A stretch of DNA of 43,621 nt from Lachnospiraceae bacterium. Its GTDB lineage: Bacteria > Bacillota > Clostridia > Lachnospirales > Lachnospiraceae. Made by a program: the position numbers and the translations under genes. The notes beneath the pieces were generated by a model that searched no databases, was not told the DNA's origin, and was given only the letters and a program-made list of their open reading frames with translations. Positions 1 to 43,621 of this stretch are shown one piece after another (within the stretch, counting starts at the first letter, position 1; every line of letters starts with the position of its first letter). The stretch is from contig JAJQFO010000178.1 of assembly GCA_021201095.1 (NCBI GenBank), positions 1-43,621 on the forward strand. The letters are read 5' to 3'.

Positions 1-234
1 TCCATATACAATCTTCACCGGAAGATCCGCAACTCTCTCCCGCAGATTTTTCGCATCCTGCGGATCCCACACACAGGCCAGCCCGGGGCGAAACTCCCGA
101 ATCTGTTTTTCCAGAAGGGATACATTTCTCCCTGCTGCAAGTGCAGCCACCTGTATATCACCATTTGCGCGCACGACATCCAGCGTCTGTGTGCCGATCG
201 AGCCCGTCGAGCCAAGTATTGCAATGGTTTTCAT
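1..234 (-). CDS. dxr: 1-deoxy-D-xylulose 5-phosphate reductoisomerase, N-terminal part
   Basis: The first 78 residues are present; the gene runs off the left edge. Dxr is the NADPH-dependent enzyme that makes 2-C-methyl-D-erythritol 4-phosphate in the non-mevalonate isoprenoid pathway. The start MKTIAILGSTGSIGTQTLDV carries the family's N-terminal NADPH-binding loop (GSTGSIG, residues 8-14), followed by the usual ALAAGRN segment at about residue 30. A GGGAGG ribosome binding site lies upstream of the ATG. It is the last gene of the minus-strand series pyrH-frr-uppS-cdsA-dxr, an order common in Bacillota, and is separated from cdsA by a 40-bp tandem repeat array. Identity is secure; the C-terminal catalytic part cannot be checked. 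Confidence 0.95.
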   Translation of the reverse strand, partial: MKTIAILGSTGSIGTQTLDVVRANGDIQVAALAAGRNVSLLEKQIREFRPGLACVWDPQDAKNLRERVADLPVKIVYG

Positions 235-277
235 AAACCTGTTTCCTCCCTGATCCGCGTGTTCTACAATAAAAAAC

Positions 278-515
278 TTATCTGTGTTAACACCAGATAG
301 TTCACCCGGCAAAAATCATTTCTATGACAAATGCCAGATCGTTAATCAATCAAAAGTCATACCCGCGCGGACGCCGGATAATAGATCCGGCAAAAATCAC
401 ATCTACGTAAGTGCCAGATGACAAATCTGGTAAAAGTCACATCCACGTGAGCGCAGGATAGTAAATCGGTTAACAGTCACATCCACATCAGCGCCAGATA
501 ATAGATCACCGGCGT
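278..515. repeat. Degenerate 40-bp tandem repeat derived from the cdsA 3' end
   Basis: About six copies start near 278, 316, 357, 397, 437 and 477, at spacings of 38, 41, 40, 40 and 40 bp. The copy at 477 is the real 3' end of cdsA including its stop codon; the others fill the cdsA-dxr gap. On the plus strand the core is TCACATCYACRTNAGYGCC followed by AGATNATARATC. On the minus strand several copies repeat the cdsA terminal codons and TGA stop (GTGGATGTGA). Copies diverge with distance from the gene, suggesting serial duplication of the gene end. Confidence 0.8.
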
Positions 516-1286
516 CACAAAAATCACGCTGTCAAACCGGTCAAGAATCCCTCCGTGTCCGGGAATCAGCGTTCCATAATCCTTGATATCATGGTTGCGC
601 TTGATCGCAGATGCAGCCAGATCGCCAACCATTGATATCAGAGCGCCGGCCGCGCAGATCACGGCAAAGGAAAATGCCCGGTTGCCTCCCGAAAGAGCAC
701 CGGAAACCGCGCATGCATAAATTGCGCCCAGAAGTGCGGCTCCCACGACACCTCCCACGGCACCTTCGACAGATTTCTTCGGACTCAGGTGCGGCGACAT
801 CTGATGCTTTCCGATCAGCATGCCGACACAATAGGCACAGGTATCGCTGCCCCAGGAGGCCAGGAAAATCAGCCAGACCAGATAAGCGCCGCCCGTCATC
901 GCGCGGAGCTCATAGATACAGCTGAGCATGACCCCTACATAAACAAAGCCAAAAAAAGCTCCCGCCACCTGCTCGGCGCGGTAACGGGGAAAGGTGAAAA
1001 CATAGACAGCCATCAGCAGGACCAGTACCCCAAGCAGCACTGTCATAGTATATGCCTGAATGTCTAAAAATACCAGTAAATAGTAAAAAACGCAGCCCAG
1101 ATACGCCGGCAAAGTGAGCAGGGAGATCCCTCTATGGCCTCCAATATTCATAGCCCGGTAAAGCTCATTCATCCCAATTACTGAAATCACAAGCAGGGTG
1201 GCCGCAAGCACCGGACCACCCGCGATTATTACCGCCAAAGCAATCACAACAAGGATAATCCCGCTGATCAGTCTTGTACGAAACAT
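477..1286 (-). CDS. cdsA: Phosphatidate cytidylyltransferase (CDP-diglyceride synthase)
   Basis: A 269-residue polytopic membrane enzyme that converts phosphatidic acid and CTP to CDP-diacylglycerol, the precursor used by PgsA (also in this window). Hydrophobic segments fill the protein. The C-terminal CDP-alcohol signature is clear: GDLAASAIKR around residue 221, then IPGHGGILDRFDS around residue 243, with the conserved Asp and His-Gly-Gly residues. Length matches the family. The ATG follows an AGAGG site and lies 18 bp after uppS. The stop codon sits inside the first unit of a 40-bp tandem array that continues toward dxr, so the last ten codons are themselves repeated downstream. Confidence 0.95.
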   Translation of the reverse strand: MFRTRLISGIILVVIALAVIIAGGPVLAATLLVISVIGMNELYRAMNIGGHRGISLLTLPAYLGCVFYYLLVFLDIQAYTMTVLLGVLVLLMAVYVFTFPRYRAEQVAGAFFGFVYVGVMLSCIYELRAMTGGAYLVWLIFLASWGSDTCAYCVGMLIGKHQMSPHLSPKKSVEGAVGGVVGAALLGAIYACAVSGALSGGNRAFSFAVICAAGALISMVGDLAASAIKRNHDIKDYGTLIPGHGGILDRFDSVIFVTPVIYYLALMWM

Positions 1287-1304
1287 ATAAACGCACCTCT
1301 TCCC

Positions 1305-2009
1305 TTACTCTTTGCGTCCGCCGTATCTTCTCTCCCGGCTGTTGTATTTCTCGATTGCTTTCAATAATTCTTCCTTTGTGAAGTCAGGCCAGGGGACCTC
1401 TGTAAAATAAAACTCGGTGTAAGCCAGCTGCCACATCAGATAATTTGACAGGCGCAGCTCTCCGCTTGTACGGATCAGCAGATCCGGATCCGGCACATCA
1501 GCCGTATCCAGATAGCCCGAAAAACGATCCTCTGTAATATCCGCAACTGCAAGTCTTCCATCCACGCAGTCCTCCGCAACGCGGCGGACCGCACGCACAA
1601 TTTCATCACGGCTCCCATAGTTGAGCGCAATCTGAAAATTCAGTCCGGTATTATTCCTCGACGACTCCACCAGGTCGGTCAGACTTTTTTGCAGGTCGTC
1701 CGAAAATGCGGTCGGATCGCCCAGGACGCGGACCTTCATATTATTGTCCCGCGCGGTCTTAATACAGGTCTTTGTGTAGCGGCGAAACAGCTTCATCAGA
1801 GAATCTACTTCTTCTGGAGCGCGTTTCCAGTTTTCCGTGGAAAACAGATACACCGTCAGATATTTAATGCCGATATTCCAGGCATCCTCGCAGATCACTT
1901 CCAGATTCTGCGCCCCTTTCGCATGTCCATAGCTTCTTGGCATACCCTTAGCTTTGGCCCATCGCCCATTTCCATCCAAAATAATCGCTACATGCTGTGG
2001 AATCACCAT
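1305..2009 (-). CDS. uppS: Isoprenyl transferase (undecaprenyl diphosphate synthase)
   Basis: A cis-prenyltransferase that extends farnesyl diphosphate with isopentenyl diphosphate to C55 undecaprenyl diphosphate, the lipid carrier for the cell wall. The start MVIPQHVAIILDGNGRWAKA carries the substrate-binding DGNGRWA motif with the catalytic Asp. Later family blocks are YLFSTENWKR, INYGSRDEI-like NYGSRDEIVRA, DLLIRTSGELRLSNYL and a closing YNSRERRYGGR. The start is set at the ATG five codons inside a possible GTG start, because a GGGGAG site lies 7 nt before that ATG and would be inside the longer reading. About 234 residues, a little shorter than the common 240-250. UppP, which recycles the product, is also in this window. 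Confidence 0.95.
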   Translation of the reverse strand: MVIPQHVAIILDGNGRWAKAKGMPRSYGHAKGAQNLEVICEDAWNIGIKYLTVYLFSTENWKRAPEEVDSLMKLFRRYTKTCIKTARDNNMKVRVLGDPTAFSDDLQKSLTDLVESSRNNTGLNFQIALNYGSRDEIVRAVRRVAEDCVDGRLAVADITEDRFSGYLDTADVPDPDLLIRTSGELRLSNYLMWQLAYTEFYFTEVPWPDFTKEELLKAIEKYNSRERRYGGRKE

Positions 2010-2060
2010 AACTGTTCTCCCCACTTAATCGGACAGGGGAATCCTCTCACTCTATCCGGA

Positions 2061-2170
2061 GTTCTCGATTTGCTTTGCAAATCGGAACATGCGCAGCGCG
2101 AGCCAGGTGCGTCTTTAACCGCAAAACTCTCTGACCGGCTCTTGCATCATTACATGTTCGCCCGCGCACC
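2061..2170. repeat. Dispersed palindromic element (types A and C) in the frr-uppS gap
   Basis: The 226-bp frr-uppS gap holds a 30-bp palindrome at 2061-2090 (CGATTTGC, 3-nt loop, GCAAATCG, flanked by GTTCT and GAACAT). It recurs inverted at 35024-35053 and 35116-35145. It is followed at 2099-2127 by a 29-bp block (AGCCAGGTGCG, then TTTAACCGCAAAAC) that recurs at 41428-41456 with one mismatch. No gene or clear promoter was seen in this gap. Confidence 0.7.
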
Positions 2171-2235
2171 CCGGATACCGCTTTGGCAGTAAAATCTTCC
2201 TGACAGGATGCGCGCATCAAAACAAACCATATTAT

Positions 2236-2787
2236 TTATACGGTCAGGATCTCTTTCGATTTTTCTTCTACTGCCTTATCAATATCTTTAACATATTTCT
2301 CAGTGAGCTTCTGAACCTCATTCTGAAGATCCTTTATCTCGTCCTCTGAAACATCCTGCTTGCCAAGCTTTTTAAAAGCATCGTTGGCATCGCGGCGGAT
2401 GTTGCGAATCGCCACCTTGGCGGCCTCTCCTTTTTTCTTAACATCCTTCACAAGGTCTTTTCTGCGTTCCTCAGTCAGTTCCGGGAAAACCAGCCGGATG
2501 ACCCGGCCGTCATTTGAAGGATGAATGCCGATATCTGAGGTCATAATTGCTTTTTCAATCGCCTTCACCATAGAAGACTCCCACGGCTGAATCTGCAGCA
2601 CACGCGGCTCCGGCACGGTAATGTTGCCAATCTGCTGCAGCGGAGTCGGCGTCCCATAATAGTCCACACGAATCTTGGAAAGTACATTCGGATTCGCGCG
2701 GCCGGCGCGGATTGTACCAAATTCTTCGATTAAATTTGCGTATGTTTTGGTCATCTTCTGATCATAGGTTTTGATTCTCTCATCCAT
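2236..2787 (-). CDS. frr: Ribosome recycling factor
   Basis: RRF works with EF-G to split the ribosome after termination. The 183-residue protein matches the usual 185. The start MDERIKTYDQKMTKTYANLI is typical and is followed by RAGRANPNVL (the conserved tip-helix region), YYGTPTPLQQIGN, PEPRVLQIQPWE and the closing helix KYVKDIDKAVEEKSKEI. An upstream in-frame start would add 21 non-homologous residues. The chosen ATG has a GAGGGA site at proper spacing, so the short form is preferred. It lies 102 bp after pyrH, the usual partner, and is probably co-transcribed with it. Confidence 0.97.
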   Translation of the reverse strand: MDERIKTYDQKMTKTYANLIEEFGTIRAGRANPNVLSKIRVDYYGTPTPLQQIGNITVPEPRVLQIQPWESSMVKAIEKAIMTSDIGIHPSNDGRVIRLVFPELTEERRKDLVKDVKKKGEAAKVAIRNIRRDANDAFKKLGKQDVSEDEIKDLQNEVQKLTEKYVKDIDKAVEEKSKEILTV

Positions 2788-2889
2788 GAGTAGTCCCTCG
2801 CTTTCTGAATTATATTGTATAAATGGTTTTTTCAGGACAGCACATCGCATTCGCTGCGAAGTACTTATGAAAATGTCCGATTCTTTCTC

Positions 2890-3597
2890 TCAGACGGTCA
2901 CCCGCGTCCCTGTAAATGTCCCGTCCGCAATCCCGTTCACCGTATTGACAATGCTGTTTTCCTCGTTTAATCCGAATACCAGCATCGGCATATGATTCTC
3001 CATGCACAGGATCGAAGCCGTCATATCGACTACCTGCAGCTTTCGGTCAATCACTTCCTGAATCGAAACCTCCGTATACTTTCTCGCATTCGGATTGTCT
3101 TTCGGATCGCTGTCGTAAACACCGTCCACCGACTTCGCCAGCAGGATCACCTCCGCCTCGATCTCAATCGCACGCAGTACCGTCGCAGTGTCTGTGGAAA
3201 AATAGGGGTGGCCGGTTCCTCCTGCGAAAAACACCACCTTGTGATCTGCAAAGCAGGTGTTCACACCATCCTTGCTAAAAAGCTCTGTAAATGCTCCGCA
3301 GGCGAAGGGCGTCATAATCACCGTCCCCAGTCCGACCGAGCGAAAGATTTCTGACACATAAATGCAATTCATCACCGTCGCCAGCATGCCAATCTGATCT
3401 GCCTTCGTGCGGTCAATATGCTCGCTCGAACGCCCGCGCCAGAAATTGCCTCCGCCAATCACTATACCGATCTCCATGCCCTGGTCAGCCAGAGCCTTCA
3501 CCTGCTGCGCGACCCCGGTCACCGTCGGCTCGTCAAACCCGGTCTTTTTATCGCCCGCAAGCGCTTCTCCGCTCAATTTCAGAAGTACCCTCTTCAT
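2890..3597 (-). CDS. pyrH: Uridylate kinase (UMP kinase)
   Basis: Phosphorylates UMP to UDP; a hexameric amino-acid-kinase-fold enzyme of pyrimidine nucleotide synthesis. The 235-residue protein starts MKRVLLKLSGEALAG (phosphate-binding KLSGE). It continues with GIVIGGGNFWRG, DQIGMLATVMNCIY, the AGGTGHPYFSTDTA block that closes over UMP, and ILLAKSVDGVYDSDPK for the nucleotide site. An AAAGGGA site precedes the ATG. It is first in the pyrH-frr-uppS-cdsA-dxr series. The tsf and rpsB genes that often precede pyrH are absent; a P-type ATPase gene lies upstream instead. Confidence 0.97.
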   Translation of the reverse strand: MKRVLLKLSGEALAGDKKTGFDEPTVTGVAQQVKALADQGMEIGIVIGGGNFWRGRSSEHIDRTKADQIGMLATVMNCIYVSEIFRSVGLGTVIMTPFACGAFTELFSKDGVNTCFADHKVVFFAGGTGHPYFSTDTATVLRAIEIEAEVILLAKSVDGVYDSDPKDNPNARKYTEVSIQEVIDRKLQVVDMTASILCMENHMPMLVFGLNEENSIVNTVNGIADGTFTGTRVTV

Positions 3598-3648
3598 AAC
3601 TGTTCCCTTTCTGCGCCTCAGGGGGCGCCATCTAATATTCTAAAACCG

Positions 3649-3677
3649 AGTATACCACAAAGAGGAATAAAATCCAC
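3649..3677 (-). promoter_or_regulatory. Probable promoter of pyrH
   Basis: Minus-strand extended -10 TGGTATACT with a weak -35 (GTGGAT) 17 bp upstream, about 50 bp before the pyrH start. It probably serves the pyrH-frr-uppS group. Confidence 0.5.
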
Positions 3678-3756
3678 CTGATTTTTGCTTTGTTTTGAAA
3701 TCTCTTCTTATTCAGTGTACCGCACCTCGCAGCTGTAAAGGTACGGAAGCTCTTTT

Positions 3757-6474
3757 CTACTCCGCTTTCTTCCTTGACTTCGATTTGCGGTTAAAGCAGA
3801 AATCCGAAAGCTTCCGCATCCACAGACTCAGATAGCGGAATGTCGGCTCCGTAATGATCGCGAAGATCACCAGAAGCATCAGGCAGCTTCTGGATATGCT
3901 GGTAATCGCAAAAATGTTTCTCATAAAAATCATACAGTAGATCAGCCCAGCCGCCATTGCAAACCAGAGCAGCCAGTGAAATCTGGTCATCGGCGACGCG
4001 ATCTGGTAGAGTACCATCAGTCCGACAATCGCCAGCACAATCGTGCAGGCTGTAGAGAGATCCGTCTCATTTACCCCAAATTCCACGCAGAACAGGTAGA
4101 GCCCGCTGACCACAATAAAATCCGTCAGTCCGCCCGGCAGAGCCTTGAACAGCACATTGCTCAGAAAATGTCCCTGAATCCGGTCCGTATTCTGCTCCAG
4201 CGACATGACAAACGCTGGTATGCCGATCGTAAACATGCTGATCAGTGAGATCTGAGACGGCTCGAGCGGGTAATTTACAGTAAAGATAATGGACAGCACG
4301 GACATGAATAATGAAAAAATGTTTTTCACCAGAAACAGAGACGCCGTCCGCTCAATATTATTTACTACGCGCCTGCCCTCTGCCACAACCGAAGGCATTT
4401 TGGAAAAATCTGACTCCAGCAGTACCAGCTGTGCCACCTGCGACGCTGCGTCACTGCCGGATGCCATCGCGATACTGCAATCCGCATTTTTCAGAGCAAG
4501 AACATCGTTGACACCATCCCCAGTCATCGCCACGGTGTGTCCGGCCTTCTTCAGTGCGTCCACCAACGTACGCTTCTGCTCCGGCGATACCCGGCCGAAG
4601 ACCGTATACTGCAAGGCTGCCGCTCGCAGCTCCTCCTCATCGTACAGCGTGGAGGCATCCACATACTGTTCGGCATCCTCAATCCCTGCTTCTTTGGCAA
4701 CCTCCGATACGGTCACAGGGTTATCGCCGGAAATCACCTTGATCTTAACTCCCTGCTGTGCAAAATAGAGAAAGGTCTCCTTTGCGTTCTCGCGGATCGG
4801 GTTCGCCAGCAAAATCATGGCCAGCGGCTGCACCGGTACACCAAGTGCCCCGCCGGAAAGCGTATCCAGGCAACGGGCAAATACGAGCACCCGGTATCCC
4901 TGGCGGCTGTACCGCTCTATCCCGGACGCATATTTTTCATATTCTGACCGAAGGATGATCTCCGGGGCTCCGAGTACATAGCCGGTGCCCTCAAAAACAG
5001 CGCCGCTGTATTTATATTGCGATGAAAAGGAAAACACCTGCTCCGGGCGCCTGCCGGAGCGTTTCCGGAAATGCTCCTTAATCGCCTTCATCGTAATATT
5101 GTCGGTAGCCATTGCTGCAGCAAAGTCCCCGATCGCAAGCTCCACCTCCGCAAGCTCTTCCGGAGTAAACACCGGGTCTGCCGCCGCGTCAGGCTCACGC
5201 TTTTCCGCCGCGCAGACCTCGATTTTATCTGTTGGGACAGATCCGTCTTTTTCCGCTTCGTCAGACACATGTTTTTCTGCCATGTCTTCATCCGTTTTCG
5301 CGCGCATTGGAAAAAGCTTTTTGACTGTCATCGTATTGTCTGTGATGGTACCCGTCTTATCTACACATAACACATCCACACGTGAAAGTGTTTCAATGCA
5401 TTTCATGTCGTGTACAAGCACTTTTTTCGTAGCCAGCCGTGCCACGCTGACAGCCAGAGCGACATTTGCAAGCAGGTACAGTCCTTCCGGAATCATACCG
5501 ATAATCGCCGCTACCGTCGCCGTCACACTGTCTTTCAGTGCTGTCTCATTGATGAAATATTGCTGACTGAACAAAATAATCCCAATCGGGATAATCAGAA
5601 AGCCAACAATCTTTACCAGCTTGTTCAGAGACCGGATCATCTCAGAGGACTCGGCATCGTTCATAACCTTTGCTTCCTGTGAGAGCTGAGAAATATAAGA
5701 GTCCGCTCCCACCTTGTCCAGCTTCGCGCGGCATTCGCCGGAGACGATGAAGCTGCCGGATAACAGAGTGTCGCCGCTTTTCTTCGATATCTGGTCCGAC
5801 TCGCCGGTGATCAGAGATTCATTGACCAGAACCTCTCCTTCCTCAATCACGGCATCCGCCGGAATCTGGTTTCCTGCGGAAAAAAGGACAATATCATCCA
5901 GAACCAGTCCTTCTGCAGGGACTACAGACTCCCTGCCGTCCCTTATCACCTTATTTTTCGGAGCATTCAGCATATTCAGGTCATCCAGGACCTTCTTTGC
6001 ATGTACTTCCTGAATAATACCGAGCATCGTATTCGCGATGATGATTGGCAAAAATGTCATATCGCGAAAAGAGCCTACTAAAATCAAAACAATGGCAATC
6101 AAGGCGAAAATCAGATTAAAATAGGTAAAGACGTTGCTGTAAACAATCTCTCTGGTCGATTTGGAAACAGACTCCGGTGCAGAATTCACCAGACCGCGAA
6201 AAACACGGTCATCCACCTGCGCCTGTGTCAGACCCTGCCGCGCATCCGGGGCATAGCGCTCCATCGGTATGATATCATCCGGGATCCGCATTTCCTCCGG
6301 AACGATCTGAGTGCTCACCAGTTTTCTGCGAAATGATTTGATATTGCTCCAGAGACTGACTCCGGAGCGGTCTTCTTTTTTTGCGGTATCTATGATATCT
6401 TTATTTTCAGAAACCTCTTTATCATCAGAAATTTCTTTATTATCAATAACATTCTTACTTTCCAGTTTTTCCAC
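3757..6474 (-). CDS. Cation-transporting P-type ATPase, CtpE-like
   Basis: An E1-E2 membrane pump of 905 residues. Seen in order: an acidic/basic N-terminal tail, the actuator motif LITGESDQ (about residue 225), the phosphorylation site CVDKTGTITDNT (Asp near 371), the nucleotide-domain segment KVISGDNPVTV, the hinge MTGDGVNDVLALKNADCSIA, and several C-terminal membrane helices. The wording around the hinge (VAQLVLLESDF, EGRRVVNNIER) resembles the CtpE group, reported as calcium pumps in actinobacteria; substrate is an inference. The N domain carries an extra acidic stretch after the phosphorylation site. The start is a GTG with AGAGGA 6 nt upstream; an earlier GTG 24 codons upstream has only a weak site. 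The N-tail contains three 6-residue repeats. Confidence 0.88.
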   Translation of the reverse strand: MEKLESKNVIDNKEISDDKEVSENKDIIDTAKKEDRSGVSLWSNIKSFRRKLVSTQIVPEEMRIPDDIIPMERYAPDARQGLTQAQVDDRVFRGLVNSAPESVSKSTREIVYSNVFTYFNLIFALIAIVLILVGSFRDMTFLPIIIANTMLGIIQEVHAKKVLDDLNMLNAPKNKVIRDGRESVVPAEGLVLDDIVLFSAGNQIPADAVIEEGEVLVNESLITGESDQISKKSGDTLLSGSFIVSGECRAKLDKVGADSYISQLSQEAKVMNDAESSEMIRSLNKLVKIVGFLIIPIGIILFSQQYFINETALKDSVTATVAAIIGMIPEGLYLLANVALAVSVARLATKKVLVHDMKCIETLSRVDVLCVDKTGTITDNTMTVKKLFPMRAKTDEDMAEKHVSDEAEKDGSVPTDKIEVCAAEKREPDAAADPVFTPEELAEVELAIGDFAAAMATDNITMKAIKEHFRKRSGRRPEQVFSFSSQYKYSGAVFEGTGYVLGAPEIILRSEYEKYASGIERYSRQGYRVLVFARCLDTLSGGALGVPVQPLAMILLANPIRENAKETFLYFAQQGVKIKVISGDNPVTVSEVAKEAGIEDAEQYVDASTLYDEEELRAAALQYTVFGRVSPEQKRTLVDALKKAGHTVAMTGDGVNDVLALKNADCSIAMASGSDAASQVAQLVLLESDFSKMPSVVAEGRRVVNNIERTASLFLVKNIFSLFMSVLSIIFTVNYPLEPSQISLISMFTIGIPAFVMSLEQNTDRIQGHFLSNVLFKALPGGLTDFIVVSGLYLFCVEFGVNETDLSTACTIVLAIVGLMVLYQIASPMTRFHWLLWFAMAAGLIYCMIFMRNIFAITSISRSCLMLLVIFAIITEPTFRYLSLWMRKLSDFCFNRKSKSRKKAE
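6391..6444. repeat. 18-bp in-frame repeat in the P-type ATPase N-tail
   Basis: Three 18-bp units encode NKEISD, DKEVSE and NKDIID. The lysine codons fall exactly 18 bp apart (6400, 6418, 6436). It lies in the cytoplasmic tail ahead of the first membrane helix. Confidence 0.7.
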
Positions 6475-6593
6475 GTCTGATCCTCTTACGCCATGCCGAC
6501 TCACACTCCGACCGGCAAACGCCGTCGGAAAACCGAAAAACAACACGGTCCAAAACCTGTCATGTTATTTTCCGCCATCACGATAACGAGGAC

Positions 6594-6622
6594 ATTTTAT
6601 CATATCCGCATTCAATTGATAA
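6594..6622 (-). promoter_or_regulatory. Possible promoter of the P-type ATPase
   Basis: Minus-strand TTATCA and TAAAAT hexamers 17 bp apart, about 120 bp before the likely GTG start. Both boxes deviate from consensus. Confidence 0.4.
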
Positions 6623-6720
6623 CCCTGTAAATTCTAAAAAGTCTATTAAGATTAGCGGTTATATATACGTTTGCATATGTACTTCGCAGCGCGCGTGAAA
6701 TGCTGTCAAAATAGCTGCGA

Positions 6721-8421
6721 TTAGCGTTCAGCATCATTGCAGACAGAGCTGTTGTCTACAAACTTCTTCTTAAAATCATTCTGGGGGCAGGGACGGCCAA
6801 AATAAAATCCCTGACTGTAGTCCGGCGGAAGCACCGCAATCTTATCGCGTTCCTCTGCCGTCTCTACACCTTCCACACATACCTTCAGCTCCAGGCTTTT
6901 TACCATACCATTTAAAAGAGAGAGAAGGTTGAATTCGTATTCATTTGTCATCGCGCGCATTGTAAAGGAACGGTCAATTTTAATAATATCCGGCCGCAGC
7001 TCATTCAGATAATGGAAGTTTGAATAGCCGGTGCCGAAATCATCCAGAGCCAGCTTCACTCCATTTTCCTTCAGCTGCGTCCACAGACGGGTGAAATAAA
7101 TATCCGACTCAATCAGGCCGCTCTCCGTCAGTTCAATAATCAGATGCTCCGGGGACATATCGTACTGCTTCAGCGCATCCATAATGTCTGCGACCACGTC
7201 GCTTTTCATCACCTGTACATAAGAGACATTCACGTTTACACGAAAACTCGGAATCACCTGCTGCATCTTTTTCGCAAAACGCAGGGCTTCATGCAGAATC
7301 CAACGGCCGGCCGGTATAATCAGTCCCGTCTCCTCCAGGATGGAGATAAACTCACCCGGCATCACCATTTCATCTTCCATGTGGAAACGCATTAGAGCCT
7401 CTGCTCCACTTAAAGAGCCATCTTTTGAGTGGAAAATCGGCTGATAATATACCTCAAAACCTTCAAAATTGCTGGCCACTGCCTGACGCAGCACCTGCGT
7501 GAGCTTTTTCTTCTTTAAAAATCTGTCATAATCCTCCTGTGCAAACACATAAGAGCGGTTTTTCCCCAGCTGCTTGGCCTCTGTCAGCGCAAACTCTGAG
7601 AGCTTCATAATCTGCGACCAGGAAAAGTTTCGGACATCCTCGCATCGCAAAATGCCGCCGGACACAGTGACAAAAGCTTCATAATGATTCTCTTCCACGA
7701 AACGATCCAGCATACGGCGAATCTCTGTATAAAGATCGGTTGCTTCTTTTACAGTGCCGCCATTAAAGTCCACAATCATGAACTCATCCGCCACAATCCG
7801 ATACAGATGCTGTCCACACTGAACACAGCTGATAATGAAATCCCCCATTTTGCGCAGAATCATATCACCATACTCTACGCCCAGTTTTGCGTTAATAGAT
7901 TTAAAATTATCCAGCCCCAGCCGCATAAAATAGCCAGCCGGTATCTCATCCTTGTATCCCTGCAGCCAGGTCTGCAGGCTGGTCTCGCCAAGAAGTCCGG
8001 AGACATTGTCCGCCTTCTGTTTTTTCCCAATCTCATTGATGCAGCCGATCATATATAATGCCCGTTTGTCTTCTCCGCGCACCACTCTGCCGCGGCAATT
8101 GATCCAGATCGGCTGCCCGTCCAGTCCCAGCCACCTGTAGACCAGATTGTGCGTATTGCGATCCGTGGAAAGGATATCCGCCAGATCATCCGTCAGTGCC
8201 TGTCTGTCTTCCTCACAGGTCACTCCCAGCAAAGTATCCGATACATTATGAAAATAACATCCGGGCAGCAAAAAACGCTCCTGCGCATGCGGAGATATAT
8301 AATAAAAATCATTTTCAAAATCTAATACAAACAAATAATCATCCGTGCATGGATTATAGAGGTCTATCATCTGGCGAATCCTGTCCACCGATAACAAGTC
8401 CTGATTCGGCTCTTCTTTCAT
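6721..8421 (-). CDS. PAS-GGDEF-EAL protein, probable c-di-GMP phosphodiesterase
   Basis: A 566-residue soluble protein with a PAS-like sensor region (about 20-130), a GGDEF fold (about 150-300) and an EAL domain (about 310-555). The diguanylate cyclase signature is changed to VADEF (in YRIVADEFMIVDF), so synthesis of c-di-GMP is unlikely. The EAL side keeps GAEALMRF, the Asn of RVNVNVSY, the Glu of LIIELTESG, the metal-binding LALDDFGTGYSNF, IIKIDRSF, CVEGVETAEE and SQGFYFG, so hydrolysis of c-di-GMP is expected. No membrane helix was seen. The start is the ATG two codons after a TTG; AAGGAGG lies 9 nt before that ATG and too near the TTG. Its signal is unknown. Confidence 0.9.
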   Translation of the reverse strand: MKEEPNQDLLSVDRIRQMIDLYNPCTDDYLFVLDFENDFYYISPHAQERFLLPGCYFHNVSDTLLGVTCEEDRQALTDDLADILSTDRNTHNLVYRWLGLDGQPIWINCRGRVVRGEDKRALYMIGCINEIGKKQKADNVSGLLGETSLQTWLQGYKDEIPAGYFMRLGLDNFKSINAKLGVEYGDMILRKMGDFIISCVQCGQHLYRIVADEFMIVDFNGGTVKEATDLYTEIRRMLDRFVEENHYEAFVTVSGGILRCEDVRNFSWSQIMKLSEFALTEAKQLGKNRSYVFAQEDYDRFLKKKKLTQVLRQAVASNFEGFEVYYQPIFHSKDGSLSGAEALMRFHMEDEMVMPGEFISILEETGLIIPAGRWILHEALRFAKKMQQVIPSFRVNVNVSYVQVMKSDVVADIMDALKQYDMSPEHLIIELTESGLIESDIYFTRLWTQLKENGVKLALDDFGTGYSNFHYLNELRPDIIKIDRSFTMRAMTNEYEFNLLSLLNGMVKSLELKVCVEGVETAEERDKIAVLPPDYSQGFYFGRPCPQNDFKKKFVDNSSVCNDAER

Positions 8422-8659
8422 ACTCAAGAACCTCCTTCTAAAATTCCTGCAGATCTCCGGTACTCCTGAAATTGCTACTGTTCAATATCTTCACAGTTAC
8501 GAGATTTGCCCCGCGCTCTGTATAGAATGTTACCCGGCAAGGAAAAATATTAAAATTCCTTCACAACGGGACTCCCTATGCAGGAAAATCCGTATTCAGG
8601 ATTTCTTATTCTTCCGAAAAATTTTAATTTATTATAGCATACAAAATTCACAAAATCTA

Positions 8660-8727
8660 CACGAAATTACGAAACCATTGCACGAAAATACGAAATTGTT
8701 TCGTAAATTTGAGAAAACAGTTTCGTG
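8660..8727. promoter_or_regulatory. Cluster of ACGAAA half-sites with a 17-bp perfect palindrome
   Basis: ACGAAA occurs at 8661, 8669, 8682 and 8690, and TTTCGT at 8699 and 8721. Positions 8689-8705 form a perfect palindrome, TACGAAA-TTG-TTTCGTA. The cluster is in the nifJ to PAS-EAL gap, about 240 bp upstream of the PAS-EAL start. It may be an operator array; no known factor is assigned. Confidence 0.45.
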
Positions 8728-8808
8728 ATGCGGTTTAGCCGCAAAACTCCTCGGGCGGCCGGCGCGGGCAGCAAAGCTGCCAAAATTCTTCTCGCGCCCC
8801 TGCGTATC
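8726..8808. repeat. Dispersed palindromic element, type C, downstream of nifJ
   Basis: Contains TGCGG-TTTAG-CCGCA followed by AAAACTCCTCG, a GGGCAGC-AAA-GCTGCC hairpin, and a closing CCCCTGCGTATCATAAAA. The same modules occur in the same order at 41428-41550 with different hairpin arms. It lies just after the nifJ terminator. Confidence 0.55.
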
Positions 8809-8841
8809 ATAAAAGAGGGGCTGTTTCAAAAACAGCCCCTC
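8809..8841 (-). terminator. Rho-independent terminator of nifJ
   Basis: Minus-strand perfect 12-bp stem GAGGGGCTGTTT / AAACAGCCCCTC with a 3-nt loop, followed by TTTTAT. It begins about 40 bp after the nifJ stop. Confidence 0.9.
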
Positions 8842-8880
8842 CATTTAAATCACTATGACAACTATCTTTTCTGCTGAAAA

Positions 8881-11800
8881 TTATTCTGCTCCGTAGAGTG
8901 TGATCAGCTTCTGCAGATACTCGTATCTCTCCTTCGCATAGCCTTCCGACTTCTCGAAGAGTCTTTCCGCTCTTTCCGGATTTGCACGCATCAGAGAATT
9001 GTAACGTACCTCGCCGTTCAGGAAGGTCTTGTAATCCTCTGTCGGAGCCTTGGAATCGAGCGTGAACGCTGCCTTGCCCTGTTCCTTGAGTGCCGGATTG
9101 TAGCGGAAGCAATGCCAGTAACCGGACTTCACTGCCAGCTCTTCCTCAGTCTGCGCCTTGCTCATGCCCTTCTTGATACCATGGTTGATACACGGAGCAT
9201 ACGCAATGATGAGCGACGGTCCCGGATAAGCCTCTGCCTCAGCAATGGCCTTCACGGTCTGGTTGAAGTCCGCGCCCATAGCGATCTGTGCTACATATAC
9301 ATAGCCATAGCTCATCGCGATGGAAGCCATATCTTTCTTCTTTACTTCCTTACCAGCCGCAGCAAACTGTGCTACCGCACCGGTCGGAGTAGACTTCGAA
9401 GACTGTCCGCCTGTATTGGAATAAACCTCAGTATCGAATACCATGATATTGATATCCTGACCGCTTGCAAGCACATGGTCTACACCGCCGAAGCCGATAT
9501 CATATGCCCAGCCGTCGCCGCCGAAGATCCACTGAGACTTCTTCGCCAGATAATCCTTGCCCTTGAGCACTTCCTGGCAGTCGTCGCAGCCGCATGCCTC
9601 GCATGCCGCGATCAGCTTGTCTGTAGCAACACCATTCGTAGCACCTACGCTGAAGGTATCCAGCCATTCCTGTGCGGCAGACTTCACATCCTCACCACAG
9701 CAGTCGCACTCCAGCAGCGCCTGTACCTTGGTCTTCAGACCGTCACGGATCGCTCTCTGAGCCAGCAGCATACCATAACCAAACTCAGCGTTGTCCTCGA
9801 ACAGGGAGTTGTCCCATGCCGGACCCTTGCCCTGTGCGTTCACCGTGTACGGAGTAGACGGTGAGGAGTTGCCCCAGATACTGGAGCAGCCAGTCGCGTT
9901 CGCGATGTACATCCGATCGCCAAAGAGCTGTGTGATCAGCTTCGCGTACGGAGTCTCGCCGCAGCCGCCGCATGCGCCTGAGAACTCAAGCAGAGGCTGT
10001 TTGAACTGGGAACCCTTTACGGTATTCTCTTTGAACTTGTCAATAACCTCGGTCTTTGCCGGAAGCTCTACTGCATAATCAAAGTACTTCTGAGACTCTG
10101 CGTTTGCTTCCATATTCTGCATCGTGATCGCCTTCGCGCCCTTCTTGCCCGGGCAGACGTTTACGCAGGAACCGCAGCCTGTGCAGTCCAGTGCAGAAAC
10201 AACGATCGCGAATTTATATCCTGCCATACCGGTCATCGGAAGAGTCTTCATATCAGCCGGAGCTGCTGCCACTTCCTCATCGGTCATTGCTACCGGACGG
10301 ATAACTGCGTGCGGGCAGACATAGGAGCAGCGGTTGCACTGGATGCAGTTCTCCGGATTCCATACCGGAATATCCACTGCGATACCACGCTTCTCATAAG
10401 CGGCAGCGCCTGACGGTGTCATACCATCTACATAATCTGTAAACGCGGATACTGGGAGGCTGTTGCCCTCCTGTGCGTTTACCGCATGCTGGATCGTATT
10501 GACAAACTTCACAACATCACTTCTTGTGCCGGTCACATCCTTCGCAATGATGTCCTCGGTCTCAGCCGTCTTCCAGCTCTCCGGAACCTGAATCTCTACG
10601 ACCTGCTTTGCGCCGGCATCGATCGCTGCCCAGTTCTTCTGAACAACGTCATCGCCCTTGCGGCCGTAGGTTGCCTTCGCAGCTGCCTTCATCAGGTCAA
10701 TGGCCTGATCCTCCGGAATGATACCGGTCAGCTTGAAGAATGCAGACTGAAGGATGGTGTTGATACGGGTCGGTCCCATGCCGGTCTCGATACCGATCTT
10801 CACACCGTCAATGGTGTAGAACTTGATGTTATGATTCGCAATAAATGCCTTCACCTGTCCCGGAAGGTGCTTCTCAAGGCCTTCCATATCCCATGAGCAG
10901 TTCAGAAGGAAGGTACCGCCGTCTACCAGCTCCTGTACCATATTGTACTTGCGTACATAGGACGGATTGTGGCAGGCTACGAAATCTGCCTTGTGAATCA
11001 GATAGGTGGACTTAATCGGCTTCTTGCCGAAACGCAGGTGGGACATGGTCACACCGCCGGATTTCTTGGAGTCATAATCAAAATATGCCTGCGCATACAT
11101 GTCAGTATTGTCGCCGATGATCTTGATGGAGTTCTTGTTTGCGCCAACGGTACCGTCTGCGCCAAGGCCCCAGAACTTGCAGTTGGTCGTGCCTTCCGGA
11201 GTGGTTACCAGCGGAGCGCCGATCTCCAGAGAGAGGTTCGTCACATCATCATTGATACCGATCGTGAAGCGCTTCTTCTCGGTATTATTGTAAACAGCTA
11301 CGATCTGTGCCGGAGTCGTGTCCTTGGAACCAAGGCCATAGCGTCCTGTGTAGACCGGAGTGTCGTTGAACTTGCTGCCCTTCAGAGCTGCCACTACGTC
11401 GAGGTAAAGCGGCTCGCCCAGAGAACCCGGCTCTTTTGTACGGTCAAGAACGGAAATCTGCTTAACAGTATCCGGAATCGCCTCGATCAGAGCGTCTGCG
11501 CAGAACGGACGATACAGGCGAACCTTGACAACGCCGACCTTCTCACCAGCCGCACGCAGATAATCGATGGTCTCCTCGATGGTGTCGCACACAGAACCCA
11601 TCGCGATGATAATCTTTTCTGCATCCGGAGCGCCATAATAGTTAAACAGCTTATAATCGGTACCAATCTTCTCATTTACCTTGTCCATGTACTCCTGAAC
11701 GATCGCCGGAAGCGCATCGTAGTACGGATTGCAGGCCTCGCGAGCCTGGAAGAAGATATCCGGGTTCTGTGCAGAGCCTCTCTGGCACGGATGATTCGGA

Positions 11801-12426
11801 TTCAGGCACTGGTCTCTCCACGCCTGGATCGCATCGAAATCGGTCATTTCCTTGAGATCCTCGTAATCCCAGGTCTCGATCTTCTGGATCTCGTGGGAGG
11901 TACGGAAACCATCAAAGAAATTGATAAACGGAATGCGTCCCTTAATCGCCGCCAGATGTGCTACCGGCGTCAGATCCATAACCTCCTGCACGCTGGACTC
12001 GCAGAGCATCGCGCAGCCAGTCTGACGACAGGCATATACATCAGAATGATCTCCGAAAATAGAAAGCGCGTGGCTCGCCAGAGCACGGGCAGATACGTTG
12101 AAAACGCCCGGCAGACGCTCGCCTGCGATCTTGTACAGGTTCGGAATCATCAGAAGCAGACCCTGAGAAGCGGTGTATGTAGTGGTCAGTGCGCCTGCTG
12201 CCAGAGAGCCATGTACGGTACCTGCGGCACCAGCCTCGGACTGCATCTCGGTCACCTGCACAGTCTGGCCAAAAATATTCAGCCGTCCCTGTGTTGCCCA
12301 CTCATCCGTCGCCTCTGCCATAACAGAGGATGGGGTAATCGGATAGATCGCAGCTACGTCTGTAAATGCATAGGACGCATGAGCCGCGGCATGATTACCA
12401 TCCATGGTCTTCATTTTTCTAGCCAT
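8881..12426 (-). CDS. nifJ: Pyruvate:ferredoxin (flavodoxin) oxidoreductase
   Basis: A single-chain 1181-residue PFOR that oxidises pyruvate with CoA to acetyl-CoA and CO2 and reduces ferredoxin; central to clostridial fermentation. The N-terminal domain starts MARKMKTMDGNHAAAHASYA with AAIYPITPSS for pyruvate binding. Two [4Fe-4S] motifs follow: CIQCNRCSYVCPHAV (about residue 697) and CTGCGSCVNVCPG (about 753). The proximal-cluster and TPP domain has CGGCGETPYAK, ATGCSSIWG, GGDGWAYDIGFGG and VYSNTGGQSSK. Length and domain order match the family. AAGGAGG precedes the ATG, a near-consensus promoter lies about 90 bp upstream and a strong terminator follows, so it appears to be monocistronic. 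Confidence 0.97.
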   Translation of the reverse strand: MARKMKTMDGNHAAAHASYAFTDVAAIYPITPSSVMAEATDEWATQGRLNIFGQTVQVTEMQSEAGAAGTVHGSLAAGALTTTYTASQGLLLMIPNLYKIAGERLPGVFNVSARALASHALSIFGDHSDVYACRQTGCAMLCESSVQEVMDLTPVAHLAAIKGRIPFINFFDGFRTSHEIQKIETWDYEDLKEMTDFDAIQAWRDQCLNPNHPCQRGSAQNPDIFFQAREACNPYYDALPAIVQEYMDKVNEKIGTDYKLFNYYGAPDAEKIIIAMGSVCDTIEETIDYLRAAGEKVGVVKVRLYRPFCADALIEAIPDTVKQISVLDRTKEPGSLGEPLYLDVVAALKGSKFNDTPVYTGRYGLGSKDTTPAQIVAVYNNTEKKRFTIGINDDVTNLSLEIGAPLVTTPEGTTNCKFWGLGADGTVGANKNSIKIIGDNTDMYAQAYFDYDSKKSGGVTMSHLRFGKKPIKSTYLIHKADFVACHNPSYVRKYNMVQELVDGGTFLLNCSWDMEGLEKHLPGQVKAFIANHNIKFYTIDGVKIGIETGMGPTRINTILQSAFFKLTGIIPEDQAIDLMKAAAKATYGRKGDDVVQKNWAAIDAGAKQVVEIQVPESWKTAETEDIIAKDVTGTRSDVVKFVNTIQHAVNAQEGNSLPVSAFTDYVDGMTPSGAAAYEKRGIAVDIPVWNPENCIQCNRCSYVCPHAVIRPVAMTDEEVAAAPADMKTLPMTGMAGYKFAIVVSALDCTGCGSCVNVCPGKKGAKAITMQNMEANAESQKYFDYAVELPAKTEVIDKFKENTVKGSQFKQPLLEFSGACGGCGETPYAKLITQLFGDRMYIANATGCSSIWGNSSPSTPYTVNAQGKGPAWDNSLFEDNAEFGYGMLLAQRAIRDGLKTKVQALLECDCCGEDVKSAAQEWLDTFSVGATNGVATDKLIAACEACGCDDCQEVLKGKDYLAKKSQWIFGGDGWAYDIGFGGVDHVLASGQDINIMVFDTEVYSNTGGQSSKSTPTGAVAQFAAAGKEVKKKDMASIAMSYGYVYVAQIAMGADFNQTVKAIAEAEAYPGPSLIIAYAPCINHGIKKGMSKAQTEEELAVKSGYWHCFRYNPALKEQGKAAFTLDSKAPTEDYKTFLNGEVRYNSLMRANPERAERLFEKSEGYAKERYEYLQKLITLYGAE

Positions 12427-12453
12427 TGAAAAAATACCTCCTTATTAAATAGT

Positions 12454-12488
12454 AAACGACTTATTACAGCAAACGACCTGAGTCGTTT
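12454..12488. promoter_or_regulatory. AAACGAC repeats in the nifJ leader
   Basis: AAACGAC occurs at 12454 and 12471, the second facing GTCGTTT at 12482-12488 to form an inverted repeat with a 4-nt centre. All lie between the promoter and the start codon, so they could be a repressor site or an mRNA hairpin. They do not resemble a Rex site. Confidence 0.4.
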
Positions 12489-12518
12489 TACTCATCGCTT
12501 TACTTTCATTTGGATTTA

Positions 12519-12547
12519 ATTGTATCACAGAATAGTTTCTTTGTCTA
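12519..12547 (-). promoter_or_regulatory. Promoter of nifJ
   Basis: Minus-strand TAGACA, 17-bp spacer, TACAAT, with an extended -10 (TGATACAAT). The transcript would start near 12512, giving a leader of about 85 nt that contains the AAACGAC inverted repeat. Confidence 0.75.
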
Positions 12548-12611
12548 TTTCTCCATTTCGATTTTTCCGACAAATTTTTGTATTTTTTGCTGTACAGCTA
12601 TATAAAGAATC

Positions 12612-13928
12612 TCACAGCTCCAGACGCCTTCTGCGCAGCGCAGCCGTACGATGAGAATTGCCAAAATCCATCAGGATACTCACCGCCCCGGTATCTCCCT
12701 TACGGTTGGCATATTCCGACAGTTCTCTCAGGCACGTCTCCTGCGTGCCCGCAAACCGTTCCAGAAACCAGCGCAGTCCTTCCGGATCCTTTTCATCCAG
12801 AAAGTATTTGCCAAACATAAGCAGATTTTCCCGGACATATTCTTCATACGCATTCTGTGCCTCAGCTTTCAGCCGGTAAGGCCAGCGCAGCCGCCCAAGC
12901 ACAAGCGCAAGCAGCAGCTCCTCGTTTTCCTGCGCCCGCGCGTATGGAAAAACCGCGTCGTACTGAGAAAAGTCCAGCCGATTTTTCGGAAAACAGTTCC
13001 GATAGCGGATCCCCGTCCCGTGGACATGTGTTTCCAGGATCCGGGCAGGCGTGTTCTCTACACCTTCTTCGTAAAACTCTGGAAAGACCAGACGGGCACA
13101 GATCCTTCTTTCAACCTCTGCCTCGTCCTCAGAGGCAAGTTCTGTCTCTGCCGGACTTTCACATTTCCCAGTTGAAACGGTGCTATCATTTACCGGCTTT
13201 TCGCAATCCATAGCCATGGAGTCTGCACGAGCCTGTTCTCTTAATGGCACGCAAAATTCCACCTTCAGACTCTCCGGCAGCTCGTCCAGCACCTGCTTCA
13301 GGCCGGTTTCACCATCCGGATCTGCACAGACGCAAAGCTCCTTTACCTGATGGCAGCCGGTAAAGCAGCCGCTCCCCCAGTCAGTGAGACTTCCGGAAAA
13401 TTCCAGGCGCCGCAGATTCGAGCAATTATAAAAGCAATAGCGGCCCACATAGTGAAGTGAGAGCGGGAGAATGATCTCCTCCAGGGCTTCTCCACACATG
13501 GCAGGGCAGGCAGCGGAAGCTTTCTCTGCGTATACAGCCGGCATGTGTGACATGTCCCGTTCTTCGGATACGGTTTTTCCCGAACACGCTTCTGATGGAT
13601 GAGATGTATCCTGCACTCCGTGCACAGATTTCTCCGCACATGCAGCCGGCAAGCGCGATAACTCCTGCCCCGCAGATGTATATGTATTATTTTGTATAGT
13701 CGCTCCTGTATCAGGCTCAGCCACCCACGCCTTGCCTTCGCGCAGCGCATCATACAGGACATTTTCATCCATATGCGCTGAAAAAGCGTAGGGTGCAAGC
13801 CCCACAACCGGCGCCCCCGCGATTCGCCCGGGAATCCTTATGTGACTGTCACGCGAAAAACAGCGCAGTATTACCGCGCCGTTTTCTTCTATCTTATATG
13901 CAAATAGCTGTGCTGTCAGAAAATCCAT
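12612..13928 (-). CDS. BspA-like leucine-rich-repeat protein of unknown role
   Basis: A 438-residue protein with no signal peptide or membrane helix seen. After a short N-terminal domain (SHIRIPGRIAGAPVVGLAPY) there is a three-unit 18-residue tandem repeat (about residues 93-146). Next come BspA/LRR_5-type repeats: EEIILPLSLHYVGRYCFYNC, then SNLRRLEFSGSLTDWGSGCF and TGCHQVKELCVCAD. A linker follows and then a helical C-terminal half (LLLALVLGRLRWPYRL, EYVRENLLMFGKYFLDEKD, RRRRLEL). The C-terminal part resembles the helical tails of cytoplasmic LRR_5 proteins in Lachnospiraceae, but function is not known. It starts 174 bp after lysC on the same strand, with AAGGA before the ATG; a functional link to lysine synthesis is not implied. 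Confidence 0.75.
   Translation of the reverse strand: MDFLTAQLFAYKIEENGAVILRCFSRDSHIRIPGRIAGAPVVGLAPYAFSAHMDENVLYDALREGKAWVAEPDTGATIQNNTYTSAGQELSRLPAACAEKSVHGVQDTSHPSEACSGKTVSEERDMSHMPAVYAEKASAACPAMCGEALEEIILPLSLHYVGRYCFYNCSNLRRLEFSGSLTDWGSGCFTGCHQVKELCVCADPDGETGLKQVLDELPESLKVEFCVPLREQARADSMAMDCEKPVNDSTVSTGKCESPAETELASEDEAEVERRICARLVFPEFYEEGVENTPARILETHVHGTGIRYRNCFPKNRLDFSQYDAVFPYARAQENEELLLALVLGRLRWPYRLKAEAQNAYEEYVRENLLMFGKYFLDEKDPEGLRWFLERFAGTQETCLRELSEYANRKGDTGAVSILMDFGNSHRTAALRRRRLEL
13491..13652. repeat. 54-bp in-frame repeat in the LRR protein
   Basis: Three 54-bp units encode 18-residue repeats beginning LPAACAEKS, PSEACSGKT and MPAVYAEKA. The shared lysine codon recurs at 13521, 13575 and 13629, exactly 54 bp apart. 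Units are diverged, so this is an old expansion. Confidence 0.75.
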
Positions 13929-13961
13929 TTTTTGTCCTTATCCCGGCCGCAAACCGGCTTG

Positions 13962-14080
13962 AACTGTTTCTTGGCACCATTCTGTCCGCAGACCAGCGTA
14001 AACCGTTTCCTGGCGTCATCCGGTCCGCAGACCACATAAAGCGCTCTGTTTCTCAGCATCAGAACTGTTTCTGCCGCAAA
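13962..14080. repeat. 39-bp degenerate tandem repeat in the lysC-LRR gap
   Basis: Two clear units start at 13962 and 14001 (core AACYGTTTCYTGGC, then GTCCGCAGACCA), with weaker partial copies near 14043 and 14062. They occupy most of the 174-bp gap. Confidence 0.65.
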
Positions 14081-14102
14081 AGCAGTACGTCCATCTTTGC
14101 CG

Positions 14103-15419
14103 TCACGCGCGTGTCAGCACGAAAATATCATAAATTGCACGGATCGCACGTTCGAAGTCATCATCCCTCACGCCGATAATGATATTCAGCTCGCTGGAGC
14201 CCTGGTCAATCATTTTGACATTGATGTTTGCGTGCGCCAGTGCGGAAAAAATCCTGCCTGCCGTGCCGCGCATCGCCTTCATTCCGCGGCCCACGACCGC
14301 GATCAGCGCCAGATCCGATTCCAGATCCAGCGTGTCCGGGTTCACCGCGCGGTGCAGACCGGAAATTACACTCTGCTCTTTTTTCATAAACTCGCTCTGG
14401 TGAACGATCACGGTAAACGTATCGATCCCGGACGGCGTATGTTCGAACGAAATCCCATTCTCCTCGAACACCTGCAGCACCTTGCGCCCGAAGCCGACCT
14501 CCGAATTCATCTGATCCTTCTCAATCGTCACCGCACAAAAGCCCTTCTTTCCCGCAATGCCAGTGATGGTATAGTCCGGCTGCCGGCAGGTATTTTCTAC
14601 AATCAGTGTGCCCGAATCCTGCGGACGGTTGGTATTGCGGATATTGACCGGGATTCCTTCCTTACGGAGCGGGAAAATCGCATCCGCATGCAGCACCTGC
14701 GCTCCCATGTAAGAAAGCTCGCGCAGCTCCCGGTAAGTAATGGTCTCGATCGTTGCCGGATTGTCCACAATTTTCGGATCGCAGAGCAGAAAGCCGGATA
14801 CATCCGTCCAGTTTTCGTACAAATCCGCGTGCACCGCACGTGCAACAATGGAGCCGGTAATATCCGAGCCGCCGCGCGAAAAGGTCTTAATGCTCCCGTC
14901 CGGCATTGCGCCGTAAAAGCCCGGGATAACCGCCGTCTCCATTCCGGCCAGCCGTTCCTTCATGACATTGTTCGTACGCTCCGGCTCAAAAACACCGTCT
15001 TCGTCAAAACACACGACCTCTGCCGCATCAATAAACGGAAATCCCAGATATGCCGACATCACCAGCCCGTTGAGATATTCTCCTCTGGAGGCCGCGTAAT
15101 CGCTGCCTGAATGTGCTTCAAACTGTTCCTTGATAGTCGCAAACTCTTCTGTCAGATCCAGCTCCAGCCCCAGCCCGTCGATGATCTCCTGATAGCGCGC
15201 TGCAATGGCTGCGATCTTCGCGCTGATATCGCCTCTTCCGGCTGCATGGTAACAATCATAGAGCATATCCGTTACTTTTGTATCATTTGGAAATCGTTTG
15301 CCAGGAGCCGACGGAACCACAAATCTGCGTTCCTTTTCCGCATGAATAATCGCTCCGACCTTGCGGAACTGCTCCGCGCTCGCCAGAGAGCTTCCGCCAA
15401 ACTTCACTACCTTTATCAT
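14103..15419 (-). CDS. lysC: Aspartate kinase
   Basis: Phosphorylates aspartate at the entry to the lysine, threonine and methionine pathway. The 438-residue protein starts MIKVVKFGGSSLASAEQFRK, with the kinase KFGGSS motif. It continues with VVPSAPGKRF, a GGSDITGSIVARAV catalytic block and WTDVSGFLLCDPK. Two C-terminal ACT domains follow, including GMKAMRGTAGRIFSAL and SSELNIIIGVRDDD, which normally give feedback control. The NDTKVTDMLYD wording resembles the YclM/aspartokinase III group. A GAGG site precedes the ATG. It lies 420 bp downstream of dapB on the same strand, behind a hairpin-rich region. No lysine riboswitch is visible directly ahead of it, so control may come from the dapA riboswitch by read-through or from ACT feedback. 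Confidence 0.95.
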   Translation of the reverse strand: MIKVVKFGGSSLASAEQFRKVGAIIHAEKERRFVVPSAPGKRFPNDTKVTDMLYDCYHAAGRGDISAKIAAIAARYQEIIDGLGLELDLTEEFATIKEQFEAHSGSDYAASRGEYLNGLVMSAYLGFPFIDAAEVVCFDEDGVFEPERTNNVMKERLAGMETAVIPGFYGAMPDGSIKTFSRGGSDITGSIVARAVHADLYENWTDVSGFLLCDPKIVDNPATIETITYRELRELSYMGAQVLHADAIFPLRKEGIPVNIRNTNRPQDSGTLIVENTCRQPDYTITGIAGKKGFCAVTIEKDQMNSEVGFGRKVLQVFEENGISFEHTPSGIDTFTVIVHQSEFMKKEQSVISGLHRAVNPDTLDLESDLALIAVVGRGMKAMRGTAGRIFSALAHANINVKMIDQGSSELNIIIGVRDDDFERAIRAIYDIFVLTRA

Positions 15420-15454
15420 GGTAAATTTTCCTCTTTCTGCGTATCATATTTTCC

Positions 15455-15514
15455 CCGCAGGCGGTGTCCGCCTGCGGATTTTTATATTATGCGAAGAAAA
15501 GCACTTCGCATAAT
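15455..15514. terminator. Two strong hairpins upstream of lysC
   Basis: A perfect 10-bp stem CCGCAGGCGG-TGT-CCGCCTGCGG (15455-15477) is followed on the plus strand by ATTTTTATATT. Next to it is a perfect 11-bp stem ATTATGCGAAG / CTTCGCATAAT (15486-15514). In the transcribed (minus) direction no U-run follows the first stem, so true termination of the dapB transcript is uncertain. The T-run lies on the plus strand, where no gene is seen. Confidence 0.5.
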
Positions 15515-15540
15515 GCTCCAGAATCTGGCAATTCTGCCGC

Positions 15541-15771
15541 TAACTTATCGGGTGAGAGTACGCAAGCTCTCCGCTTCCGCTCCGGTCGGTGCAAAACGGT
15601 CCTGCGTGCCAGTGGCACGCGTTTAGGACGGACCGAAACGAAGTGTAGACGCCACTGGCGCTCAGCACCCTCTCCTTCCGATAAGTTATACTCCAGGAAC
15701 CTGCTTCGCAGAACCCTGTCGTTAACTTACGAAGTTCGCTCCCGCAAGCGCGGCGAACTTCTTGTAAGTTA
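15541..15771. repeat. Pair of TAACTTA-ended palindromes in the dapB-lysC gap
   Basis: Palindrome 1 (15541-15688) has 11-bp ends TAACTTATCGG / CCGATAAGTTA around nested stems such as GCGTGCC-AGT-GGCACGC. Palindrome 2 (15723-15771) pairs TAACTTACGAAGTTCGC with GCGAACTTC-TT-GTAAGTTA, a 17-bp stem with a 2-nt bulge. The shared TAACTTA/TAAGTTA termini suggest small non-autonomous elements. No gene was found in this 420-bp gap. Confidence 0.65.
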
Positions 15772-15840
15772 TATTATGTGCATCCTGGCATAAATCCAGC
15801 CGCGAATGTCTTTTTCGTGCCGCGCCGGCATCCTCCGGTC

Positions 15841-16605
15841 CTATTTATCCAGCTGAATCACGTCATCCATGCCATAGTATCCGGCCGGTTTCCCCTTCAG
15901 GAAGGCTGCTGCCTGCACAGCGCCCTTCGCAAAAATGCTTCGGGAATAAGCCGTATGCTTCAGCTCGATTACTTCGTCCAGTCCGGCGAAGATCACCTCA
16001 TGCTCTCCGACAATGGTGCCGCCGCGCACGGAGCTGATACCAATTTCAGTCTTCTCACGGCGTTTTTTCTCCTGACTTCTGTCGTACGTATACTCATACA
16101 TACCGTCCATCGCCTCATTGACACTGTCTGCCAGGGCAAGCGCCGTACCGCTGGGCGCATCCAGCTTTCGGTTGTGGTGTTTTTCCACAATCTCCACATC
16201 AAAACCGGCCGGGGCAAGCACTTTTGCCGCCTCCTTCAAAAGAGCCTGCAAAAGATTAATCCCCAGAGACATATTGGCAGATCGTAAAATCGCCACCTTT
16301 TTGGACGCTTCGGCAATCTGATCCTGCTGCTCCTTCGTATATCCAGTCGTGCAAAGCACCACCGGCAGCTGTTTCTCTACGCAGTACGAAAGCAGTCCGT
16401 CCAAAGCCTTTACCGAGGAAAAATCGATCACGGCATCCGCTTCCATACTGCAATCCGCAGGAGAAGCAAATACCGGGTAGGGCAGATCGCCGGAATTCAT
16501 CACATCAAACCCGGCCACAATCTCCATATCCTGTCGTTCTTCTACAATCTCCGTCACTACATGCCCCATGTGGCCGCAACAGCCACTCATTATGATTCTT
16601 ATCAT
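15841..16605 (-). CDS. dapB: 4-hydroxy-tetrahydrodipicolinate reductase
   Basis: Second step of the lysine/diaminopimelate branch, reducing the DapA product with NAD(P)H. The 254-residue protein starts MIRIIMSGCCGHMGHVVTEI, where the Rossmann loop is GCCGHMG (most members have GxxGRMG). Later motifs are VLCTTGYTKEQ, the catalytic block EKHHNRKLDAPSGTALALAD with the conserved His and Lys, and a closing GRGA-like SIFAKGAVQAAAFLKGK. Length is slightly short of the usual 250-270 but complete. GGAG precedes the ATG. It follows dapA by 168 bp on the same strand and is presumably controlled by the riboswitch ahead of dapA. Confidence 0.95.
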   Translation of the reverse strand: MIRIIMSGCCGHMGHVVTEIVEERQDMEIVAGFDVMNSGDLPYPVFASPADCSMEADAVIDFSSVKALDGLLSYCVEKQLPVVLCTTGYTKEQQDQIAEASKKVAILRSANMSLGINLLQALLKEAAKVLAPAGFDVEIVEKHHNRKLDAPSGTALALADSVNEAMDGMYEYTYDRSQEKKRREKTEIGISSVRGGTIVGEHEVIFAGLDEVIELKHTAYSRSIFAKGAVQAAAFLKGKPAGYYGMDDVIQLDK

Positions 16606-16680
16606 CTCATTCTACTCCAAAATATCTGCCATCTGGTCAGAAAACCGCGCGCAGGCACAACCGCATCCCCCATTCAGAGT

Positions 16681-16703
16681 GCTGAGTAAAAGATTCACTC
16701 AGC
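16681..16703. other. Hairpin between dapA and dapB
   Basis: A 7-bp perfect stem GCTGAGT / ACTCAGC with a 9-nt loop. No U-run follows on the minus strand. It may stabilise or process the dapA-dapB transcript. Confidence 0.4.
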
Positions 16704-16773
16704 GTGCCCTGAGCTTCTTGGCTGCAGCACCATCCATACAGAAATGCTGCGGCACATGCGCAATCTTTCTTTC

Positions 16774-17658
16774 TCACAGCAGGCCGTAATCCTTCATCGC
16801 CTTTTCCAGACGGGCGGCGTTTGCCTCCTCCATCTCAAACAGCGGAGCTCTCAGCGGTCCGACCTCCATGCCCATCAGATTCAGCGCTTTTTTCACCGGA
16901 ATCGGGTTCACTTCGCAGAAAAGTGCCTCAATCAGATCAATTGCTTCAAGCTGCAGCGCACAGCTTTTTTTCACATCGCCCTCCAGAAATGCAGCTGCAA
17001 TCTCATGTGTCTGGCGCGGCGCAACATTAGAGAGAACCGAAATTACGCCCCGGCCACCGAGCGCCATAATCGGCACGATCTCTGCGTCATTGCCGGAATA
17101 CAGCTCAATATCCTCCCCGGCGATACTCATCAGCTTTGCTATCTGTTCAATATTTGCGGAAGCCTCCTTCACGCCGACAATGTTTTCCACATTTTTTACC
17201 AGCCACGCGACCGTTTCCGGAAGGATATTGCAGCCGGTCCGGCTCGGCACATTGTAAAGAATAATCGGCAGTGATACGGAAGAAGCAATCTGGGAATAAT
17301 GCTTCTTCAGGCCGTTCTGTGTCGCCTTGTTGTAATACGGACTGACAAGCAAAAGGCCGTCTGCCCCCATTTTTTCTGCTTCTGTAGAAAGATAAATCGC
17401 TGTCTCTGTACAATTGGACCCCGTACCTGCAATGACCGGAATCCGCTTTGCGGTTTTCTCAATCACATACCGGATCACGTCCAGATGCTCTTCATGAGTA
17501 AGCGTGGAGGACTCTCCGGTTGTACCGCAGACAATAATGGCGTCCGTGCCGCCCGCGATCTGCATTTCCACCAGCTCTCCCATTTTTTCATAATTTACCG
17601 AGCCATCCTCGTGCATCGGTGTGACAATTGCTACTCCCGCTCCTTCAAAAATTGCCAT
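16774..17658 (-). CDS. dapA: 4-hydroxy-tetrahydrodipicolinate synthase
   Basis: Condenses pyruvate with aspartate semialdehyde, the committed step toward diaminopimelate and lysine. The 294-residue TIM-barrel protein starts MAIFEGAGVAIVTPMHEDGS. It has IIVCGTTGESSTLTHEEH for pyruvate binding, VIAGTGSNCT, LLVSPYYNKATQNGL, ILYNVPSRTG with the catalytic Tyr, and VGVKEASAN with the Schiff-base Lys. Length is typical. AAGGAGG lies before the ATG. A lysine riboswitch and terminator hairpin fill the leader, so expression should fall when lysine is abundant. Confidence 0.97.
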   Translation of the reverse strand: MAIFEGAGVAIVTPMHEDGSVNYEKMGELVEMQIAGGTDAIIVCGTTGESSTLTHEEHLDVIRYVIEKTAKRIPVIAGTGSNCTETAIYLSTEAEKMGADGLLLVSPYYNKATQNGLKKHYSQIASSVSLPIILYNVPSRTGCNILPETVAWLVKNVENIVGVKEASANIEQIAKLMSIAGEDIELYSGNDAEIVPIMALGGRGVISVLSNVAPRQTHEIAAAFLEGDVKKSCALQLEAIDLIEALFCEVNPIPVKKALNLMGMEVGPLRAPLFEMEEANAARLEKAMKDYGLL

Positions 17659-17696
17659 ACGAAAACCTCCTTATTATTATGGCGCGAACTGTTTCG

Positions 17697-17725
17697 CAAA
17701 GCAAAGGGACTGGCGAGCAGTCCCC
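17697..17725 (-). terminator. Riboswitch-linked terminator hairpin before dapA
   Basis: Minus-strand GGGACTG-CTCGC-CAGTCCC followed by TTTGCTTT, 25 nt after the riboswitch closing stem and 40 bp before dapA. This fits transcription attenuation in the lysine-bound state. The U-run is interrupted. Confidence 0.7.
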
Positions 17726-17749
17726 AAAGAATTCGAAAAACGGATCTTC

Positions 17750-17921
17750 AGATAGCTCTCCATCGCCTTGCGATGACAGTCATAAGGTTTTTCACCTTAT
17801 GCCCAGAAAAAACAGCTTCAGGCACTGCCTCTCTTCGGCGCGTTTCCCTTTCCTCCATCCTCCTCTGCCCCTGAGCGCATCCGATGGAGTACTTATGAAC
17901 CGCGCAACCTCTATCCTGTTT
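17750..17921 (-). promoter_or_regulatory. Lysine riboswitch (L box)
   Basis: The dapA leader carries the L-box conserved elements in order on the minus strand: GGATAGAGGTTGCG, AGTA after ten nucleotides, GGAAAGGG, CGCCGAAG, CTGGG, then TGTCATCGCAAGGCGATG and the closing GAGAGCTATC. The GATAG/CTATC ends form P1, which encloses the multi-helix junction. The element is about 170 nt, as usual for this class. It lies between a consensus promoter and a terminator hairpin ahead of dapA. Ligand assignment rests on matching the known class. Confidence 0.92.
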
Positions 17922-18031
17922 CTTTTTGTAACCTGCTGTAAATCCGCCGTCCAGTATACGATAACAGCGCATCCGCCGGTCACTGCCTTGTATGTTTCCA
18001 CGTTTATCTCAGCGCTTCTTACATGTTCCTT

Positions 18032-18060
18032 ACTATAACACTCATAAAAAACTCTGTCAA
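18032..18060 (-). promoter_or_regulatory. Strong promoter of the dapA riboswitch transcript
   Basis: Minus-strand TTGACA, 17-bp spacer, TATAGT. The transcript would begin near 18025, giving a leader of about 365 nt that contains the lysine riboswitch. Confidence 0.85.
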
Positions 18061-18104
18061 CACCTGTTCCGGGCGTTTCTGAAATCCGCTTTAAGCAGAT
18101 CCTG

Positions 18105-18965
18105 CTACCGTCCGCATGCATCCAGCACCTGCAGCGCCGCATACGCAGGCTCCAGATAAGCATTCTCCGCCTGCGCGAAATGCCCCGCTTCGGTCAGCTC
18201 AGACAGCTTCGGATCAATCGGCATTTTCCCGGCGACAAGGATCCCCATCTCGTCCGCGACCTCCTGAATCTTGCTCGTGCCGAACACCGGAATCTCTTTC
18301 CCGCAGTCCGGGCATACCAGATAGCTGTAATTCTCAATCAGGCCGAGTACCGGGATGTGCATCGTCTCTGCCATATTATATGCTTTTTTTACAATCATTT
18401 TTACCAGATCCTGCGGCGTAGTCACAACAAAGATGCCGTCCACCGGCAGGGACTGAAAGACCGTCAGCGGCACATCGCCGGTGCCGGGAGGCATATCCAC
18501 GAGCAGATAATCCAGCTCGCCCCAGATCACGTCGTGCCAAAACTGCTTTACCAGGCCCGCCAGAATCGGCCCCCGCCAGATCACCGGATCCTCGGGATTT
18601 GGAAGCAGCAGGTTGATCGACATCACCTTAATATCGTTGTCTGTCAGTCTCGGATAAATTCCCTGATCGTCCGCTTCCGCCAGCCCGGTCATTCCATACA
18701 TTCTCGGAATCGACGGTCCCGTAATATCTGCATCCATGATACCGACACGAAATCCCTTAGAAGCCAGAATATTCGCTAAAGACGCAGTCACCATCGATTT
18801 TCCCACGCCTCCCTTTCCGCTGACTACACCAATCACGTGCTTGATCTCGGAATACGCATTCAGCTCCTCAAGCATGCTCTCCGGCTTTCCGCCATTCGCA
18901 CTCGGGCAGCCCTCGCAGCTTTCTCTGTCACAGCTCGACGCGCTGCTGCATGTAGCATCTGCCAT
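18105..18965 (-). CDS. Mrp/NBP35-type iron-sulfur cluster carrier ATPase
   Basis: A P-loop scaffold or carrier for [4Fe-4S] clusters, 286 residues. A Cys-rich N-terminus (CSSASSCDRESCEGCPSA) resembles the NBP35 N-terminal cluster motif. The deviant Walker A is VVSGKGGVGKSMVTASLAN, followed by GIMDADITGPSIPRMYG, LLVDMPPGTGDV and TTPQDLV. The C-terminal CPDCG (in YLVCPDCGKEIPVFG) supplies the conserved CxxC that binds the bridging cluster. The start is the ATG with AAAGGAGG 8 nt upstream; an upstream in-frame start would add 17 basic residues without a site. It is transcribed alone. The 5' region consists of 49-bp repeats. Confidence 0.92.
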   Translation of the reverse strand: MADATCSSASSCDRESCEGCPSANGGKPESMLEELNAYSEIKHVIGVVSGKGGVGKSMVTASLANILASKGFRVGIMDADITGPSIPRMYGMTGLAEADDQGIYPRLTDNDIKVMSINLLLPNPEDPVIWRGPILAGLVKQFWHDVIWGELDYLLVDMPPGTGDVPLTVFQSLPVDGIFVVTTPQDLVKMIVKKAYNMAETMHIPVLGLIENYSYLVCPDCGKEIPVFGTSKIQEVADEMGILVAGKMPIDPKLSELTEAGHFAQAENAYLEPAYAALQVLDACGR

Positions 18966-18984
18966 TTTATTTTCCTCCTTTATT

Positions 18985-19165
18985 TTCCTCGTCCGCCTCT
19001 TAAGCAGACGGTACATTCCTTACCTTCCACTCGTCCGCCGCCTGACAGGCGATATGTTCTTTCCATAATTATAGCCATAACCGCTCACCCGCCCGTCTGA
19101 GCAGACGGCACACTCTTTTTTCAATATAACGGTTCACCCATCAGCCTGAGCAGACGGCACTATCC
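18985..19165. repeat. About 49-bp degenerate tandem repeat upstream of mrp
   Basis: Roughly four units, each with a small hairpin such as CCGTCTGAGCAGACGG and a following CGGCACACT-like segment. Units beginning ATAACCGCTCACCC (19077) and ATAACGGTTCACCC (19126) are exactly 49 bp apart; two more diverged units lie nearer mrp. The array fills the mrp 5' region. Confidence 0.65.
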
Positions 19166-19372
19166 CCCGGTTTTGTCCTGCACCGGGAGCAAGGCTGCAA
19201 ACCGCAACGATCGTACCACAGTCTTTCAAGTCTGTCAACCTCTGTTCCTGGCATATGTCAGAAACTCTGTCGCCTGATTTTCTATTACATTCCAGCTATA
19301 CACATCGGCCGTTTCGATCGCAGAAACAGAACACCGCTTCCATTTTTTTCTAATATTTTTCGATTTTTATTG

Positions 19373-19401
19373 TTGACATCGAATTTTAAGCGATGTATAA
19401 T
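19373..19401 (+). promoter_or_regulatory. Consensus promoter with embedded operator for the repressor-polymerase cassette
   Basis: TTGACA, 17-bp spacer, TATAAT: both hexamers are perfect. The inverted repeat ACATCG-N9-CGATGT (19376-19396) overlaps both boxes, so a bound dimer would block RNA polymerase. A weaker version, ACATCG-N7-CGATCG, lies at 19302-19320. Autorepression by the S24 regulator just downstream is the natural reading (inference). Confidence 0.85.
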
Positions 19402-19424
19402 CTGTGCAACACGGAGGAAATGAT

Positions 19425-20285
19425 ATGACATATTACGGGAAAAAAATCGTCCCTTTCACACCCGATGCGCATTCCGGCAGTCCGCGCTTTAATATTACTG
19501 AACTGAAAGAGCACAATGTCATCGGAAAAAAACTGGCCGAAGCCAGAAAAATGAGGAACCTGAGTCAAAAAGATCTCTCCGCAGCGCTTACGGCATACGG
19601 CGCCAGTGTTTCTGCGGGAGCAATCAGCAAATGGGAAAAGGGCGATGCGTTTCCCGGTGTTCTGCAGTTTCTCGCTTTTTGCGACATTTGCCGCATTGAT
19701 CAGATCGGCGAGTTTTTTCTGGGTGAAACCCCGGAGGCCGCAGACTACTCTCCTGAACTAAACCAGAAGGGATTAAAAATCCTCCAGGCTATGAAGGAAG
19801 CCATGATTGCCTCCGGCCAGTATGTGCCTGTATCACGCCGCAGGATCACAAATCTGGCCGAAGAGGTAGAGAAACGGCTCATCCGGGTGAGCAGCAACCT
19901 GGCGTCCGCGGGCACGGGAAGCTTTCTGGACGAAGATCAGTTCACCGAAATACTCTATCCGGTTTCCCAGATCCCGGACGGGACGGATTTCGGCATCCGC
20001 ATCTCGGGAGACAGCATGGAGCCCGTCTATATGGACCGTCAGATTGTCTGGGTCCAGCAGTGCAGCGAGCTGAACCCCGGAGAAGTAGGAATCTTTATCT
20101 GCGACGGGGAAGGTTATATCAAAGAATATCACGAAGAAATGCCGGATAAGAGCGAGTACAGCGAATACTTCTGCGACGGCATCCTGCATCCAAAGATTTC
20201 TCTGATTTCCTATAATAAAAAGTATCCGTCAAAGCAGATATCCCCTTACTGCCGTTTTGAAATCATCGGCCGGGTACTGAATTAA
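19425..20285 (+). CDS. XRE-family repressor with S24 self-cleavage domain (CI/LexA-like)
   Basis: A 286-residue regulator. Residues about 25-80 form an HTH (GKKLAEARKMRNLSQKDLS, then ISKWEKGDAFPGVLQFL). A linker leads to an S24 peptidase domain. The likely cleavage bond is Ala-Gly in LASAGTGSFLDED, the nucleophile is the Ser of ISGDSMEPVYMDRQ, and the general base is the Lys of GYIKEY. All parts needed for RecA-stimulated self-cleavage are present. The ATG has GGAGG 7 nt upstream; a GTG seven codons earlier would precede the predicted transcription start. It is the first gene of a plus-strand cassette ending with polymerase and YolD-like genes, so it probably represses that cassette until DNA damage (inference). 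Neighbouring mrp is divergent. Confidence 0.9.
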   Translation: MTYYGKKIVPFTPDAHSGSPRFNITELKEHNVIGKKLAEARKMRNLSQKDLSAALTAYGASVSAGAISKWEKGDAFPGVLQFLAFCDICRIDQIGEFFLGETPEAADYSPELNQKGLKILQAMKEAMIASGQYVPVSRRRITNLAEEVEKRLIRVSSNLASAGTGSFLDEDQFTEILYPVSQIPDGTDFGIRISGDSMEPVYMDRQIVWVQQCSELNPGEVGIFICDGEGYIKEYHEEMPDKSEYSEYFCDGILHPKISLISYNKKYPSKQISPYCRFEIIGRVLN

Positions 20286-20310
20286 TTTTTACAGGAGGAG
20301 GTGACATTAC

Positions 20311-20613
20311 ATGCATCCAAAAGCGCAGATCCTGCACCCACATAAGGAAAAAGTCTATGTAACGGTCAACTCCGACACCGATGCGACCGGCTACATACAA
20401 CCAAAATCGATCACCTGGCCTGACGGACGCATCTTCCAGATCGAAGAAGTCCGGGACTTTCGGCCGGCAGATACTGTCGGCGGCTGCCTCCTGGGCGATT
20501 GCTACACCGTGGTCATCAAAGGACAACGAAAGCATCTGTTTTATGAAAAAGCCGATGATTACTTTCCCGGCAGACGCGGGAGATGGTTTGTGGAAATCAC
20601 GGCTGCCGGATGA
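20311..20613 (+). CDS. Conserved-looking 100-residue protein of unknown function in the polymerase cassette
   Basis: Starts 25 bp after the repressor gene with AGGAGGAGG and a good ATG. The sequence reads like a compact beta-rich domain: VYVTVNSDTDATGYIQPKSI, TWPDGRIFQIEEVRDFRP, CYTVVIKGQRKHLFYEKAD and a closing GRRGRWFVEIT. No catalytic motif, Cys pair, membrane helix or signal peptide was seen. Small proteins of this general look are, as I recall, often placed between S24 regulators and Y-family polymerases in Clostridia, but I cannot name the family. Possible roles are a polymerase accessory factor or a modulator of the repressor; both are guesses. Confidence 0.75.
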   Translation: MHPKAQILHPHKEKVYVTVNSDTDATGYIQPKSITWPDGRIFQIEEVRDFRPADTVGGCLLGDCYTVVIKGQRKHLFYEKADDYFPGRRGRWFVEITAAG

Positions 20614-20648
20614 TTCACGGCCGGACGGATTCAGGCCAGATACCGTTA

Positions 20649-20774
20649 TCGGTTCGTTTCATTTGCAGCCGGCATCTTCCGTCAGCCTCGACAGAGTTGC
20701 GACCGATGCCTTCCGGCAGCCTCGGCAGAATTGCGGCCGATGCCTTCCGGCAGCCTCGGCAAATCAGAACCGAA
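20649..20774. repeat. 34-bp tandem repeat ahead of the Y-family polymerase
   Basis: Units at 20683-20716 and 20717-20750 are nearly identical (CAGCCTCGRCAGARTTGCG, then CCGATGCCTTCCGG). A third partial unit starts at 20751 and a diverged one precedes 20683. It fills the 203-bp gap between the 100-residue gene and the polymerase. The 34-bp period is not a multiple of three. Confidence 0.8.
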
Positions 20775-20816
20775 CGCAGGCCGTTCTCCCGGCAGGAAAG
20801 GAGCACTCGTTTCACT

Positions 20817-22280
20817 ATGGACAGAACCTATCTCGCCATTGACCTAAAATCTTATTTTGCATCCTGCGAATGTGCAGACCGCCGCATGGATCCGCTGACT
20901 ACTCATCTCGTCGTAGCAGACGAATCCCGGACGGAAAAGACCATCTGTCTCGCCGTGTCCCCATCCCTGAAGGCCTACGGAATCCCCGGACGTGCCCGGC
21001 TGTTTGAGGTAATCCAGGCAGTAGAAAACATCAACGCGGAGCGTCTGCGTGTCCTGCGCCAGATCAGCGCCAACCCCGGCGCCGCATTTTCGTCCTCCTC
21101 TTTTGACGCGGAGGCGCTCTCGAAGGATCCGCGGCTGAAGCTGTCCTACATTGTGGCTCCTCCAAGGATGAAGCGATACGTAGAGACTTCTGCACAGATT
21201 TACTCCATTTATCTGAAATATATCGCCCCGGAAGATATTTTTTCTTATTCCATAGATGAGGTATTTGTCGATGCCACAGCTTACCTGCAGACCTACCATA
21301 TGACCGCGCGCGAACTGTGCATGAGTATGATCCGGGATGTTCTCTATGCTACCGGCATCACGGCCACAGGCGGCATCGGCACAAATCTTTATCTGGCAAA
21401 GATCGCCATGGACATCGTGGCAAAACACGTACCGGCAGATAAGGATGGCGTCCGCATCGCGCAGTTGAACGAATACAGCTACCGCGCAAAGCTGTGGACA
21501 CACACGCCGCTGACGGACTTCTGGCAGGTCGGCCGCGCAACCGCACGCAAGCTGGAAAAGCACTACCTGTATACCATGGGCGACGTGGCCCGGGAAAGTC
21601 TGTCTAACCCGGAATGGTTTTACAGCACCTTCGGCATCAATGCGGAAATCCTCATTGATCACGCATGGGGGATCGAGCCTGTGACCATGGCGCATATCAA
21701 AAATTATAAAGCAGATAATCACAGCCTCACCGAAGGCCAGGTATTGTCCGAGCCCTACGATTTCGACAAAGCCAAAATCATTGTGCGGGAAATGGCAGAC
21801 AGTCTGATACTGCAGCTTACTGAAAAAAGTCTGGTCACAGATCTGCTGACACTGGATATCGCCTATGACCGTGAGAATGTCGATAAAGGCAGAGTATACA
21901 GCGATGTAAAATCTGACCACTATGGACGGCTCGTCCCCAAGCCTGCCCATGGCAGTACCCGGCTTAACTCCCCGACAAACCTCGGCAGCATAATTATTGA
22001 TGCTGTCTCCGGCATTTTTGAAAGCATTGCCGAGCCAGGTCTGACCATCCGGAAAATCAGCATTTCCGCCGGACACCTGTCCGAAGATGACGGATGCTAT
22101 CAGATGGATCTGTTCACCGACACCGCCAAACAGGAACGCGAGCGAAAAATGCAGTCCGCAATGGCTTCCATCAAAAAGCGTTACGGCAAAAATGCCGTTT
22201 TAAAAGGAACCAGCTATCTGGAAGGCGCCACCATGCGCGAGCGGAACGGGCAGATCGGTGGTCACCGAAGCGGCGAATGA
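20817..22280 (+). CDS. Y-family translesion DNA polymerase, UvrX/UmuC-like
   Basis: A 487-residue error-prone polymerase. Palm residues are visible: Asp in TYLAIDLKSYFASCE, then the catalytic pair in FSYSIDEVFVDAT. The little-finger and thumb wording (YATGITATGGIGTNLYLAKI, FWQVGRATARKLEKH) matches the UvrX/UmuC side rather than DinB. YQMDLF near the C-terminus fits a beta-clamp-binding motif, and the tail RYGKNAVLKGTSYLEGATMR is typical of UvrX relatives. The start is placed where homology begins; an open frame continues upstream but overlaps the preceding gene. The GGAG is 13 nt from the ATG, rather far, so translation may be weak. It is third in the cassette, after a 34-bp repeat array. Confidence 0.92.
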   Translation: MDRTYLAIDLKSYFASCECADRRMDPLTTHLVVADESRTEKTICLAVSPSLKAYGIPGRARLFEVIQAVENINAERLRVLRQISANPGAAFSSSSFDAEALSKDPRLKLSYIVAPPRMKRYVETSAQIYSIYLKYIAPEDIFSYSIDEVFVDATAYLQTYHMTARELCMSMIRDVLYATGITATGGIGTNLYLAKIAMDIVAKHVPADKDGVRIAQLNEYSYRAKLWTHTPLTDFWQVGRATARKLEKHYLYTMGDVARESLSNPEWFYSTFGINAEILIDHAWGIEPVTMAHIKNYKADNHSLTEGQVLSEPYDFDKAKIIVREMADSLILQLTEKSLVTDLLTLDIAYDRENVDKGRVYSDVKSDHYGRLVPKPAHGSTRLNSPTNLGSIIIDAVSGIFESIAEPGLTIRKISISAGHLSEDDGCYQMDLFTDTAKQERERKMQSAMASIKKRYGKNAVLKGTSYLEGATMRERNGQIGGHRSGE

Positions 22281-22417
22281 AACAATGCATACATTCAAAA
22301 TCACCCGCCAAAGGCTATTCCGCTGCCAAAATCTGCGCAAAAAGGATTTGTGCTGCCGCCTGGCGGAAAATCAGAATTTTACAAAGCAAAAACAGCTTTA
22401 ACAGCAGAGGGATTCTC

Positions 22418-22981
22418 ATGACAAAAACAACTACACAAGCAGCAATTTTCTCGGCAACAGAAAAGTCATCAGCGGCAGCAGGAGGTTCTGAGACAGAGGC
22501 AGAAGAAAAATACAGGGATATCATCCATTGCTCCTGGCCCGCAGACCCATCCGTCTACCGCAGGCATCCGAAAATGTCTCTTCAGGATCGTGCTAAAATA
22601 TTTGCGCCTTTTGCCGCCCTGAGGGGACACAGTGACCGCCTTTTTGAAGAAACCGGCAGGCTGCTCCGCTCCGCCAGGATCACTCTGTCCGAAGAAGAAT
22701 CCGCAATTCTTTCTGACAAACTCCTGCAGGTCAGAAAGGGGATGAACATCACCGTCCTGTACTTTGAGCCTGACTCCTCCGGTGATGGGACAGGCTATTA
22801 TATCAGCCTGTCAGGTACCGTCTCGGAGCTCGACAACCTGTTCCATTCGATTAAAATAAGCACCGGAGAAATGGGCGAAAAGGGCGAGATCCATCAGGTC
22901 ATTCGCTTCGAGGACCTGGCAGATATCCGTCTTCCTTATGGTTCCGGTGAGGATTCCTTCCCTGCAGATTCACTCCCCTGA
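22418..22981 (+). CDS. YolD-like protein, partner of the Y-family polymerase
   Basis: A 187-residue protein. The YolD core is in the middle: HPKMSLQDRAKIFAPFAALR with GH after it, then a helical part (LFEETGRLLRSARITLSEEE) and a C-terminal beta region (MNITVLYFEPDSSGDGTGYY, EIHQVIRFEDLADIRLP). YolD-like genes usually sit beside uvrX/umuC-type genes in Bacillota, as here. The ATG chosen has an AGAGGG site 7 nt upstream. An in-frame ATG at 22277 overlaps the polymerase stop (ATGA) and would add 47 basic residues, so translational coupling cannot be excluded. Biochemical role is unknown; UmuD-like assistance has been proposed in general terms. Confidence 0.85.
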   Translation: MTKTTTQAAIFSATEKSSAAAGGSETEAEEKYRDIIHCSWPADPSVYRRHPKMSLQDRAKIFAPFAALRGHSDRLFEETGRLLRSARITLSEEESAILSDKLLQVRKGMNITVLYFEPDSSGDGTGYYISLSGTVSELDNLFHSIKISTGEMGEKGEIHQVIRFEDLADIRLPYGSGEDSFPADSLP

Positions 22982-23040
22982 TATTTCAGCGCAATTCTCA
23001 CTTGCATAATCGGAGCAGTTGCGTTATATTTTACAAAGCA

Positions 23041-23062
23041 CCGCGAGGACTCAGCCTCGCGG
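23041..23062. other. GC-rich hairpin between the YolD-like gene and argG
   Basis: Perfect 8-bp stem CCGCGAGG-ACTCAG-CCTCGCGG without a following T-run. It may close the cassette transcript or act in the argG leader. The 140-bp leader is too short for a T box. Confidence 0.45.
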
Positions 23063-23125
23063 GAAACGGTTTCAGAGTAAAACGGCTGCTGCCGTTTACG
23101 ATAAAAAACGGAGGAGGAAAAACTT

Positions 23126-24349
23126 ATGAAAGAAAAAGTAGTTCTGGCGTATTCAGGCGGGCTTGATACGACCGCGATCATCCCGTGGCTAAAGGAGAAT
23201 TTTGACTACGACGTAGTATGCTGCTGCATCGACGTCGGACAGGGCAACGAGCTGGACGGCCTCGACGAACGGGCGAAGCTCTCCGGCGCTTCCAAGCTAT
23301 ATATTGAAAATATTGTTGATGAGTTCTGTGATGATTTTGTTATGCCATGTGTAAAGGCAGGCGCCGTATATGAGCACAAATATCTGCTCGGCACCTCAAT
23401 GGCACGTCCGGCAATTGTGAAAAAGCTGGTCGAAATCGCACGCAAGGAAAACGCGGTGGCGATCTGCCACGGCGCAACCGGCAAGGGAAATGACCAGATC
23501 CGTTTCGAGCTGGGGATCAAGGCTCTCGCTCCGGATATCAAAATCATCGCTCCGTGGAGAATGACAGATGTATGGACGATGCAGTCCCGTGAGGACGAGA
23601 TTGCCTACTGTGAGCAGCACGGCATCCATCTCCCATTTTCACAGGATTCAAGCTATAGCCGCGACCGCAATCTCTGGCACATCAGCCATGAGGGTCTGGA
23701 GCTGGAAGATCCGGCCAACGAGCCGAACTATGACCACATGCTGGTACTCGGCGTGACACCGGAAAAAGCGCCGGATCAGGGCGAATATGTGACCATGACC
23801 TTTGAGGCGGGCATTCCGAAGACCCTGAATGGCCGTGAAATGAAAGTATCTGAGATTATTACAGAGCTGAACGCACTCGGCGGCAAGCACGGCATCGGCA
23901 TTGTGGACATCGTGGAAAACCGTGTAGTCGGTATGAAGTCCCGCGGTGTCTATGAAACCCCCGGCGGCACAATCCTGATGGCTGCACACGAGCAGCTGGA
24001 AGAACTGATTCTTGACCGCGAAACGCTGGAGACCAAGAAAAAGCTGGGCAGCCAGTTTGCACAGGTCGTCTATGAGGGCAAATGGTTCACACCGCTGCGC
24101 GAGGCCATTCAAGCGTTCGTCGATGTGACGCAGGAAAATGTAACTGGCGAAGTGAAATTCAAGCTCTACAAGGGCAACATCATCAAGGCCGGGACGACCT
24201 CTCCTTATTCTCTGTACAACGAATCCCTGGCTTCCTTCACGACCGGCGATCTCTACGATCACCACGACGCAAGCGGCTTCATTACCCTGTTTGGACTGCC
24301 GCTGAAGGTGCGCGCGATGAAAAAGGCAGAACTGGAAAACAAGAAATAA
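23126..24349 (+). CDS. argG: Argininosuccinate synthase
   Basis: Joins citrulline and aspartate with ATP to argininosuccinate, the penultimate step of arginine synthesis. The 407-residue protein starts [20 protein letters not shown] with the N-type ATP loop YSGGLDT. Further family blocks are [66 protein letters not shown] with YETPGG following, and a closing [14 protein letters not shown]. Length is normal. GGAGGAGG precedes the ATG. argH is not adjacent on the right; an unusual long-loop terminator follows, so argG appears to be monocistronic. Confidence 0.97.
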
Positions 24350-24357
24350 GGCATTCG

Positions 24358-24452
24358 AAAACGCCTTTCACAGGCTCCATCTCCAATGCGCTGTTGGTCT
24401 GATGATACAGAAAAGCTGCAGAGAAAGAGAACCTTGAAAGGCGTTTTTACTT
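24358..24452 (+). terminator. Long-loop terminator after argG
   Basis: A perfect 13-bp stem, AAAACGCCTTTCA (24358-24370) and TGAAAGGCGTTTT (24435-24447), ends in TTTTTACTTTC. The loop is 64 nt, far longer than normal. It starts 9 bp after the argG stop. Confidence 0.7.
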
Positions 24453-24517
24453 TCGACATTGCTATTTTGACATTGTTCTTTTCTAATTCACACAGTCAGA
24501 TGCTTTCGGCCTCCGGC

Positions 24518-25054
24518 TCACATCTGCCCGTCCATGATGCTCCAGTTTTTCCTGAGATAGTCGATCATGGAAACCACCGTCAGTACAAGAGCGATCCAGG
24601 TCACAGCCAGTGCCAGATGATTCCACACCTCGCCAAAGTCGTAAATCAGCATCACAATCATAATCATCTGAAAAACCGTTTTGAACTTGCCCCAGTAGCT
24701 GGCGGCAATCACCGTTCCCTTGTCAGATGCCACCAGACGGAAACCGCTGATGATGAATTCCCGTCCGATGATAATGATCACCATCCAGGCCGCCAGCTTT
24801 TCCTGCGCAACCAGACAGATCATCGCCGAGCAGACTAAAAGCTTATCTGCGATCGGATCCATAAATTTTCCAAAGTCTGTTACCAGATTATTTTTTCTGG
24901 CCAGATAACCATCCAACGTGTCTGTCAGGCTCGCTGCTATAAAAAGCACTCCAGCCCAGATATTTCCATAGGGAATGCCCTCTGCCAGCATCAGTACAAC
25001 AAATACCGGCACCAGGCACACACGAAGCATTGTCAGTTTATTCGGTAAATTCAT
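24518..25054 (-). CDS. pgsA: CDP-diacylglycerol-glycerol-3-phosphate 3-phosphatidyltransferase
   Basis: Makes phosphatidylglycerol phosphate from CDP-diacylglycerol, the product of CdsA. The 178-residue membrane protein starts MNLPNKLTMLRVCLVPVFVV. The CDP-alcohol phosphotransferase motif is complete: DTLDGYLARKNNLVTDFGKF, then MDPIADK. About four to five membrane segments follow. The start lies inside the end of rimO (17-nt overlap) with GGAGAG 7 nt upstream; an in-frame TTG five codons earlier has no proper site. The overlap suggests translational coupling with rimO, its common neighbour in Bacillota. It is the last gene of the yicC-to-pgsA transcript. Confidence 0.95.
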   Translation of the reverse strand: MNLPNKLTMLRVCLVPVFVVLMLAEGIPYGNIWAGVLFIAASLTDTLDGYLARKNNLVTDFGKFMDPIADKLLVCSAMICLVAQEKLAAWMVIIIIGREFIISGFRLVASDKGTVIAASYWGKFKTVFQMIMIVMLIYDFGEVWNHLALAVTWIALVLTVVSMIDYLRKNWSIMDGQM

Positions 25055-26723
25055 CCGCGATCTCTCCAATCAAATCATATTCCCGCGCCCCGGTGATCCG
25101 TACCCGGGCAAAGTCTCCCGACATTAAAGTCTCTGGTGTGCGGATAAACAGCAGTCCATCCACATCCGGTGCATCACCGTACGTGCGGGCTACATATACA
25201 TGATAAGCGCCAACCCTCTTTATCACAGCAGAAGGATTTTCCAATGGCTGCCGCACCGCTTCCATATCCGACTGTCCATCAGCTTCCGATTGCCCTGGAG
25301 CTTCTGCACTGTCAGATTCCTGCCGAAATTCCGGCACCTGACAGTCTTCCTCCTCAGGCAATTCTCCCTCGATCATCGCAATCACCGTGCGGCCAACCAT
25401 TCCCTCAGCCCGGTCAAAAGCAATCTCCTGCTGCAGCTCCATCAGCTCATCCCGCCAATGCTGCTTTGTCTTTTCAGCAATCTGATCGGGCATGGATGCC
25501 GCCGGAGTGTCCTCCTCCTGAGAATAAGCAAACACTCCCAGATGGTCAAACTCGATCTCATCGATGAAGTCCATCGCTTCTTCATGCTGTTCCCCGCTTT
25601 CACCCGGAAATCCGGCAATCAGCGTCGTGCGCAGCACAATATCCGGAATACGCTCCCGCAGCTTCTCAATCATCGCAGTCAGATCGGCACGGGTCGTACG
25701 CCTTCCCATACGTTTCAGTACTGCATCAGAAGCGTGCTGGATGGGCAGATCCAGATAATGACAGATCTTTGGCTCCCGCCGTATCGTCTCAATCAGTTCG
25801 TCATAAATTTCCTCAGGATAGCAGTACAAAATCCGGATCCAGCGAAGCCCTTCAATTTTGCAAAGTGCTTCCAGCAGAAGATGCAGACACTTATAACCAT
25901 ATAAATCCACACCGTAAACGGTCGTCTCCTGCGCGACCAGGATCAGCTCCTTCACACCCTGCGCAGCCAGGTTTTCCGCCTGGGCAACCAGCTGTTCCAT
26001 CGGCACGCTGCGGTAGGATCCGCGCAGCTTTGGGATGATGCAATAGGTACAGTGTTTGTCGCAGCCTTCCGCGATTTTCAGGTATGCGTAGTGGCCGCCT
26101 GTTGTCACGACACGCTTTCCGCGCACATCCGGTGCATGGTGCAAACAGCCATCACCATCATCAGTCATATTGGGCGCGTTCTGGGTTCGTCCGACATCAG
26201 CAATCTCTGGCATATTCTGAGAATGCCCGTCAGCAGTTCTATCCGGCGCATCCTGTAATCGCTCATCAACAGCAATACCGAGTGTATCCTGTCCACATTC
26301 TTCCATGCTCGTTGGACAGCCGCTGCCCTTCTTCACACCTGGCAGAGGCCCGACCTCCATGCTGCGTTCTCCAGACAATGCTTTTTCGATCGCCGGGATT
26401 ATTTTTTCATAAGTGGTCGTCCCCAGCACCGCATCCACTTCCGGAAGCTCATCCAGAATTTCCTGACGATAGCGCTGCGCCATACAGCCGGTCACCAGCA
26501 AAGCCTTGCAGCTGCCCGACTTTCGGTATTCCGTCATTTCCAGAATCGTCTGGATGCTCTCATCCTTCGCGTCATTGATAAAGCAGCAGGTATTCACCAC
26601 AATCACATCTGCCTCGGCAGCATCATCTGTAAAGGAATAACCATGTGCCAGGAGCAATCCCAGCATTTCCTCCGAGTCGACTAGATTTTTATCGCAGCCG
26701 AGCGAGATAAATAATACCCTCAT
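25038..26723 (-). CDS. rimO: Ribosomal protein S12 methylthiotransferase, with repeat-derived insertions
   Basis: A radical-SAM enzyme that adds a methylthio group to an Asp of ribosomal protein S12. MTTase cluster Cys are C10, C46 and C80 (SLGCDKN, NTCCFIN, VTGCMAQ). The radical-SAM cluster is CDKHCTYC (C221, C225, C228), followed by IPKLRGSYRS, IPDIVLRTTLIAGFPGE and a C-terminal TRAM domain. At 561 residues it is about 120 longer than usual (about 440). One insertion (residues about 130-200) consists of four 12-residue repeats between the two cluster regions. A second, of about 50 Glu/Gln/Ser-rich residues, splits the TRAM region. The start ATG overlaps the stop of the preceding gene (ATGA), with GGAGG upstream. 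Confidence 0.93.
   Translation of the reverse strand: MRVLFISLGCDKNLVDSEEMLGLLLAHGYSFTDDAAEADVIVVNTCCFINDAKDESIQTILEMTEYRKSGSCKALLVTGCMAQRYRQEILDELPEVDAVLGTTTYEKIIPAIEKALSGERSMEVGPLPGVKKGSGCPTSMEECGQDTLGIAVDERLQDAPDRTADGHSQNMPEIADVGRTQNAPNMTDDGDGCLHHAPDVRGKRVVTTGGHYAYLKIAEGCDKHCTYCIIPKLRGSYRSVPMEQLVAQAENLAAQGVKELILVAQETTVYGVDLYGYKCLHLLLEALCKIEGLRWIRILYCYPEEIYDELIETIRREPKICHYLDLPIQHASDAVLKRMGRRTTRADLTAMIEKLRERIPDIVLRTTLIAGFPGESGEQHEEAMDFIDEIEFDHLGVFAYSQEEDTPAASMPDQIAEKTKQHWRDELMELQQEIAFDRAEGMVGRTVIAMIEGELPEEEDCQVPEFRQESDSAEAPGQSEADGQSDMEAVRQPLENPSAVIKRVGAYHVYVARTYGDAPDVDGLLFIRTPETLMSGDFARVRITGAREYDLIGEIADEFTE
26161..26304. repeat. 36-bp in-frame repeat inserted in rimO
   Basis: Four 36-bp units (26161, 26197, 26233, 26269) encode 12-residue repeats including DERLQDAPDRTA, DGHSQNMPEIAD and VGRTQNAPNMTD. 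They lie between the MTTase domain and the radical-SAM Cys motif. Confidence 0.85.
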
Positions 26724-27700
26724 GACTCGCCTCCGTCCGGCGAGATTCCGTCCGCCGGTTTTCCTGCTGCAAAATCCGCGTCCGCCGGTTTCTCAGCCGG
26801 CGAAACATCCCGCATTTGATCCATTGATTTTCCTTCCGGAGAGTTCGTATCCGCCGAAGTGCTCTGTATCCATCCCGCCGGAACCACTGCCGACGCAGAA
26901 CTTTTCTCATTCTGTGCATCCGGCATCCGTATATTCGACGTCTGTGTATCTGACGTCTGTACATCCGACCTCTGTACATCCGGCGTCTGTGCATCCGGCG
27001 TCACATCCGTACTCTCGACTACAATTTCTTCGTCCGCCTGCCTTTTTTTCGCCTGTTTTTTGGCCTTTTTATCAGCCTTCGCGGCATCCGCGTCCGCTCT
27101 TTCCTGCTCTATCAGCGCCCTCACGTCCGCACCCGGATGATTCTTCTGCATCTTTTCCAGCTTACGTGTGCGCAGCCGGATGCAAAGCAGGCCGAACAGG
27201 TTGGTCATACCATCTAATATCAGACAGATGCCAATGTAAAGCAGCATCTGCCAATCCTTCGGGAAGGGAAATACCAGCAGAAAGATGCCAAGACCAATAA
27301 TGATCAGCGCGGCGATCAGGCCCAGAAACCATTTTCTGACAAACAGCCGTTTCATACTGACTGCGGTCTGTATCTTGACAATTGCACCCACCAGCAAGAC
27401 GGTCGCCATAGCGAATGGCAGCACCATCCGCATAAAATCAGGGGTCAGCAAAATAAACACTCCGAGTGCCAGACAAATAATCGCAAACACGAGCTCCATC
27501 TGCAGATAACCTTCCCGCCGTTTATCGCTGGTAAAATAAATCACCCCGAACGTGGCTCCGACCACAAGCATAATAATGCCAAGACCTCTGCCAATCAGCC
27601 GGATTGACATCGTGGGCCATATCACAAGAACAATGCCGATCGCCACGTACAGAAACGAAAGGAAGATATAGCTTACGCTAAACTCCTTTACCTTTTTCAA
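26720..27700 (-). CDS. DUF308 (HdeD-like) membrane protein with repetitive C-terminal tail
   Basis: A 326-residue protein. Residues 1-180 hold about six hydrophobic helices in the paired arrangement of DUF308/HdeD (YIFLSFLYVAIGIVLVIWP, then GLGIIMLVVGATFGVIYF, ELVFAIICLALGVFILL and so on). A basic coiled stretch follows (ADKKAKKQAKKRQADEE), then a disordered tail with (S/P)DVQT pentapeptides and Pro-Ala-Asp repeats. HdeD relates to acid stress in enterobacteria; the role here is unknown. The start codon is TTG with an ideal AGGAGG 7 nt upstream. The stop overlaps the rimO start. It sits in a transcript with rpoZ and rimO, so it is probably constitutively made. Confidence 0.85.
   Translation of the reverse strand: MKKVKEFSVSYIFLSFLYVAIGIVLVIWPTMSIRLIGRGLGIIMLVVGATFGVIYFTSDKRREGYLQMELVFAIICLALGVFILLTPDFMRMVLPFAMATVLLVGAIVKIQTAVSMKRLFVRKWFLGLIAALIIIGLGIFLLVFPFPKDWQMLLYIGICLILDGMTNLFGLLCIRLRTRKLEKMQKNHPGADVRALIEQERADADAAKADKKAKKQAKKRQADEEIVVESTDVTPDAQTPDVQRSDVQTSDTQTSNIRMPDAQNEKSSASAVVPAGWIQSTSADTNSPEGKSMDQMRDVSPAEKPADADFAAGKPADGISPDGGES
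26924..26998. repeat. 15-bp in-frame repeat in the DUF308 gene tail
   Basis: Five 15-bp units (start positions 26924, 26939, 26954, 26969, 26984; core CGTCTGTACATCCGA) encode pentapeptides such as PDVQR, SDVQT and SDTQT. Confidence 0.85.
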
Positions 27701-27712
27701 AACGGTTCCTCC

Positions 27713-28063
27713 TTATGACTCTGAAAGCGAATCATCCTGCGCTGAGGTTTCTTCTGCCGCGATCTGTTCCGCAGCTTCCTCCACTGTCAGAACCGGCGGC
27801 TCCTTTTCACTATCCGCATCTTCCTCTCCCGGTAAAATACGCAGCTGACCGGTATAAAGCTCGTTTACAGCCTTTGATAATGGCTTGGAAACAGCTAAAT
27901 GCTTCATTTCTTCTCCGCCTCTGGTCTGGCGCGCAACGATCTGGCGCGCACGCTTGGCAGTCGCCATCACAATCGAATACCGACTGTTGACTACCGGCGT
28001 ATCGCCCTCCTCCACGTCCTTGTTAACGACGCTCATTATTTCTGAATACGATGGATGCAGCAT
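27713..28063 (-). CDS. rpoZ: RNA polymerase omega subunit
   Basis: A small subunit that chaperones beta' into RNA polymerase. The 116-residue protein starts MLHPSYSEIMSVVNKDVEEG. The conserved omega core is SRYSIVMATAKRARQIVARQ, then HLAVSKPLSKAVNELYTGQL. The acidic tail (EEDADSEKEPPVLTVEEAAE and onward) extends beyond the minimal 70-90 residues, as in other Lachnospiraceae. AAAGGAG precedes the ATG. It lies 3 bp after gmk, the standard neighbour. Confidence 0.95.
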   Translation of the reverse strand: MLHPSYSEIMSVVNKDVEEGDTPVVNSRYSIVMATAKRARQIVARQTRGGEEMKHLAVSKPLSKAVNELYTGQLRILPGEEDADSEKEPPVLTVEEAAEQIAAEETSAQDDSLSES

Positions 28064-28066
28064 AAT

Positions 28067-28729
28067 TTATTCTCCTTTCTTTTCCCCATCCGGGTATGCA
28101 CATGCGACCAGCTTCCGCAGATCCGCCTGAACCTCACGGGCAAACGCAAGATTCCGGTCCAGCTCTTTGTGCTGGCTCTCGACGAGCTGGTGGAGTTCCT
28201 CTACCGCCCGGTCAATATCATCATTTACTATCATATATTCATAATTCTCTACATATTTTGACTCATCGACTGCTTTCAGAAGTCTCTGTCGGATCACTTC
28301 CTCCGGCTCTGTTCCTCTGCCGCGAAGTCTTTTTTCCAGAGTCGCAGCATCAGGGGGCATCACAAATACCAGCACCGCGTCCGGGACCTTTTCCTTGATC
28401 AGGCGGGCGCCCTTCTGCTCAATTTCCAGGATCACGTCACGGCCCTTAAGCAGCTGTTCCTCTACATATTTTCTGGGCGTCCCATAATAGTTGTCGCAAA
28501 ACACCGCATGCTCAATCAGTTCATCGCGGGCGATCAGTCCTTCAAACTCCTCCCACGTCTTAAAAAAATAATCCCGGCCTTCTACCTCGCCTTCCCTCGG
28601 TTTTCTCGTCGTCACCGAGACAGACAGCGCGTACTGATCCTCATAACGTGCGATCAGTTTCTTCATTAAGGTGCCTTTTCCTACTCCGGAATAGCCGGAT
28701 ACCACGATCAGAATTCCCTTTCTGTCCAT
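28067..28729 (-). CDS. gmk: Guanylate kinase
   Basis: Phosphorylates GMP to GDP. The 220-residue protein starts MDRKGILIVVSGYSGVGKGT (P-loop with YSGVGKGT). It continues with the GMP-binding part SVSVTTRKPREGEVEGRDYF, YYGTPRKYVEEQLLKGRDVI, LEIEQKGARLIKE, the lid RLRGRGTEPEEVIRQRL and NDDIDRAVEEL. Length is slightly above the usual 205. The ATG overlaps the remA stop by one base (TAATG), with GGGAG upstream. It lies in the conserved yicC-remA-gmk-rpoZ order. Confidence 0.97.
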   Translation of the reverse strand: MDRKGILIVVSGYSGVGKGTLMKKLIARYEDQYALSVSVTTRKPREGEVEGRDYFFKTWEEFEGLIARDELIEHAVFCDNYYGTPRKYVEEQLLKGRDVILEIEQKGARLIKEKVPDAVLVFVMPPDAATLEKRLRGRGTEPEEVIRQRLLKAVDESKYVENYEYMIVNDDIDRAVEELHQLVESQHKELDRNLAFAREVQADLRKLVACAYPDGEKKGE

Positions 28730-29055
28730 TAAGTCTGTCTCCCTTCATCGCCATTTACATCCTGACAGAACTCCTCCGTCTCAGACGCCGTCCGGTCTTT
28801 TTTCCCCTTCATCTGGGTGGAAATCGTCAATCGGCGCAGAATGGTATCCGGCTGCACAGCGGAAAGCACAATCTGCTCTGTTTCCATGACAATCACCGCC
28901 TTTGTCCGGCGGCCCTGCGTTGCATCAATGACATGCTGCTGTTCTTTGGCATTCTGCACCATACGCTTGATCGGAGCTGCATCCGGGTTTACCACGGCAA
29001 TCACCTTTTCTGCGTTTACAAGATTGCCAAAGCCGATATTGATCAGTTCTGCCAT
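28729..29055 (-). CDS. remA: RemA/DUF370 regulatory protein
   Basis: A small DNA-binding protein that in Bacillus subtilis activates biofilm matrix operons. The 108-residue protein starts MAELINIGFGNLVNAEKVIA and continues VVNPDAAPIKRMVQNA, VIDATQGRRTKAVIVMETEQ and IVLSAVQPDTILRRL, all close to the family. A charged tail of about 20 residues (GKKDRTASETEEF) follows. The chosen ATG is where homology starts; the site GGGAG is about 11 nt upstream. It is between yicC and gmk as in most Clostridia and Bacilli. Whether it controls matrix genes here is unknown. Confidence 0.93.
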   Translation of the reverse strand: MAELINIGFGNLVNAEKVIAVVNPDAAPIKRMVQNAKEQQHVIDATQGRRTKAVIVMETEQIVLSAVQPDTILRRLTISTQMKGKKDRTASETEEFCQDVNGDEGRQT

Positions 29056-29110
29056 TGTATTCTCATCTCCCATTTCATACCAGACACATCCACGCACACT
29101 CAGCACGGAT

Positions 29111-29178
29111 CAATTTCACGTACACAAATACGCGAACCAATTTTCTTACACAAATGCGCGAATAAAGTTCACGTATCC
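29111..29178. repeat. 27-bp degenerate tandem repeat in the yicC-remA gap
   Basis: Two units start at 29111 and 29138 (core CAATTTCACGTACACAAAT, then ACGCGAA) with part of a third near 29164. They fill about half of the 161-bp gap. Confidence 0.6.
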
Positions 29179-29216
29179 AGTCCCGCTCAAAATGTCTCTT
29201 TTTTAATCCAGGACAT

Positions 29217-30095
29217 TTATTCAATATTCTGAATCTGTTCGCGGATCTTCTCAATATCTGTCTTGAGATCAATCGCAATATTCGAAGTTTCCAGATCATT
29301 CGCTTTGGAAAGGATGGTGTTGGCCTCCCGGTTCATCTCCTGTGCGATGAAATCCAGCTTCCGCCCGACTGCTCCGCCCCGGATAAGCTCCGCGCGCATA
29401 GTCGACACATGGCTGCGCAGGCGCACTGTCTCCTCGTCGGTGCAGATCTTATCCGCGTAAATGACTACCTCAGAAGCAATACGGGATTCTTCGATCTGCG
29501 TATCGGCGAGCAGCTCCTTTACCTTGTCCTCGAGCTTCTGGCGGTATTCAGCCACAATCTGCGGATAACGCTGCTCGACAAGGGTTATATTTTCGTCCAT
29601 TTTTGCCAGTTTGTCAAGGATATCGGTCTTAAGTGCCTCACCTTCTTTTTCGCGGGCAGCGGACAGCTCCGCGCAGGCCTCCCGCAGTGTATGCTGCAGG
29701 GCTGCCCAGAATTCCTCCTCGTCGATATCCTGTTCCTCCATGGAAAGGACCTCCGGACACCGTCCCAGAGTGGAAGCCGTGATATCATCCCTGATCTGGA
29801 AATGCTCCGCCATCCGCCGGAAACTGTTCAGATATTCCGCGGCCAGATTTTCATTATATTTTAATGCCGCCGTCTCCTGAGAGAAATCTTCATAATTGAC
29901 AAACAGGTCCATCTTCCCCCGCTGGACAAAGCTTTTTACCTCACTGCGGATCGCGGATTCAAAAAAGCTGAATTTCTTCGGCATTTTTATATTCACGTCA
30001 AAGTAACGGTGATTCACTGAACGTATTTCTATCGTAAATTTTCTGCTGCCCGAAAGATACTCACATCTTCCGAAGCCGGTCATGCTCTTTATCAT
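29217..30095 (-). CDS. yicC: YicC-family endoribonuclease
   Basis: A conserved single-strand endoribonuclease; the E. coli YicC is linked to RyhB decay. The 292-residue protein starts MIKSMTGFGRCEYLSGSRKF with the family signature MTGFGR. It continues EIRSVNHRYFDVNIKMPKKF, RSEVKSFVQRGKMDLFV and a C-terminal block GRKLDFIAQEMNREANTILS with SKA and DIEKIREQIQNIE. The ATG has AAAGG 7 nt upstream. A longer open frame upstream is Arg/Cys-rich and unlike the family, so it is left out. It is first in the transcript yicC-remA-gmk-rpoZ-DUF308-rimO-pgsA. Confidence 0.93.
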   Translation of the reverse strand: MIKSMTGFGRCEYLSGSRKFTIEIRSVNHRYFDVNIKMPKKFSFFESAIRSEVKSFVQRGKMDLFVNYEDFSQETAALKYNENLAAEYLNSFRRMAEHFQIRDDITASTLGRCPEVLSMEEQDIDEEEFWAALQHTLREACAELSAAREKEGEALKTDILDKLAKMDENITLVEQRYPQIVAEYRQKLEDKVKELLADTQIEESRIASEVVIYADKICTDEETVRLRSHVSTMRAELIRGGAVGRKLDFIAQEMNREANTILSKANDLETSNIAIDLKTDIEKIREQIQNIE

Positions 30096-30329
30096 GATAC
30101 TGCCTTTCCTGTAAAACTCCAATGTAGCGTTACTTACTCTCTTCCATCTACGCTCCGCTTCGGCCGGCGAATATCCCGCGCCAAAGGATGAGATACATCC
30201 AGCGAAGGCTAAATGGGCATCCCGCGCTCCGCAGCAGGTGCGCAGCACGAGTGAAACCCGTACCCTAATGTACAACAGCCCCGCCCGCGCGTCCATGCTG
30301 CGTCTTTGTACTGTTTCTACACTGTTTCG

Positions 30330-30358
30330 ATTATACTTGATTCATCCGGTACCGTCAA
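30330..30358 (-). promoter_or_regulatory. Promoter of the yicC-to-pgsA transcript
   Basis: Minus-strand TTGACG, 17-bp spacer, TATAAT. The start near 30323 gives a leader of about 230 nt containing short GC-rich palindromic pieces (for example GGGCATCCCGCGC near 30213) and no gene. It begins only 29 bp after the SNF2 gene stop. Confidence 0.8.
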
Positions 30359-30386
30359 TAAATTTTCGTAACATGAATTTTACCGG

Positions 30387-33300
30387 CTACACATTTCCAT
30401 CCAGCAGGTCGAGCAGCTCGTCCTTTGTCATGCTGCCAAGCGCGGAGCTCTCGCCGCTGATCACCTGGTCGGCCAGGTCGCTCTTGTCCTGCTGAAGCTT
30501 CAGAATTTTTTCCTCGATGGAATGTTTGGCGATCAGCTTGAACACCGTTACCTTTTTAGTCTGTCCGATGCGGTGCGCGCGGTCGGTCGCCTGATTCTGC
30601 GCAGCGACATTCCACCACGGATCATAGTGGATGACCATGTCCGCGCCAGTCAGGTTCAGTCCGACACCGCCGGCCTTCAGAGAAATCAGAAATACCGGCG
30701 TGCTGCCGCTGTTAAACTCCTTCACCAGCCGCAGGCGCTCCTGCTTGGGCGTTGCTCCCGTGATCACAAAATACGCGATCTTCTCCTGGTCCAGCCTGCC
30801 TTTTAAAATCTCCAGCATCGAGGTAAACTGCGAAAATAACAGCATCCTGTGTCCGCCGTCCATAGCACTGCGGATCAGATCCAGGCAGGCGTCCGCCTTC
30901 GCAGACTCTCCGTGGTAGCCGTCAAAACAGAGAGCCGGGTCACAGCAGATCTGACGCAGGCGCATCAATTCTGTCAGGATCACAAGCTTACTCTTATTAA
31001 ATTCCGCAGAATCCTGGGAAGCGATGGTTTCCCGCATATGAACCACCTGACCGTCATAGAGCTTCTGCTGCTCCTCTCCCAGGCGCACGTAGCGCACCTC
31101 TTCCAGCTTATCAGGCAGATCCTTCAGGACATCCTCCTTCAGTCTGCGCAGAATAAACGGGCCGGTCATCTTCTGCAGGCGCTTCATGGCCTGCTCATCC
31201 TGATATTTTACAATCGGCGTCTCCAACTCCCGCTTAAATGTGTCATAAGCGTATAAAAATCCGGGCATCAGAAAATCAAAAATGCTCCACAGCTCACTTA
31301 AGCGGTTCTCAATCGGCGTACCGGTCAGCGCGAAACGATACCGGCTTTTGATCACCTTCACAGCTTTCGCGGCCGCGGTCGTATGGTTTTTGATATACTG
31401 CGCCTCGTCGATCACCTCATATTCAAATGTGATATCCTCGTAGTGGTCAATGTCGCGCTTGAGCAGATCGTAAGAGGTCACGAGCACATCGTACTCCCGG
31501 CTGGAAGCGATCTTTCTCTGCCGCTCCTCCTGCGTCCCCGTCACCAGCAAAATACGCAGAGTCGGAGCGAAGCGGGCGAATTCCTCTCCCCAGTTGAAAA
31601 CCAGGGAGGCGGGTGACACCACGAGAGATACCGCAGGCTCTGAGGTCCCCGGGTTCTTCCGAATGCTGACCGCGTTCATGCTTTCTGCGGTGCTGACAGC
31701 ATTCGCGCTGTCTGTTTCTGCGATGCTGACAGCATTTGTGCTTTCCGCATTGCTGACAGCATTTGCACGCTTTGTGGGTTCAGCAGTGCCTGCGTGCTTT
31801 GAAGGTACTGCCAAAGGCAGCTGTGCCGGAGACACATCCGCGTCCCGTTCCTCCTTAGCGGCCAGCAGCACCGCGATCACCTGCAAGGTCTTTCCAAGCC
31901 CCATGTCGTCCGCCAGAATGCCGCCAAACTGCCAGGTCTCCAGAGTGCGCAGCCATTTGTAGCCGTCCTTCTGGTACTGGCGCATGATCCCGGAAAGGCT
32001 CTTGGGCACATCAAAGTCCGCGTCATTGATCGTCTTGAATTCCTTGACCATCTCACGGAAACGGCTGTCCCGGTCAATGTAAACGCTGTCATTTTCCTCC
32101 AGCATTTTATTGAGATACAGTGTGCGGTACAGCGGCAGATGCATCTTGCCCTTTACGAATTCCTTCGGCTTCAGATGCATGGAATCCATCATCTCTGCAA
32201 GCAGCTCCAGCGAATGATCGTCAAGGTTCACATAGGAGCCGTCCTTCAACTGGTAATAATTCTTTTTGAGCCGGTAGCTGTTTAAAATATCCAGCAGCTC
32301 ATCCTGAGGAACATCATCCGTCGTGATATCCAGATCCAGGAGCCCGCCGGATACAGAAACGCCGACCGACACCTTCACCTGGCGGATCCGTCTGCGGGCG
32401 CGGAAACGGTTCGTGCAGCGCACTTCCCCGAGGGTCAGCATTTTCTCCACACCCTCCGTCATGACCTGGTAAATAAGATCCTCATCCCCGCCGCAGCGCA
32501 ATTCCCGGCGCATAAAATCTACCTGCGGGAACCACGGAGCAATCTGATAAAGGACCTCCTGCTCTGCCGAGACGTCGCGATACCGCTCGATCGGCTCGCT
32601 TCGGTCTTCCTCTATGGTATCCAGCAGCGAACATTCTTTTTCTTCATAGCAGGAAACCGGGCTGCATACCACATCCCCATCCTGCGCGTCCAGATAAAAC
32701 ACATAGGTCACATTCGGAGGCAGAAACGCATGAATCCGGTCCGGATCTGTCTCGATCACCTGCACCACATCCTGCAGAGCCGGCAGCACCTGATAGTAAA
32801 ACTCCGCCATCCGGTTGCGCCCGACACGGAAGGAAAAATCTCCGAATTCATCGGTCATCTGGACAAGAGTCTCTATTTTTTCCTGAAATTCCGGTTCCGA
32901 CCGGCGAAGGACATCTCCATCCACATAATACGCATGGTTCATTCCAAAGAACAGCTCCGGCAGGGAGCCTTCCACTTCAATCCCGTGAAATGTTCTGTCA
33001 GCATTGTCTGCACCCCCGGAGGCTCCGTGTGACGCCGCTTGTCCCCTGTTCCGTGAAAAAGAATGATTCCCGGATGGGCCGTCTCCCGGTCGGTCTCCCA
33101 TTAATTTCCTTATTTCCGCCAGAGGATCATACCGTTCGTCCGTCTCGCTTTTCGCCGAAGAATCGTACCGTTCGTCTGTCTCCCCGTCCAGCATAGTCTC
33201 AGAGATTTGCACACGAATCTGCGGATTCCCCTCTCCGCGGTGAAGCAGCAGCTTCCGGGTCTTTGCTGCGTCACGATCCTCATATTCTATGGCATCGTCG

Positions 33301-34211
33301 CCCATCTCATTGTATAATTCGTCCAGGCGCCAGCCAAACAGATTCAGCATGCTACCTACACTGGCGGATTTCTGGTAATAATAACGATTTCTGGTCGCGT
33401 CCTCGAGCCGTTGCGCGAATTCCGACTCCTCCTGCACAATCCGCTCGATAAACCGGAGCCATTTCCTGCTCTCTTCCGTGAAATTGCTCCGGCGGTGATT
33501 AATCTCTGTACTTGTCCCATAACGAGCCGTTGCCGCATTGCGCACATTTGCACAGAACTCATCCAGCTCCTTAATCACGAACAGCCGCCCCGTCCCGACC
33601 TTAAACGTAGCGGTAAGCCTTCCGTCCTTTTTGACCAGCCGCAGCTTCAGAGTCAGGCTCTCCTCCTTTGCTGTCTGACTGGCGACCAGCTGATTGGTGC
33701 GTTTCTGCTGGTAGGTGGCCATCAGAATACTGGCATCACGGTCTGTCGCGTCCCCGATGTTGTGAGCCTGCAGATAGTCCCGCAGCACATATAAAAGAGC
33801 AGCCACATATTCACAGTTCGAATCCGAATCATAATACCAGCCGTACCGGCCATATTTTTTCATGCATTTCGCACACTCACACCGTGCCTTTTTCACAGAA
33901 TGTCTGTCAAACGTGATGATCGTGTCAAACTCCCTGCGTTTTTCCTTCACATGCCAGGAAATCTGGCCGATCATTTCCCCCTCCTGTCCATACCGCTCAT
34001 AGCCGGAGGAGACCGTGCAGTCTTTTACAGCCCCCTGCGCAGCCATCTTTTCTCCTGCTCTGCGGGAATCCGCCGGCAGATTACAGGAATTCAGAATCCG
34101 TGTCCCGTCAAAATAGCTGTACTGCTCCAGCTCGGCAATACTGCCCGTTCCGGCAATCGCCTCCGGGTCCCCCTGCACAGGCTCGCCGAGTGATGTGTAT
34201 TCTTCGTTCAT
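30387..34211 (-). CDS. SWIM zinc-finger, SNF2-family helicase
   Basis: A 1274-residue double-stranded DNA translocase of the bacterial SNF2 type. A SWIM-like finger lies at residues 111-135 (CEC, then CEY), with Tyr where the consensus CxCx(n)CxH has His. A long SNF2-associated region follows. The helicase core has DDMGLGKTLQV (about 765), YEVIDEAQYIKN (about 937), LTGTPIENRLSELWSIFDFL, FLISLKAGGVGLNLTGAD and the last motif DRAHRIGQTKKV. A variable insertion (about 812-851) made of NAVSxAES repeats lies exactly between motifs I and Ia. GGAGA precedes the ATG. The Uma2 gene lies 49 bp upstream on the same strand. Role unknown; RapA-like transcription recycling or DNA repair is possible. Confidence 0.92.
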   Translation of the reverse strand: MNEEYTSLGEPVQGDPEAIAGTGSIAELEQYSYFDGTRILNSCNLPADSRRAGEKMAAQGAVKDCTVSSGYERYGQEGEMIGQISWHVKEKRREFDTIITFDRHSVKKARCECAKCMKKYGRYGWYYDSDSNCEYVAALLYVLRDYLQAHNIGDATDRDASILMATYQQKRTNQLVASQTAKEESLTLKLRLVKKDGRLTATFKVGTGRLFVIKELDEFCANVRNAATARYGTSTEINHRRSNFTEESRKWLRFIERIVQEESEFAQRLEDATRNRYYYQKSASVGSMLNLFGWRLDELYNEMGDDAIEYEDRDAAKTRKLLLHRGEGNPQIRVQISETMLDGETDERYDSSAKSETDERYDPLAEIRKLMGDRPGDGPSGNHSFSRNRGQAASHGASGGADNADRTFHGIEVEGSLPELFFGMNHAYYVDGDVLRRSEPEFQEKIETLVQMTDEFGDFSFRVGRNRMAEFYYQVLPALQDVVQVIETDPDRIHAFLPPNVTYVFYLDAQDGDVVCSPVSCYEEKECSLLDTIEEDRSEPIERYRDVSAEQEVLYQIAPWFPQVDFMRRELRCGGDEDLIYQVMTEGVEKMLTLGEVRCTNRFRARRRIRQVKVSVGVSVSGGLLDLDITTDDVPQDELLDILNSYRLKKNYYQLKDGSYVNLDDHSLELLAEMMDSMHLKPKEFVKGKMHLPLYRTLYLNKMLEENDSVYIDRDSRFREMVKEFKTINDADFDVPKSLSGIMRQYQKDGYKWLRTLETWQFGGILADDMGLGKTLQVIAVLLAAKEERDADVSPAQLPLAVPSKHAGTAEPTKRANAVSNAESTNAVSIAETDSANAVSTAESMNAVSIRKNPGTSEPAVSLVVSPASLVFNWGEEFARFAPTLRILLVTGTQEERQRKIASSREYDVLVTSYDLLKRDIDHYEDITFEYEVIDEAQYIKNHTTAAAKAVKVIKSRYRFALTGTPIENRLSELWSIFDFLMPGFLYAYDTFKRELETPIVKYQDEQAMKRLQKMTGPFILRRLKEDVLKDLPDKLEEVRYVRLGEEQQKLYDGQVVHMRETIASQDSAEFNKSKLVILTELMRLRQICCDPALCFDGYHGESAKADACLDLIRSAMDGGHRMLLFSQFTSMLEILKGRLDQEKIAYFVITGATPKQERLRLVKEFNSGSTPVFLISLKAGGVGLNLTGADMVIHYDPWWNVAAQNQATDRAHRIGQTKKVTVFKLIAKHSIEEKILKLQQDKSDLADQVISGESSALGSMTKDELLDLLDGNV
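31660..31777. repeat. 27/33-bp in-frame repeat between SNF2 motifs I and Ia
   Basis: TGCTGAC recurs at 31664, 31691, 31724 and 31751 (spacings 27, 33, 27). The encoded repeats are NAVSNAEST, NAVSIAETDSA, NAVSTAESM and NAVSIRKN. Confidence 0.85.
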
Positions 34212-34260
34212 TTTTTCTCCTGCCCGATTACTCTTTTTTCGCTCGAATCATATGGTTTAC

Positions 34261-34809
34261 TCAATTGATCAGTTTTGAAAAATCAATCTGCAAATCTCCA
34301 TCATAAATGCCGACCGGAACCTGCTCTGAAAACGTGTAGGCTTTGTACATACTGTCATTTTCAAAATCGTAAACCGCTATCCGGTTTTCTCTTTGATCAA
34401 TAATCCAGTATTCTCTCACGCCTGCCATACGATACTTAAAAAGCTTAATTCCATAATCTCTGGACTGCGTCGAAGGAGACACGATCTCAATGATCCAGTC
34501 CGGCACGCCTTCACAACCACGGTCTGAGAGTTTGGACGGATCACAGACCACGGTGATATCCGGCTCGAAATAATTATAATCGTTCTGATCGAGAAACACG
34601 GCAAATGGCGCGGCATATACCTCACAGTTTCCTTTTTGGGCCGCAATATAATTCTGAATCGCTGTCGCCAATGCCATACTGATTTTCTGATGCTGTCTCG
34701 ATGGAGTAGACATGTCATAAATCACTCCGTCAATCAGCTCTGCACGCTGTCCATCCGGCAAATCAGCAATATCCTCCACTGTATAAAGCCGCTCTCTTGC
34801 TAAAGGCAT
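34261..34809 (-). CDS. Uma2-family (DUF820) endonuclease-like protein
   Basis: A 182-residue PD-(D/E)xK-fold protein. Visible family features are YTVEDIADLPDGQRAELIDG and the VIYDMSTPSRQHQKIS segment after it, the acidic residue in YFEPDITVVCD, the ExV core DWIIEIVSPSTQSRD, and LFKYRMAGVREYWIIDQREN. Uma2 proteins are often numerous in cyanobacteria and some Bacillota; their function is poorly defined. The start is the second of two close ATGs: GGAGG is 7 nt from it and only 1 nt from the first. It has its own promoter and lies just upstream of the SNF2 gene, possibly co-transcribed. No cognate methylase is nearby. Confidence 0.85.
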   Translation of the reverse strand: MPLARERLYTVEDIADLPDGQRAELIDGVIYDMSTPSRQHQKISMALATAIQNYIAAQKGNCEVYAAPFAVFLDQNDYNYFEPDITVVCDPSKLSDRGCEGVPDWIIEIVSPSTQSRDYGIKLFKYRMAGVREYWIIDQRENRIAVYDFENDSMYKAYTFSEQVPVGIYDGDLQIDFSKLIN

Positions 34810-34899
34810 TGCCATTCCTCCTTTTTCTCAGGCTTTCCATTCCGATCAGGTCAGTCAGCGCCCCGGGGCGAAATCCCCATGCGAGGCTCATATGGAGCC

Positions 34900-34928
34900 A
34901 GTATACATGTTTTTCCCATAAAACTCAA
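34900..34928 (-). promoter_or_regulatory. Promoter of the Uma2 gene
   Basis: Minus-strand TTGAGT, 17-bp spacer, TATACT. Its -35 lies 10 bp from the -35 of the divergent rqcH promoter. The leader contains the perfect palindrome CGCCCCGGGGCG (34859-34870). Confidence 0.7.
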
Positions 34929-34938
34929 TAGAGCGGCA

Positions 34939-34967
34939 TTGTTTTTTTTGAGGACATCTGCTATTAT
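34939..34967 (+). promoter_or_regulatory. Promoter of rqcH
   Basis: Plus-strand TTGTTT, 17-bp spacer with a T tract, TATTAT. The leader to rqcH is about 235 nt and is filled with palindromic repeat modules. Confidence 0.65.
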
Positions 34968-34994
34968 GTGGGAAGTTGTTTTATCATATGTCCG

Positions 34995-35145
34995 TACTCG
35001 CGCAGCGAGTATGGACGCAGGCAATGTTCCGATTTGCGCAGCAAATCGAGAACGGTACCGCGCCCCTCGCCGGGGTGGCATCCCGCACTTCGTACGGGAT
35101 ATACAATCGCGCAGAATGTTCCGAGTTTGCTTGCAAATCGAGAAC
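34995..35145. repeat. Composite of dispersed palindromes (types A and B) in the rqcH leader
   Basis: In order: hairpin TACTCGC-GCA-GCGAGTA (34995-35011); type A palindrome (35024-35053); CCCC/GGGG hairpin (35063-35075); type B hairpin ATCCCG / CGGGAT (35080-35100); second type A (35116-35145). The two type A copies match, inverted, the copy at 2061-2090, with most differences in the loop. Confidence 0.75.
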
Positions 35146-35207
35146 GCTACCGATTTTCACTTGCGCGGCTTTCCTTGTATCATATTTCCAGATGGGAGGA
35201 ATCACCA

Positions 35208-36950
35208 ATGGCCCTTGACGGCATTGTTTTATCGAATATTACCGCGGAGCTCTCCGAAAAGCTGACGGGCGCGCGGATCAGCAAAATCGCGCAGCCGGAG
35301 GCGGACGAGCTTCTGCTCACTCTGAAAAGCACTTCAGGGCAGTACCGGCTGCTGCTCTCAGCGAGTGCAAGCCTGCCGCTGATCTATCTGACGCAGACAA
35401 ACAAGCCCTCTCCGATGACCGCACCGAATTTCTGCATGCTTCTGCGCAAGCACATCGCCAATGGCCGGATCACGCGCATCTGGCAGCCCGGTCTGGAGCG
35501 CATCATCCATTTCGAAATCGAGCACTACAACGAGATGGGCGATCTCTGCCGCAAGGATCTGATCATCGAGCTGATGGGCAAACACAGCAATCTGATTTTC
35601 TGCGACGACACCGGCATGATCATCGACAGCATCAAGCATGTCGGCGCAATGACCAGCTCTGTGCGCGAGGTGCTGCCCGGAAGGCCGTATTTTATCGCAG
35701 TCACGCAGGAAAAAGCTGACCCGCTTGCCACCTCGCAGGAAGAATTCTGCACGGTGGTTTTCGCAAAGCCAGCGCCGCTTGCCAAAGCCATCTACACCTC
35801 CTACACCGGCATCAGTCCTCTCGTCGCGGAGGAAATCTGCCATGAGGCGGGCGTAGAATCCTCGCAGAGCGCACGGTCCTTTGACGAGCTGGCCATGACC
35901 CACATTTATCATATATTCGAACGGATGATACAGGAGGTAAAGGAGAAACAGTTCTCCCCGTCCATCTTCTATGAGGACGCAGACGAACAGGTTCCCGTGG
36001 AATTTTCTTCCCTGCCCCTGACCCTGTACGAAAATGTGCGGCATTTTGACTCACCCTCCGAAATGCTGGAGCAGTACTACGCGATGAAGAATACGCTGAC
36101 GCGGATCCGCCAGAAATCCTCGGATCTGCGCCGGATCGCCACGACCGCACTCGACCGCTGCCGCAAAAAATACGAGCTGCAGCTAAAGCAGCTTAAGGAT
36201 ACGGAAAAGCGCGACAAATACCGCGTCTACGGCGAGCTGATCCACACCTACGGCTATGATGTCCCGCCCAAAGCCAAAAGCTTTGAGGCTCTCAACTACT
36301 ATACCGGCGAAATGATCACAATTCCGCTCGACCCCACCCTGACGCCGCAGGAAAACGCACAGAAATATTTCGACAAATACGGCAAGCTCAAGCGCACCTT
36401 CGAAGCGCTCAGCGAGCTGACCCGTGATACCAAAGCCGAAATCGAGCATCTGGAATCCATCTGCGCTTTCCTGGATATGGCCCTGGCAGAGGAGGATCTG
36501 GTGCAGGTCCGCGAAGAGCTGACGGACGCCGGCTACATCCGCCGCCGCAATACCGGCAAAAAGGTGAAGATCACCTCGCGCCCTTACCACTACCTCTCCT
36601 CTGACGGCTACGATATCTACGTCGGCAAAAACAATTACCAGAATGACGAGCTGACCTTTCGGCTCGCCTCCGGCAGCGACTGGTGGTTCCACGCAAAGGG
36701 TGTGCCCGGCTCCCACGTGATCGTGCGCGCAAAGGGTGCCATGCCTTCCGATACCACCTTCGAGGAAGCTGCACGCCTCGCAGCATTTTATTCCAAAAGC
36801 CGCGGGGCTGATAAGGTCGAAATAGATTATGTGGAGAAAAAACACGTCAAAAAGCCCAATGGGGCAAAGCCCGGTTTCGTCGTCTACTATACCAATTATT
36901 CCATGATGATCGACAGCGACATCTCACAGATCCGGCCGGCGTCAGACTGA
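35208..36950 (+). CDS. rqcH: NFACT-family ribosome quality control protein RqcH
   Basis: Binds obstructed 50S subunits and directs C-terminal Ala tailing of stalled peptides (Rqc2/NEMF homologue; formerly FbpA-like). The 580-residue protein starts MALDGIVLSNITAELSEKLT. The NFACT-N domain includes GARISKIAQPEADELLLTLK and NFCMLLRKHIANGRITRIWQ. A coiled-coil region (about 270-430) follows, then the NFACT-R domain: SSDGYDIYVGKNNYQNDELT, WWFHAKGVPGSHVIVRAKG and YVEKKHVKKPNGAKPGFV. GGGAGGA lies 7 nt before the ATG; upstream open frame is repeat DNA. The stop codon lies inside the terminator hairpin, so it is monocistronic. Confidence 0.95.
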   Translation: MALDGIVLSNITAELSEKLTGARISKIAQPEADELLLTLKSTSGQYRLLLSASASLPLIYLTQTNKPSPMTAPNFCMLLRKHIANGRITRIWQPGLERIIHFEIEHYNEMGDLCRKDLIIELMGKHSNLIFCDDTGMIIDSIKHVGAMTSSVREVLPGRPYFIAVTQEKADPLATSQEEFCTVVFAKPAPLAKAIYTSYTGISPLVAEEICHEAGVESSQSARSFDELAMTHIYHIFERMIQEVKEKQFSPSIFYEDADEQVPVEFSSLPLTLYENVRHFDSPSEMLEQYYAMKNTLTRIRQKSSDLRRIATTALDRCRKKYELQLKQLKDTEKRDKYRVYGELIHTYGYDVPPKAKSFEALNYYTGEMITIPLDPTLTPQENAQKYFDKYGKLKRTFEALSELTRDTKAEIEHLESICAFLDMALAEEDLVQVREELTDAGYIRRRNTGKKVKITSRPYHYLSSDGYDIYVGKNNYQNDELTFRLASGSDWWFHAKGVPGSHVIVRAKGAMPSDTTFEEAARLAAFYSKSRGADKVEIDYVEKKHVKKPNGAKPGFVVYYTNYSMMIDSDISQIRPASD

Positions 36951-36966
36951 CGCCGGTTTCCTCTTT
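36936..36966 (+). terminator. Terminator of rqcH overlapping its stop codon
   Basis: Perfect 9-bp stem CCGGCGTCA-GAC-TGACGCCGG, followed by TTTCCTCTTT. The TGA of the right arm is the rqcH stop, so the last codons are part of the terminator. Confidence 0.85.
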
Positions 36967-37019
36967 ATACCATTCTCTTCCTAAATAATTTTCATTCGGA
37001 AGATAATGTTAAAATAACC

Positions 37020-37050
37020 GAAAGCCTTGCATACATCATCCAAGGCTTTC
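37020..37050 (-). terminator. Probable terminator of the sigma/anti-sigma operon
   Basis: Perfect 10-bp stem GAAAGCCTTG / CAAGGCTTTC with an 11-nt loop, about 80 bp after the anti-sigma gene stop. On the minus strand it is followed by GGTTATTTTAAC, a weak U-run. Confidence 0.6.
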
Positions 37051-37127
37051 GATCAAATCTGCTTTTTTCAATTACATTTTGTTCTCGCGGTTACATCTCA
37101 CCTGGGAAGCTACTTCAACGAAATGTT

Positions 37128-38666
37128 TCAACTCTCCAGCGACCGGAAATCAACATACCCCGTTGCCAGATCCTCCACGTAAATCAGATAGCTTCCGCCC
37201 TCCATGTTCAGATAGAGATACGGCATCTCATCCGCACGGACAATCCACGCAACTGTAACCGTGACAGTCTCTCCTGCTGAAAGGTCAGTAATATAATTGC
37301 TTCCGTTTGTTTCCTCTCCGCCGGCGGTATAATAGTCCATCGCATAGCCGCGGGGTATTGTCGCGTAATCCCAGTCCCCCTCCTCAAGCGTGCTTCGGTC
37401 ATAAATGGCTATCATGCCGTCATCATCCTCTGTCAGAGTGATCAGGTCGGCGTTATACAGAACATTGTGCAGAGCCGCATCTCCGTTATTGGTATATTCA
37501 ATTGTCGCGCAGATCAGCTTCTGTTCCGCTTCCTCCGTCTTTACCACGGTATTCAGAGAATTGACGCCGTCGCCTGCTTTCACGTAATCAATCTGTATCG
37601 GCAGCAGATTGCCGTCTTCGTCTGAATACGTCTGCAGGTCATTGGTATAGATCCCAGAATCCAGTATACTCTGCCAGTCATCGCCCAAGGCGCTCATATT
37701 GTCTGACACCCAGACCTCGCTGACCCGGACACTGACCGTATGGAAAGACTCCTCATCTGCTTCACTATCCGAATAGGCAGATATCTCAAAGGAATCCCCG
37801 ATCTGGTGCAGGTTTTCCTCCACAGCGGATGCTTCCACCGCCGTACAGGCGCCATCCTCCTCAGGATCATCGTCTATCTCTGGCAAATCATCTTCCTCGG
37901 GCAAGGCGTCCGCAAGGAGCATTGTTTCTTCACTGCCGGTCACAATGAGTCCTTCCGCGACCGCAAGCAGCTCGTCCTTTGTTACCTTACCATTCATACA
38001 ATAAATCCTGAGAATGCGCCAGACCTCCGGATACAGGATATACAGCATCTGCGTTGTATTTTCAGAACCATCATCCAGATACTCCTTTTCCAGCCAGACA
38101 GCGTAGTGACCGTTCAGCTCCAGTTCCTCGCTGTCCACCACATTGGTTTCCGAAATCTGCGTTTCTGCGGGATTCTCACCCATGATCTCCTCTGCGATGC
38201 TGAAGCTTCCGCCCCAGATATCGTCCTCATAATCAATCTTCCAGCCGTCGTTGTACTGCACCATCCCCTCCGGAAGATAGGACGCTTCCACCGTCACACT
38301 TGCCGGAATCTCCTCCGGTACTTCCAGTTCGGCAAGCGTTGCGGCCATTGAGCCTTCGGAGTCTGTCTCCGTCTCAGCCGAGCCGATGGTAATGTTTACC
38401 CCATAGTTTCCTTCTGTCTCCGTAAAAAATCGCGCCCGGATGGCTGTACCAGCCGCCACGGTCGTACACATGATGGCTGCAGCGGCGGCAACCAGCAGAA
38501 ACGTTTTTCCTGCCTTTTTTCGCCCTGTACTTCGATGCTTTTGCTGCTGCTCTGCCTTACGAGTGGGCGTTTCCACACTCATCTGCGCGGCCACTTCCCG
38601 CTCTATCATCGTCCGCATACTTTCCGGCATTTCCGGAAATTCCTCTCTCAAATTTTCTAAATTCAT
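37128..38666 (-). CDS. Putative membrane anti-sigma factor or sigma-operon partner
   Basis: A 512-residue protein. A short basic cytoplasmic part (MNLENLREEFPEMPESMRTM and onward, ending RSTGRKKAGKT) precedes one membrane helix (FLLVAAAAAIMCTTVAAGTA, about residues 55-74) and a large acidic outer domain. That domain has an SVTVEASYLPEGM segment like the DUF4367-type outer domains of Clostridia, three acidic 6-residue repeats, and a C-terminal beta-rich part (IDYVKAGDGVNSLNTVVKTE; TVTVTVAWIVRADEMPYLYL). No zinc-binding anti-sigma motif was seen. It follows an ECF sigma gene, so a role in restraining or sensing for that sigma factor is inferred. The ATG has GAGAGG 7 nt upstream; an earlier start adds five residues without a site. 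Confidence 0.75.
   Translation of the reverse strand: MNLENLREEFPEMPESMRTMIEREVAAQMSVETPTRKAEQQQKHRSTGRKKAGKTFLLVAAAAAIMCTTVAAGTAIRARFFTETEGNYGVNITIGSAETETDSEGSMAATLAELEVPEEIPASVTVEASYLPEGMVQYNDGWKIDYEDDIWGGSFSIAEEIMGENPAETQISETNVVDSEELELNGHYAVWLEKEYLDDGSENTTQMLYILYPEVWRILRIYCMNGKVTKDELLAVAEGLIVTGSEETMLLADALPEEDDLPEIDDDPEEDGACTAVEASAVEENLHQIGDSFEISAYSDSEADEESFHTVSVRVSEVWVSDNMSALGDDWQSILDSGIYTNDLQTYSDEDGNLLPIQIDYVKAGDGVNSLNTVVKTEEAEQKLICATIEYTNNGDAALHNVLYNADLITLTEDDDGMIAIYDRSTLEEGDWDYATIPRGYAMDYYTAGGEETNGSNYITDLSAGETVTVTVAWIVRADEMPYLYLNMEGGSYLIYVEDLATGYVDFRSLES
37848..37901. repeat. 18-bp in-frame acidic repeat in the anti-sigma gene
   Basis: Three 18-bp units encode PEEDDL, PEIDDD and PEEDGA. 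The Pro codons recur at 37863, 37881 and 37899. Confidence 0.75.
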
Positions 38667-38757
38667 ATAGATACCTCTCAATCTTTTGGCGACTTTACAT
38701 TGTTTTCCTTTTTCATTCCGGCACTACGCCGTCAACCGTTCTTCAGAGATTCCATAG

Positions 38758-38870
38758 CATCGTCCAAACGCGTAGCGTTTTCTGCATGGACGATGTGCCT
38801 GCCCTCGCCGGGGGCATCCTCGCCCTTTGGGCGGGATATCCGCCGAGCAATAGCGAGGGGCGTTTCCATT
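38758..38870. repeat. Palindromic element (type B) between the sigma and anti-sigma genes
   Basis: The 218-bp gap holds hairpin CATCGTCCA / TGGACGATG (38758-38795), an outer CCCTCGCC / GGCGAGGG-type pairing and a type B hairpin ATCCTCGCCC-TTT-GGGCGGGAT (38816-38837). The block CCTCGCCGGG also occurs at 35065 and 41459. No gene was seen here. Confidence 0.65.
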
Positions 38871-38884
38871 CCTGGAAAATCTCC

Positions 38885-39346
38885 TTATTCCAGTTTCTTT
38901 CGCAGCCTTGCCTTTGCCCTCGAAAGACGGGTCTTTATCGTATTCTCGTTTACTTCCAGAATGGACGCGATTTCCCGGACGCTGTATCCTTCCATGTAGA
39001 AAAGCGTTACGCAGATCCGCATCTCTTCGGGAAGCGTTTCCAATGCCTCATACAAATCCGAGTAATCCCCTTTCGACACTTCCCAATCCGGCATGGCCTG
39101 TTCCTCAATAGAAATCAGATGCTTCTGATTTCGCAGGATATCATAGCATTCGTTAATCAGGATTCTGGTCAGCCATGTTTTCGCATACTCGTCTCTGCGG
39201 AGTGTGTGCAGCTTCGTAAAAGCGCTTACAATCGCTTCCTGTATTGCGTCCGCGCAGTCCGCATCCTCCCGCAGCAAAGTCTTTGCCACATGATACAGGG
39301 AATCCTCTGAAGCAAGAATCAGGCTCCCCAGCTGTTCTTTTGTCAT
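38885..39346 (-). CDS. ECF-type RNA polymerase sigma factor
   Basis: A 153-residue sigma-70 family protein with only regions 2 and 4. Region 2: LYHVAKTLLREDADCADAIQ, then AFTKLHTLRRDEYAKTWLTR and ILINECYDILR. Region 4: LPEEMRICVTLFYMEGYSVR and EIASILEVNENTIKTRLSRA (the HTH), then KARLRKKLE. AAAGGAA lies before the ATG. The next gene downstream encodes a one-helix membrane protein with a large outer domain, the common sigma/anti-sigma arrangement, though with an unusually long 218-bp spacer full of palindromes. The upstream ECF-like promoter suggests autoregulation. Confidence 0.93.
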   Translation of the reverse strand: MTKEQLGSLILASEDSLYHVAKTLLREDADCADAIQEAIVSAFTKLHTLRRDEYAKTWLTRILINECYDILRNQKHLISIEEQAMPDWEVSKGDYSDLYEALETLPEEMRICVTLFYMEGYSVREIASILEVNENTIKTRLSRAKARLRKKLE

Positions 39347-39480
39347 ATGCTTTGTTCCTTTCTACCTGTCCAGGACAGTATGGTTTCCACCGTCTTTCAA
39401 AATCATAACTGTGCTGTTTCATACTTCCAGATTTTTCCTGTTCCAGTCATTCATGAATATCTGTTGTAACAGTTTACATC

Positions 39481-39513
39481 TTTTAGACGTATGAGGAGGT
39501 CAAAAAGTTTCCT
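39481..39513 (-). promoter_or_regulatory. ECF-type autoregulatory promoter of the sigma operon
   Basis: Minus-strand GAAACTTTTT (the -35 element GAAAC, 39507-39511) and CGTCTAAA (CGTC at 39486-39489) are separated by 17 bp. This is the GAAAC/CGTC pattern of Bacillota ECF sigma factors such as SigW and SigV. It lies about 135 bp before the sigma gene start. Confidence 0.7.
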
Positions 39514-39581
39514 GTATAAGGAAAAAATTTTTCAAATTTAGCTATTTTATTCCGCGGTAGAAGATATTGTATCTTTTTACC

Positions 39582-39637
39582 TTGCTATTTTGCGCATAAA
39601 TGGTTATAATGCAGGTAGGGAATTCCTACTTCCCTAC
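39582..39637 (+). promoter_or_regulatory. Promoter and likely operator of the toxin-antitoxin pair
   Basis: TTGCTA, 17-bp spacer, TATAAT (39582-39610). Directly downstream lie the inverted repeat GTAGGGAATTCCTAC (39615-39629) and a further half-site, TTCCCTAC (39630-39637), as expected for antitoxin autorepression. Confidence 0.75.
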
Positions 39638-39662
39638 TTTTCCTGAATTTGGAGGTATTATT

Positions 39663-39935
39663 ATGGCTGAAACATTGGTAAATGATGCAAGGGTAATGTC
39701 CAAAGGACAGGTGACCATACCAAAAAACATTCGCTCTGCTCTTGGTGTTAGTACTGGTGATCGCGTAACCTTTATTGTCGAAGATGGTTCTGTAAGAGTC
39801 GTCAATTCTGCTGTTTATGCGATGAAAAAGCTTCAGCAGCAGATGAAAGGGGAAGCAGAAAAAGCGGGCTTTCTTTCCGAAGAGGATGTGGCTGCATGGA
39901 TCACCGCTTCCAGGCGCGAGGAAAATGAAGAATGA
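39663..39935 (+). CDS. AbrB/MazE-family (SpoVT-AbrB fold) antitoxin
   Basis: A 90-residue protein. The N-terminal swapped-hairpin DNA-binding domain is clear: ARVMSKGQVTIPKNIRSALG, then VSTGDRVTFIVEDGSVRVVN. The C-terminal half (YAMKKLQQQMKGEAEKAGFL, SEEDVAAWITASRRE) is the usual toxin-binding tail. The start is the ATG with GGAGG 7 nt upstream; an upstream in-frame start would cover the operator. The stop overlaps the start of the PIN gene (ATGA). It probably represses its own promoter through the GTAGGG sites. Confidence 0.92.
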   Translation: MAETLVNDARVMSKGQVTIPKNIRSALGVSTGDRVTFIVEDGSVRVVNSAVYAMKKLQQQMKGEAEKAGFLSEEDVAAWITASRREENEE

Positions 39936-40334
39936 AAATCATGCCGGACACAAACATCATTATCTCGGCAGCCCTTTTTCCCCCACGGGAAAACGGCGCA
40001 GGCATTTTACAAGGCATTGTCTGGAGCATACGAACCGGTTATGTGTGATTACATTGTAGATGAACTACATCGAAAATTTCGCGAAAAATTTCCAGAAAGG
40101 CTTACTGAGCTGGAAGCCTTCTTGTTTAATGCACTCCAGTATATTCATTTGGTTCCTACACCCGAAAATGAATCAGAGACTGAGAATCTGATTCGCGACT
40201 TGAAAGACCGCCCTATTCTTCGCGCGGCAATCTGCTCGCAAGTCGATCTATTGCTTACTGGAGATAAAGATTTTCTGGAATCATCTGTGATAACACCACG
40301 CATAATAAGCGTACCAGAATTCCTGAATATGTAG
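39932..40334 (+). pseudogene. PIN-domain toxin with a +1 frameshift
   Basis: The gene starts in the ATGA overlap with the antitoxin. Its first 15 or so codons (MKIMPDTNIIISAALF) carry the first PIN Asp. In this frame a stop comes at codon 39. Shifting one base at TTTTTCCCCC (39975-39984) restores a PIN protein of 133 residues: PHGKTAQAFYKALSGAYEPV, MCDYIVDELHRKFREKF (conserved Glu), then DRPILRAAICSQVDLLLTGD with KDF after it (conserved Asp residues). The full length of 403 nt is 134 codons plus one base, so a single extra C explains everything. It could be a disabled toxin, a phase-variable tract, programmed frameshifting or a sequencing error. Confidence 0.85.
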
Positions 40335-40374
40335 CAAATGGTATAGCCGCTACCGTATCTTAAGTGCTATGATG

Positions 40375-40415
40375 AAAGCAGTCTGAAAACAATTCATTTG
40401 CAGGCTGCTTTTCCT
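40375..40415 (+). terminator. Terminator after the toxin-antitoxin pair
   Basis: Stem AAAGCAG-TC-TG / CA-GG-CTGCTTT followed by TTCCTTCT, about 40 bp after the PIN stop. The stem is interrupted. Confidence 0.55.
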
Positions 40416-40584
40416 TCTGCTATCAAAGCAGAAAATGCAACTCTCGTAGAAGAGAAAAATGCTCTCTGCATCCTCAGGATGCCATTTCTCCGCAGTAGTC
40501 ATAAAGCAGATTCCGGCCGCATAAGATAAAACCAAAAGCACAGCTGCCGTTTTCGGCTGCCTGGTTCCTGGAAGGAGCGAACGG

Positions 40585-40929
40585 ATGCTTAGCCGGCTGG
40601 ATCAGATCGCCAATCAAAATCATTTGCAGCTGGTCAAAGCCCTCCTGCCGCATCTTTCCATGCATAATCAGCAGATGCTTTCCGTGCTGATTAAATTTAT
40701 GGAACTGAAAAATGTCATGCAGTATTACAGCCAGCTTCCCCATCCGCTTCAAACCGATAATACAGCCCCCGGACAGTCCGGTGAAGGAGAAGACTTTCTC
40801 GATATTCTGGCAGATGTCAGAGAACATTGTGAGGGAAAAGAACAGGAAATGATTGACCAGGCATTGCAGATGATGAGTATGATCGAACTGTACAGCCTCT
40901 TTTCTGAGCCGCCCGGGGCAGATAGCTAA
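40585..40929 (+). CDS. Small helical protein of unknown function
   Basis: A 114-residue, Leu/Met/Gln-rich protein predicted to be helical: MLSRLDQIANQNHLQLVKAL, LPHLSMHNQQMLSVLIKFME, then a linker (NTAPGQSGEGE) and LDILADVREHCEGKEQEMID with LQMMSMIELYSLF near the end. No membrane helix, signal peptide or catalytic motif was seen. AGGAG lies 7 nt before the ATG. It is followed after 183 bp by another small Met/Gln-rich protein on the same strand, and the two may form a pair. I do not recognise the family. Confidence 0.6.
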   Translation: MLSRLDQIANQNHLQLVKALLPHLSMHNQQMLSVLIKFMELKNVMQYYSQLPHPLQTDNTAPGQSGEGEDFLDILADVREHCEGKEQEMIDQALQMMSMIELYSLFSEPPGADS

Positions 40930-41112
40930 CTCCAGCACCTCAGCTAAAATTAGAATATGTTCAAGTCGGGCATTATTGTCAAATGAAGCTCAAAGCAGGA
41001 ACTGATACCAGCGATAAACAGAACAAAATATAGAAACCTGCTTCAAATGAAAGACCAATTCGAATCAACGCAGGAGCAGAATTTAAATCTGAGCAGAAAG
41101 GAATCCTATTTT

Positions 41113-41412
41113 ATGAGTGAACAGGAAAACAGCTGGATCAATAATCCGGCACTGGGCGGAATTGATCCGGCCAAGCTGCAGACGCTTCTTGCCATGGCCA
41201 GACAGGCGCAGGGGATGAGTCAGAGTGAGCTGATGCCGTTTTTAATGTCCGCCTCCCAGTCTCAGGACGGCGAAATGTCTTTTAATAAGGATGAAACCGA
41301 CGCCATCATAAACGCATTGAAAAGCGGCCGATCTCCCCAGGAGATCCGGAAAATCGACCGCATTCTCTCCATTATGAAAACCGCTGGAAAATCAATAGCA
41401 GCCTCCCATTAA
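41113..41412 (+). CDS. Small protein of unknown function, likely partner of the preceding one
   Basis: A 99-residue protein, MSEQENSWINNPALGGIDPA and onward. A central Met/Gln-rich helix region (KLQTLLAMARQAQGMSQSEL, MPFLMSASQSQ) is followed by NKDETDAIINALKSGRSPQE and IRKIDRILSIMKT. The ATG chosen has AAAGGA 10 nt upstream; an in-frame ATG 22 codons earlier lacks a site. Composition resembles the 114-residue protein before it. No motif suggests a function. The gene ends about 190 bp before uppP, which faces it from the other strand. Confidence 0.6.
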   Translation: MSEQENSWINNPALGGIDPAKLQTLLAMARQAQGMSQSELMPFLMSASQSQDGEMSFNKDETDAIINALKSGRSPQEIRKIDRILSIMKTAGKSIAASH

Positions 41413-41427
41413 TAACCGAAACAATCA

Positions 41428-41546
41428 CGAGCCAGGTGCGGCTTTAACCGCAAAACACCCCTCGCCGGGTTATGCCCCCAATCAAAGATTGGGGGCGCGG
41501 GCATCCCACGCTTCGCATGGGATATACCTTGCCCGGCCCTGCGCAT
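41428..41546. repeat. Dispersed palindromic element (types C and B) downstream of the small genes
   Basis: Modules in order: 29-bp type C block (41428-41456) matching 2099-2127 with one mismatch; CCTCGCCGGG; perfect 9-bp hairpin CCCCCAATC-AAA-GATTGGGGG (41475-41495); type B hairpin ATCCCA / TGGGAT (41503-41523); and GCCCGGCCCTGCGCATAAAA. The order mirrors 8726-8808. Confidence 0.75.
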
Positions 41547-41590
41547 AAAAACGGCTGCTTTCTCCTCTTTCATGAAAGCAGCCGAAAAAA
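41547..41590 (-). terminator. Bidirectional terminator of uppP
   Basis: Perfect 11-bp stem CGGCTGCTTTC / GAAAGCAGCCG with an 11-nt loop. On the minus strand it is followed by TTTTTATGC, just after uppP. An A-run on the other side gives T-richness before the stem, so it could also serve the converging plus-strand small genes. Confidence 0.85.
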
Positions 41591-41601
41591 CACATCTGGT
41601 T

Positions 41602-42459
41602 TCAGGCCCCGGTCACGAGAAAATACGCAATCACGGCCACTCCCAACACGATTCGATAATACCCAAACACTTTGAAATCATGCTTGCGGATATAGCCCAG
41701 CAAAAAGCGGATCACGATCAGGGATGACACAAACGCTGTCACCATGCCGATCAGCAGGATCGCCAGCTCCGTACTGGTAAAGGATAATCCGAATTTTACG
41801 ATTTTCAGAAGGCTCGCGCCAAACATGACCGGGATCGCCAGAAAGAACGTAAACTCTGCTGCCACCGTCCGGGAAACGCCCAGAAGCAGCGCTCCAACGA
41901 TTGTCGCGCCTGAGCGCGAGGTCCCGGGAAAGATCGCGGCAATGAGCTGGAAAATCCCAATCAGAAACGCCGTCTTAAAGGAAAGATCTGAAAGCGAGCA
42001 AATCTTCGCCTCGCGTCCCTTATTAATCGTCTCAATTACAATAAATGCCACGCCAAAAAGGATCAACATGATCGCTACCGTCAGATAATTGTAAAACAGC
42101 TCCTCGAACAGCTCGTCAAACAGAATCCCGACAATCGCCGCCGGAACACAGGCCACCAGGATTTTGAACCAGAGCATGAAAATGTCCGGTTTCACATAGC
42201 GCCGGATCCCGCGCACGCTGTGCCTGGCGCGTCTGCCCTCCGGCTTCCCAAAGGGAAAAATCTGTTTCCAGAACAGCACCACGACCGCCATGATCGCCCC
42301 CAGCTGGATCACTACCTGAAACATACTGTAAAACTCATCCGAGACATCCAGTTTCACAAACTCATTCAGCAGAATCATATGCCCCGTGCTGCTGATCGGG
42401 AGCCACTCTGTGATCCCTTCGATAATACCAAACAAAAACGCCTTTAAAAACTCGATCAT
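41602..42459 (-). CDS. uppP: Undecaprenyl-diphosphatase (BacA type)
   Basis: Recycles the C55 lipid carrier by dephosphorylating undecaprenyl diphosphate; overexpression is known to give bacitracin resistance. A 285-residue polytopic membrane protein starting MIEFLKAFLFGIIEGITEWL, with the EGITEWLPISSTGH catalytic block. The second signature is PGTSRSGATIVGALLLGVSR, followed by FFLAIPVMFGASLLKI. Length is slightly above the usual 270. The start is the ATG with AGAGGA 7 nt upstream; a GTG six codons earlier has no site. It stands alone with a strong terminator. Its product UP is made by UppS, also in this window. Confidence 0.96.
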   Translation of the reverse strand: MIEFLKAFLFGIIEGITEWLPISSTGHMILLNEFVKLDVSDEFYSMFQVVIQLGAIMAVVVLFWKQIFPFGKPEGRRARHSVRGIRRYVKPDIFMLWFKILVACVPAAIVGILFDELFEELFYNYLTVAIMLILFGVAFIVIETINKGREAKICSLSDLSFKTAFLIGIFQLIAAIFPGTSRSGATIVGALLLGVSRTVAAEFTFFLAIPVMFGASLLKIVKFGLSFTSTELAILLIGMVTAFVSSLIVIRFLLGYIRKHDFKVFGYYRIVLGVAVIAYFLVTGA

Positions 42460-42636
42460 AGGTCTGTCCTCTTCCACTCTCGCTTTTTATGTGCAAATGT
42501 ACAGTGCCAGAGCAGATTGTACCATCAGATGGCAAGGAAGTCCACCTTTTTCACACAAAATTTGCAGGAGCAGGCCACACAGGAGTCCTCATCCTGCCTC
42601 ATTCCAGATTTTTCTCTTTTCTTTTTATGAGCAGTC

Positions 42637-42645
42637 TGGTACAAT
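42637..42645 (+). promoter_or_regulatory. Extended -10 promoter of the small membrane protein gene
   Basis: Plus-strand TGGTACAAT about 95 bp before the start codon, preceded by a T-rich tract without a clear -35. Confidence 0.55.
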
Positions 42646-42738
42646 AAGGAAAGTTTCGCGGAAAGAAAAAATCGCATCACAAACGGTGCGCTTAAGTGCA
42701 ATGAAAAAATGAAAAATAAAAGGAAAGGAGTCATCCTC

Positions 42739-43017
42739 ATGAATAAAATAAAACGCATCGCCGCGATGATCGGCGTTATCGTTCTGGTCGGCATGTATGT
42801 CGTCACTCTGATCCTCGGGCTGACTGCCAGTCCCGCCACGCAGAATATGCTGATGGCCTCGATTGTATGCACGGTCGTGATACCGGTGCTGATCTATGCC
42901 ATGATGCTCGTCGCGCGGGTATTGGGTTCTTCCAATGGCAAAAATCCTCCCAATGATGAAAATCCTGAAGAAAAACGCTCCGGCAAAAAGAACTCCGGCA
43001 GTAAAAAAGGCAAATGA
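42739..43017 (+). CDS. Small two-helix membrane protein
   Basis: A 92-residue protein with two hydrophobic helices: IAAMIGVIVLVGMYVVTLIL (about residues 6-25) and MLMASIVCTVVIPVLIYAMM (about 35-54). A charged, Lys-rich tail follows (NGKNPPNDENPEEKRSGKKN and onward). No function is recognised; proteins of this shape are common single-gene units in Lachnospiraceae. The ATG has AAAGGAG 8 nt upstream; an in-frame ATG ten codons earlier lacks a site. It is divergent from uppP. Confidence 0.7.
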   Translation: MNKIKRIAAMIGVIVLVGMYVVTLILGLTASPATQNMLMASIVCTVVIPVLIYAMMLVARVLGSSNGKNPPNDENPEEKRSGKKNSGSKKGK

Positions 43018-43288
43018 CGAAAGGTTTTTCTTCGTTAGCAGCTCTGTGCATAAAAAGGAAACGCATCACTGTGATTCTCTGCAAGGTTCCAGCCGGAATT
43101 GAACCAGCGCTGCCGCGAACCTGGCAGCCCGTATCGTAATTTTCTGTGCATTCTGCTCACACGTTTCGCTGATGGCACGATGCAAAATTCCTGACGCAAT
43201 TTGCTGCACCCACGGTTTTTGTATCGCACCCCTCGGCAAAACAATCTTCGCATTGTGTACAAGTTCCAGCAAAACGGTCTGCCAGTCA
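43018..43288. other. Gap between the small membrane protein gene and the GH3 gene
   Basis: No secure gene. A 79-residue minus-strand frame (43066-43305) overlaps the end of the GH3 gene and has no recognisable motif or good ribosome binding site. A stretch at 43092-43108 resembles a tRNA T-arm on the minus strand, but the other arms are missing. Confidence 0.4.
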
Positions 43289-43621
43289 TCACAGCAAATT
43301 ATCAATCATTCTCTTAGCACATCGCTGCAATTCTCCCAATGAGAGCGGATACTTCGCATCAGTATGATGCAAAGCATACAGGATATCATCTATATCTCCC
43401 TGAGATCCCGGCATTGTCAGATCATTTCCTGCTTTCACACAGCCGCTTGCCTTTGAAAGCGGATATTTCATATTTGGAAATGGGTTGGCTCCCAGCATGC
43501 AGATCAGACTTGCCTCGGTCGTCCCCCAGTCAGTCATTACAATTCCCTGGTACCCCCACTCATCCCGAAGTGCGGCGGTAAGCAGATCATAATTATTGGC
43601 TGTGTGCACGCCATTCAAGAG
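43289..43621 (-). CDS. Glycoside hydrolase family 3 protein, C-terminal end
   Basis: The last 110 residues of a beta-glucosidase-like enzyme; the rest lies beyond the right edge. LNGVHTANNYDLLTAALRDE precedes WGYQGIVMTDWGTTE, where the Asp of MTDW is the GH3 catalytic nucleophile of the TIM-barrel domain. The protein then ends with NDLTMPGSQGDIDDILYALH and LSLGELQRCAKRMIDNLL. In standard GH3 enzymes a further alpha/beta sandwich and fibronectin-like domain come after this point. Ending here fits the permuted domain order reported for some Ruminococcus and Butyrivibrio enzymes, in which the barrel is C-terminal. A premature stop is the alternative. Confidence 0.85.
   Translation of the reverse strand, partial: LLNGVHTANNYDLLTAALRDEWGYQGIVMTDWGTTEASLICMLGANPFPNMKYPLSKASGCVKAGNDLTMPGSQGDIDDILYALHHTDAKYPLSLGELQRCAKRMIDNLL

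Follow-up and report, generated by a model that had tools for sequence, protein, structure and literature searches.

A Lachnospiraceae translesion polymerase cassette with a probable private S24 damage switch, one of several control types among its relatives

Four plus-strand genes lie between mrp and argG in the window, i.e., the whole 43.6 kb stretch of a Lachnospiraceae bacterium genome that was analysed (43,621 nt). The sequence-only reading had described this arrangement, and all four genes are present with agreeing flanks: a minus-strand gene for an Mrp-type protein, whose matches score below the curated cut-offs, and a plus-strand gene for argininosuccinate synthase. The features of the locus are as follows.

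19359-19383, plus strand: further candidate pair of half-sites, TTCGAT-N13-ATCGAA, which overlaps the −35 hexamer; possible additional operator
19373-19401, plus strand: cassette promoter, TTGACA-17-TATAAT, consensus match 12/12
19376-19396, plus strand: candidate operator, ACATCG-N9-CGATGT, with perfect 6-nt arms, covering the −35 end, the spacer and the −10 start
19425-20285, plus strand: S24 repressor gene, 286 aa; the open reading frame opens at GTG 19404
20311-20613, plus strand: small protein gene, 100 aa; predicted beta-strand protein, divergent and ImuB-C/DUF6504-like
20663-20764, plus strand: three 34-nt direct repeats between the small protein gene and the polymerase gene
20817-22280, plus strand: UvrX-like Y-family polymerase gene, 487 aa
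22418-22981, plus strand: fourth gene, YolD-like accessory protein, 187 aa; family membership via relatives, not by its own score

A genome search recovered the four-gene order with the same flanks in two further congeneric species (G066 and G062). Their repressor, small protein and polymerase are 86-94% identical to those of the window, their fourth protein 71-74%, and on this comparison the conserved order is more than chance. The gaps of 203 nt between small protein and polymerase genes and 137 nt between polymerase and fourth genes, together with a weak terminator-like stem on the plus strand (20563-20583; 9 terminator-like sites found vs 5.0 expected), make one transcript for the cassette not certain. 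argG was detected in 43 of 47 genomes of the genus; among the 30 of those loci that were read, the cassette adjoins argG only in the window, G066 and G062, and no simple empty mrp-argG site was seen. Given its conserved chromosomal flanks, we do not favour a cassette carried here by a phage or plasmid.

The leading gene encodes a cleavable-type, HdiR-like S24 repressor with a cI/XRE-type helix-turn-helix (PF00717, E 3.2e-15; HTH_3, E 6.5e-5). The helix-turn-helix, the Ala-Gly bond and the Ser and Lys of S24 self-cleavage that had been noticed before were all found, at A162-G163, Ser197 and Lys233. The spacing, 35 residues from the Ala-Gly bond to Ser and 36 from Ser to Lys, is the same in G066, G062, L046 and G019 and is LexA-like. 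A PDB sequence search with the repressor returned nothing at E 0.001, and a viral-contig scan gave two matches, both restricted to the helix-turn-helix part.

Position 19373, at which the sequence-only reading began the cassette, is the −35 hexamer of its promoter, the sole 12/12 site among five promoter-like sites in the scanned stretch (19000-23200). The candidate operator within it has a single exact occurrence in the 4.83 Mb assembly. At one mismatch or fewer it is found in 11 places, where only the promoter copy lies outside open frames, the ten one-mismatch forms all falling within open frames of at least 100 codons. When the 29-nt promoter was shuffled 2000 times, arms of at least 6 nt arose in 81 cases; taken alone, the palindrome is therefore weak, or only mildly unusual. 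Related sequence is found at the S24 promoters of G066, G062, L046 and G272, with a right arm that decays in G062 and L046. The TTCGAT/ATCGAA half-site pair is also present in G066, and in G062 its spacing is 12 nt.

LexA is encoded elsewhere in the same genome, and a GAACATAAGTTC box stands directly before recA, which is apparently LexA-boxed. The sequence-only reading had noticed no LexA-type box at the cassette promoter; in fact, exact GAACNNNNGTTC is absent throughout the 43.6 kb window. With LexA elsewhere, a boxed recA and no exact box at the cassette, the latter looks separated from the existing LexA system. The earlier proposal of a private damage switch apart from LexA thus gains from the S24 lead gene, the candidate operator and the missing exact box, with one restriction: separate from LexA is not separate from RecA, whose filaments would, by analogy, be the trigger in either case. 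A second polymerase in this genome adjoins an XRE-M78 pair.

The polymerase (PF00817, E 2.5e-23) carries the catalytic acids and the clamp motif reported for it, with AIDLK at 7, SIDE at 145 and QMDLF at 429. Its profile matches are phrog_1268 (E 8.3e-67) and PRK03103 (E 2.3e-49, below that model's cut-off). After the clamp motif comes a motif resembling the RecA N-terminus, and the polymerase tail is QIGGH; against the genome's own RecA this motif scores 58, a value reached in 0 of 1000 shuffles (maximum 49). As for the fourth gene, its YolD-like assignment comes from its family, where PF08863 is matched by 22 of the 34 aligned members with E values of 0.01 or better; its own product alone has no Pfam or NCBIfam match at E 0.1.

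The 100-residue protein, earlier called unknown, turned out to have a profile-level resemblance to DUF6504, which we take to be the Pfam name for ImuB-C, and it looks like a divergent relative of this mutasome domain. An hhalign comparison with DUF6504, using an alignment from 28 of 30 loci fetched (two at contig edges were excluded), gave a probability of 71% and a score of 30.9; 200 column shuffles reached at most 21.1. Standalone ImuB-C and the small protein have in common the pattern P..W.GR...I..V...Y.V...G...L..E...RW and a late conserved tryptophan, W92, invariant in 44 small-protein sequences. Single-sequence matches to DUF6504 are weak and not top of the list (4 of 44 at E 5 or better, best 0.04). 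The window protein itself has no DUF6504 match, its family scores below the curated cut-off of PF20114 (DUF6504), unlike ImuB-C proper, and the DUF6504 model found no match in the window's genome. Searches with the small protein alone in Pfam, NCBIfam and PHROG returned nothing useful. Its structure model (mean pLDDT 76.8, pTM 0.63) found no fold at E 0.001 or below (PDB best 0.38); in a viral fold library it resembled two uncharacterised siphovirus proteins (probability 1.00, E 0.009 and 0.053) that carry no function.

A Y-family polymerase governed by its own self-cleaving repressor is already known from streptococci, as the HdiR-umuC design. This cassette of Lactococcus and Streptococcus was reportedly described by Savijoki in 2003, and Varhimo in 2007 is said to have described a four-gene HdiR-umuC operon in S. 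uberis with gel shifts. The private-repressor arrangement, offered earlier as inference, is supported by sequence in the window but has this precedent. HdiR-umuC resembles the window in its self-cleaving-type S24/HTH repressor, its UmuC/UvrX-type polymerase and its small extra genes. HdiR is described as a private repressor over a polymerase in Lactococcus and Streptococcus, with RecA-triggered cleavage, and Streptococcaceae as lacking LexA, unlike the window host, which encodes it (PMC8565304). The HdiR operator consensus, tttATCAGtTtttCTGATaaa (PMC1592510), is a palindrome of a build similar to the candidate operator of the window. In one annotated S. suis phage cassette, the repressor is 25% and the polymerase 29% identical to those of the window; unlike the window, it has no ImuB-C-like gene, and the 122-aa gene it carries matches YolD without specificity (E 0.006, next to E 0.01 for the M78 profile, which is unrelated).

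Other known systems share parts of the design. The putative UvrX/YqjW-YolD-RecA mutasome (PMC6511836; PMC12926913) likewise has a UvrX-like polymerase with a RecA-N-terminus-like motif beside a YolD homologue, whereas the window adds an ImuB-C-like gene and a private repressor; the available text of both sources describes LexA control, and YolD and ImuB-C partners for different polymerase groups. Standalone ImuB-C (DUF6504) is also a small all-beta protein beside Y-family polymerases, and its occurrence with UmuC and YolD, and with DUF955 metallopeptidases, has already been mentioned (PMC3765255). UmuDAb of Acinetobacter is a non-LexA, LexA-like repressor over error-prone polymerases, as proposed for the window (PMC8565304), but it is UmuD-derived whereas the window repressor is cI/XRE-type. 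Protease-repressor pairs of the IrrE/DdrO and ImmA/ImmR kind have been described as stress switches (PMC8072749) and combine an XRE repressor with an M78 metallopeptidase, as found beside cassette relatives and beside the genome's second polymerase; this pair lies outside the window, unlike the S24 switch of the cassette.

Across relatives, the same cassette is found behind a LexA box (sister species), behind the S24 repressor (window) or with an XRE plus M78 (ImmA/IrrE-type) protease pair (elsewhere). The cassette thus has at least three alternative control types, of which the private repressor is one, and in the window lineage the S24 switch appears in the place of the LexA box of sister species. 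Loci were picked by similarity to the window proteins, and the genome scan took the best 80 of 592, so the counts that follow describe this sample and not nature. Polymerase ORFs numbered 150, then 136, then 125 after duplicate removal, and LexA boxes were counted for the 124 ORFs having at least 150 nt upstream; in control windows the chance level of a box at one mismatch or fewer is about 9% (232 of 2500). A second set, also of 125, was re-chosen (longer loci, E below 1e-100, over 400 aa). Here such a box precedes 7 of the 12 small-protein cassettes that lack a private regulator and 1 of the 16 that have one (Fisher p 0.004). In the 113 rows of this set with at least 1.2 kb upstream, a private regulator was present at 16 of 27 polymerase loci with the small protein vs 5 of 86 without (Fisher p 1.3e-8; related rows are not independent). 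Exact boxes at private-switch cassettes were 0 of 22. For 70 loci the sequence extends 2.7 kb to either side; S24 is upstream of the polymerase in 8 of these and M78 in 9, and neither is ever downstream (0 and 0).

A quick polymerase tree without bootstrap, built from 52 of 125 rows, 33 of them with a control label, requires 11 control-type changes among the labelled rows. Without three doubtful S24 rows (L108, with its S24 gene two genes off; L071, which is LexA-like; L127, which sits on a long branch), 10 changes are counted in 30 rows. A smaller set using exact boxes only gives 6 in 20, and restricting the comparison to S24 vs M78, in small-protein cassettes and L046, leaves 4 in 15. With five label groups, the tree requires 20 changes; shuffling gives 30.6 on average, and none of 200 shuffles came down to 20. 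The control types are thus inherited in part, and change among them, though repeated, is not free. These patterns suggest that the control element has been exchangeable between LexA box, S24 repressor and XRE-M78 pair over evolution. Five sister polymerases have a TetR gene upstream, which we weighed as another possible switch; their upstream stretches (330 nt each) contain no LexA-type match.

Taken with the known families, we consider it likely that the cassette is an autoregulated translesion-synthesis operon under a private S24 damage switch. The S24 repressor would bind the palindrome in its own promoter and keep all four genes low. Upon DNA damage, RecA loaded on single-stranded DNA would form a filament that promotes self-cleavage of the repressor at A162-G163 through S197 and K233, opening the promoter for synthesis of the UvrX-like polymerase and two small partners, i.e., the YolD-like protein as a UmuD analogue and the ImuB-C-like protein. 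The polymerase may then dock on the beta clamp by QMDLF and on RecA by its RecA-like tail, bypassing lesions at the price of mutations. Repressor cleavage, operator binding, co-transcription, complex formation and mutagenesis are what we infer by analogy with these families.

Alternatively, the S24 repressor could sense heat, proteolysis or other stress and not RecA filaments, giving stress-induced mutagenesis without a DNA-damage link. IrvR of S. mutans, a LexA-like protein, is reported as an exception to RecA control (PMC7101444), so the trigger of the S24 repressor need not be RecA, and HdiR is heat-responsive and also requires Clp processing (PMC8565304). We nevertheless regard this explanation as unlikely: the cleavage geometry of the repressor is fully kept, the genes under control are translesion genes, and both sister-species cassettes and standalone small-protein copies in sister species follow LexA-type boxes, from which the inherited logic would be damage control.

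Two further explanations question the role of the repressor itself. That it is a domesticated repressor from a phage or integrative element, standing beside the polymerase by chance and without control over it, would fit its best PHROG match, a phage repressor family, and its relatives at 34-47% identity, which a search of 397 genomes of the family found in 29 others. We find this very improbable given that the order is conserved in three species, that the repressor promoter is the only perfect one in the scanned region, that a polymerase ORF stands alongside in 16 of the 29 relative loci (L118-L146), that S24 genes keep to the upstream side of polymerases in the 70 loci tested, and that neither an integrase nor a phage structural gene was recognised when the opening 40 residues of the window ORFs were read. 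Least credible of all to us is that the cassette remains under LexA, present in the genome, by way of a degenerate box, leaving the S24 gene to fine-tuning only. Two one-mismatch matches to GAACNNNNGTTC do lie shortly upstream of the cassette, at 19236 and 19329, the latter being GAACACCGCTTC at 19329-19340, 32 nt before the −35 hexamer; but such matches are rarer in the window than chance (7 vs a mean of 15.45), and by eye none is seen in the promoter stretches of G066 and G062.

Mutagenic polymerases must stay silent until needed. As far as the accessible parts of the sources go, what is new is the comparison, i.e., the same cassette with a changing type of damage switch. Small protein, UvrX-like polymerase and YolD might together form a portable two-partner mutasome with an interchangeable damage sensor, and the window genome might run LexA, an S24-gated polymerase and an XRE-M78-gated polymerase together, with separate mutagenesis thresholds, a proposal on which we are evenly divided. 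A constant polymerase and partners with several changes of sensor is a natural experiment on the evolution of control, and through this cassette the question of why bacteria with LexA add private switches becomes directly testable. The link between the small protein and ImuB-C would join two mutasome designs treated apart in the available literature and makes the protein a candidate extra subunit.

As minor observations, another palindrome lies at 19244-19265, upstream of the cassette promoter, and the sequence-only reading had missed three things: the spacer palindrome of the promoter, the RecA-like polymerase motif and what the small protein is likely to be.

The sequence-only reading had described four plus-strand genes between a minus-strand mrp-type gene and a plus-strand argG, and that is the arrangement present in the window:

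19373-19401: perfect promoter TTGACA-17-TATAAT of the repressor gene, with the inverted repeat ACATCG-N9-CGATGT running from the end of -35 through the spacer into the start of -10
19425-20285 (+): S24/HTH repressor
20311-20613 (+): 100-aa protein (the small protein)
20817-22280 (+): Y-family polymerase
22418-22981 (+): 187-aa protein (YolD-like)

The four-gene order, which was to be sought in other genomes, is kept between the same flanks in two other species of the genus (G066 and G062). Their mrp and argG products are 94-100% identical to those of the window; within the cassette, identity is 86-87% for the repressor, 91-94% for the small protein, 91-92% for the polymerase and 71-74% for the fourth gene. 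The assembly comprises 4.83 Mb in 362 contigs (99.4% complete, 5.35% contaminated), and the window is one of these contigs. Three 34-nt direct repeats (20663-20764) lie between the small-protein and polymerase genes, and an imperfect palindrome, GTTCCTGGCATATG/CATATGTCAGAAAC, lies upstream of the cassette promoter (19244-19265).

Ala162-Gly163, Ser197 and Lys233 of the repressor are found at spacings of 35 and 36 residues, as they are in G066, G062, the related locus L046 and the genome G019. The inverted repeat in its promoter has a single exact match in the whole assembly, that of the cassette. Allowing one mismatch, 11 places are found vs 3 for the reversed pattern; the other ten are all within open frames of at least 100 codons, so that only the cassette copy, which coincides with a strong promoter, is free of them. 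On its own, a 6-nt palindrome within a 29-nt promoter of this kind is a mild rarity, equalled in 81 of 2000 shuffles. A similar sequence is found at the S24 promoter of G066, with both arms intact and three spacer bases different, and at those of G062 and L046, with a decayed right arm; in genome G272, it flanks a divergent relative on both sides. The HdiR consensus given in PMC1592510 is likewise palindromic and built in the same way. Taking together uniqueness, the mild shuffle result, the related promoters and the HdiR-like build, we grade the repeat only as a candidate operator.

Two LexA homologues above the curated cut-off are encoded in the same genome (contigs C11 and C76), one of which may come from the contaminating fraction of the assembly. 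The C76 homologue has an exact box, GAACATATGTTC, at its own promoter, and an exact GAACATAAGTTC lies directly before recA. The cassette therefore looks separate from an existing LexA system, whereas streptococci are reported to lack LexA (PMC8565304). PMC8565304 and PMC3901139 describe HdiR of Lactococcus and Streptococcus as a RecA-triggered S24 repressor that targets a UmuC homologue, or a mutagenic cassette only. The reading of the predicted repressor as a private switch is likely right, and such an arrangement is an already known design. A four-gene operon of S. uberis was reportedly described by Varhimo in 2007.

The catalytic acids and clamp motif claimed for the polymerase are both there: the enzyme retains its catalytic motifs, QMDLF and a QIGGH tail. 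Its stretch at residues ~436-463 can be aligned to the N-terminal end of the genome's own RecA with a score of 58, reached by none of 1000 shuffles of the polymerase tail (maximum 49). This is the same feature that Timinskas and Venclovas describe for UvrX-type enzymes (PMC6511836). The fourth protein gave no match by its own score; in its alignment, 22 of the 34 members match YolD. In public plasmid records (H21-H34), polymerases of this group bear the label "DNA methylase", apparently an annotation error that was passed on.

Family searches with the small protein alone gave no useful match. In an alignment of 44 of its sequences, four members weakly match DUF6504 (best E 0.04), the family under which Pfam lists the ImuB-C domain. 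Other families equal or beat it there (a proteasome signature, for instance, is matched by four members, at best with 0.0011), and matches of single sequences are therefore not decisive. Across the phylum, the DUF6504 model has matches in 95 of 398 genomes, and it finds nothing in the window's genome; from 28 of the matched proteins we built a profile for comparison. Aligned with it by hhalign, the small-protein profile reaches a probability of 71% and a score of 30.9. The controls stay lower: 200 column shuffles give 21.1 at most, reversing the profile gives 12.8, and the small protein against the YolD profile gives 16.3 (probability 0.9%). The two halves of the family each match separately (28.0 and 29.4). 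The structure model is all beta except one short helix, and a PDB search with it returned no significant match. Two uncharacterised siphovirus proteins in BFVD, A0A8S5PG70 and A0A8S5MNL1, resemble the model (probability 1.00, E 0.009 and 0.053), which hints at phage-borne copies.

In some sister species, the small-protein gene stands alone, apart from the polymerase, with LexA-type boxes upstream: two exact ones at locus L185 and one AAACATATGTTC (one mismatch) at each of L186-L190, with none in the scanned stretch of L191. At L042 it lies downstream of the polymerase with its own exact box. Given these boxes, the small-protein gene appears to behave as an independent SOS gene. Its likely identity as an ImuB-C-like protein is new here; Aravind and colleagues (PMC3765255) had already noted that ImuB-C occurs standalone, accompanied by UmuC and YolD or by DUF955 metallopeptidases.

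Counting the window's own genome, repressor relatives (E 1e-25 or better) occur in 30 of 397 family genomes; close ones (E 1e-40 or better) are rare, found in only 2 of 392 at the level of the order. Since a polymerase ORF adjoins the S24 gene in 16 of the 29 loci examined (divergent in 15 of the 16), S24-gated polymerases recur in the group. At several loci, a shorter small-protein relative follows polymerases of this kind. At L046, the S24-led cassette has as neighbours an XRE-like ORF and one of 244 aa that contains HECAH (2132-3626, minus strand), possibly a second protease-repressor pair. The window's own genome has a second UvrX-like polymerase with YolD (contig C196, loci L035/L210, 3-2733), divergent from an XRE gene and M78 peptidase pair, with TTCGTAT/ATACGAA repeats within the promoter region common to both; the arrangement is also found in G014, G017 and G032.

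The most interesting result, and the other new part, is an exchange of sensors among these cassettes, which rests on a similarity-chosen sample of 125 distinct polymerase relatives. XRE and M78 were called by Pfam for selected members and by in-house profiles from few seeds for the rest. The small protein is upstream in 28 of the 125: S24 lies upstream in 8 of these and XRE with an M78 (ImmA/IrrE-type) peptidase in another 8; 7 are preceded by a LexA-type box with no more than one mismatch, and the remaining 5 show none of the three or have too little sequence. Without it, the counts are 2 S24, 4 XRE-M78 (one being C196), 22 box and 69 neither or too little sequence. Among small-protein cassettes, a box with at most one mismatch precedes 7 of the 12 that lack a private regulator (S24 or XRE-M78) vs 1 of the 16 that have such a regulator (Fisher p 0.004); among all cassettes, 29 of 102 vs 1 of 22 (p 0.015). 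Of the 90 polymerases lacking both the small protein and a private regulator, 22 have such a box, and so do 232 of 2500 control windows, i.e., by chance about 1 of 11. Exact boxes precede none of the 22 private-regulator cassettes and 32 of 2500 control windows; without a private regulator, they precede 3 of 12 cassettes with the small protein and 10 of 90 without it. Those three belong to sister species (G008, G013 and G014) with a 77% identical polymerase. Where there was room on both sides (70 loci), S24 genes lie upstream in 8 and M78 in 9, and neither lies downstream in any. A quick 52-row tree requires at least 11 changes among the three control types over 33 labelled rows; the types are nevertheless clustered, all label groups needing 20 changes vs a shuffled mean of 30.6. 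Since changes are repeated yet labels cluster, control type would be inherited for a time and then change. The literature searched for ImmA/IrrE-gated or ImuB-C-plus-YolD cassettes gave no description of such an exchange.

Five sister-species loci (L038, L040, L007, L010 and L013) have a TetR gene upstream of the polymerase; their scanned stretch holds no LexA-type box, and all five share a AATATCTCTCC-like element close to the polymerase start.
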